A DNA stretch of 34,435 nt from Pseudomonadota bacterium (GTDB lineage: Bacteria; Pseudomonadota; Gammaproteobacteria; Acidiferrobacterales; Acidiferrobacteraceae), in NCBI GenBank assembly GCA_021784755.1, contig JAJYHM010000024.1, forward strand, positions 1-34,435, read 5' to 3'. The notes under the pieces were generated by a model, which made no database searches, was not told the origin of the DNA, and saw only the letters and a program-made list of their open reading frames with translations. Below, piece after piece: positions 1 through 34,435 of this stretch (positions are counted from its first letter, which is position 1; the number at the start of each line of letters is the position of its first letter). Made by a program: the position numbers and the translations under genes.

Positions 1-587
1 TGCGCGCCTATAGCATAGGCCACGAAGAGCCCTTGGAGCGCACTCACGCCGATGACCAGAGGGGCCTCGCGCCACACGCACATGAGACCGCGGGCAATGG
101 CCTTGCGCGCGTGTTCCGCAGGCTCCACCACCGCCTTGGCATAAGCGACCGTGGTAAGACCTCCCCAAAGACATAGGGCGCTCACCACCACCACCATGGC
201 CGCGGCAAGCGCGAAGGTGGCGCAAGCCACACCTACGTAACCCGTGTGGCGCGCCAAAATCGCCAGCACGTGCGGAAGGTGGCGGACTAACCCGAGGAGT
301 CCAACGGTCGCCACCCCGAGGCCCGCGCCAGCCAGCAGCAACCAGCCGGTAATGGCATAGGCGCGCCGTGCCGCCCGCCCCAAAATGAGCGGACCACCAC
401 GGTGCAACTTATGAAGGTAGAGAAATCGCACAAGCGGCGCACATCCAAGCCACGCAAGAAATGGCCAGAGAGCGGTAGTTCGGGAATGCAAGCCCACGAG
501 TAAGGCGCCAACCAACTCGAAGGCAATCAAGCCCCCGGTCCAGCCGCTGCGGTAGGCCCGGCTGATTGCATCACGCAGTCCGCTCAT
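1..587 (-). CDS. Multi-pass membrane protein, unknown function (C-terminus outside window)
   Basis: The frame starts at an ATG at 587 and stays open to the left edge, so about 195 N-terminal residues are visible. I do not recognise the family. The protein is strongly hydrophobic, with likely transmembrane segments near residues 16-34, 38-56, 72-96, 108-136 and from about 178 onward. Basic residues sit between the segments, as in an inner-membrane protein. Its start overlaps the kdsB stop by 4 bp (ATGA), so it is probably the last or a late gene of the lipid A/Kdo operon and translated by coupling. Its position suggests an envelope role, but that is inference only. Confidence 0.7.
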   Translation of the reverse strand, partial: MSGLRDAISRAYRSGWTGGLIAFELVGALLVGLHSRTTALWPFLAWLGCAPLVRFLYLHKLHRGGPLILGRAARRAYAITGWLLLAGAGLGVATVGLLGLVRHLPHVLAILARHTGYVGVACATFALAAAMVVVVSALCLWGGLTTVAYAKAVVEPAEHARKAIARGLMCVWREAPLVIGVSALQGLFVAYAIGA

Positions 588-1315
588 AGCGATCTCCAGA
601 CACGGTTGGCATAGTCCAGATCCTCTTCCGTATCGACCCCGGGACCAGGATCGGCATCAGTGACAACCACCCCTATGGGCGCCCCGTGGTCCAGGGCGCG
701 CAGTTGCTCGAGACCCTCGCGTCGCTCAAGGGCACAGGGACCCCAGGCGGTGAAGGCGCGCACGAAGCCCGCAGTGTAGGCATACAGTCCAATATGGCCA
801 AGAAAGTCCGGGGTCGCCACGGGATCGCGCGGCCATGGAATGGGCGCACGTGAAAAATAGAGCGCCCGCCCGTCGGCGTCGCAGACGACCTTCACCTGAT
901 GCGGATTGCGGAATGCCTCGGCCCCTGCCATGCGCCGTGCGGCGGTGGCCATCCCCCAGTCCGGCCGCGCCTCCAAGGCGTGTGCCACCGCCGCCACCAG
1001 ATCCGGTGGCATGCACGGCTCATCGCCTTGAAGGTTCACGATGATCGCGTCGTCTTTCAGTCCCATACGCTCGGCCGTCTCGGCGATGCGATCGGTCCCC
1101 GAGGCGTGGGTCGATGCCGTCATCACCACCTCGCCACCGGCCTCCTCCACCACCCGCGCAACGCGCGCGTCATCGGTGGCCACGATCACGCGCTCCGCGC
1201 CGCTTGCACACGCGCGCTCATGCACGCGCAGGATCAGGGGCCGCCCGGCGATCTCCCGCAATGGCTTCCCCGGCAGACGCGTAGCGCCGTAACGCGCTGG
1301 AATGATGACATGCAC
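584..1315 (-). CDS. kdsB: 3-deoxy-manno-octulosonate cytidylyltransferase (CMP-Kdo synthetase)
   Basis: KdsB activates Kdo with CTP to give CMP-Kdo, the donor used for the LPS inner core; it acts in the cytoplasm. The protein is 243 aa, close to the usual 245-255. It opens with the nucleotide-binding stretch IIPARYGATRLPGKPL (residues 4-19), followed by the VIVATDD and NLQGDEP motifs typical of the family. The start is GTG at 1313-1315, overlapping the stop of the Trm112-like gene by one base, with an AAAGGA-like ribosome site upstream. It shares an operon with lpxK and msbA, so Kdo activation is coupled with lipid A phosphorylation and export. Confidence 0.96.
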   Translation of the reverse strand: MHVIIPARYGATRLPGKPLREIAGRPLILRVHERACASGAERVIVATDDARVARVVEEAGGEVVMTASTHASGTDRIAETAERMGLKDDAIIVNLQGDEPCMPPDLVAAVAHALEARPDWGMATAARRMAGAEAFRNPHQVKVVCDADGRALYFSRAPIPWPRDPVATPDFLGHIGLYAYTAGFVRAFTAWGPCALERREGLEQLRALDHGAPIGVVVTDADPGPGVDTEEDLDYANRVWRSL

Positions 1316-1503
1316 TAGTCGAGGTCCTTTAGGTCCTCGTCACTCAGATTCCGCGCCTCCTCCTCGAGCATCACGGGGATATCGTCGCGAATCGGATAGC
1401 CGAGACGACAAGGGCGGCAGGCCAGCTCCTGGGCCTCGCGCCGTAAGCGCAACGGTCCCTTGCAGACCGGACACACCAAAATATCCAATAGCCGCCTATC
1501 CAT
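1315..1503 (-). CDS. Trm112-family small zinc-ribbon-like protein (YcaR/UPF0434)
   Basis: This 62-aa protein starts [18 protein letters not shown] and has two Cys pairs, CPVC near the start and CRPC about 20 residues later, the pattern of the Trm112/YcaR family. Relatives are found directly upstream of kdsB in many proteobacteria, and that linkage is conserved here. In eukaryotes Trm112 is a methyltransferase activator; the bacterial role is not settled. I chose the ATG at 1503 because AAGGAAGGGC lies just upstream and the family begins at this point; the longer open frame to 1578 has no homology-like sequence. The 135-bp gap to lpxK contains TACAAT (1567-1572 on the minus strand), a possible internal -10, but no convincing -35. 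Confidence 0.88.
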
Positions 1504-1638
1504 ATCCCTGCCCTTCCTTTGTTCTTTGGTTGACGGAGCCGTTGCGAGGCACCGCCCCGGGCAGCTATTGTAAAACAAGGCATCCCAACACGGCTACGAT
1601 CCGACGATCAGCGCCGCACGGCCGGGGCCCTGGTGCCC

Positions 1639-2601
1639 TTAAGGCCCCCAGAGCCTGGACACGATGCATCGCGCAAGTTCGTCGTCCAGTGCCGCGCGTA
1701 CCGGGACATACCAAAGCCCGGGGCGCGCAAAGCGCTCACACTTCACGGCATCCTTTTCGGTCATGACCACAGGCTCGGGGCTTGCGAACATTAGATCCTT
1801 TTCCGCATACCGGTGATGATCCGCGAACGGATGAGGAATGACCTCGACCCCGAACCTCTCAAGCGCTCGAAAGAAGCGTTGTGGGTGCCCGATCCCGGCG
1901 ACGGCGTGCACGCGCTTAAATGCCGTAAGCGGTACCCCTGCGTCACCGCCGACGGCCTGGGCCAGCTGGCCCTCGAGGCCCATAGACCATTCGCCGACAC
2001 CGGCGCGCCCTTGCGTGACCCGAAATTCCAGCTCCTGCCAGCGCGCCTCCCGTTCCCGGAGGGGGCCGGCCGGCAAGCAGAGCCCGTTTCCGAAGCGTCG
2101 TGCACCGTCCAGCACGCCGATCTCCACCGTACGCGCCAAGCGATAGTGCTGGAGTCCATCGTCGGCGATCACCACATCGCAGCCCAGCGCCACCAAGGCC
2201 TGCGCGCCGGCCACCCGGTCACGGGAGGCGACCACCGGACCTTGCGCATGCCGGGCTAACAGCACCGCCTCGTCGCCCGCAAGCCCCGGGTCGGTCGTGG
2301 ACTCCACACGCAACACGCATCGATTGCGGCCGCCATAACCCCGCAGCACGATACCCGGCCGCCGCCCCTCCGCCGCCAGCTTCGCGCAGAGCCACAGCAC
2401 AAACGGCGTCTTTCCGGTCCCACCCACGGTCACATTGCCCACGACGACCACCGGCACCGAAAGCGTGTACGCCCGTAAGACGCCAGCGGCATAGAGCCTG
2501 CGGCGCAGCGTTGCGATCCCGCAGTACAAGGCGCCCACCGGCCACAAGACCCGACTCCAAGTCCCTTTTGCGGCCCAATGGCGCCACGGATCCTTCAGCA
2601 T
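1639..2601 (-). CDS. lpxK: Tetraacyldisaccharide 4'-kinase
   Basis: LpxK phosphorylates the 4' position of the tetraacyldisaccharide lipid A precursor at the inner face of the cytoplasmic membrane. The protein is 320 aa, near the family norm of about 325. A P-loop-like VGGTGKTP is preceded by VPVVVVGNVT, the family's characteristic opening. Further on it carries RGYGG, an ADDGLQHY motif (catalytic Asp pair region) and VMTEKDAVK near the end. The open frame extends upstream to 3042, but residues before MLKDPW are an out-of-frame reading of the previous gene, so I place the start at ATG 2601. It overlaps the end of the Kdo-transferase-like gene by 7 bp. Confidence 0.95.
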   Translation of the reverse strand: MLKDPWRHWAAKGTWSRVLWPVGALYCGIATLRRRLYAAGVLRAYTLSVPVVVVGNVTVGGTGKTPFVLWLCAKLAAEGRRPGIVLRGYGGRNRCVLRVESTTDPGLAGDEAVLLARHAQGPVVASRDRVAGAQALVALGCDVVIADDGLQHYRLARTVEIGVLDGARRFGNGLCLPAGPLREREARWQELEFRVTQGRAGVGEWSMGLEGQLAQAVGGDAGVPLTAFKRVHAVAGIGHPQRFFRALERFGVEVIPHPFADHHRYAEKDLMFASPEPVVMTEKDAVKCERFARPGLWYVPVRAALDDELARCIVSRLWGP

Positions 2602-3713
2602 GCGCACACCCGCTCCAAGAGCGCCAGGGCGGCGTCGGCGGCGCGTCTTCGTTCCTGCCAAAAATAGCGCCGCACATCGTCGGCCGCGGTCCGCGCCGCC
2701 TGCGGCCCATCGAGCAACTCTTGCCAGAAGCGGCCAAGCTCGCCCCACGCCACCTCGATCAAAGGTGCGGTCCCCAGGAGCTCGAGCCCCGCGACATCCT
2801 GAGCGCTCACGACGCGGCCACCGGCCAGGGCCGCCCACAGCAAGGGCTCCGACGGCGCCATGAGGTGAATGGCCGCGCAGCTTGCGGCGAGTGCCGGCCA
2901 AAATCGTGGCTCGTCGACCCACACCACGTCCCCCGGGGCCAAGGGCCTGCGGTCCTGGTCCCATGCGCTCAGACGGCTCGCCCCAGGCGTTGGCGCCCCG
3001 AGAAATAGGATGTCGTGACGCGCCGCCGGCGAAGCACGCCATCTCTGTGCGATCTCCGCGGCCACCGTCTCAGACGGGTCTGCGACCCAAAACAAGGCCC
3101 GCGCATGGGCGCCCGCCAGGCCTTGAAAAACCGGTTCCACTTGGGCTGCGACGAGTAAGGCCAGCAAGGGGGCGTCCCAATGCTCCCGTCCGTGCCAGGC
3201 GCGTTGCTCGCCAGCGGTGTGGGCGAAGCCGAGACAGGCAGGGGCCGAGAAAGGCGGCGGGGGACCATGGACGACCAGGCAGGGCACTGCGGCCTCCGTG
3301 AGGGCCGCCGCAAGGCGCGTGCGCAAGGCCGTGCCGAGCGCGATGACAATGCTGGGCCTCAGTCGGTCGATGACCCGTCGTGTCGCGCGCGGCCGGTCGG
3401 CCGGTCCGAAACCATAGGCGAGGTTTGGGACCGCCGCAAGCCGCGCCTCGACACCGCGATGTTCGTGCTCGAAGGTAACGACGACGGGCAGATCCGCGCG
3501 TCGCTCGCGCACCGACCGCGCGATCTCGGCGGCAAGCCAGCCTGTAATTTCACGACCATCGGACTTGATCCACACCGCGCGCCTTGCGCCCGGCGCCGGG
3601 CGCAGGAAACCCCGGCGCGCATTGGCGCGCGCCGCGTTTCCCCTGCACCAGTCGCGGATATCGGCCGCAAGGCCCGCCAAGCGGCCTCCCTCATACGCGC
3701 GATCATCAACCAT
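2595..3713 (-). CDS. Divergent Kdo-transferase (WaaA/KdtA, GT30)-like protein
   Basis: This 372-aa protein lies between msbA and lpxK, where waaA-type genes are often found. The layout resembles GT30: an N-terminal Rossmann-like half (VWIKSDGREI, then LPVVVTFEHEH, then RPSIVIALGTAL) and a C-terminal half ending in APSEPLLWAALAGGRVVSAQD, which looks like the family's acceptor/donor loop. However, the classical METELWPN-like segment reads ALGTALRTR, so the conserved acidic residue is absent, and the protein is shorter than usual (about 420 aa). It may be an inactive or re-purposed paralogue rather than the Kdo transferase. The ATG at 3713 overlaps the msbA stop by 8 bp; an ATG at 3740 is possible. 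Confidence 0.6.
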   Translation of the reverse strand: MVDDRAYEGGRLAGLAADIRDWCRGNAARANARRGFLRPAPGARRAVWIKSDGREITGWLAAEIARSVRERRADLPVVVTFEHEHRGVEARLAAVPNLAYGFGPADRPRATRRVIDRLRPSIVIALGTALRTRLAAALTEAAVPCLVVHGPPPPFSAPACLGFAHTAGEQRAWHGREHWDAPLLALLVAAQVEPVFQGLAGAHARALFWVADPSETVAAEIAQRWRASPAARHDILFLGAPTPGASRLSAWDQDRRPLAPGDVVWVDEPRFWPALAASCAAIHLMAPSEPLLWAALAGGRVVSAQDVAGLELLGTAPLIEVAWGELGRFWQELLDGPQAARTAADDVRRYFWQERRRAADAALALLERVCAC

Positions 3714-5433
3714 GGAACTGCATCTGGTGCAGCCGCGCATACATATTATTCAGGGCCAAGAGTTCCGCGTGCGTACCCCGCTCCACGACGCGCCCCTTGC
3801 TCATGACGAGGATACAGTCGGCATGCTCAATGGTCGACAGACGGTGGGCGATGACGAGCGTGGTTCGGTCACTCATGAGGCGTGTCATAGCCGCCTGCAC
3901 ATGCCGTTCGGATTCGGTATCCAAGGCCGCAGTCGCCTCATCGAGGATCAAAACAGGCGCATTCTTCAGCAAGGCGCGGGCGATCGCGATCCGCTGACGC
4001 TGCCCGCCCGACAATCGCACGCCGCGTTCGCCCACGAGCGTATCCAGACCCTTGGGCAAGTCTTTCAGGAATTCGGCAACATGGGCCGCCTCCACGATCT
4101 CCATGAGCCGCGCCTCATCGACCGTGCCCCTGTGCCCATACAGAATATTCTGCCGAATGCTCGTATCGAACAGTACGGTCTCTTGGCTTACGAGCGCTAT
4201 ATGAGAGCGCAGATTGGCGAGCGCGATCTCGCGGGTATCAACGCCGTCGAGCGTGATCACGCCAGACTCGGGGACATAGAAACGAGGCAACAGGTTCGCA
4301 ATCGTGGTCTTGCCGCTGCCTGACGTCCCCACCAAGGCCAACGTCTGTCCGGCACGTAACAGGAAGGAGACACCGGACACAGCGAGCCCACTTTCAGCCG
4401 CGTATCGGAATGTGACGTCCTGGTAGGCCACCTCGCCACGCACATCGCTCAGCATGCGTTTGCCAGTCTCGGCCTCGCGGGGCTCATCGATAAACGAAAA
4501 GACGCTCTGCGAAGCGGCGATCCCGGTCTGCAGGGTCTCGTTGATTTGCGTGAGCCGCTTGATGGGCGCTAGCAGCATCATCATGGCCGTCACGTAGGAC
4601 ATGAAACCCCCGACCGTGGCGTGCGGTTCGCGCATAGCCTCGTAGACAACCCAGGCCAAGGCCGATGCCGCCATGAACTGTACTACGGGGACACCGGACG
4701 CCGCTACCCGCGCGCGTCGCATATTCTCGCGGCGGTTCGTTTCATTGACCGCCATGAAGCCGTTTAGCGCCTCGTCCTGTCCACCAAAGGTCTTGATGAC
4801 CCTGTGCCCATCCGCCGCCTCTTGCACTACGTGCGAGATTGCGCCCATGGAATCCTGGATCGAGCGGCTGGTCCGCCGAAACCGTTTCCCCATGCGTCGA
4901 TTCATGAGGGTGATCACGGGCGCCGCCACCAGGATCACAATCGTAAGCTTCCAGTTCAAATAGAACATCCAGCCGAGCAGCCCCAACACCGTGGCATTGT
5001 CCTTCACGAGCGTGGACAGGGCGCGGGTCGCGGCGCTTGCCACTTGCTCCACGTCGTAAATGAGTTTCGCGATGAGCACGCCGGACGAGTGCCCGTCAAA
5101 GAAGGTGGTCGGGAGGTATAGGAGACGCGCGAACATCTCTCCGCGGATGTCAAAAACGACGCGCCGCCCTACCCAGTTCATCAGATAGTTGGCCGTGAAG
5201 GACGCCACTCCGCGCACCAGGAAAAGGCCCACTACGGCGAGCGGCATGAGCCGTATGCTCGCCGGGTTCTTATGGACGAAGCCGCCGTTTAGCAACGGAC
5301 GCATGAGGGCGGCAAAGACGGGCTCGGTCGCTGATCCCACCATCATGCCGATAACCGCCACGAAGAAGGCCCCCCGATAGGGCCAGGTGTAGCGCAGCAA
5401 CCGCCGGTAAAGACCTGGGTCCCGCGACGTCAC
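3706..5433 (-). CDS. msbA: Lipid A export ABC transporter, permease/ATPase MsbA
   Basis: MsbA flips core-lipid A from the inner to the outer leaflet of the cytoplasmic membrane. The 575-aa half-transporter has a six-helix membrane domain (about residues 20-310), then a nucleotide-binding domain with Walker A GTSGSGKT (369-376), signature LSGGQ (474-478), Walker B LILDEA (495-500) and the H-loop His530. Length and order match MsbA homodimers. The start is GTG at 5433, overlapping the exbD stop by 4 bp (GTGA). Its neighbours lpxK and kdsB support lipid A rather than drug export as its role. Confidence 0.95.
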   Translation of the reverse strand: MTSRDPGLYRRLLRYTWPYRGAFFVAVIGMMVGSATEPVFAALMRPLLNGGFVHKNPASIRLMPLAVVGLFLVRGVASFTANYLMNWVGRRVVFDIRGEMFARLLYLPTTFFDGHSSGVLIAKLIYDVEQVASAATRALSTLVKDNATVLGLLGWMFYLNWKLTIVILVAAPVITLMNRRMGKRFRRTSRSIQDSMGAISHVVQEAADGHRVIKTFGGQDEALNGFMAVNETNRRENMRRARVAASGVPVVQFMAASALAWVVYEAMREPHATVGGFMSYVTAMMMLLAPIKRLTQINETLQTGIAASQSVFSFIDEPREAETGKRMLSDVRGEVAYQDVTFRYAAESGLAVSGVSFLLRAGQTLALVGTSGSGKTTIANLLPRFYVPESGVITLDGVDTREIALANLRSHIALVSQETVLFDTSIRQNILYGHRGTVDEARLMEIVEAAHVAEFLKDLPKGLDTLVGERGVRLSGGQRQRIAIARALLKNAPVLILDEATAALDTESERHVQAAMTRLMSDRTTLVIAHRLSTIEHADCILVMSKGRVVERGTHAELLALNNMYARLHQMQFHG

Positions 5434-5840
5434 GATGTTCCGCGCACTTTGGTCGCAAAGACGATCCGGCCGAGGCCGAGGCGCCGGGCCGCATCGAGCG
5501 CATGGACCACGGCGCGATACGGTGCGTTCCGGTCGGCATAGAGAATCACTAAAGTCTTGGGGCCCTGCGCATGCGCGGCAAGCGCGCGCATAATCGACCG
5601 TTCAGTGCCTTGCACGACCGCGCCATCCACGGCGAATGTGCCGTTTCCATCGATCACGATGTGCACGCCCTGCGCCTTCATCGGCTGCTTGGGGTGCGCC
5701 TGCGGCAGTTGGACCTTCAGGGCCGACTCATGCGCGAAACTGGTCGTGAGCACGAGAAAGATGAGCGTCATGAGCAGCACGTCGATCATCGGCACGAGGT
5801 TGATCTCGGGCTCTTCGGCGGTGCGCCTACGGAATCGCAT
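5430..5840 (-). CDS. exbD: ExbD/TolR-family biopolymer transport protein
   Basis: This 136-aa protein has a short basic N-terminus, one transmembrane helix near residues 18-38 with the conserved membrane Asp (NLVPMIDVLLMTLIFLVL, Asp20), and a periplasmic domain of about 95 residues. That is the ExbD/TolR architecture, in which the membrane Asp takes part in proton-driven movement with ExbB/TolQ. No tonB or tolA is next to it. Gene pairs of this type inside msbA-lpxK operons occur in other proteobacteria; their energised partner is unclear. It overlaps exbB by 1 bp and msbA by 4 bp. Confidence 0.9.
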   Translation of the reverse strand: MRFRRRTAEEPEINLVPMIDVLLMTLIFLVLTTSFAHESALKVQLPQAHPKQPMKAQGVHIVIDGNGTFAVDGAVVQGTERSIMRALAAHAQGPKTLVILYADRNAPYRAVVHALDAARRLGLGRIVFATKVRGTS

Positions 5841-6463
5841 CAGCTAAGCTCGCGCTCGCCTTTCAGGATCTCCACGAGACGCACGGCCTCGCGTTCCATG
5901 TCGACGAGCAGCGTATTAACCCGGGAACGTAGATACCGGTAGAAGATGAGGGCCGGTATGGCGATGCCAAGACCGGTCGCCGTGGTCGTCAGCGCCTGAG
6001 CAATCCCCGACGCCAGCACCGCCGGATTGCCGACACCGGCCTCGCCGAGCCCCGAGAACATGCGAATCATGCCGAGCACGGTGCCAAGCAGCCCAAGAAA
6101 CGGGGCGATCGCCGCGATCGTCCCCAGGGCGTCCAGGTAGCGATCGAGGTCGGAGGCCACATGACGTCCGGCGTCTTCAATCGCCTCGCGCACGATCGCT
6201 CGCGAATGACGCCGGTTTACAAGCCCCACCGCCAGCACTTGTCCCAAGGCCGAACCCTCCTCAAGGGCCTTGATCTGCTCGGGGCTTACATTGCCGCGCA
6301 TACCCCACTCACGGGCCGCTGCGGCCGCGGCCGGCGGCGCGACGCGGCTGCGACGCAACGCCACGAGACGCTCGCCTATGATCGCGACTGCCAACACAGA
6401 GCACAACATCAGCGGCCACATGACAAAGCCGCCTGCCTTTATGAGATCTAGCACCGCACCCAT
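5840..6463 (-). CDS. exbB: MotA/TolQ/ExbB proton-channel family protein
   Basis: The 207-aa protein has an N-terminal transmembrane helix (about residues 11-32), a cytoplasmic loop, and two C-terminal helices. The family signature region IAAIAPFLGLLGTVLGMIRMF is followed by the last helix LTTTATGLGIAIPALIFY. With ExbD it should form the inner-membrane proton-driven motor complex. It begins 21 bp after the lolD stop and overlaps exbD by 1 bp. The partner protein it drives cannot be deduced from the window; its location suggests a link with lipid A or lipoprotein transport, but this is inference. Confidence 0.92.
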   Translation of the reverse strand: MGAVLDLIKAGGFVMWPLMLCSVLAVAIIGERLVALRRSRVAPPAAAAAAREWGMRGNVSPEQIKALEEGSALGQVLAVGLVNRRHSRAIVREAIEDAGRHVASDLDRYLDALGTIAAIAPFLGLLGTVLGMIRMFSGLGEAGVGNPAVLASGIAQALTTTATGLGIAIPALIFYRYLRSRVNTLLVDMEREAVRLVEILKGERELS

Positions 6464-6484
6464 CCTTCTCTGGTCAGCATTACT

Positions 6485-7198
6485 CTAGCAAGGCCCCTCC
6501 GACCTGGGAAGCGTGGCCGGGTCCGCAAGCGACAGACAGCCGTCCGCTATGACGCCCACGCGCCCCACGGACCGCGCCAACGCGTGGTCGTGTGTCACGA
6601 GCACGAGACTCGTCCCAAGGGAGGCGTTCAAATCCCGTAAAAGCGCGAAGACGTCGGCGGCGTTACGGGTATCGAGATTCCCCGTAGGCTCGTCGGCCAA
6701 CACGCAGCGCGGCTCATGGACCACCGCTCGGGCAATGGCAACACGCTGCCGTTCGCCTCCCGAGAGTTCGGCGGGCTTATGCGCCGCGCGATCGGCAAGC
6801 CCTACGCGCTTTAGCATCTCACGCGCCCGCAGGCTTGCGGCTCTTGGCGACTCACGCCTGATCAAAAGCGGCATGGCGACGTTTTCGAGCGCCGTGAATT
6901 CGTGCAGAAGATGATGGAACTGGTAGACGAAGCCCAAAGCCCGGTTGCGCACGCGCCCCCGTTGCGCCTCGTTGAGCTCCCCCATGTCGAGCCCGTCGAC
7001 GAAGACCTTGCCTGCACTGGGCCGATCGAGTCCCGCCAGAAGGTGGAGCAGCGTGCTCTTGCCCGCGCCCGAGGCCCCCACGATGGCAAGCATGTCTGCG
7101 GGCTTCACGACGAGATCGATGCGGCGCAGGACGTCTACCGACAAGACGTCCTCGGTGAAGGTCTTGGCCACGGCTTCGGCTCGAATCACATCGTTCAT
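6485..7198 (-). CDS. lolD: Lipoprotein-releasing ABC transporter ATP-binding protein LolD
   Basis: LolD is the ATPase of LolCDE, which extracts outer-membrane-destined lipoproteins from the inner membrane and passes them to LolA. The 237-aa protein has Walker A GASGAGKST (residues 41-49), LSGGERQRVAIARA, and Walker B followed by DEPTGNLD, typical of the MacB/LolD subfamily. I place the start at ATG 7198, which overlaps the lolC stop by 4 bp (ATGA); the upstream open frame to 7312 is a shadow of lolC's C-terminus. Coupled translation with its membrane partner fits complex assembly. Confidence 0.95.
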   Translation of the reverse strand: MNDVIRAEAVAKTFTEDVLSVDVLRRIDLVVKPADMLAIVGASGAGKSTLLHLLAGLDRPSAGKVFVDGLDMGELNEAQRGRVRNRALGFVYQFHHLLHEFTALENVAMPLLIRRESPRAASLRAREMLKRVGLADRAAHKPAELSGGERQRVAIARAVVHEPRCVLADEPTGNLDTRNAADVFALLRDLNASLGTSLVLVTHDHALARSVGRVGVIADGCLSLADPATLPRSEGPC

Positions 7199-8442
7199 TC
7201 GTAACGCAAGGCCTCGGCCGGTTGGGTCTTGGCCGCCCGCCATGCGGGATACACGGTCGCAAGGAAGCTCATCAGGAAGGAGGCGATAGCGACGTGCAAC
7301 ACGTCCTGCCAACGCAGGTGCGAGGGCAGCTCACTTATGTAATAGACGCTGGCCGATAGAAAATGGGTATGAAAGACGTGCTCTATGAAGGGCACGATCG
7401 TAGTCACGTTCAAGGACAAAAGAACGCCCGCGACCACACCGAGCAAGGTCCCGAAAAGCCCGATCATGGTGCCCTGCACGAGAAATATGACGAGCACGCT
7501 TGCGGGACTCGCCCCGAGCGTGCGCAAAATGGCGATGTCCGCGCGCTTGTCGGTGACGACCATCACCAAGGTCGCGACGATATTGAAGGCCGCCACCGCC
7601 ACGATGAGCAGCAAGATCACGAACATCACGGTCTTCTCGATCTTGAGCGCCCGAAAGAAATTGGCGTGCTCTTGACTCCAGTCGCGCACTTGGTCATAGC
7701 TTGGGAGTTTTGTACTCAGGACCCGCCGCACCTCTGGGGCGCGGTCGATATTCGCGAGCTTCAGGCGCACACCGCTCACATCCGAGCCCATACGATAGAG
7801 CGCCTGTGCGTCCTTCATATCGATCAAGGCAAGCCCCGCATCGTATTCGTACATCCCGACATTAAATATTCCCACCACCTTGAAACTCCTCAAGCGCGGC
7901 AGGAATCCCGCGGGCGTCACCATGCCTCCGGGCGCCACCAACAGTACCCGCGAACCCAGCGTGGCGCCGAGGCGCCAGGCGAGATAACGACCAAGCACGA
8001 TGCCGAAACGCCCGGGACGCAGACGCGTCAAGCGCCCTTGCACGACATGGGATGCGATGTCCGATACCGCTTTCTCCTTATCGGGAACCACGCCACGAAT
8101 CAAGGCGCCGCTCGAAAAGCGCCCGTGCACGAGCAAAGCCTCGCCGCGCACGTAGGGGGCCGCCGCGAGCACACCCTTCTGCTTGACGGCGACCCGTTCG
8201 GCACTCTTCCAATGGGCCATATGATGGCGCGGCCCGCTGATGGTGACATCGGAGATCACACCCAGTATCCGGTCGCGCAGCGTTCTCTGAAAACCGTTCA
8301 TCACTGACAATACTGTGATGAGCGCCATGACCCCGAGCGCGATGCCGACCAGTGAGGTCACAGATATGAAGGAGATAAAGTGATTGCGTCGGCGCGCACG
8401 CATGTACCGAAGCCCGACGAAAAGCTCGAAAAATCGTGTCAT
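7195..8442 (-). CDS. lolC: Lipoprotein-releasing system transmembrane protein (LolC/LolE family)
   Basis: The 415-aa protein has the family layout: one N-terminal helix (about residues 24-50), a large periplasmic domain, and three C-terminal helices (about 270-300, 320-350 and 375-400) with the conserved YPAWRAAKTQPAEALRYE tail. The N-terminal RRRNHFISFISVTSLVGIALGV stretch is characteristic of LolC/E. Only one such gene is present, so either it forms a homodimer (a single LolF-type subunit) or a second copy lies elsewhere. The start ATG at 8442 overlaps the upstream dciA-like stop by 4 bp. Confidence 0.94.
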   Translation of the reverse strand: MTRFFELFVGLRYMRARRRNHFISFISVTSLVGIALGVMALITVLSVMNGFQRTLRDRILGVISDVTISGPRHHMAHWKSAERVAVKQKGVLAAAPYVRGEALLVHGRFSSGALIRGVVPDKEKAVSDIASHVVQGRLTRLRPGRFGIVLGRYLAWRLGATLGSRVLLVAPGGMVTPAGFLPRLRSFKVVGIFNVGMYEYDAGLALIDMKDAQALYRMGSDVSGVRLKLANIDRAPEVRRVLSTKLPSYDQVRDWSQEHANFFRALKIEKTVMFVILLLIVAVAAFNIVATLVMVVTDKRADIAILRTLGASPASVLVIFLVQGTMIGLFGTLLGVVAGVLLSLNVTTIVPFIEHVFHTHFLSASVYYISELPSHLRWQDVLHVAIASFLMSFLATVYPAWRAAKTQPAEALRYE

Positions 8443-8882
8443 GCGCGCTGCGAGCCGTCCGGTGCCAGCGCCACGGCAAGTCGTGCGAGGCTTGCCTTCA
8501 AGGCCGGATCATCGACCATCCCAGCCAACGACCCGAAGCAACGCGCCCCAAGGGCCGACCGCAAGGGGGCCGCGGCCTTCACGGCGACGTTCGGTGGCCC
8601 TTGCCGTCCGGCGCGACGAGTCACGATCTCGCGCAACTCCCCAAGCCCCGGTTCCGCGCGCAGGCGCGCCAGCAGATCCAGGCCCTCCTGCCGTAGCCTG
8701 GCCGCGGCCGCCGAACCGGGGACCATGACGAACAGGCGCCTACCACAGTAGAAAAGCGGCTCCAGCGTCGCGAGCTCCTCCGGTCGGCACCGCTCCCAAA
8801 TCGCTTGCAGGCTCGGACCAAATATGAGATCCGCAGGCGGCTTCGGCAGCGAATAATGGAGGATGCGGGCGATGGCTTGCAT
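8439..8882 (-). CDS. DUF721 / DciA-like protein
   Basis: The 147-aa product resembles the DUF721 family, which includes the bacterial helicase-loading protein DciA. Visible hallmarks are an N-terminal basic helical stretch, an LQAIWERC segment equivalent to the family's LxxxW motif, and a short beta element (RRLFVMVPGSAAAARLRQEGLDLLARL) that matches the core fold. I favour ATG 8882 over the GTG at 8909, since a CATACT box ends six bases before the ATG. It is the first gene of the envelope operon and overlaps lolC by 4 bp, an unexpected partner for a replication factor. Assignment is by pattern only. Confidence 0.6.
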   Translation of the reverse strand: MQAIARILHYSLPKPPADLIFGPSLQAIWERCRPEELATLEPLFYCGRRLFVMVPGSAAAARLRQEGLDLLARLRAEPGLGELREIVTRRAGRQGPPNVAVKAAAPLRSALGARCFGSLAGMVDDPALKASLARLAVALAPDGSQRA

Positions 8883-8888
8883 GGCGGG

Positions 8889-8894
8889 AGTATG
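8889..8894 (-). promoter_or_regulatory. Candidate -10 box for the dciA-lol-lpx operon
   Basis: CATACT on the minus strand is followed by six bases (CCCGCC) and then the ATG at 8882. No ribosome-binding site fits between them, so a leaderless transcript is plausible. The -35 position reads TATCCA, which is weak. It would lie back to back with the yggS promoter in the same 60-bp divergent region. Confidence 0.35.
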
Positions 8895-8910
8895 CCAGAG
8901 CGGCTGCACT

Positions 8911-8938
8911 TTGGATATGCGCCCACGCCCGCTAGACT
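8911..8938 (+). promoter_or_regulatory. Candidate yggS promoter
   Basis: TTGGAT (8911-8916), a 16-bp spacer and TAGACT (8933-8938) form a sigma70-like promoter. The -10 ends only six bases before the yggS ATG at 8945, so transcription would begin at or next to the start codon. Confidence 0.5.
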
Positions 8939-8944
8939 AGCGCC

Positions 8945-9670
8945 ATGGACGAGATCTGCGAACGATACGCAAGCGTCATGAGGCACATAGAGGATGCGGC
9001 GCGCGCAAGCGGACGCAAACCTGCCGCGGTGCGGCTGGTCGCGGTCTCCAAGTTTCATCCGCCGGCGGCCCTCGCGCGTCTCGCGGACTGCGGTCAACGG
9101 GACTTCGGCGAAAGCCGCGCCCAGGAGGGCAGCACCAAGATCGCAACCCTGTCCGACCCGGCCCTCGAGTGGCATTTTCTGGGCCCCCTACAACGCAACA
9201 AGGCGCGCCTCATCGCGGGGCGCTTCCATTGGCTGCACTCGCTTGAGAGCCTCGAGACCGCCGATGCCCTATCCCGCCATCTGGCGACCTCGAATGCCCG
9301 ACTGCGCGTTTTGATCGAGGTCAATGTCACCGCTGATCCCCGCAAACACGGTGTCGCGCCGACCGATCTCTTGCCCTTTCTCGAGGCCTATAGCGCCCAC
9401 CCGCGGATCGGCCTGGACCTCGTGGGCCTCATGACCATAGCGCCCCATGGCGGCTCGGAGAGCGTCGTACGCAAGGCCTTCGCGCACCTGCGGGAACTTG
9501 CCTGCGTAAGCCGCCAGGCCTTTGGCCTGCCGGGCTTCGATGAGCTCTCTATGGGTATGAGCGACGACTATCACTGGGCGATCGCCGAGGGCGCTACCTT
9601 AGTCCGCGTCGGCCGCGCCCTCTTCGGCGAACGCACAACCACCCCTGCGACCGAGGCTCAGGCGCCGTAG
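8945..9670 (+). CDS. YggS/PROSC-family pyridoxal-5'-phosphate homeostasis protein
   Basis: The 241-aa protein has the single-domain TIM-barrel pattern of the YggS family. Lys36 in LVAVSKFHP is the expected PLP-binding lysine, followed by FGESRAQE, WHFLGPLQRNK, and the C-terminal phosphate-binding ELSMGMSDDYHWAI and VRVGRALFG motifs. Members bind PLP, have no known catalytic turnover and help buffer free PLP and keep amino/keto acid pools balanced. It is transcribed divergently from the dciA-lol operon and ends in TAG, overlapping the convergent EamA gene by 13 bp. Confidence 0.93.
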   Translation: MDEICERYASVMRHIEDAARASGRKPAAVRLVAVSKFHPPAALARLADCGQRDFGESRAQEGSTKIATLSDPALEWHFLGPLQRNKARLIAGRFHWLHSLESLETADALSRHLATSNARLRVLIEVNVTADPRKHGVAPTDLLPFLEAYSAHPRIGLDLVGLMTIAPHGGSESVVRKAFAHLRELACVSRQAFGLPGFDELSMGMSDDYHWAIAEGATLVRVGRALFGERTTTPATEAQAP

Positions 9671-10509
9671 ATCGCCACCAGGGTCGCGCCCAGCGCGACG
9701 ACGAGTGCCCCTACCAGGGCCTGCGCGCCGAGTACGCCCTGCAGCAGGAGGTGTTGCGAAAACGCCGCCGTCACCACTTCGAAAAGCAAAAGAACCGAAG
9801 ACAGACGCACAGGCAGAGCCGTGACCCCGTACTGCACGAGAAAGGTGATGGCAAAAATCCCGAGCCCGCCCGCGACGGTCGCGATCAACACCGGCAGTCC
9901 ATGCGTCTGCGGCAGCGTAGGCGTGTTGAAGGCAAGCGCCAGTATCCCGACCGCCACCACCCCCGTAAAGGTCGCCAAGAGCTTCGTTTCCAAAGCCAGA
10001 CCCGGATAGGCCCGCAACACCACATTCGCTAAGGCGAATGCCCCACCCGACAAGAGCGCCAAGGCGTCGTAGAAGTTTAATGTGAGGCTTGCCTGCCGCC
10101 AAAGAAGGATCAGAACTCCCAGTAGCGCACAGCTGACGCCGGTCATCACGGGGGCTGTGAGGCGCTCGCCGAGGGCCACACGCGCGGCGAGCACGGACCA
10201 TACGGGCGACAGATAGAAGAGCAAGGTGACACGCAGGACATCGTCATGCAGGAGCGCGACCACAAAGCCGATATTGGTGACGCCCCCCAGGACCGCTAAG
10301 GCGAGCCATATACCCAACGGCCCATGCGTGCCGCGCCTGGGGCGAAACACAAGCAGGCTTGCCGCCGCCGCACCGGCGTACATGAGGAGTGCGAGCCACA
10401 GTCCCGACAAGCCCACGTGATTCAAGGCGCGCAAGGGGTACCAGAGGACCCCCCAGGAACCTGCGCCCAGCAAGAGCGCCCCGCTTGCGAGGGCCGTCTT
10501 CTTGGTCAC
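9658..10509 (-). CDS. EamA/DMT-superfamily transporter
   Basis: A 283-aa inner-membrane protein with about ten hydrophobic segments arranged as two repeated five-helix halves, the EamA (drug/metabolite transporter) layout. The first repeat includes LLFYLSPVWSVLAARVALGERLT; the second ends with SSVLLLFEVVTAAFSQHLLL, both containing the family's acidic/aromatic helix signature. The substrate cannot be deduced. I chose GTG 10509 because GGGAG lies 6-10 bases upstream; an earlier GTG at 10539 lacks a ribosome site. Its start region overlaps the dapC promoter on the opposite strand. Confidence 0.85.
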   Translation of the reverse strand: MTKKTALASGALLLGAGSWGVLWYPLRALNHVGLSGLWLALLMYAGAAAASLLVFRPRRGTHGPLGIWLALAVLGGVTNIGFVVALLHDDVLRVTLLFYLSPVWSVLAARVALGERLTAPVMTGVSCALLGVLILLWRQASLTLNFYDALALLSGGAFALANVVLRAYPGLALETKLLATFTGVVAVGILALAFNTPTLPQTHGLPVLIATVAGGLGIFAITFLVQYGVTALPVRLSSVLLLFEVVTAAFSQHLLLQGVLGAQALVGALVVALGATLVAIYGA

Positions 10510-10530
10510 CGCCCCCGGCTCCCGTATAAT
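10502..10530 (+). promoter_or_regulatory. Candidate promoter of the dapC-dapD-dapE cluster
   Basis: TTGGTC (10502-10507), a 17-bp spacer and a consensus TATAAT (10525-10530) form a good sigma70-type promoter. Initiation near 10537 would give a leader of only about 20 nt before the dapC ATG at 10559, with no clear ribosome-binding site. The promoter overlaps the start codon of the divergent EamA gene. Confidence 0.65.
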
Positions 10531-10558
10531 CCACCGCACTTATGCGCCCACATCGCCC

Positions 10559-11788
10559 ATGAACCCCAGTATCGAACTGCTCCGCCCCTACCCGTTTCAG
10601 CGCCTAGCGGCCTTGACGGCCGGGCTCGAGGTCCCTGCACTGAGCCGCATCAATATGGCGATCGGCGAACCGCGCCACCCCGCGCCCGCTGTGATCACGA
10701 CGGAGCTTACAGGCGCCCTCGACAGCTTGTCGACCTACCCGTCGACACGGGGCACGGACACGTTGCGCGCAGCCATCGCCGCGTGGTTCACGCGACGTTT
10801 CGGTCTGCCCGAAGGGGCCGTCGACCCCCAGCGCCATGTTCTCCCAAGCTCAGGGAGCCGCGAGGCGCTCTACTCGGTCATTCAGGCCTGTGTCGACCGT
10901 CGGGCGGAACGTCCGGTTGTGGTCATGCCCAACCCCTTTTATCAGATTTATGAAGGTGCGGCACTCTTGGCTGGGGCCGAACCCTACTACGTGAACACAG
11001 ACGCGGCGCGCGGCTTTCCCATGGACCTCGCGAGCATCCCGCGTCCCATTCTCGAACGGACCCAGGCGGTCATCACCTGCAGCCCCGGGAACCCGACCGG
11101 ACAGGTCATGGGACGCGCCGAGTACGGCGAACTCCTCGAGCTTGCCCACCGCCATGATTTTTTGATCGTAGCTGATGAATGCTACTCGGAGATCTACCTG
11201 GACGAGGACGCCCCGCCCGAGGGCCTATTGGCGTCCGCGCATGCCCATGGGGTCCACGACTTCGCACACTGCGTGGCGGTGCATAGCCTCTCGAAGCGCT
11301 CCAACGTCCCGGGCCTGCGCTTTGGCTTCCTGGGGGGCGAGGCGGACTTCATGGCGGGATTGCTCACCCTGCGCACTTATCTCGGATCGGCGCCCTCGCA
11401 GCCGGCCCAGGTCGCGGCGGTCGCGGCGCTTGCCGACGAAGCGCATGTGCGCGAAAACCGTCGCCAATATCGCGAAAAATTCGCCGATGTCATCACCGTC
11501 CTGAAAGACGTCCTGCCGGTTTCAAGGCCCCACGGAGGCTTTTATCTGTGGGTTCCAACCCCGATCGACGACGAGGCCTTCGTCGCCGGGCTCTATGCCA
11601 GCCAGCACGTGCTGGCGCTGCCGGGCTCCTATCTCTCCCGGCCGAGCGGCGGGACCGACCCGGGGGCCGGCTACATCCGCTTGGCCCTCGTCGGGCCCCG
11701 CGCCGAATGCCTGGAAGGGGCACAGCGCCTCCGACGCTATATCGAATCATTACCGAGGAACCACAATGACACGTCAATCGCTCATTGA
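10559..11788 (+). CDS. dapC: Succinyldiaminopimelate transaminase
   Basis: DapC transfers an amino group from glutamate to N-succinyl-2-amino-6-ketopimelate in the lysine/meso-diaminopimelate pathway, which feeds peptidoglycan synthesis. The 409-aa fold-type I aminotransferase has the PLP Lys246 within [15 protein letters not shown], the SPGNPTGQV motif and the ADECYSEIY aspartate. The neighbours dapD and dapE carry out the preceding and following steps, which fixes the substrate. ATG 10559 begins the family-typical [13 protein letters not shown]; the upstream in-frame extension is promoter DNA. Its stop overlaps dapD by 23 bp. Confidence 0.93.
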
Positions 11789-12584
11789 AGCGGCCTACGA
11801 AGACCGGGCGAACATCACCCCGCGTAACGTCGACACCGGGGTCAAGGAGGCCATACAAGGCGTCATCGATGACCTCGATCGCGGCGCCCTCCGGGTCGCC
11901 GAACCCACGGATGCCGGCTGGACGGTCAACGAATGGGTCAAAAAGGCGGTCTTGCTGTCCTTTCGGATCGAGGACAACGTCCTCGTCAAGGGCGGCGACG
12001 CGCTCTATTACGACAAGGTCCCCTCGAAATTCGCAGCCTATGATTCCCATATGTTTCGCGAAGGGGGATTTCGCGTCGTACCACCAGCCGCCGTGCGCCG
12101 TGGCGCCTACATCGGGCCGCAGACCGTACTCATGCCCTCCTACGTCAACATTGGGGCCTACGTCGACAGCGGCACCATGGTGGATACCTGGGCCACGGTC
12201 GGCTCGTGCGCGCAAATTGGCAAGAACGTCCACCTGAGCGGAGGCGTAGGCATAGGCGGCGTCCTCGAGCCTTTGCAGGCCGCCCCGACCATCATAGAAG
12301 ACGACTGCTTCATAGGGGCGCGCTCGGAGATCGTCGAAGGCGTGATCGTCGAACGCGGCAGCGTCGTCTCCATGGGGGTCTTCATCGGGCAAAGCACCAA
12401 GATCCTGAACCGCGAGACGGGCGAAATCCTCTACGGGCGGGTGCCGTCAGGCTCGGTCGTGGTATCGGGTTCCTTGCCCGCCCAGGACGGCAGCCATAGC
12501 CTCTATTGCGCGGTGATCGTCAAACGCGTGGACGCCAAGACCCGGGCCAAGGTCGGCATCAACGCCTTGTTGCGCGACATCTAG
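11766..12584 (+). CDS. dapD: 2,3,4,5-tetrahydropyridine-2,6-dicarboxylate N-succinyltransferase
   Basis: DapD succinylates tetrahydrodipicolinate using succinyl-CoA, the committing step of the succinylase branch. The 272-aa length is nearly identical to the E. coli enzyme (274). The N-terminal helical domain is followed by a left-handed beta-helix built from hexapeptide repeats (about residues 110-235) and the C-terminal [11 protein letters not shown] tail. ATG 11766 has a GAGGAA ribosome site 7 nt upstream, inside the end of dapC. It ends in TAG, three bases before dapE. Confidence 0.96.
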
Positions 12585-12587
12585 CCG

Positions 12588-13718
12588 ATGGATGCGACCG
12601 TCGAACTGGCCATGGAATTGATCCGCCGCCCGTCGGTGACACCCGACGACGCCGGCTGTCAGGCCCACATCGCAGAGTTTTTGTCGGCTGCGGGCTTCCA
12701 CGCGGAATCCCTCGTGTTCGGCGATGTCACGAACCTCTGGGCGCGCCATGGGGACGCCGCGCCCCTGGTCATCTTCCTCGGACACACCGACGTGGTCCCG
12801 CCCGGTCCCCTCTCCGACTGGGCGACGCCACCTTTCGAGCCCATCCTCAAAGACGGGATGCTCTACGGGCGGGGCGCGGCCGATATGAAGGGTGCGGTCG
12901 CGGCCTTCGTGCAGGCCTTGATCACCTTCGTGCGCGACCACCCCGCGCATCGTGGCTCGGTGGGTCTGATCCTGACCTCCGACGAAGAAGGGGTCGCCCG
13001 CGATGGCACAGTTCAGGTTCTAAGGACGCTCGCCGCTCGCGGCACCGCCATCGACTACTGTATCGTCGGGGAACCTTCCTGCAATCAGGTCCTCGGCGAC
13101 ACCGTCAAACATGGACGCCGCGGCTCCCTGAACGGGGATCTCATCATCCACGGTATCCAAGGCCATGTCGCCTATCCGGAACGCGCCGATAACCCCATTG
13201 CCCGCTTCGCGCCGGCCTTGCAGGCCCTCGTGTCCGCGGTCTGGGACCAGGGCTCAGCAGACTTTCCGCCGACCCGGCTCCAGTTTTCCAATATCCAGGC
13301 CGGTACGGGAGCCGACAACGTGATCCCCGGGAGTCTGCACGCCCTCTTCAATGTGCGCTTTGCCCCGACCACCCCGGCGCCGATACTGCGGGAGCGCATC
13401 GAACAGGTCCTCGCGGCGCATGGCCTGCGCTATTCGCTGACGTGGCGACTCTCTGGTGAGCCGTTCCTGACGGGTGACGGCCCGCTCAAAGGGGCGCTTG
13501 CGGCCAGCATCGGGGCCGAAACTGGGAAAACGCCCGAGTACTCGACGGCTGGCGGCACGTCCGATGGTCGGTTCGTTGCCCCCTTTGGTACTGAAGTTCT
13601 TGAATTCGGTCCATTAAACGCTTCAATTCATAAGGTGAACGAGGCAGTCGGGATTGACGATCTCGCGCGTCTCACCCGGATCTATCGGGGGACGTTGGAG
13701 CGCCTCCTGGGCCCTTAA
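12588..13718 (+). CDS. dapE: Succinyl-diaminopimelate desuccinylase
   Basis: DapE removes succinate from N-succinyl-LL-diaminopimelate. The 376-aa M20-family metallohydrolase matches the normal length. Visible zinc and catalytic residues are His66 and Asp68 (GHTDVVPPG), Asp99 (GRGAADMKG), the acidic pair in SDEEG (132-134), Glu162 (GEPS) and a C-terminal His in NASIHKVNE. The ATG lies three bases after the dapD stop. The trio C-D-E thus covers three consecutive steps of meso-DAP synthesis. Confidence 0.96.
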   Translation: MDATVELAMELIRRPSVTPDDAGCQAHIAEFLSAAGFHAESLVFGDVTNLWARHGDAAPLVIFLGHTDVVPPGPLSDWATPPFEPILKDGMLYGRGAADMKGAVAAFVQALITFVRDHPAHRGSVGLILTSDEEGVARDGTVQVLRTLAARGTAIDYCIVGEPSCNQVLGDTVKHGRRGSLNGDLIIHGIQGHVAYPERADNPIARFAPALQALVSAVWDQGSADFPPTRLQFSNIQAGTGADNVIPGSLHALFNVRFAPTTPAPILRERIEQVLAAHGLRYSLTWRLSGEPFLTGDGPLKGALAASIGAETGKTPEYSTAGGTSDGRFVAPFGTEVLEFGPLNASIHKVNEAVGIDDLARLTRIYRGTLERLLGP

Positions 13719-13764
13719 AGGCCGCGGTATCGTCTATACTCATCCTCTCGGAGACACGACGTTT

Positions 13765-14355
13765 ATGGACAACATGCCGAGCATCATCGTAACCCTCAAT
13801 AACGCTGTCGTTCGCCAACTCCAGTTGCCCCAAGGCGATCTCTCCATCGGACGGCGCGCAAGTCATGCCCTGGTCTTGGAGGATGCGGCGGTGAGCGCCG
13901 ACCATGCGAGTATATTCACCGTAGGCCAGGACTCGTTCCTGAAGGATCTCGATAGCACCAACGGGACCTACATCAATAAGCGCCGCACACGCAAACACCA
14001 CCTGAAACCCGGGGACGAAATCACGATCGGCAAATACACCTTGGTCTACCAGGACCAGGATATGGTGCCTACAACGCCGCAACCCGCCGGGTTCGGCGAT
14101 GCCGCCTTGTTCGTCCTGACAGGGTTCAACGACGGCAAGCGCATTGAGCTCACAAGCACCGTCACCCACCTCGGGATGGCCGGCCAATCGGCCGCATTTC
14201 TGTCCCGTACCGGCGACCGGTACACCCTCATGGCGGGCTCCGACGGGACGCATGTCTCTCACAACGGCAAACCCGTGGCCCCAGGGGGTCACCTCCTGAC
14301 ATCAGGGGACATCATTGAGGTGGGAGAGACCCGTCTTCAGTTTTACCAACGATGA
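13765..14355 (+). CDS. Two-domain FHA protein
   Basis: This 196-aa cytoplasmic protein has an N-terminal forkhead-associated domain (about residues 6-97) with the core phosphothreonine-binding residues Gly29-Arg30, Ser44 and His47, and Asn66-Gly67 in STNGTYIN. A second, more divergent FHA-like domain follows (about 113-194), with THVSHNGKPV in place of the usual STNGT and no clear GR-SxxH, so it may not bind phosphopeptides. GGAGA lies 10 nt before ATG 13765, and TATACT (13735-13740) could be its -10. No kinase or phosphatase gene is nearby, so its partner is unknown. Confidence 0.85.
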   Translation: MDNMPSIIVTLNNAVVRQLQLPQGDLSIGRRASHALVLEDAAVSADHASIFTVGQDSFLKDLDSTNGTYINKRRTRKHHLKPGDEITIGKYTLVYQDQDMVPTTPQPAGFGDAALFVLTGFNDGKRIELTSTVTHLGMAGQSAAFLSRTGDRYTLMAGSDGTHVSHNGKPVAPGGHLLTSGDIIEVGETRLQFYQR

Positions 14356-14359
14356 GTGC

Positions 14360-14389
14360 TTGACGCGCCCGCCACCGTAACAGTAGCTT
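14360..14389 (+). promoter_or_regulatory. Possible promoter of olsB-olsA
   Basis: TTGACG (14360-14365), an 18-bp spacer and TAGCTT (14384-14389) lie in the 83-bp gap before olsB. The -35 is good and the -10 poor. GGGGAAG just before ATG 14439 is the probable ribosome site. Confidence 0.3.
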
Positions 14390-14438
14390 TAGGCCCAAAT
14401 GACGTACGATACTGGCAGCCGAGGCGCGGGGAAGAAAT

Positions 14439-15200
14439 ATGGATGACTTGAGAGCGCAGAATCTGCGAGTGGAGTTCGCGAAAACGGCGAACGAAATCGC
14501 AGAAGCGCAAAGGCTGCGCTACCAAGTGTTCGCACGCGAACTCGGTGCCGCAATCGGCGACAAAGACAGCGAATACGACGAGGACCGCTTCGATCCCTAC
14601 TGCGTGCACATGGTCGTTCGCGATGAAGCCGATCGTGTCGTGGCGTGCTCGCGCATCCTGACCCAGGAGGCGGCCGCCGGGTGCGGAGGGTTCTATTCGC
14701 AGGCGGAATTCGACCTCGCCCCTATCCTGGCACTGCCTGGGCGCGTCATGGAGGTCGGGCGCATCTGCGTTCATACCGACTACCGTCGCGGCCCCGCCAT
14801 CGCCCTGCTGTTGGCCGGTCTCGCCCAATTCATGGAAGATGGGCCCCACGACTACCTGATCGGCTGCGGCAGCGTGCCCTTGAACCCAGATCGCACCCAG
14901 GCCTTACGCACCGTAATGACCCTAATCCGCCGCTATGGCTGCCCTGAGCCCTACCGGGTGACCCCGCGCAACCCCCTCCCCCTCGTCGAGGGCATCGGCG
15001 GCGCAGACACGGGTGATGAGAGCGCGGCCCCGGCTCTATTACGCGCCTATATGCGCCTGGGTGCCTATGTGGGCGGCGCCCCGTGCCTCGACCCAGCCTT
15101 CGATGTGGCCGATGTCCTCATTCTATTGTTCCGTAGCCGATTCAACCGGCGCTATCTCGAGCGCCTCCTTGGGCGCTCCTACAAGCAACAAGTCGCGTGA
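14439..15200 (+). CDS. olsB: OlsB-like ornithine N-acyltransferase (GNAT/hemolysin-like family)
   Basis: OlsB links a 3-hydroxyacyl chain from acyl-ACP to the alpha-amino group of ornithine, giving lyso-ornithine lipid. The 253-aa protein has the OlsB-type opening: RLRYQVFARELG, a conserved acidic loop (DEDRFDPYCVHMVV), and the acetyl-transferase core REVGRICVHTDYRRG-like segment followed by the GCGSVPL turn. The next gene is a PlsC-type acyltransferase overlapping by 3 bp, the classical olsB-olsA order, which strengthens the call. A PEP-CTERM-associated N-acyltransferase is a less likely alternative because no exosortase gene is present. Confidence 0.83.
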   Translation: MDDLRAQNLRVEFAKTANEIAEAQRLRYQVFARELGAAIGDKDSEYDEDRFDPYCVHMVVRDEADRVVACSRILTQEAAAGCGGFYSQAEFDLAPILALPGRVMEVGRICVHTDYRRGPAIALLLAGLAQFMEDGPHDYLIGCGSVPLNPDRTQALRTVMTLIRRYGCPEPYRVTPRNPLPLVEGIGGADTGDESAAPALLRAYMRLGAYVGGAPCLDPAFDVADVLILLFRSRFNRRYLERLLGRSYKQQVA

Positions 15201-15967
15201 AACTGCCGGGTGGGGCGCTGGTCCGTCTCCTGGGGCTGATCGCGCACGCCCTGTGGGGGACATTGGTGGCGGTCATCGTGCCCTCGGACGCGCTCATCGA
15301 GACCGATGCCGGTCGGCGCATCGTCCAGTTCTGGCACCGAGGCGTACTGTCGCTGCTGGGCATCCGCCTCGAGGCCTTGGGCCGACCCGTGGACGCACCC
15401 ACCCTCATCGTCGCAAACCATATCTCCTGGGTCGACATCGCCGCCCTCGGCGCACTCTGCCCGGGACATTTTGTAGCGAAATCGGAGATCGAAGGATGGC
15501 CGGTCTTGGGCTGGCTTGCCCGCCAGGCCGGGACCTTTTATATCAAGCGCGGAGACCGCAAGGCCTCCGCGGCGGTGGCGACACGCATGACCGAAGCCTT
15601 CGTCCGCGATCAGTCCGTACTGCTTTTCCCGGAAGGGACTTCGACCGATGGACGCCAAGTGCGCCCTTTCCATGCGCGCCTCTTTGCAGCCGCGATCGAA
15701 GCGGGATGCCCGGTCCAACCCGTCGCTTTGCACTACCCGGATCGCTCCGGCGCCATCCATCCGGCCGCGCCTTTCATCGGTGACGACACGCTACTCCATC
15801 ACCTCTGGGGACTTTTGCGGGCGCGCGGCGAGCTCGCAGTCGAGCTACGCTTCCTCGCGCCTGAGCTACCGACGGGCCTCACGGCACGCGCGCTTGCGAC
15901 CCGCGCGCGCGAAGTGATCGTGGCCCATCGTGACAACGTCCGCGAGAACCCCGCGGAAGTTCCCTGA
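15197..15967 (+). CDS. olsA: OlsA-like 1-acyl-sn-glycerol-3-phosphate/lyso-ornithine-lipid acyltransferase
   Basis: The 256-aa membrane-associated protein belongs to the PlsC family: an N-terminal hydrophobic anchor (about residues 8-30), the catalytic NHISWVD (NHx4D) motif, a GTFYIKRGDR block and LFPEGTSTDG. It would add the second acyl chain to lyso-ornithine lipid or lysophosphatidate. The start is GTG 15197, overlapping the olsB stop as GTGA, so both products are made together. The pair points to phosphate-free ornithine lipids in the envelope. Confidence 0.85.
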   Translation: MKLPGGALVRLLGLIAHALWGTLVAVIVPSDALIETDAGRRIVQFWHRGVLSLLGIRLEALGRPVDAPTLIVANHISWVDIAALGALCPGHFVAKSEIEGWPVLGWLARQAGTFYIKRGDRKASAAVATRMTEAFVRDQSVLLFPEGTSTDGRQVRPFHARLFAAAIEAGCPVQPVALHYPDRSGAIHPAAPFIGDDTLLHHLWGLLRARGELAVELRFLAPELPTGLTARALATRAREVIVAHRDNVRENPAEVP

Positions 15968-16207
15968 AACCGCCGGAAGTCCATTGCCCTCTGCGCCGAT
16001 ATGTCCTCGCACCCCCCCATCCAGACTCAGAGCGATCTGCCAAAACCGATCGGGGTTATCCGGGATCCCCAGTTGAGCGCTCCCAGGCGCTACGATCGAG
16101 GACATCGGGAAAAAGGTAGGCCGGCGCGCTGATCCGGCGTCAAACACACCTTACAAGAGCCCTCTGGCGGGGCTTGGGGCGCGGCATTTTGGATTGAAGG
16201 GAAACTT
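15968..16207. other. Intergenic stretch with no recognised gene
   Basis: About 240 bp between olsA and the hairpin at 16208. A 93-codon minus-strand frame (15866-16147) overlaps olsA and resembles no family I know. I see no tRNA, repeat or clear promoter here. Confidence 0.5.
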
Positions 16208-16244
16208 CCAAGCGGCGGGGCGCCAACGGCCACCCGCCGCTTGG
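16208..16244 (-). terminator. Strong hairpin terminator of the DUF2892 gene
   Basis: A perfect 12-bp inverted repeat, CCAAGCGGCGGG (16208-16219) and CCCGCCGCTTGG (16233-16244), with a 13-nt loop, begins 9 bp after the minus-strand stop. On that strand the stem is followed by AAGTTTCCCTT, a weak T tract. It may also stop readthrough from olsA on the other strand. Confidence 0.7.
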
Positions 16245-16253
16245 CGTCACGAT

Positions 16254-16457
16254 TTACTGAAAGGCGCAACCGGCTTGAAGGCCCATCGCCCTCAATACCT
16301 TGGCAAGCGGGCAAAACCCCGTAATGGAAGACTGCAGAAGGTTGGCGCCGACGAACGCCGTCAACCACAACCAATCCGGCGAGACATAATGGGCAAGCAG
16401 CAGACTCACCAATACCATGGTACCTGCAAAAGCCAATACCGCGCGTTCCACCGACAT
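16254..16457 (-). CDS. Small DUF2892 (YgaP-like) inner-membrane protein
   Basis: The 67-aa protein has two transmembrane helices (about residues 6-27 and 29-48), then the GFCPLAKVLRAMGL segment typical of DUF2892, the membrane part of YgaP. The Gly-Phe-Cys-Pro motif is conserved. Unlike full YgaP there is no rhodanese domain fused, but such stand-alone forms are common, often beside sulfur- or rhodanese-related genes. The ribosome site is strong (AGGAGGTG 6-10 nt before ATG 16457). TATACT at 16494-16499 on the minus strand could be the -10. Confidence 0.85.
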   Translation of the reverse strand: MSVERAVLAFAGTMVLVSLLLAHYVSPDWLWLTAFVGANLLQSSITGFCPLAKVLRAMGLQAGCAFQ

Positions 16458-16665
16458 GAAGCCACCTCCTAGTCAAGATTGTCCCCAAAGCTCAGTATAT
16501 CACCATCCCCTAATATTTGGGGAAGGGGGCGTTGCGCGCCTCTGCGCCGCTGTGGGCCGTTGGATCGATGAGGGGATGACTGACTCTGCCATTTTTGCTT
16601 TCATAAACAGACCGCCGTATCCAGCGACTGATCGGATACCCAACAACCGACACGAGGATCGCATT

Positions 16666-17118
16666 GTGCCAAAAAACCTCGCCCGCCCTCCCGGGCGCAC
16701 CCCCCCTGTCTCTCTCCTGGCGCCACTCCTGGCCTCCTTCTGGACCCCGGCCCATTGGACGCTCGTGGGCGCCACCGCAGTCAAGTACGCCGCCGCACAA
16801 AAGGCGGTCTTCATAAGACGTCGCCAGGGGCCGCTCGGCGTCTTTGTCGGGGGATTTCCAAAGAGTATGGTAGCGGGCCTCGATTACAATGACCGGATAG
16901 GCCCAGTGCTTTTGGGGCTTGGCGGGGCATACCTCACGCACACGACTTTCGTAAACGGCACGCATTGGAATTTCGAAGTGCGCCTGGCCTACCGCTTTAC
17001 ACCCCGACTCGAGGCCCTATGGACGCACTTCAGCAATTGTAAGCAGATCTGCGGCTTCGACCGGTCCGGGCCGAACCTCGGCTGGGAATTCCTCGGTATC
17101 GGCTATCGCTTCTCCTGA
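16666..17118 (+). CDS. PagL-like lipid A 3-O-deacylase (outer-membrane barrel)
   Basis: PagL-type enzymes remove the 3-O-linked acyl chain of lipid A in the outer membrane. This 150-aa frame has a basic start and hydrophobic signal-like stretch (about residues 3-28), alternating beta-strand sequence, and near the end HFSN (the His-x-Ser catalytic pair of PagL), an Asn-Leu-Gly-Trp-Glu element with a candidate catalytic Glu, and a terminal GIGYRFS strand. Between Ser and Glu is an insertion containing C-x3-C not usual for PagL. I chose GTG 16666 because GAGGA lies about 8 nt upstream and a signal peptide begins there. The call rests on the C-terminal motif. Confidence 0.55.
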   Translation: MPKNLARPPGRTPPVSLLAPLLASFWTPAHWTLVGATAVKYAAAQKAVFIRRRQGPLGVFVGGFPKSMVAGLDYNDRIGPVLLGLGGAYLTHTTFVNGTHWNFEVRLAYRFTPRLEALWTHFSNCKQICGFDRSGPNLGWEFLGIGYRFS

Positions 17119-17126
17119 CGGCGGAT

Positions 17127-17148
17127 GGTGCGGGGCGACTGTCGCACC
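17127..17148. terminator. Hairpin between convergent pagL-like gene and cysQ
   Basis: GGTGCG (17127-17132) pairs with CGCACC (17143-17148) around a 10-nt loop, just after the plus-strand stop at 17118. No T tract follows, so termination is uncertain. Confidence 0.35.
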
Positions 17149-17186
17149 GCCTTGGAAATGCCTAAGCAAACCATGCGTGCTAGGAA

Positions 17187-17972
17187 TCAGAGCAAATCCG
17201 GCCACGGATAACGGCAATCGGCGACCGCCACAAACGATGGATTGAGCTGCCGCGGGTGGTCGTAAACGAGCGACTGCCGCCCCCTCGTCCAGACCGCGCC
17301 ACCGCTTTCCTCCACCACACACTGTCCGGCGGCCGTATCCCAGGTGTGGGTGGGACCCAACCGTGGATAAAGGTCGGCCCGACCTTCCGCCAACCAACCG
17401 AACTTCCAGGCTGAACCGAGCGCCGAGCGCTTGATTTCCCGCTCGTCACACGCAAGCGCAGCACAGAGGTTCGCAAGCGCCCCGGTGCCGTGCCGCGCGC
17501 TTCCGACGATATGCACAGCTCCCCCCAAGAAGGCACGGCCACGGAGTCGCTCAACCCTCTCCCCTTCCTTCTTGAACGCCCCGATACCCTTCACAGCGAA
17601 ATAGGACTCGCCCGTAACAGGTACATGGATGACACCGACGACCGGCCGTCCGCCTTCGACCAACGCAATATTCACCACGAAGGCGTCCGTGCGCGCCACA
17701 TACTCCTTGGTCCCGTCGAGGGGATCCACGGACCAATATCGGTCTCCTGTGATCTCATCACCTTCTTCCGAGGCGACGGGAACCTTTGGCGTCGCGCGCC
17801 CCAGGACTTCCATGATCGCCTCATGCGCCGCATGATCGGCGGGGGTCACGGGACTTCCATCGCCTTTCATGGTAACGGGCCCGTCCGCCCGATAATGTTG
17901 CAGTATCGCCACCGCCGCTTGTTCTGCGGCCTCTTGCGCCGGTTTCAGGTATTGTTCGTAATTCTTATCCAC
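17187..17972 (-). CDS. cysQ: 3'(2'),5'-bisphosphate nucleotidase
   Basis: CysQ dephosphorylates 3'-phosphoadenosine 5'-phosphate (and PAPS), a by-product of sulfate assimilation. The 261-aa protein is in the inositol-monophosphatase superfamily: Glu69-Glu70 in VASEEGDE, the metal-binding DPLDGT (83-88), and the C-terminal WDTAAGQCVVEESGG with its catalytic Asp. E. coli CysQ is 246 aa. I chose GTG 17972 since GGGAGGG is just upstream and family members begin here; the open frame to 18083 is leader DNA. It is convergent with the pagL-like gene. Confidence 0.92.
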   Translation of the reverse strand: MDKNYEQYLKPAQEAAEQAAVAILQHYRADGPVTMKGDGSPVTPADHAAHEAIMEVLGRATPKVPVASEEGDEITGDRYWSVDPLDGTKEYVARTDAFVVNIALVEGGRPVVGVIHVPVTGESYFAVKGIGAFKKEGERVERLRGRAFLGGAVHIVGSARHGTGALANLCAALACDEREIKRSALGSAWKFGWLAEGRADLYPRLGPTHTWDTAAGQCVVEESGGAVWTRGRQSLVYDHPRQLNPSFVAVADCRYPWPDLL

Positions 17973-18017
17973 CCCACCCTCCCTATCGCGCCGCTCGTCG
18001 ACCCAGAAAACCCCTTC

Positions 18018-18023
18018 ATTATC
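18018..18023 (-). promoter_or_regulatory. Candidate extended -10 of cysQ
   Basis: GATAAT on the minus strand preceded by TGG gives an extended -10. Transcription would start near 18011, a leader of about 40 nt. No good -35 is visible. Confidence 0.35.
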
Positions 18024-18058
18024 CCATAGCAAAGTCGCGTCCGAGTACCCAAATTCGG

Positions 18059-18108
18059 TCCCAACGTTGGGATAGTATGCCACCGGCGGCGCCTGTTATT
18101 AGCATACT
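18059..18108. promoter_or_regulatory. Palindromic operator-like elements upstream of cysQ
   Basis: A perfect 14-bp palindrome TCCCAACGTTGGGA (18059-18072) is immediately followed by an inverted repeat AGTATGC (18074-18080) and GCATACT (18102-18108), spaced by 21 bp. They lie in the 393-bp divergent region between cysQ and the ArsR-type gene. I do not recognise a known regulator site. Confidence 0.45.
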
Positions 18109-18283
18109 TTCCCTGTGCGAATTATGGCAGTTTCACACGTCTATGTTTCCATGCCCGATAATGCATGACAGCTAATATGCGCCCTAGTCAAAAAAGGGTG
18201 CTGCTATTGTCGCTAAAATGCGGTATAGTGCGCTCGCAAAGGACCGAGAATAGGTTTTTTCGGTACCATGAGGGACAGCATTC

Positions 18284-18355
18284 TTTTAAGGTAGCATCCG
18301 TGGAACCATAAAGGAATTGCGTTGTCTTTGACGAACGGACGGCCATTTTAAGGTA
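18284..18355 (+). repeat. Paired TTTTAAGGTA direct repeats before the ArsR-type gene
   Basis: The 10-mer TTTTAAGGTA occurs at 18284-18293 and again at 18346-18355, 62 bp apart, the second ending 10 bp before the gene's ATG. AAGG in the second copy may also serve as the ribosome site (9-14 nt before ATG 18366). TTGACG (18328-18333) lies between the copies. Confidence 0.4.
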
Positions 18356-18365
18356 AACCCAATCG

Positions 18366-18779
18366 ATGACAATGAAGATCACAGCGGCAACGCGAGCATT
18401 GACGGCACTGGCACAGGAGACACGACTTGGTATCGTGCGCCTTTTGGTCAAGGTCGGTCCGGACGGACTTGTAGCCGGGCAAATCGCCCTGCGTCTGAAA
18501 CTGGCGCCGGCCACTTCCTCGTTCCATCTGTCACAGCTCACTCAGGCCGGCCTTATCAAGCCATCCCGCGAGGGACGATCGATACGCTATTCCCCGGTCC
18601 TTGCGACCATTGGGGAATTGCTCGCGTTCCTTGAGGAGAACCTGAGCGGCGGGCCGACAGAAAAAAGTGCGCCGAGGCCAGTAGCGAAGTCAGCCCCTAA
18701 GGCGGCACCTAAGACGGCGGCCAAGGGTGCCCCGAAAGCGGCAGCCAAAAAAAAGAAGGCTGGTCGTAAGGGTCGGTAA
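18366..18779 (+). CDS. ArsR-family winged-helix regulator with a histone-H1-like Lys/Ala/Pro tail
   Basis: Residues 1-95 are an ArsR-type DNA-binding domain: TRALTALAQETRLGIVRLL, then LKLAPATSSFHLSQLTQAGLI as the recognition helix, and a wing (REGRSIRYSP). There are no Cys residues, so a classical metal-thiolate site is absent. Residues about 100-137 switch to a low-complexity tail of KSAPKAAP/KGAPKAAAK repeats ending KKKKAGRKGR, like histone H1 or AlgP tails, which bind DNA nonspecifically. The fusion is continuous in frame. Target genes are unknown; autoregulation through the upstream repeats is plausible. Confidence 0.85.
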   Translation: MTMKITAATRALTALAQETRLGIVRLLVKVGPDGLVAGQIALRLKLAPATSSFHLSQLTQAGLIKPSREGRSIRYSPVLATIGELLAFLEENLSGGPTEKSAPRPVAKSAPKAAPKTAAKGAPKAAAKKKKAGRKGR

Positions 18780-18800
18780 GTCGGAACAGGCGGCGAGGCA

Positions 18801-18829
18801 ACGTGGGCGAGTGATTCGCTCGTCCGCGT
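18801..18829. terminator. Hairpin between convergent ArsR-type and MmyB-type regulator genes
   Basis: ACGTGGGCGAG (18801-18811) can pair with CTCGTCCGCGT (18819-18829), 11 pairs with two G-U wobbles and a 7-nt loop. It lies between two facing stops (18779 and 18836) and could act on both strands; no T tract is visible. Confidence 0.45.
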
Positions 18830-18835
18830 TGATCG

Positions 18836-19618
18836 TCAGTCGTTCGAGCGGGCGCTCAGGATCACAACCTTCAAATCGCGCATCACGAGGGGTGCAAATG
18901 TCGTTTGTTCGTAAACCACGAGACCGCGGATAGGATGGCGGAAGGCCTTGAGGGCCGCATCCCTGAACGACACCTCGCGTCGCTGCCAATAGTCACGAAA
19001 TTCAACACTACGCGCCGCAAGATCCGCCACCATCTGCTCATAGCGCGGATCACCCGTGAGGTCAGCCGCATCGGCCGCGAACTCGGCGACCAGGCGACGC
19101 GCTCGCTCGGGCCAGTCCACGATGAAATCGCGGGCGGCGGGCACTGAGAAAACGAAATCGAGCAGATTCCGCTCGCAGCCCCCCTCGCCCAACCAATCCG
19201 GAAACAACTCTTGCGCCTCCTTGTTCCATGCCAAGGCGTCCCAATAGCGCCCCAGGCAGTAGGCAGGCGTGGCAATGTGCGCAAGGACGGATACTATCTC
19301 GGCCGGCGCCTGCGGGACTATGCGCGCCACGCGCTGAGGACCTAGCCCGGCCACTTCCCAGAGATAGCGCCGCTCGGCATCAGTGACGACCAACACCTCG
19401 GCTAGGCGCGCCAGAGTGTCCGGCGACACGCCACCGGCCCGCCCCTGTTCAATCCATGTATACCAGGTCGCACTGATGCCGCATTGCGCGGCCAATTCCT
19501 CACGGCGAAGCCCGGGGGTGCGGCGCCTGCGCGCCCCCGGCGGCGCCGGCGCGCGCTCGCGCAGGGTTCGCAAGAAGTAGCCAAGCTCTTTTTGTCTCGC
19601 GATCATCGCCGGTTCCAT
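18836..19618 (-). CDS. XRE-type regulator with MmyB-like ligand-binding domain
   Basis: The 260-aa protein has an N-terminal helix-turn-helix (about residues 35-85: LRREELAAQCGISATWYTWIEQGR, then SPDTLARLAEVL) and a C-terminal MmyB-like PAS-type domain with the WDALAWNKEA and NLLDFVF segments. MmyB domains may bind fatty-acid-like ligands. Family members commonly control an adjacent, divergent gene, and here a methyltransferase starts 91 bp away. ATG 19618 or the ATG 12 bases later (19606) could be used. It probably binds the repeats in the shared intergenic region. Confidence 0.88.
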   Translation of the reverse strand: MEPAMIARQKELGYFLRTLRERAPAPPGARRRRTPGLRREELAAQCGISATWYTWIEQGRAGGVSPDTLARLAEVLVVTDAERRYLWEVAGLGPQRVARIVPQAPAEIVSVLAHIATPAYCLGRYWDALAWNKEAQELFPDWLGEGGCERNLLDFVFSVPAARDFIVDWPERARRLVAEFAADAADLTGDPRYEQMVADLAARSVEFRDYWQRREVSFRDAALKAFRHPIRGLVVYEQTTFAPLVMRDLKVVILSARSND

Positions 19619-19626
19619 TGGTTCTT

Positions 19627-19661
19627 GTACCAGTATAATTGGCCCATCTGGTACCCGTATA
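19627..19661. promoter_or_regulatory. Shared operator/promoter of the MmyB-type regulator and methyltransferase
   Basis: GTACCAG (19627-19633) and CTGGTAC (19648-19654) form an inverted repeat whose half-site centres are 21 bp apart, two helical turns. The same DNA also reads as a direct repeat, GTACCAGTATA (19627-19637) and GTACCCGTATA (19651-19661). TATAAT (19634-19639, plus) and TATACT (19632-19637, minus) lie inside, so a bound regulator would cover both -10 regions. Confidence 0.6.
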
Positions 19662-19709
19662 GCGCGAGAGTATGCTGCGTGCGACTCACACCTCGGAGAA
19701 TACGCGATT

Positions 19710-20474
19710 ATGAATCATGAACAGGATGTGACCCGCCAATTCGACTCGGTCGCCGCTCATTACGAAACGAGCCCGATACACGCCCATGGTCCAGACCTTC
19801 CCCTCTTTCGGGCGACCGCCGAATCCTTGCGCCCACGACACGCCTTGGACGTCGGCTGCGGACCCGGACATGTCGCCTTGGTCCTCGCGCCGTTCTGCGA
19901 GACGGTGCAGGCGGTCGACGGGAGCCTTGAGATGGTCAAGATCGCAAGCGCCCGCGCCCGGGACGCGGCCTGTACGAACATCGTCTGCCAGCAAGCCGCG
20001 GTCGCAAGCCTCCCGTTTGCCGATGCCAGCATGGACCTCGTGACCTGCCGTTTCAGTGCCCACCACTGGCGCAACGTGTCTTCGAGCCTACAAGAGATCG
20101 CCCGTGTCTTGCGCCCCGGAGGCACCTTCATTCTGACCGACAGCGTCGCACCGGACGACCCCTTGTCCGACACCCATCTGCAAACGATCGAGCTCTTGCG
20201 CGACACAAGCCATGTCCGCAACCTCACGGTCTCCGCGTGGATGGCACTCTTGGCTGCCTATGACTTCATGCCCACGCGCACTGACCACTTCCGGATCTTC
20301 ATCGCGTTCGATGACTGGGTGGCGCGCGCAAAGACACCGGCGACGCGCGTGGCGGCGCTTAAGGACCTGCTCCGTCATGCCCCGATCGAGGCGCGTAACC
20401 GTCTCGGCATCGAGGAGGATGGGTCCTTTCATCTCGACGTGCTGACCGCACACTGCCAAAAAGCGCGGACTTAA
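19710..20474 (+). CDS. Class I SAM-dependent methyltransferase
   Basis: The 254-aa protein has the Rossmann methyltransferase core: motif I LDVGCGPGHVAL (about residues 46-57), the acidic residue in VQAVDGS, motif at SLPFADASMDLVTCRFSAHHW and RVLRPGGTFILTD. It belongs to the UbiE/Methyltransf_11 type; the substrate is not apparent. It is divergent from the MmyB-type regulator, which probably controls it. Its stop lies 5 bp from the stop of the convergent FAH-family gene, with a perfect CCGCTAGCGG palindrome at the junction. Confidence 0.88.
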   Translation: MNHEQDVTRQFDSVAAHYETSPIHAHGPDLPLFRATAESLRPRHALDVGCGPGHVALVLAPFCETVQAVDGSLEMVKIASARARDAACTNIVCQQAAVASLPFADASMDLVTCRFSAHHWRNVSSSLQEIARVLRPGGTFILTDSVAPDDPLSDTHLQTIELLRDTSHVRNLTVSAWMALLAAYDFMPTRTDHFRIFIAFDDWVARAKTPATRVAALKDLLRHAPIEARNRLGIEEDGSFHLDVLTAHCQKART

Positions 20475-20479
20475 AGCCG

Positions 20480-21397
20480 CTAGCGGGGGGCGCAGAAGCG
20501 GTTTTCTATCGTTCCCACCCCGGCGATCCGCATACGCACGATGTCGCCGGGGTGGAGATAGCGGGGCGGTTTGCGACTCATACCGACCCCGGCGGGCGTA
20601 CCCGTGGCAATGACATCTCCCGGCTCAAGCGTGACCAGATGCGACAAATAGCTCACGAGCGCCGGGACGTCATAAATCATGTCCGAGGTATGGCCGTGCT
20701 GACGTAACTCGCCGTTGACCCAGGTCTCGAGCGTGAGCCCTTGCGAGGGACCGATATCGTCCCTCTCCACCACGCCCGGACCCATGGGCGCAAAGCCGTC
20801 GCCGATCTTGCCGGCGAGCCATTGGCTGGTACGGAATTGCAGGTCACGGGCACTCACATCGTTGATTACGGTATACCCGAATACATAATCGAGGGCGTCA
20901 TTGACCGAAACCCGGCTCGCGCGTTGGCCCATGACGACCCCGAGTTCGACCTCGTAGTCGATGGCCTGCGAATTCATCGGCAACATGATCTCATCCTGCG
21001 GCCCCGATATGGCATTGGCCCATTTCGCAAAGAGCGGCGGCTCCACGGGTATGGACTGCCCCACCTCGCGCGCGTGGCAGCGGTAGTTCAGGCCGATCCC
21101 GATGAACCGGCCGGGATCGTGGAGGGGTGCACCGAGCGCCACCGGATCCTCTCGCAGCGCCGCTGAGCGGCAATGCGCGCCGCTTAGGCGTACGGCCGCG
21201 AGAAAATCGCCCACCCCAGGTCTCGCCAGCAAGGTCCGCAGGCTGCCCTGTGCGAACGCCACGGCGATCCCGGGGATCGCGCGCAAGCCCATCTCCCGAT
21301 AGCGACTGTAGCAAGCCGCCAGGTCATACAGACCCTCGGGCGTCCTTACGCCCAGACGATAGCGACCCCGTGCCCCCTTGTAGCGCAGAAACTCCAT
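20480..21397 (-). CDS. Fumarylacetoacetate hydrolase (FAH)-family protein
   Basis: FAH enzymes cleave or decarboxylate beta-keto acids using a divalent metal. The 305-aa protein has a less conserved N-terminal region and a FAH catalytic domain with GIGLNYRCHARE, metal-ligand acidic residues in DYEVELGVVMG and NDVSARDLQFR, the GDGFAPMGPG loop and TGTPAGVGMSRKPP. It could be an acylpyruvase/oxaloacetate decarboxylase (FAHD1-like) or an aromatic-degradation isomerase; no pathway genes are adjacent. ATG 21397 is favoured over GTG 21403 because GGGAGG is 6 bases upstream. Confidence 0.85.
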   Translation of the reverse strand: MEFLRYKGARGRYRLGVRTPEGLYDLAACYSRYREMGLRAIPGIAVAFAQGSLRTLLARPGVGDFLAAVRLSGAHCRSAALREDPVALGAPLHDPGRFIGIGLNYRCHAREVGQSIPVEPPLFAKWANAISGPQDEIMLPMNSQAIDYEVELGVVMGQRASRVSVNDALDYVFGYTVINDVSARDLQFRTSQWLAGKIGDGFAPMGPGVVERDDIGPSQGLTLETWVNGELRQHGHTSDMIYDVPALVSYLSHLVTLEPGDVIATGTPAGVGMSRKPPRYLHPGDIVRMRIAGVGTIENRFCAPR

Positions 21398-21481
21398 GCC
21401 CACCCTCCCATTTGAGACAATCTCGGCGGACCCTGCGCCGCGCTCCTATAAATCACCGTGATATCCCCCATAATGCTATGA

Positions 21482-21510
21482 AATAACTATCTGATTTTTA
21501 TCAGGTTATT
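21482..21510 (+). promoter_or_regulatory. FNR/CRP-like palindrome upstream of soeABC
   Basis: CTGAT-TTTT-ATCAG (21491-21504) is a perfect palindrome with the 4-bp spacing of FNR-type sites (consensus TTGAT-N4-ATCAA). It is extended by AATAAC (21482-21487) and GTTATT (21505-21510). It lies about 90 bp upstream of soeA. The surrounding DNA is locally A/T-rich, unlike the rest of the window. Confidence 0.5.
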
Positions 21511-21548
21511 AAAACAATTCCCTAGCACAGGGGCGCTCCTTTCCTGTA

Positions 21549-21577
21549 AGGTCCCTGCATCGGGACTTTTACGTTTT
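21549..21577 (+). terminator. Terminator-like hairpin in the soeA leader
   Basis: AGGTCCC (21549-21555) pairs with GGGACTT (21562-21568), 7 pairs with one G-U and a 6-nt loop, followed by TTACGTTTT. It ends about 10 nt before the soeA ribosome site. It could attenuate transcription or protect the mRNA 5' end. Confidence 0.45.
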
Positions 21578-21587
21578 CGGAGATCAT

Positions 21588-24434
21588 ATGTCCGCAGTCG
21601 AGCACAGCCACGATCAAAGCAACCAGGAGATCAAGTACTCCACTTGTTATATGTGCGCCTGTCGCTGCGGTATCAAGGTGACCATAGAGAACAACCAAGT
21701 CCGCTTCATTCAGGGTAATCGCAATCATCCCATCAATAAAGGCGTGCTTTGCGCCAAGGGGTCGGCCGGCATCATGAAACAGTGCTCGCCGGCACGCCTG
21801 CGTAGCCCGCTTCTGCGCAAGCCCGGCACGGAACGCGGCGCTGGGGAGTTTGTCGAGATCTCCTGGGAGCAAGCGCTGGACATGCTCACCGAACGCTTGG
21901 CCCACATCCGCGCGACCGACCCCAACAAATTCGCGTTTTTCACTGGACGCGACCAGATGCAGGCGCTGTCGCGGCTATTCGCCGAACAGTTCGGGACCCT
22001 CAACTGGTCGGCCCATGGTGGCTTCTGCTCGGTCAACATGGCCGCCGCCGGACTCTATACATTGGGCTACGCCTTTTGGGAATTCGGTGACCCGGACTGG
22101 GATCGCACCAAGTACTTCATGCTCTGGGGGGTCGCGGAAGACCACAACTCGAACCCCATGAAGATCGGCATCGAGAAACTGAAAAGCCGTGGCGGCAAAT
22201 TCGTCGGGATCAATCCCGCGCGCACGGGCTACCAGGCGGTCGCCGACGAATGGGTCCCCATTCGGCCGGGCACCGACGCCGTCCTCGCCCTATCCATGAT
22301 CCACGTCCTGCTGTCGCGGGAACTCTTCGACTGGGACTTCCTCATCCGCTACACGAACGCGCCCTTTCTGGTGGTCCAGACGCCGGGGCAAAAAGGCGAC
22401 GGCCTCATCTATCGGGACGAGGCAGGCCACCCGCTTGCGTGGGACCTAAAGCGAGAGGCCTTCGTCAACGGCCTCGACGCCGCGTGCCACCCGGCGCTCT
22501 TCGGCGAACACAAGACACCCGATGGCCGTACGGTGAAGACCGTCATGACGCTGCTCGCCGAGCGTTACCTCGACGAACGGTTCGCGCCCGAGAACGCCGC
22601 CAAGGTCTGCGGCATCCCGGCCAGTACGATCGAGCGCCTAGCACTGGAAATGGCGCATGTGGCCTTCAAGGAGACTATAGAGATTGCCGTCGAGTGGACC
22701 GACTGGGCCGGCCGCAAGCACGACAAGTTCATCGGGCGTCCAGTGTCCATGCACGCCATGCGCGGCGTGTCGGCGCATTCCAACGGCTTCCAGGCGGCGC
22801 GCGCGATTCACTTCCTGCAGATCCTGCTTGGCACTATCGACTGCCCGGGCGGGTTCCGCGCCAAGGCCCCCTACCCGCGCCCGGTGCCGTCGCCCGGCAA
22901 GCCGGCCAAGCATAGCGCCCCAAACACCCCGCTCAATGCGCATCCGCTCGGTTTCCCGACCGCCCCCGAGGACCTCGTCGTCGACGATGACGGGCAGCCC
23001 TTGCGTATCGACAAGGCCTATTCCTGGGAGGCCCCCTTGGCCAACCATGGACTCATGCACATGGTGATCACGAACGCCGTGAACGCGGACCCGTATCCGA
23101 TCGATACCTTACTCTTCTTCATGGCCAACATGGCCTGGAATTCGTCCATGAACACGGCGAATATCCAGGACATGCTGCGCGCGAAGCGTCCCGACGGCGA
23201 GTACAAGATCCCGTTCCTAGTCGTGGTCGACGCCTTCCATTCGGAAACCGTGCACTTCGCGGACCTTGTGTTGCCCGACACGACCTATCTCGAGCGCTAT
23301 GACGCCATCTCGCTGCTCGACCGCCCGATCTCGGAACCCGACGCAGTGTGCGATTCGATACGTCACCCGCTGCTCGCGCTCGATCGCAACGTGCGTCCCT
23401 GGCAGGAGGTGCTAGTGGAGCTGGGTGCGCGCCTGAAACTCCCGGTGTTCACCAAGCCCGATGGCACGCCCAAATATCAGGGCTACAAGGACTTCATCAC
23501 TTATTACGAGCGCGAGCCCGGCATCGGCTTTCTAGCCGGTTATCGCGGCGTCGATGGCAGCAAATCGCTCCGCGGTGAACCCAATCCCGAACAGTGGGAG
23601 CGCTATATCGAGAACCAGGGCTTCTTTCAGTACCACCTGCCCAAGGATATCCGCTATCTGCGCTTCGCCAACAAGGGCTATCTGGAGTTCGCCACCGAGG
23701 CGGGTTTCCTGAAGAGCCCTGAGCCCATCGTGATCGAGCTCTACTCCGAGGCCATACAAAAATTCCGCCTCGCCGGACTCGGCCTCTATGACGGACCAAT
23801 GCCGAAGGAGCGCGTCGATCAGGAGCGGCTCGCAACCTACTTCGATCCCCTGCCCGACTACTACGAGCCTTTGGAGCAACAGCGGGTCGACAAGACCGAG
23901 TATCCGTTCTTCGCGGTCAACCAGCGGCCTATGATGATGTACCACTCGTGGGATTCGCAGAACGCCTGGTTGCGGCAGATCATCGCGCAGAACCACCTGT
24001 ACATGAACCGCGCGCGCGGCGAGAGCCTGGGCTTCCAGGACGAGGACTGGGTGTGGGTCGAGTCGCATAACGGCAAGATCCGCGTGCAGCTGCGCCTGAT
24101 CGAGGGCTGCCAGGAAGACACGGTGTGGACCTGGAACGCGATCGGCAAACAGTCCGGCACCTGGGGCTTGAAACCCGATGCACCGGAGGCCACCCAAGGC
24201 TTCCTGATGAATCACTTGATTTCGGAGCTGCTCCCGGAGAAGGCAGGCGAGCGGCGCATTACAAATTCCGATCCCATCACAGGTCAGGCGGCTTGGTACG
24301 ACCTGCGCGTCAAGGTGACGCGCGCCGCGCCCGGTGAGGAAGGCGTGTGGCCGACCTTCGCCAATGTGCCACCCTTGCCCGGTGCCGCCCCCAAACCCGA
24401 CGTGCTGCGCTACAACACGCGCGCCAAAGCCTAA
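21588..24434 (+). CDS. soeA: Cytoplasmic sulfite dehydrogenase molybdopterin subunit SoeA (DMSO-reductase family)
   Basis: SoeABC oxidises sulfite to sulfate in the cytoplasm and passes electrons to the quinone pool. The 948-aa subunit has an N-terminal [4Fe-4S] site, Cys20-x2-Cys23-x3-Cys27-x27-Cys55, followed by the bis-MGD catalytic domains. Cys147 in GGFCSVNMA is the likely Mo ligand. There is no twin-arginine signal, which separates it from periplasmic PsrA/PhsA and matches SoeA. The ferredoxin and DmsC-like partners, in the order A-B-C, support this; a formate dehydrogenase or other sulfur-compound reductase is less likely. GGAG lies 5 nt before ATG 21588. Confidence 0.82.
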   Translation: MSAVEHSHDQSNQEIKYSTCYMCACRCGIKVTIENNQVRFIQGNRNHPINKGVLCAKGSAGIMKQCSPARLRSPLLRKPGTERGAGEFVEISWEQALDMLTERLAHIRATDPNKFAFFTGRDQMQALSRLFAEQFGTLNWSAHGGFCSVNMAAAGLYTLGYAFWEFGDPDWDRTKYFMLWGVAEDHNSNPMKIGIEKLKSRGGKFVGINPARTGYQAVADEWVPIRPGTDAVLALSMIHVLLSRELFDWDFLIRYTNAPFLVVQTPGQKGDGLIYRDEAGHPLAWDLKREAFVNGLDAACHPALFGEHKTPDGRTVKTVMTLLAERYLDERFAPENAAKVCGIPASTIERLALEMAHVAFKETIEIAVEWTDWAGRKHDKFIGRPVSMHAMRGVSAHSNGFQAARAIHFLQILLGTIDCPGGFRAKAPYPRPVPSPGKPAKHSAPNTPLNAHPLGFPTAPEDLVVDDDGQPLRIDKAYSWEAPLANHGLMHMVITNAVNADPYPIDTLLFFMANMAWNSSMNTANIQDMLRAKRPDGEYKIPFLVVVDAFHSETVHFADLVLPDTTYLERYDAISLLDRPISEPDAVCDSIRHPLLALDRNVRPWQEVLVELGARLKLPVFTKPDGTPKYQGYKDFITYYEREPGIGFLAGYRGVDGSKSLRGEPNPEQWERYIENQGFFQYHLPKDIRYLRFANKGYLEFATEAGFLKSPEPIVIELYSEAIQKFRLAGLGLYDGPMPKERVDQERLATYFDPLPDYYEPLEQQRVDKTEYPFFAVNQRPMMMYHSWDSQNAWLRQIIAQNHLYMNRARGESLGFQDEDWVWVESHNGKIRVQLRLIEGCQEDTVWTWNAIGKQSGTWGLKPDAPEATQGFLMNHLISELLPEKAGERRITNSDPITGQAAWYDLRVKVTRAAPGEEGVWPTFANVPPLPGAAPKPDVLRYNTRAKA

Positions 24435-24447
24435 AAAGGAGTCAGTC

Positions 24448-25143
24448 ATGCGCTTAGGCCTTGTCATCGATCTCGACACCTGCGTGGGCTGTCATGCCTG
24501 CGCGACCGCGTGCAAGGAATGGAATACCAGCTCCATCACGGCCCCCCTCACCGACTACGAGCCGTACGGGAAGGAGCCCTCGGGGGTGTGGTTCAATCGT
24601 GTCCGTCATTATGAGATCGGCGATTACCCGAACAACAAGACCATCAACTTCCCGATGTCGTGCATGCACTGCGAGAACGCCGAGTGCGTAACCGTGTGCC
24701 CGACCGGCGCATCCTACAAGCGCCCCGAAGACGGCATCGTGCTCATAGACCAGGACAAGTGTATGGGGTGCAACTATTGCTCCTGGGCCTGTCCCTACGG
24801 CGCGCGCGAGCTCGACCGAGTGTCAGGCACCATGAAGAAGTGCACCCTATGCGTGGATCGCATCTACGACGAGACCTTGCCCGAGGAAGAGCGGCAGCCG
24901 GCCTGTGTACTGGCCTGCCCCGCGCACGCCCGGTTGTTTGGCGACCTCGACGATCCGGAGAGCGTCACGAGCCGTGCCGTACGCAACCGTGGTGGCTACC
25001 CGCTCATGCCCGAGCTCAATTACAACCCGACGAACCAGTATCTGCCGCCGCGGACGCGGCCTGCGATCTCCACCTCCGACCTGCCACGCGGATCGCTCGC
25101 GCGTAAGGTCAAGGAGTGGGTCAACCGTGTCATTGAACGCTAA
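24448..25143 (+). CDS. soeB: Sulfite dehydrogenase iron-sulfur subunit SoeB
   Basis: This 231-aa ferredoxin-like protein carries four four-cysteine groups for four [4Fe-4S] clusters: CVGCHACATAC near residue 12, CMHCENAEC-VTVC, CMGCNYCSWAC, and CTLC paired with the later CVLAC. It relays electrons from the molybdenum subunit to the membrane anchor, the DmsB/PsrB role. AAAAGGAG lies a few bases before ATG 24448, 13 bp after the soeA stop. The open frame upstream of this ATG overlaps soeA and is not used. Confidence 0.9.
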   Translation: MRLGLVIDLDTCVGCHACATACKEWNTSSITAPLTDYEPYGKEPSGVWFNRVRHYEIGDYPNNKTINFPMSCMHCENAECVTVCPTGASYKRPEDGIVLIDQDKCMGCNYCSWACPYGARELDRVSGTMKKCTLCVDRIYDETLPEEERQPACVLACPAHARLFGDLDDPESVTSRAVRNRGGYPLMPELNYNPTNQYLPPRTRPAISTSDLPRGSLARKVKEWVNRVIER

Positions 25144-25168
25144 ATTCTTCTTAAAGGGACCTTAAAAT

Positions 25169-26200
25169 ATGAACCCGTCACTTGCCGTCATATTCTTAAC
25201 GCTCTTCTCCGGCGCCGGATTCGGTCTCATGGCGATGGTTGCGGTCGTAAACGACTTCGCGATCGATGGGGCCTTAAGCCCATTGCGCACTGCGATTCTC
25301 GTGGCGCTCGCCTTGTTGCTCGTCACCATGGGCATGGTCTCGTCGACCGCGCACCTGGCAAACCCGAAGAACGCCTGGCGTGCCTTCACTCGCTGGCGGA
25401 CCTCGTGGCTTGCGCGCGAAGGCGTATTTGCGGTGCTCTTCTACCCGCTCGCGATTGCCTATCTCGGCTGGGTGTTCTTCATGAACAATGATCGGGACGG
25501 TGTGGCGCTCTTGCTCGGCAACGTAACCGCCTTGGTCGGGCTAGTCACCATCTTCTGCCAGGGCATGATCTACGCCTGCCTGCGCACTATACGTCAATGG
25601 CACACGCCGCTCGTTCCGGCGAATTTCTACGCCTTGGGGCTTGCCGCCGGCATGACCGTTCTTGCTACGAGCCGTCTACTGGCTCATCGGCACGACCTTG
25701 CCATGGTGAGTATCGCCTGCTCGCTCTTGGTGGCGGCCGCCGTCATGAAGGCCATCTATTACTTCTGGATCGGCGCGCCGAGCGGGACCACCCTACAGAC
25801 CGCCACGGGCTTCACGGGCGGTCGCGTGCGACTCCTCGACCAGGGACACACCTTCGGGACCTTTCTCACCCACGAGTTCAGCAATTGCATAGGCCCCCGG
25901 CGCGCTCTCCGCTTCAAGATCGCAGTCTATGTCCTGGGCTTCCTCGCGCCGATCGCGATCCTGCTTGCAGCAGCCCACGCAGCTATCGGCCTTGCCGTGC
26001 TCTTGGCGCCGCTACTCGCCTTTATTGGGATCGGGCTTGAGCGTTACCTCTTTTTCGTCGAGGCGCAGCACGTCGTGAATCTCTATCATGGACGTATGCC
26101 TGGCCCCTTGCCACAGATGCACCCGGCGTTGCGCGCAACAGCCGAGAACAAGGCGCCTGCCGGCAAGCGGCGCCTCGTCCCGAGCTACGACGAACGCTAG
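25169..26200 (+). CDS. soeC: Sulfite dehydrogenase membrane anchor SoeC (DmsC family)
   Basis: The 343-aa protein has about eight transmembrane helices, with the DmsC-type opening (VIFLTLFSGAGFGLMAMV) and SSTAHLANPKNAWRAFTRWRTSWLAREG, typical of DmsC/SoeC rather than NrfD anchors. It would hold SoeAB at the inner membrane and reduce quinone without heme. It is 25 bp after soeB and ends in TAG. The DmsC-type (not NrfD-type) anchor is the arrangement known from SoeABC of purple sulfur bacteria. Confidence 0.87.
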   Translation: MNPSLAVIFLTLFSGAGFGLMAMVAVVNDFAIDGALSPLRTAILVALALLLVTMGMVSSTAHLANPKNAWRAFTRWRTSWLAREGVFAVLFYPLAIAYLGWVFFMNNDRDGVALLLGNVTALVGLVTIFCQGMIYACLRTIRQWHTPLVPANFYALGLAAGMTVLATSRLLAHRHDLAMVSIACSLLVAAAVMKAIYYFWIGAPSGTTLQTATGFTGGRVRLLDQGHTFGTFLTHEFSNCIGPRRALRFKIAVYVLGFLAPIAILLAAAHAAIGLAVLLAPLLAFIGIGLERYLFFVEAQHVVNLYHGRMPGPLPQMHPALRATAENKAPAGKRRLVPSYDER

Positions 26201-26279
26201 AGACGAACACGAGCTAATCGGGGGCCTTCGCTATACGTTATAGTAGTGCCCGAAGCTTCGAGCACGTGAGGATCGGGCG

Positions 26280-26774
26280 ATGGTGGATGAGAAACGAGGC
26301 GGTACGCTCACGCATTTCGATGCCGAGGGCCAGGCGCGCATGGTGGATGTCGGCGACAAGCCCGCCACCCACAGGCGGGCCACGGCCGAGGGGCGCATCA
26401 CGATGGCGCCGGAAACCGCTGCGGCCATCCGCGCCGGCACGAGCCGTAAGGGCGATGTGCTGGGAGTGGCGCGCATAGCGGCCATCCAGGCGGCCAAGCG
26501 CACCGACATGCTGATCCCGCTCTGCCACCAGGTCCCGATTTCCGGACTCGAGGTCGCGTGGGATTTCCTGGATACCGCCTGCCTGCGCTGTTCGGTGACT
26601 GTCCGCACGCAGTATGCCACCGGGGTAGAGATGGAGGCCCTGACGGCGGTAGGCATCGGACTCCTCACGGTCTACGATATGTGTAAGGCCATGGACCGTG
26701 GCATGGCGATCGAGGGGATACGCTTGCTACATAAGGAGGGAGGCCGCTCTGGAACCTGGGATCGCGCACAATAG
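26280..26774 (+). CDS. moaC: Cyclic pyranopterin monophosphate synthase MoaC
   Basis: MoaC converts the MoaA product (3',8-cyclo-dihydro-GTP) to cyclic pyranopterin monophosphate, the first isolable molybdenum-cofactor intermediate. The 164-aa length is normal. Visible motifs are [13 protein letters not shown] and [19 protein letters not shown] with the catalytic Asp/Lys, and a C-terminal KEGGRSG. It lies 79 bp after soeC; TATAGT (26239-26244) could be its -10. It probably serves cofactor supply for SoeA. Confidence 0.95.
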
Positions 26775-27792
26775 AGCAGAAACAGCGGATCGGGCGCAGT
26801 CAGCGACCGATCTCCACGATCGGTTTGGCCGCCGCATATCGTATCTGCGGGTCTCACTCACGGAGCACTGCAATCTGCGCTGTCGCTACTGCTCGCCCGA
26901 GGGTGGGACGCCGCGCTTTGCCCGCAAGGATCACCTTGCCCCGGATGAGCTCGACCGGCTGCTGGGGGTCTTTCATACCCTCGGCGTGCGCCATATGCGC
27001 TTTACCGGGGGCGAGCCCCTGCTCTACCCCTGGCTTACCGATCGGATCGCGCACGCCCGTGACCTCGGCGTCGAGAAGCTGAGTGTGAGCACCAATGGCT
27101 ATCTGCTTGACCGCCTCGCCCAGCCGATGGCGCAAGCGGGCCTGCGGCGCATCAACATGAGCCTAGACAGCCTGTCTCCAGAGCGCTTCGAGCGCATCAC
27201 GCGAGGCGGCGACCTAAAGCGCGTCCTGCGTGGGCTGTTCATAGCCCGTGACTGCATTCCTCACATCAAGTTGAATGTCGTCCTCCTGAAGGATGAAAAC
27301 CTAGACGAGATCCCCAAGCTCGTCGATTTCGCCCTACATGAGGGCTTCGACATCCAGTTCATAGAGACCATGCCCTTAGGGGTGGCCGGCAGCGCGAGCC
27401 GTGCGCAAAGTTATGCAAGCGTCGCCGAGGCCGAGACACGCATCCGCCGCTCGCACGCCTTGGAGCCGCGCCCACGGGCCGTGGACGACGGGCCGGCCCG
27501 TCGCTTTGGTGTGGCGGGCTTTGCGAGTGAAATCGGCTTTATAAGCCCGATCAGCCAAAATTTCTGCGCCGGATGCAATCGCGTGCGCCTCACCTCCACC
27601 GGGCGGCTCGTGTATTGTCTCGGGCAGGAAGACGGCGTGGATCTGCTGGAGCCTCTGCGCGGGGGGGTTACGGATGACGCCTTGACGGATTTCATCCGCC
27701 ACAAGGTCTGGCACGAGAAGCCGGAACGGCACACCTTCAATGACGAGCCCGGACGCGCCGCCCCGGTTTATATGATGCGCCTCGGGGGCTGA
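26698..27792 (+). CDS. moaA: GTP 3',8-cyclase MoaA (start uncertain)
   Basis: MoaA is a radical-SAM enzyme that converts GTP to 3',8-cyclo-dihydro-GTP. It has CNLRCRYC (C-x3-C-x2-C) near the start, TGGEPLL, a C-terminal second cluster ([19 protein letters not shown]) and the terminal Gly-Gly. The homologous part begins around the FGRRISYLR segment (about 26821). The only canonical in-frame start upstream is GTG 26698, which overlaps moaC by 77 bp and has poor spacing to any ribosome site. AAGGAGGGAGG (26733-26743) is instead followed 5 bases later by in-frame CTG (26749). The next ATG/GTG/TTG is too far inside the protein. Confidence 0.93.
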
Positions 27793-27794
27793 CC

Positions 27795-28034
27795 ATGATC
27801 ACGGTTCGCTGCTTTGCCACGGTGCGGGAAATCTTAGGATGCGAAACGCGCACACTTCCGCCCTCGTCCACGCCGCAGCTTGCCTCCGACATCTTGAGAA
27901 TCGTCGCAGGTGCGCGCACGACGGACCTCCCCAAGCCTCTGCTCGTCGCCATCAACTGCGAACACGCCTCTTTAACAAGCCCCGTCAAGGATGGCGACGA
28001 GATCGCCTTTTTCCCGCCTGTGAGCGGCGGCTGA
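27795..28034 (+). CDS. moaD: Molybdopterin synthase sulfur-carrier subunit MoaD
   Basis: The 79-aa ubiquitin-like protein ends in FFPPVSGG; the terminal Gly-Gly is thiocarboxylated and donates sulfur to the pterin. It sits 2 bp after moaA and overlaps moaE by 1 bp, as expected for the two subunits of one enzyme. Confidence 0.94.
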   Translation: MITVRCFATVREILGCETRTLPPSSTPQLASDILRIVAGARTTDLPKPLLVAINCEHASLTSPVKDGDEIAFFPPVSGG

Positions 28035-28462
28035 TGATCATCCGACTACAGACTGCAGACTTCGATCCCGAGCGCGAGGCGCAGGCGCTCGATGTGAAGG
28101 GTGCCGGGGCCCGTGTGAGCTTCGTCGGTACCGTGCGCGATACCGCGCAGGATCGCCGCATCGAGGCCCTCGAGATCGAGCACTATCCGGAGATGACCCG
28201 CGCCGAGCTTGCGCGCATAGGCACCGCCGCGCAGACCACCCACGATCTCCTGGAAGTCCTCATCATCCACCGCTACGGGCGCCTCCAAAGCCATGAGCGC
28301 ATCGTGCTCGTCACGGTCTGGTCGGCCCATAGGGCCGGGGCCTTCGCCGGCTGCCAGGCCATCGTCGATGCTCTGAAGACCCGCGCGCCCTTCTGGAAAA
28401 AAGAGATCTCGCCCGAAGGCGCCGTGTGGGTCCCGGGCCAAACACCACAGGACCTACGATAG
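28034..28462 (+). CDS. moaE: Molybdopterin synthase catalytic subunit MoaE
   Basis: MoaE binds the pterin precursor and adds dithiolene sulfurs from MoaD. The 142-aa protein has HRYGRLQSHERIVLV, SAHRAGAF and the Lys pair region KTRAPFWKKE, all family hallmarks. ATG 28034 overlaps the moaD stop by 1 bp (TGATG); the longer frame upstream is a shadow of moaD. It ends in TAG and overlaps the convergent ABC-F gene by 9 bp. Confidence 0.95.
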   Translation: MIIRLQTADFDPEREAQALDVKGAGARVSFVGTVRDTAQDRRIEALEIEHYPEMTRAELARIGTAAQTTHDLLEVLIIHRYGRLQSHERIVLVTVWSAHRAGAFAGCQAIVDALKTRAPFWKKEISPEGAVWVPGQTPQDLR

Positions 28463-30307
28463 GCGCGCCTGGACCTCCGCGAGCTTCCCCTCCAGGGTGA
28501 GCCACTCTTCTTCATCGATCTGCTGGCGCGCCGTAATGGCTGCGCGCTCCATTTGCAAGGCCTTGATCGTCTCGCCCCCCTGTTGGTAGGCGCGCGGATC
28601 GCCCAGCACAGCGTCGATCTCGCCTAGGCGCGCGCTATCGGCGGCCATGCGTGCCTCCACCAACCTCTGTTCACGCACCACAGTCTTCGACGACACCCCG
28701 GAGTGCCGTGCCTCCCTCTTCGGTTTGGCTATCACCTTGGTCTCGCGGGCCGAAGCCGCCTCGCGCTGATAATCATCGAGGTCCCCCGCGTATTCCTGTA
28801 CACGCCCGCCCCCCACGACCCAGAGCGTATCGGCGCATGAGCGAATCAAGTGACGATCGTGCGATACCAGCACCAGGGCGCCCGTGTAGTCCTGCAGGGC
28901 AAAGCTCAAGGCCTCGCGCATCTCGAGGTCCAGGTGGTTGGTGGGCTCATCCAAGAGCAAGAGGTGCGGCCGGCTCCACGCCAGTCCGGCCAGCACGAGC
29001 CGGCTCTTTTCTCCGCCCGACAGCCCTCGAATCGGGCGCTCGAGACCCGCGGACCCGAACCCAAAGCCCCCGACGTAGTCACGCAGGGTCTGCGCCTGCG
29101 CACTTGGATCCAAGGCCGCGAGATAAGACAACGGCGTCTCTTCGGGGTTGAGCTGCTCCAGCTGATGTTGCGCAAAATATCCGATAGTCAGCCCCGCCCC
29201 TACCGTACGGGTGCCGGCGGTCGAGGCCAGTTCCCCCAAAAGTACCTTCAGAAAGGTCGACTTGCCGGCGCCGTTGCGACCGATCACGCTCACGCGGTCG
29301 CCGGGTGCGATCGTAAGTCCCACGTTCGCGAACAAGGGTGCAGCCCCGGGATAACCGAACGACACACCCCGTAGCGCAATCAGGGTGTCGGGCGCGCGCT
29401 CAGGGCTCTTGAGGGGCAGCGTATAGCGCACCTCGCCCCGGAGCTTTGTGACGCGCTCCATGCGCTCCAGCATTTTCAGCCGACTCTGCGCCTGCCGCGC
29501 CTTGCTGGCCTTGGCCCGGAAGCGGGCCACAAAACGCTCCAGTGCCTCGACCTGAGCGGCCTGCTTGCATTGTGCCGCCTCCCGTTGGGCAGACTCCAGG
29601 GCGCGCCGCTCGACATAGGCGTCGTAGGACCCTACATAGAGAGATACCGTGTGATCGTGGATCGCGGCGATGCGATTGACGACCGTATTCAGAAAATCCC
29701 GGTCATGCGAAACGACGAGGAGCGCCCCATCGAACCGCGCCAGATACTGCTCGAGCCACGCGATCGCCTCCAGATCCAGATGATTGGTGGGCTCATCCAA
29801 GAGCAAGAGGTCGGCACGCGCCATGAGCGCGCGGGCAAGATTCAAGCGCATGCGCCAACCGCCGCTCAAGACGCGCACCGGACGCCCCAGGTCCTCCTGC
29901 GAGAACCCAAGCCCGGCCAGGAGCTGGCTTGCCCGGGCTTGAGCACCGAAGCCCTCAATCAGCTCGTAGCGCGTCTGGGCCGCGAAGTAGCGCTCATCAT
30001 GGACGCCACTTGCCAGTGTCTCCTCCAAGGCCCGCAGCTCCCGGTCTCCATCCAGGGTAAACGCGAGCACCGAGTCCTCAGTGTCCGGAATCTCCTGGGC
30101 GGCTGCCACAACCTGCACTGCGCCCGCAAACTCAAGGCGCCCCTCCTCGGGCTCCTGACGCTCCTGGATGATCTTCAAGAGCGTCGACTTCCCCGAGCCG
30201 TTGCGACCGACGAGCCCGATCCGCTGGCCCCGGTACACCTCAAAAGAGACGGCGCGGAACAGCTCCTCGCCACCTACGCGAAACGACAAATTACGGACAT
30301 TCAGCAT
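28454..30307 (-). CDS. ABC-F family ATPase (YheS/Uup-like)
   Basis: The 617-aa soluble protein has two ABC domains and no membrane segments. The first has Walker A GRNGSGKST (about residues 34-42) and LSGGWRMRLNLARAL with DEPTNHLD; the second repeats these (GRNGAGKST, LSGGEKSRLVLAGLA, DEPTNHLD). A basic inter-domain linker (about 230-290) and a charged C-terminal coiled region (about 530-617) match YheS/Uup types. Such proteins bind the ribosome and help resolve stalled translation. It probably starts as a leaderless message (-10 six bases before the ATG). Confidence 0.9.
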   Translation of the reverse strand: MLNVRNLSFRVGGEELFRAVSFEVYRGQRIGLVGRNGSGKSTLLKIIQERQEPEEGRLEFAGAVQVVAAAQEIPDTEDSVLAFTLDGDRELRALEETLASGVHDERYFAAQTRYELIEGFGAQARASQLLAGLGFSQEDLGRPVRVLSGGWRMRLNLARALMARADLLLLDEPTNHLDLEAIAWLEQYLARFDGALLVVSHDRDFLNTVVNRIAAIHDHTVSLYVGSYDAYVERRALESAQREAAQCKQAAQVEALERFVARFRAKASKARQAQSRLKMLERMERVTKLRGEVRYTLPLKSPERAPDTLIALRGVSFGYPGAAPLFANVGLTIAPGDRVSVIGRNGAGKSTFLKVLLGELASTAGTRTVGAGLTIGYFAQHQLEQLNPEETPLSYLAALDPSAQAQTLRDYVGGFGFGSAGLERPIRGLSGGEKSRLVLAGLAWSRPHLLLLDEPTNHLDLEMREALSFALQDYTGALVLVSHDRHLIRSCADTLWVVGGGRVQEYAGDLDDYQREAASARETKVIAKPKREARHSGVSSKTVVREQRLVEARMAADSARLGEIDAVLGDPRAYQQGGETIKALQMERAAITARQQIDEEEWLTLEGKLAEVQARLS

Positions 30308-30313
30308 AGCGCT

Positions 30314-30319
30314 ATTCTA
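30314..30319 (-). promoter_or_regulatory. Candidate -10 of the ABC-F gene
   Basis: TAGAAT on the minus strand is followed by AGCGCT and then the ATG at 30307. The string TAGAATAGCGCTATG closely matches TAGACTAGCGCCATG at yggS. The -35 is weak. Confidence 0.4.
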
Positions 30320-30429
30320 CGACCTCGGATCACACTTGGCGACGCGCAAAGCCTTGCCCGCCACGCCACTCACCCCGCCTGTGGCCGCTGTGTCGCGCAC
30401 CCAAGCTCATCGGCGCCGCCCAAAGTGCT

Positions 30430-30457
30430 TTGATAGGCCACGCGCTTACGGTATGAT
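30430..30457 (+). promoter_or_regulatory. Promoter of the tRNA-Pro gene
   Basis: TTGATA (30430-30435), a 16-bp spacer and TATGAT (30452-30457) lie just upstream, with initiation expected near 30464, 5 nt before the mature tRNA. Confidence 0.6.
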
Positions 30458-30468
30458 GCCGTCCGGAA

Positions 30469-30669
<201 letters not shown>

Positions 30670-30688
30670 AAAGAAAGGGCGGAGCCCT
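30670..30688 (-). terminator. Intrinsic terminator of the hlyD-tolC-glycosyltransferase cluster
   Basis: On the minus strand AGGGC-TCC-GCCCT (30676-30688) is followed by TTTCTTT. It touches the stop codon of the small membrane protein gene, consistent with it being the last gene of this transcript. Confidence 0.6.
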
Positions 30689-30909
30689 CAATTATTGTGA
30701 GCGATTCGGGCCCGTAGACACGGCTGGCCGTTGCGATAGGCAGCACAGCGCAGGGGCCAAATTATTATCGTGTAGAACAATCCGGATAGTACCGCCCAGA
30801 CAATAAACGTCCTGTCCAACCATTGGATGCCCCTTATGTCACAGCGCACCCGCCGCCTCCGGGCACACCGACCGAGGTCTGAGGGACCGAGGCGATATGT
30901 CGGGATCAA
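30688..30909 (-). CDS. Small single-pass membrane protein, unknown function
   Basis: A 73-aa frame with an Arg-rich N-terminus (CARRRRVRC near residues 15-23) and one hydrophobic helix (about 34-54, FIVWAVLSGLFYTIIIWPL), then a short basic tail. I do not recognise the family. The start is TTG 30909, with GAGGGG 5 nt upstream overlapping the glycosyltransferase stop, which suggests coupled translation, and a terminator follows directly. Initiation at an inner TTG (giving about 43 aa from LDRTF) is possible. These signals make it more than a chance frame, but it has no homology evidence. Confidence 0.4.
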   Translation of the reverse strand: MIPTYRLGPSDLGRCARRRRVRCDIRGIQWLDRTFIVWAVLSGLFYTIIIWPLRCAAYRNGQPCLRARIAHNN

Positions 30910-30918
30910 ACGTACCCC

Positions 30919-32211
30919 TCACCGATGTCCAGATTCTGGCGCAACCGCCAAGACCCCCATTTTGATCATCCGGACAAGCCCACGCCGGATCGCGGCCTGA
31001 CGATTGCCCGCAAAGTCGCGCTCGATCTCTTCGACCATACGCACAGGCCGCGTCTCAAAACCCCCCAGGACAGCCCGGCATTCTTCGATCGACGGCAAAA
31101 TGGGCTCGGCGAACGCCACCATGGCGAGCATGCACCACCGCCGCAAGACCGCCTCGACATCGGCCCGCGTCCGCCGTAAGAGGGTCGACCGCGTGAGCGG
31201 TCTCGTGGGATAGGCCGCAAAGGCGGCAAAGGGATCCAGGCGCGCAGGCCACGCATGAGGGCGCGGGGCCATCGGTTTGGCCTGCGCCCGCGCGGCGGCG
31301 AGCTCCGCCCACAAGGCCTGATAGCGCGGGATGATCACCGACCAATCAAAAAGCGTCCGCACGCGTTCCGCCCCGGCCGCGCCCATCTGCCGCCGCAATG
31401 GAGCCGATCGCAACAGCCGCCGTAAAGCGTCCGCGGCGGCCTCCACATCGACCGCGATCAATTGGCTCGTGAACCCGCAATACCGGTCGTACCCATCGAC
31501 GCCCATCGCATACCGGTGTGCGAGATCACGCCCCTCTCCAGGCTCCGGCATCACCGTGGGAACCCGAAAACCCTCCACGCCGTCACGGACCGTGTCGCGG
31601 TATCCGTCGCAATCCGACACCACCACCGGCAAGCCCCGGGCCATGGCCTCGATCGAGGTCAACCCGAAGGTTTCCTGAAGATTGTCCGCCAACGAGCAAA
31701 ACACGTCGGCCGCCGCCCATGCCTCTCGGGTGGCGGCAGGCACCCGTCCATCGATCACGATTCGGCGGACAGCGGGGCAGGCCGCGGCGGCCGCCTCGGC
31801 GTAGGCATCCGCCACCGCGTCGTTGGCGGCCCAGCCGCATTCGATCAACACGGTCCCGCAGCCCGTGCTTGCCCTTTCCAGCGCTTGATACATCGCCAGC
31901 GGATGGGCCTTGGCGTGAAACGACAGCCGCCCGACGAACAAGACGACGACCGCTTCGGTCCCCATCCCAAGGCTCTCCCGCCCCTGGCGGCGTTCGGCGT
32001 CCTTTATGATCAGTTCGTCTGCAGCGACACCGAGCGGGATGACGGGCAATTGCGGGATCATGATGCGTCGCCCCCCGAAACGCGCTTGAAGATAGTCCGC
32101 CTGGGCCGCCAACACCGTAGTGACCATCGCGCGCACCGCCGTCGATGGGCAAATGACCGCATCCCAGGGTTGCACCGGCGCCGCCAGCCAATCGACGATC
32201 GCGTCCGTCAC
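30919..32211 (-). CDS. C-terminal fragment of the interrupted glycosyltransferase
   Basis: If the amber codon ends translation, re-initiation at GTG 32211, 69 bases beyond the stop, would give 430 aa. This holds the rest of the acceptor half, the complete GT4 donor-binding domain (EX7E near residues 190-198) and a C-terminal region of about 110 residues with the DPFAAFAAYPT motif. No good ribosome site precedes the GTG, so efficient expression is doubtful without readthrough. Confidence 0.6.
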   Translation of the reverse strand: MTDAIVDWLAAPVQPWDAVICPSTAVRAMVTTVLAAQADYLQARFGGRRIMIPQLPVIPLGVAADELIIKDAERRQGRESLGMGTEAVVVLFVGRLSFHAKAHPLAMYQALERASTGCGTVLIECGWAANDAVADAYAEAAAAACPAVRRIVIDGRVPAATREAWAAADVFCSLADNLQETFGLTSIEAMARGLPVVVSDCDGYRDTVRDGVEGFRVPTVMPEPGEGRDLAHRYAMGVDGYDRYCGFTSQLIAVDVEAAADALRRLLRSAPLRRQMGAAGAERVRTLFDWSVIIPRYQALWAELAAARAQAKPMAPRPHAWPARLDPFAAFAAYPTRPLTRSTLLRRTRADVEAVLRRWCMLAMVAFAEPILPSIEECRAVLGGFETRPVRMVEEIERDFAGNRQAAIRRGLVRMIKMGVLAVAPESGHR

Positions 32212-32280
32212 GGCATGGGAAGCGGTCGTGTGCGTGATGCCGCACAGCGACCAGGCGGCGTCGCCCGAGGCCGCGCGCGC

Positions 32281-32604
32281 CTATGCGTGCGGCCCGATCA
32301 CGGGATCCGGCCGATAGAGGCAACCCATGGCCGCCAACGACTGCGCGTCATGCGGGGCCATGGTCAGGGCCGGCCGGCCCTGGCCACTCTTACGCATCTC
32401 GGCCACAAAGCGTGCCGCGGCATCGTGATGACTCACGGCCGCCACGTATTCCGCGACACGCGCATGCCGCGCAAAACCCCTTAAGAACCCGTGGCCGGCG
32501 ACTTGTCGGCCCTTCAGGGACGGGGAGGTGACCGCATAGGCCTCGGGCTCATACAAGATGGCGGCGTTGGCCCACCGATCCTCGGGATCGCGGGAATTCG
32601 TCAT
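32281..32604 (-). CDS. N-terminal fragment of the interrupted glycosyltransferase
   Basis: This 107-aa fragment runs from ATG 32604 (AGGGAG about 11 nt upstream) to the amber codon. It contains YEPEAYAVTSPSLKGRQVAG and FVAEMRKSG, the start of the acceptor-side Rossmann half, and is too short to fold as that domain alone. It is 47 bp downstream of the tolC stop. Confidence 0.6.
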   Translation of the reverse strand: MTNSRDPEDRWANAAILYEPEAYAVTSPSLKGRQVAGHGFLRGFARHARVAEYVAAVSHHDAAARFVAEMRKSGQGRPALTMAPHDAQSLAAMGCLYRPDPVIGPHA

Positions 32605-32651
32605 CGTGCGTCTTGCTCCCTTTTTCTTGGGCCCCTGTGCGACTGCCGTGG

Positions 32652-34040
32652 CTATTCGTGCAATGGGACCGGCTCGATCAACATTTTGTTGATCGTAAGC
32701 ACATCGGCGATGGTCAGGCGGCCCACGGAGGCCTTCAATCGCAAACCATCCAGCAAGGTGCGATATTGCAAGGACGCAAGCGCCCGTTCGCTCTCATACA
32801 GATCGCGCTCAACCGTAAGGACATCGAGGTTCGTCCGGATGCCGACTTTGTAACCCTTGTGCGCGCCACGCACCGCCTTGCGCCCCGAGCGCACAGCAAG
32901 CGTCAACGCGACGACTTGCGTACGTCCTGCCATGACGCCCTCGTAGGCCTCGAGTGCCTGCAATTGCGCATGGCGCGATGCCTCGCGCAACTCGGCTGCG
33001 GCCTGCCGCGCGTAGGCCTGGGCCTGGGTCGCATACGCATAAGTGCCGCCGCCTGTGAAGATCGGCACGCTGACCTGCACCCCAGCCTCCCAGGATCGCG
33101 CCCGTAAAGAGTAATTGTCCGGGGTCGTGAGACTGCCTGAGGATGCATTCTGACCATAGGAGGCCACAAGGTCGACGCGGGGCGCGTACCGTGCGAACGC
33201 GCCATCGACATGCTTGCGGGCGGCCTTCAGCGCCGCCTCGGCGGCACGTACCACGGGTGCCTTGCTCCTGGCTCTTTGCACCCACGCGGCGCGGTTTTCC
33301 GGCGCGGGCTTGGGCAGCATAAGTCCCGGCGATAGCGCCTCGAGACCTGGCGTCAAGCGCACGCCGATCATTTGCTGCAATTGCGCGCACGCATTCGTTT
33401 CGGCGTTTTGCGCCCCCACCAGTTGGGCCTGCGCGCGCGCCAATTGGGCTTGCGCTTCGTCGACATCTGTGATGGCGTCGATGCCCTTGGCAAAGCCATG
33501 GCGCGCCAAACGCCACTGGGCGGTCATCGCTCGCACCTGCGCGCGGGCGGCCCGCACCGTGCGCACCGCGACCAGGACACGAAAATATGCCTGCGCCACG
33601 CGTACAATGAGATGCTGTTGCGCGCGCCTGTACAAAGCGGTGGCCTTCACGACGAGCGCCTGCGATTGCTCGTAGCGGAAGATTTGCGGGATGGCCACCA
33701 GGGGTTGCGAAAGCTGCAGACTCCATGTCCACGCCCCCACACTGCGATCGACCTGCGATGGCCCGTAGATCGGATCCTGAAAGGCCGTCTCGGCGCGCGT
33801 CTTATCGTCAGACCCCGTCAGCGCCAGATGCGGCAAGAGATGCGCGCGCGACCGGGGAATTTGCTCGCGCGCCGCGACATACGCCGCGCGCGCCGCCGCA
33901 AACGTCGGGTCATTCCTTCGCGCCAGTTGATAGGCGCTGAGAAAACTCATCCCTTGGGCCAGGGGCGATGCAAGCGCCATCGCCCCCATCAGCACACCCC
34001 TCCAACACGCGCACCGGTACCGCCTCATGACACAGCCCAT
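32652..34040 (-). CDS. TolC-family outer-membrane channel protein
   Basis: The 462-aa protein begins with a signal peptide (about residues 1-30, cleavage near PLAQG), then the TolC/OMF duplicated layout: two long helical repeats (about 35-235 and 250-450) with the YQLARRNDPTFAAARAAY opening and GVQVSVPIFTGGGTYAYA in the second half, typical of type I secretion outer-membrane factors. The ATG at 34040 overlaps the hlyD stop by 1 bp (TGATG). It forms a secretion pair with the upstream membrane-fusion gene. Confidence 0.92.
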   Translation of the reverse strand: MGCVMRRYRCACWRGVLMGAMALASPLAQGMSFLSAYQLARRNDPTFAAARAAYVAAREQIPRSRAHLLPHLALTGSDDKTRAETAFQDPIYGPSQVDRSVGAWTWSLQLSQPLVAIPQIFRYEQSQALVVKATALYRRAQQHLIVRVAQAYFRVLVAVRTVRAARAQVRAMTAQWRLARHGFAKGIDAITDVDEAQAQLARAQAQLVGAQNAETNACAQLQQMIGVRLTPGLEALSPGLMLPKPAPENRAAWVQRARSKAPVVRAAEAALKAARKHVDGAFARYAPRVDLVASYGQNASSGSLTTPDNYSLRARSWEAGVQVSVPIFTGGGTYAYATQAQAYARQAAAELREASRHAQLQALEAYEGVMAGRTQVVALTLAVRSGRKAVRGAHKGYKVGIRTNLDVLTVERDLYESERALASLQYRTLLDGLRLKASVGRLTIADVLTINKMLIEPVPLHE

Positions 34041-34435
34041 CAGCGGCCGCTGTTGCGCAGGGTGGTGATAACCGGCGACAACAGGTAATTCATGACCGTG
34101 CGATGCCCCTCATGCAGATCGGCAACCACTTGCATGCCCGGCACCAATCTATAGACCTTGCCCTGCGCGCGCAGAACCTGGTGGCGCAGCGCCACGAGCG
34201 CCTTGAACGTGGGCGGCGCGTGCGTGGGCGCGCTGCGGTGCTGTCGGCGGCTCGCGTCGGCCCCGAGATAGGTGATGACGCCACCCACGGTCCCGTACTT
34301 TTCAAAGGGATAGGCGGCGACCTTGACGCGCACGTGTTGTCCCACATGCACAAACCCCATGTCGCGATTCTTTACCCGCACCTGCGCCAACAACGGCACA
34401 TGATCCGGGACGATGGTGACCAGAACGGTGCCGGG
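34040..34435 (-). CDS. HlyD-family type I secretion membrane-fusion protein (N-terminus outside window)
   Basis: The frame is open to the right edge and gives the last 131 residues: PGTVLVTIVPDHVPLLAQV, KNRDMGFVHVGQHVRVKV, FEKYGTVGGVITYLGADA and LVPGMQVVADLHEGHRTVMNYLLSPV, the barrel and conserved C-terminal region of HlyD-type adaptor proteins. It would connect an inner-membrane ABC exporter (not in view) to the TolC-like channel. The exported substrate is unknown. Confidence 0.92.
   Translation of the reverse strand, partial: PGTVLVTIVPDHVPLLAQVRVKNRDMGFVHVGQHVRVKVAAYPFEKYGTVGGVITYLGADASRRQHRSAPTHAPPTFKALVALRHQVLRAQGKVYRLVPGMQVVADLHEGHRTVMNYLLSPVITTLRNSGR

What the first reader, a model, noticed from the sequence alone, without database searches (positions are those of the whole stretch)
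30919..32604. Full-length glycosyltransferase frame broken only by one amber codon
TAG at 32281-32283 splits an otherwise open 561-codon frame. Twenty-three codons after it are family-like (SLCG, ITHTTASHA) and lie before any normal start, so the downstream part cannot simply be a separate gene. No other stop or frameshift is present in over 1.6 kb, so the lesion is recent, phase-variable, suppressed by a tRNA, or a base error. At least yggS, dapD, soeC, moaC and moaE end in TAG, so amber is not globally reassigned.
Basis: partly seen in the sequence, partly recalled or inferred. Interest (0 to 1): 0.8.

Follow-up and report, generated by a model that had tools for sequence, protein, structure and literature searches.

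The report
Recently broken surface-sugar enzyme gene
A glycosyltransferase gene in what is probably an acid-loving bacterium is split by one stop codon, and its closest relative carries the same gene broken in two other places, so this is an ordinary, recently dying gene and not a new way of reading the genetic code.

Summary
On the minus strand (32604..30919) a 561-codon frame is interrupted only by TAG at codon 108 (32283..32281). It encodes a GT4 (GT-B fold) glycosyltransferase; 75 full-length homologues from many bacterial groups run through this point as one gene of ~555 aa. The column is aromatic (W 56, F 11, Y 3 of 75), and the same-genus genome G013 has Trp there. But G013's copy, at the same place after a HlyD/TolC pair, is itself broken by a different stop (TAA, codon 303) and a 1-bp deletion. 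A third genus member keeps only a ~125-codon remnant; the other 11 genus members and the rest of the order searched lack the gene. The window copy also has private changes at conserved residues (P317S, W332C, W545R). RF1 is intact, TAG ends nine other window genes, none of 35 tRNAs found has a CUA anticodon, and no repeat could slip. Best reading: a recently, independently inactivated pseudogene at a patchily distributed RTX/type I secretion locus beside tRNA-Pro. A base error in this assembly cannot be excluded without reads. Ordinary; the RTX linkage of the glycosyltransferase family is the only mildly new point.

The parts
30919..32604 (-). Interrupted GT4 glycosyltransferase gene (561 codons, ATG to TGA)
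   Evidence: Translation, Pfam PF00534, homologues over full length, GT-B model
32281..32283 (-). In-frame amber codon 108; Trp in the sister genome, aromatic in 70 of 75 homologues
32281..32604 (-). N-terminal ORF, 107 aa, part of the N-terminal Rossmann-like domain
   Evidence: no Pfam match on its own
30919..32211 (-). C-terminal ORF from GTG codon 132, 430 aa, catalytic GT domain; no Shine-Dalgarno-like stretch
31654..31656 (-). Codon 317: Ser where 75 of 75 homologues and the sister have Pro
31609..31611 (-). Codon 332: Cys where 74 of 75 homologues and the sister have Trp
30970..30972 (-). Codon 545: Arg where 63 of 75 homologues and the sister have Trp
31696..31698 (-). Codon 303: intact here (Cys), TAA in the sister genome G013
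31066..31066 (-). Base that is deleted in the sister genome (frameshift there)
32652..34040 (-). TolC-type outer membrane efflux protein (intact), directly upstream of the glycosyltransferase gene
   Evidence: its G013 orthologue matches PF02321
34040..34435 (-). HlyD-type membrane fusion protein, cut by the contig end
30469..30545 (+). tRNA-Pro(GGG); collinearity with other genomes changes partner here

Best explanation
The frame is a GT4 glycosyltransferase gene that was functional until recently and has been inactivated by a Trp-to-amber nonsense substitution at codon 108, in a lineage where the gene is no longer needed. Translation would end after 107 residues, inside the N-terminal Rossmann-like domain, so no active enzyme is made. 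In working relatives the enzyme probably glycosylates, or helps build the glycan around, an RTX-repeat surface protein exported by a type I secretion system, because it is repeatedly encoded beside such genes. Shown: the interruption, the single-gene ancestry, the independent breakage in the sister genome, absence or a remnant in the rest of the genus. Inferred: loss of function, relaxed selection, and the RTX-related role.
For: One internal stop in 561 codons. 75 homologues cross the site in one frame; column W/F/Y in 70 of 75. Sister G013: same locus, 96.5% identical DNA, Trp at codon 108, but its own TAA at codon 303 and 1-bp deletion. G002: remnant of ~125 codons at another place. 11 other genus members and all further family and order genomes searched: none. 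Window-private changes P317S, W332C, W545R at conserved columns. dN/dS 0.34 against 0.20 in tolC. Two nonsense changes match the ~2 expected among 66 neutral substitutions. prfA present and open, TAG the ordinary stop of nine other window genes, no CUA tRNA. RTX/type I secretion neighbourhood.
Against: dN/dS difference from neighbours is not significant (p 0.43), and most of the frame still looks constrained, so decay is recent at most. The window comes from one assembly of 86% completeness and no reads were available. E-x7-E catalytic motif and most invariant residues are intact.
Confidence: 0.85

Rival explanations
1. Consensus base error or a minority strain variant in this metagenome assembly; the gene is really intact in the species.
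For: One single-base difference from a Trp codon; G013 has Trp there; no reads available; 73-contig assembly.
Against: The sister copy is broken independently; the window copy has further private changes at conserved columns; the neighbouring genes in the window are open.
Confidence: 0.09
2. The stop is read through (suppressor tRNA, reassigned codon or programmed readthrough), so full-length enzyme is made.
For: Frame downstream is open and similar to homologues to its end; about ten tRNAs are missing from this assembly (35 found, 45-46 in complete Acidiferrobacter genomes, PMC8889020).
Against: prfA intact; TAG ends nine other window genes; none of 35 tRNAs has CUA; no PylS match over cut-off; the stop is not shared by any homologue at this column; TAG is followed by G, not by a known readthrough context.
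Confidence: 0.02
3. The two ORFs make two polypeptides (reinitiation at GTG 32211) that work together as a split glycosyltransferase.
For: Split GT-B enzymes exist (Alg13/Alg14; own knowledge); 430-aa ORF holds the catalytic domain.
Against: The cut is inside a domain, not between domains; 23 codons including invariant R110, H125 and nearly invariant S119, G122, T126 would be lost; no Shine-Dalgarno-like stretch before the GTG, 69 nt gap; no homologue is split here.
Confidence: 0.02
4. The gene is switched on and off in the population, with inactive alleles favoured at times (for example to change the cell surface against phages).
For: Different lesions in two sister genomes while the adjoining type I secretion genes, and in G013 the 3887-aa RTX ORF, stay open; stray in-frame stops also in homologues L031, L061 and L094.
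Against: No repeat or inversion mechanism at the lesion; G013 carries two lesions, so it will not revert easily; plain gene loss explains the same pattern.
Confidence: 0.02

Closest known systems
Nonsense-mutation pseudogenes of accessory surface-polysaccharide or protein glycosyltransferases
   Same: Open frame with one recent in-frame stop, patchy distribution, different lesions in related genomes
   Different: Nothing essential; here next to an RTX/type I secretion locus and beside a tRNA gene
GT4 glycosyltransferases of GT-B fold (PimB', BshA, MshA, GlgM structures)
   Same: PF00534 match, E-x7-E motif, GT-B model with these as nearest solved folds
   Different: ~170 residues longer than these; sequence identity to solved relatives only 12-20%; no NCBIfam equivalog reaches its cut-off
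RTX-protein type I secretion loci (ABC, HlyD, TolC plus RTX protein)
   Same: In G013 the same locus holds an ABC exporter, a 3887-aa RTX ORF, HlyD and TolC just before the glycosyltransferase
   Different: A dedicated GT4 neighbour; no paper describing this pairing was found in two narrow searches

Membership tests
Pseudogene (inactivated protein gene) | Homologous to intact single-ORF genes but interrupted by a disabling lesion | tested here: met
   75 homologues open through codon 108; TAG here
Pseudogene (inactivated protein gene) | Relaxed selection | tested here: inconclusive
   Private changes at invariant columns P317S, W332C; dN/dS 0.34 vs 0.20, p 0.43
Pseudogene (inactivated protein gene) | No full-length product | not testable with these tools
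   Needs proteomics or reporter
GT4 glycosyltransferase, GT-B fold | Glycos_transf_1 domain, E-x7-E motif, GT-B fold | tested here: met
   PF00534 60.3 bits vs cut-off 26.4; E311, E319 invariant; model and fold search
Amber reassignment or suppression | Loss of RF1 or presence of a CUA tRNA, TAG avoided as stop | tested here: not met
   prfA 534.5 bits, cut-off 423; no CUA in 35 tRNAs of an 86% complete genome; TAG ends nine other genes
Pyrrolysine insertion at UAG | PylS and its tRNA | tested here: not met
   Best match 29.8 bits vs cut-off 178, the level of ordinary synthetases in control genomes
Slipped-strand phase variation | Short tandem repeat with length change at the lesion | tested here: not met
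   Substitution only; no repeat array at the codon

The most novel reading that the evidence does not exclude
The enzyme belongs to an uncharacterised ~555-aa GT4 family that serves RTX proteins exported by type I secretion, and its repeated inactivation next to intact export genes reflects selection for cells without that surface sugar.
Probability: 0.08. Interest if true: 0.4.

Novelty: new member of a known kind. Interest (0 to 1): 0.12.

Why it matters
It removes a candidate for stop-codon recoding: the long open frame is explained by how recent the loss is. The side result, that this glycosyltransferase family is often encoded beside RTX proteins in several bacterial groups, is a testable hint that RTX surface proteins of environmental bacteria may be glycosylated.

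Tried and rejected
Recoding or suppression (prfA, tRNA anticodons, PylS): no support. A stop column shared among homologues: L061 and L031 have in-frame TAG and L094 several stops, but at other columns, so there is no conserved readthrough site. A separate C-terminal gene: none among homologues. Phase variation by repeats: none. Defence function: no PADLOC match. dN/dS contrast with neighbours: right direction, no statistical power. The RTX gene in the window's own genome was not found, which is uninformative because the contig ends in HlyD. Literature on glycosyltransferases paired with RTX proteins: narrow searches, nothing relevant.

Full report
Observation. The frame lies on the minus strand, 32604..30919. 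It begins with ATG behind a purine-rich stretch, ends with TGA, and holds one internal stop, TAG at codon 108 (32283..32281). The next in-frame start is GTG at codon 132 (32211), without a Shine-Dalgarno-like stretch.

What the frame encodes. Pfam places the middle of the protein in Glycos_transf_1 (60 bits against a cut-off of 26). A model of the frame, read through the stop as Trp and supported by 41 homologues, has mean pLDDT 92.5; its nearest solved structures are GT4 enzymes of GT-B fold (PimB', GlgM, BshA, MshA). E311 and E319 form the E-x7-E motif and are invariant. Codon 108 is in helix 104-111 of the N-terminal half, with strands before it (15-17, 53-56, 79-82, 95-97) and after it (119-123, 149-152), so the stop cuts through the N-terminal Rossmann-like domain and neither ORF alone holds a complete one (inference).

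Single-gene ancestry. Eighty homologues from beta-, gamma- and alphaproteobacteria, cyanobacteria, Chlorobi and others were fetched. Five were set aside (two cut by a contig end, three with stops of their own at other columns). The other 75 cross the site in one frame, mostly of 543-606 aa. The column is W in 56, F in 11, Y in 3, other in 5. No homologue was found that starts at the position of the GTG.

The sister genome. The window is contig C27 of a 2.36-Mb, 73-contig, 86%-complete genome. Of 13 other genomes of the genus only G013 has the gene over its full length, at the same place, collinear with the window from 30501 to the contig end at 96.5% identity. It has Trp at codon 108 but TAA at codon 303 and a 1-bp deletion at window 31066. 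G002 has only about codons 419-543, elsewhere in its genome, inside a contig that carries other genes on both sides. The other 11 genus members, 4 further family members and 39 further order members have none, and only 3 of 368 other genomes sampled from the class have a relative at E below 1e-60. So in this genus the gene is patchy and every copy found is broken, in different ways.

State of decay. Between the two copies dN/dS is 0.34, against 0.20 for tolC; the contrast is not significant. At columns that are at least 95% one residue, the window has two private changes (P317S, W332C) and G013 none; W545R is a third window-private change, at a column with Trp in 63 of 75. Two nonsense changes equal the 1.8-2.0 expected from 66 neutral substitutions. 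This fits a gene under constraint until lately and now free to decay.

Alternatives tested. RF1 is present in an open frame. Infernal finds 35 tRNAs; ARAGORN reads their anticodons and none is CUA. Complete Acidiferrobacter genomes have 45-46 (PMC8889020), so about ten are missing here and suppression is not strictly excluded. No PylS model above cut-off. There is no tandem repeat or close inverted repeat at the codon. A base error cannot be ruled out without reads; the independent breakage in G013 and the other private changes make it less likely.

Surroundings. Upstream of the gene are a TolC-type and a HlyD-type gene, the latter cut by the contig end. In G013 the locus continues with a 3887-aa open frame with 34 GGxGxD motifs (RTX repeats, PF00353), two WD40-repeat ORFs and an ABC exporter. 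17 of 80 homologue loci also have an ORF with three or more GGxGxD motifs within 5 kb, against 0 of 17 other loci of this genus (the controls are mostly shorter and from one genus, so this is suggestive only). Pfam confirms RTX repeats in L018, L021, L030, L041, L044 and L048. The likely role of the working enzyme, glycosylation linked to an RTX surface protein, is inferred from this neighbourhood.

Island border. Collinearity with G013 stops at 30501, inside tRNA-Pro (30469-30545). G001, G003 and G010 share the genes up to and including tRNA-Pro and then differ. G013 has the 3' half of tRNA-Pro beside the glycosyltransferase, and the complete tRNA-Pro with the soe/moa/uup side about 660 kb away in the opposite orientation. 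This is what integration at tRNA-Pro, or an inversion between its repeats, would leave (inference).

Identity of the organism. Size and contig number of G001 (3,398,398 bases, one contig) and G013 (3.3 Mb, 4 contigs) fit Acidiferrobacter sp. SPIII/3 and Af. thiooxydans as listed in PMC8889020.

Verdict. A real, correctly described, recently inactivated glycosyltransferase gene. Ordinary.

Noticed in passing
30469-30545 (tRNA-Pro) and L129:11417-11462, L150:5177-5253: The window joins the soe/moa/uup side to the glycosyltransferase side through tRNA-Pro; in G013 the two sides are about 660 kb apart, in opposite orientation, each with the 3' half of tRNA-Pro. Integration at tRNA-Pro, an inversion between its repeats, or a misjoin over the 46-bp repeat could explain it.
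   Followed up: partly
L148:4519-4568, L148:18717-18765, L147:82-127: Further copies of the 46-50-bp tRNA-Pro 3' half in G013 (C2:28.5 kb, 42.7 kb) and at the end of a G004 contig, as left by several integrated elements.
   Followed up: partly
L149 and L129 (G013 C2:54884-66544): An open frame of 3887 aa with 34 RTX motifs between WD40-repeat ORFs and HlyD/TolC, beside the broken glycosyltransferase.
   Followed up: partly
L018, L021, L029, L030, L041, L042, L044, L048, L049, L054, L056, L060, L063, L066, L068, L069, L073: The ~555-aa GT4 family is encoded near RTX-repeat ORFs in unrelated groups; L030 and L021 also have a second GT4 gene (PF12000) directly downstream.
   Followed up: partly
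L061 near 5286, L031 near 2426, L094 1147-2862: In-frame stops in homologues of this family in other assemblies, at other columns than codon 108.
   Followed up: partly
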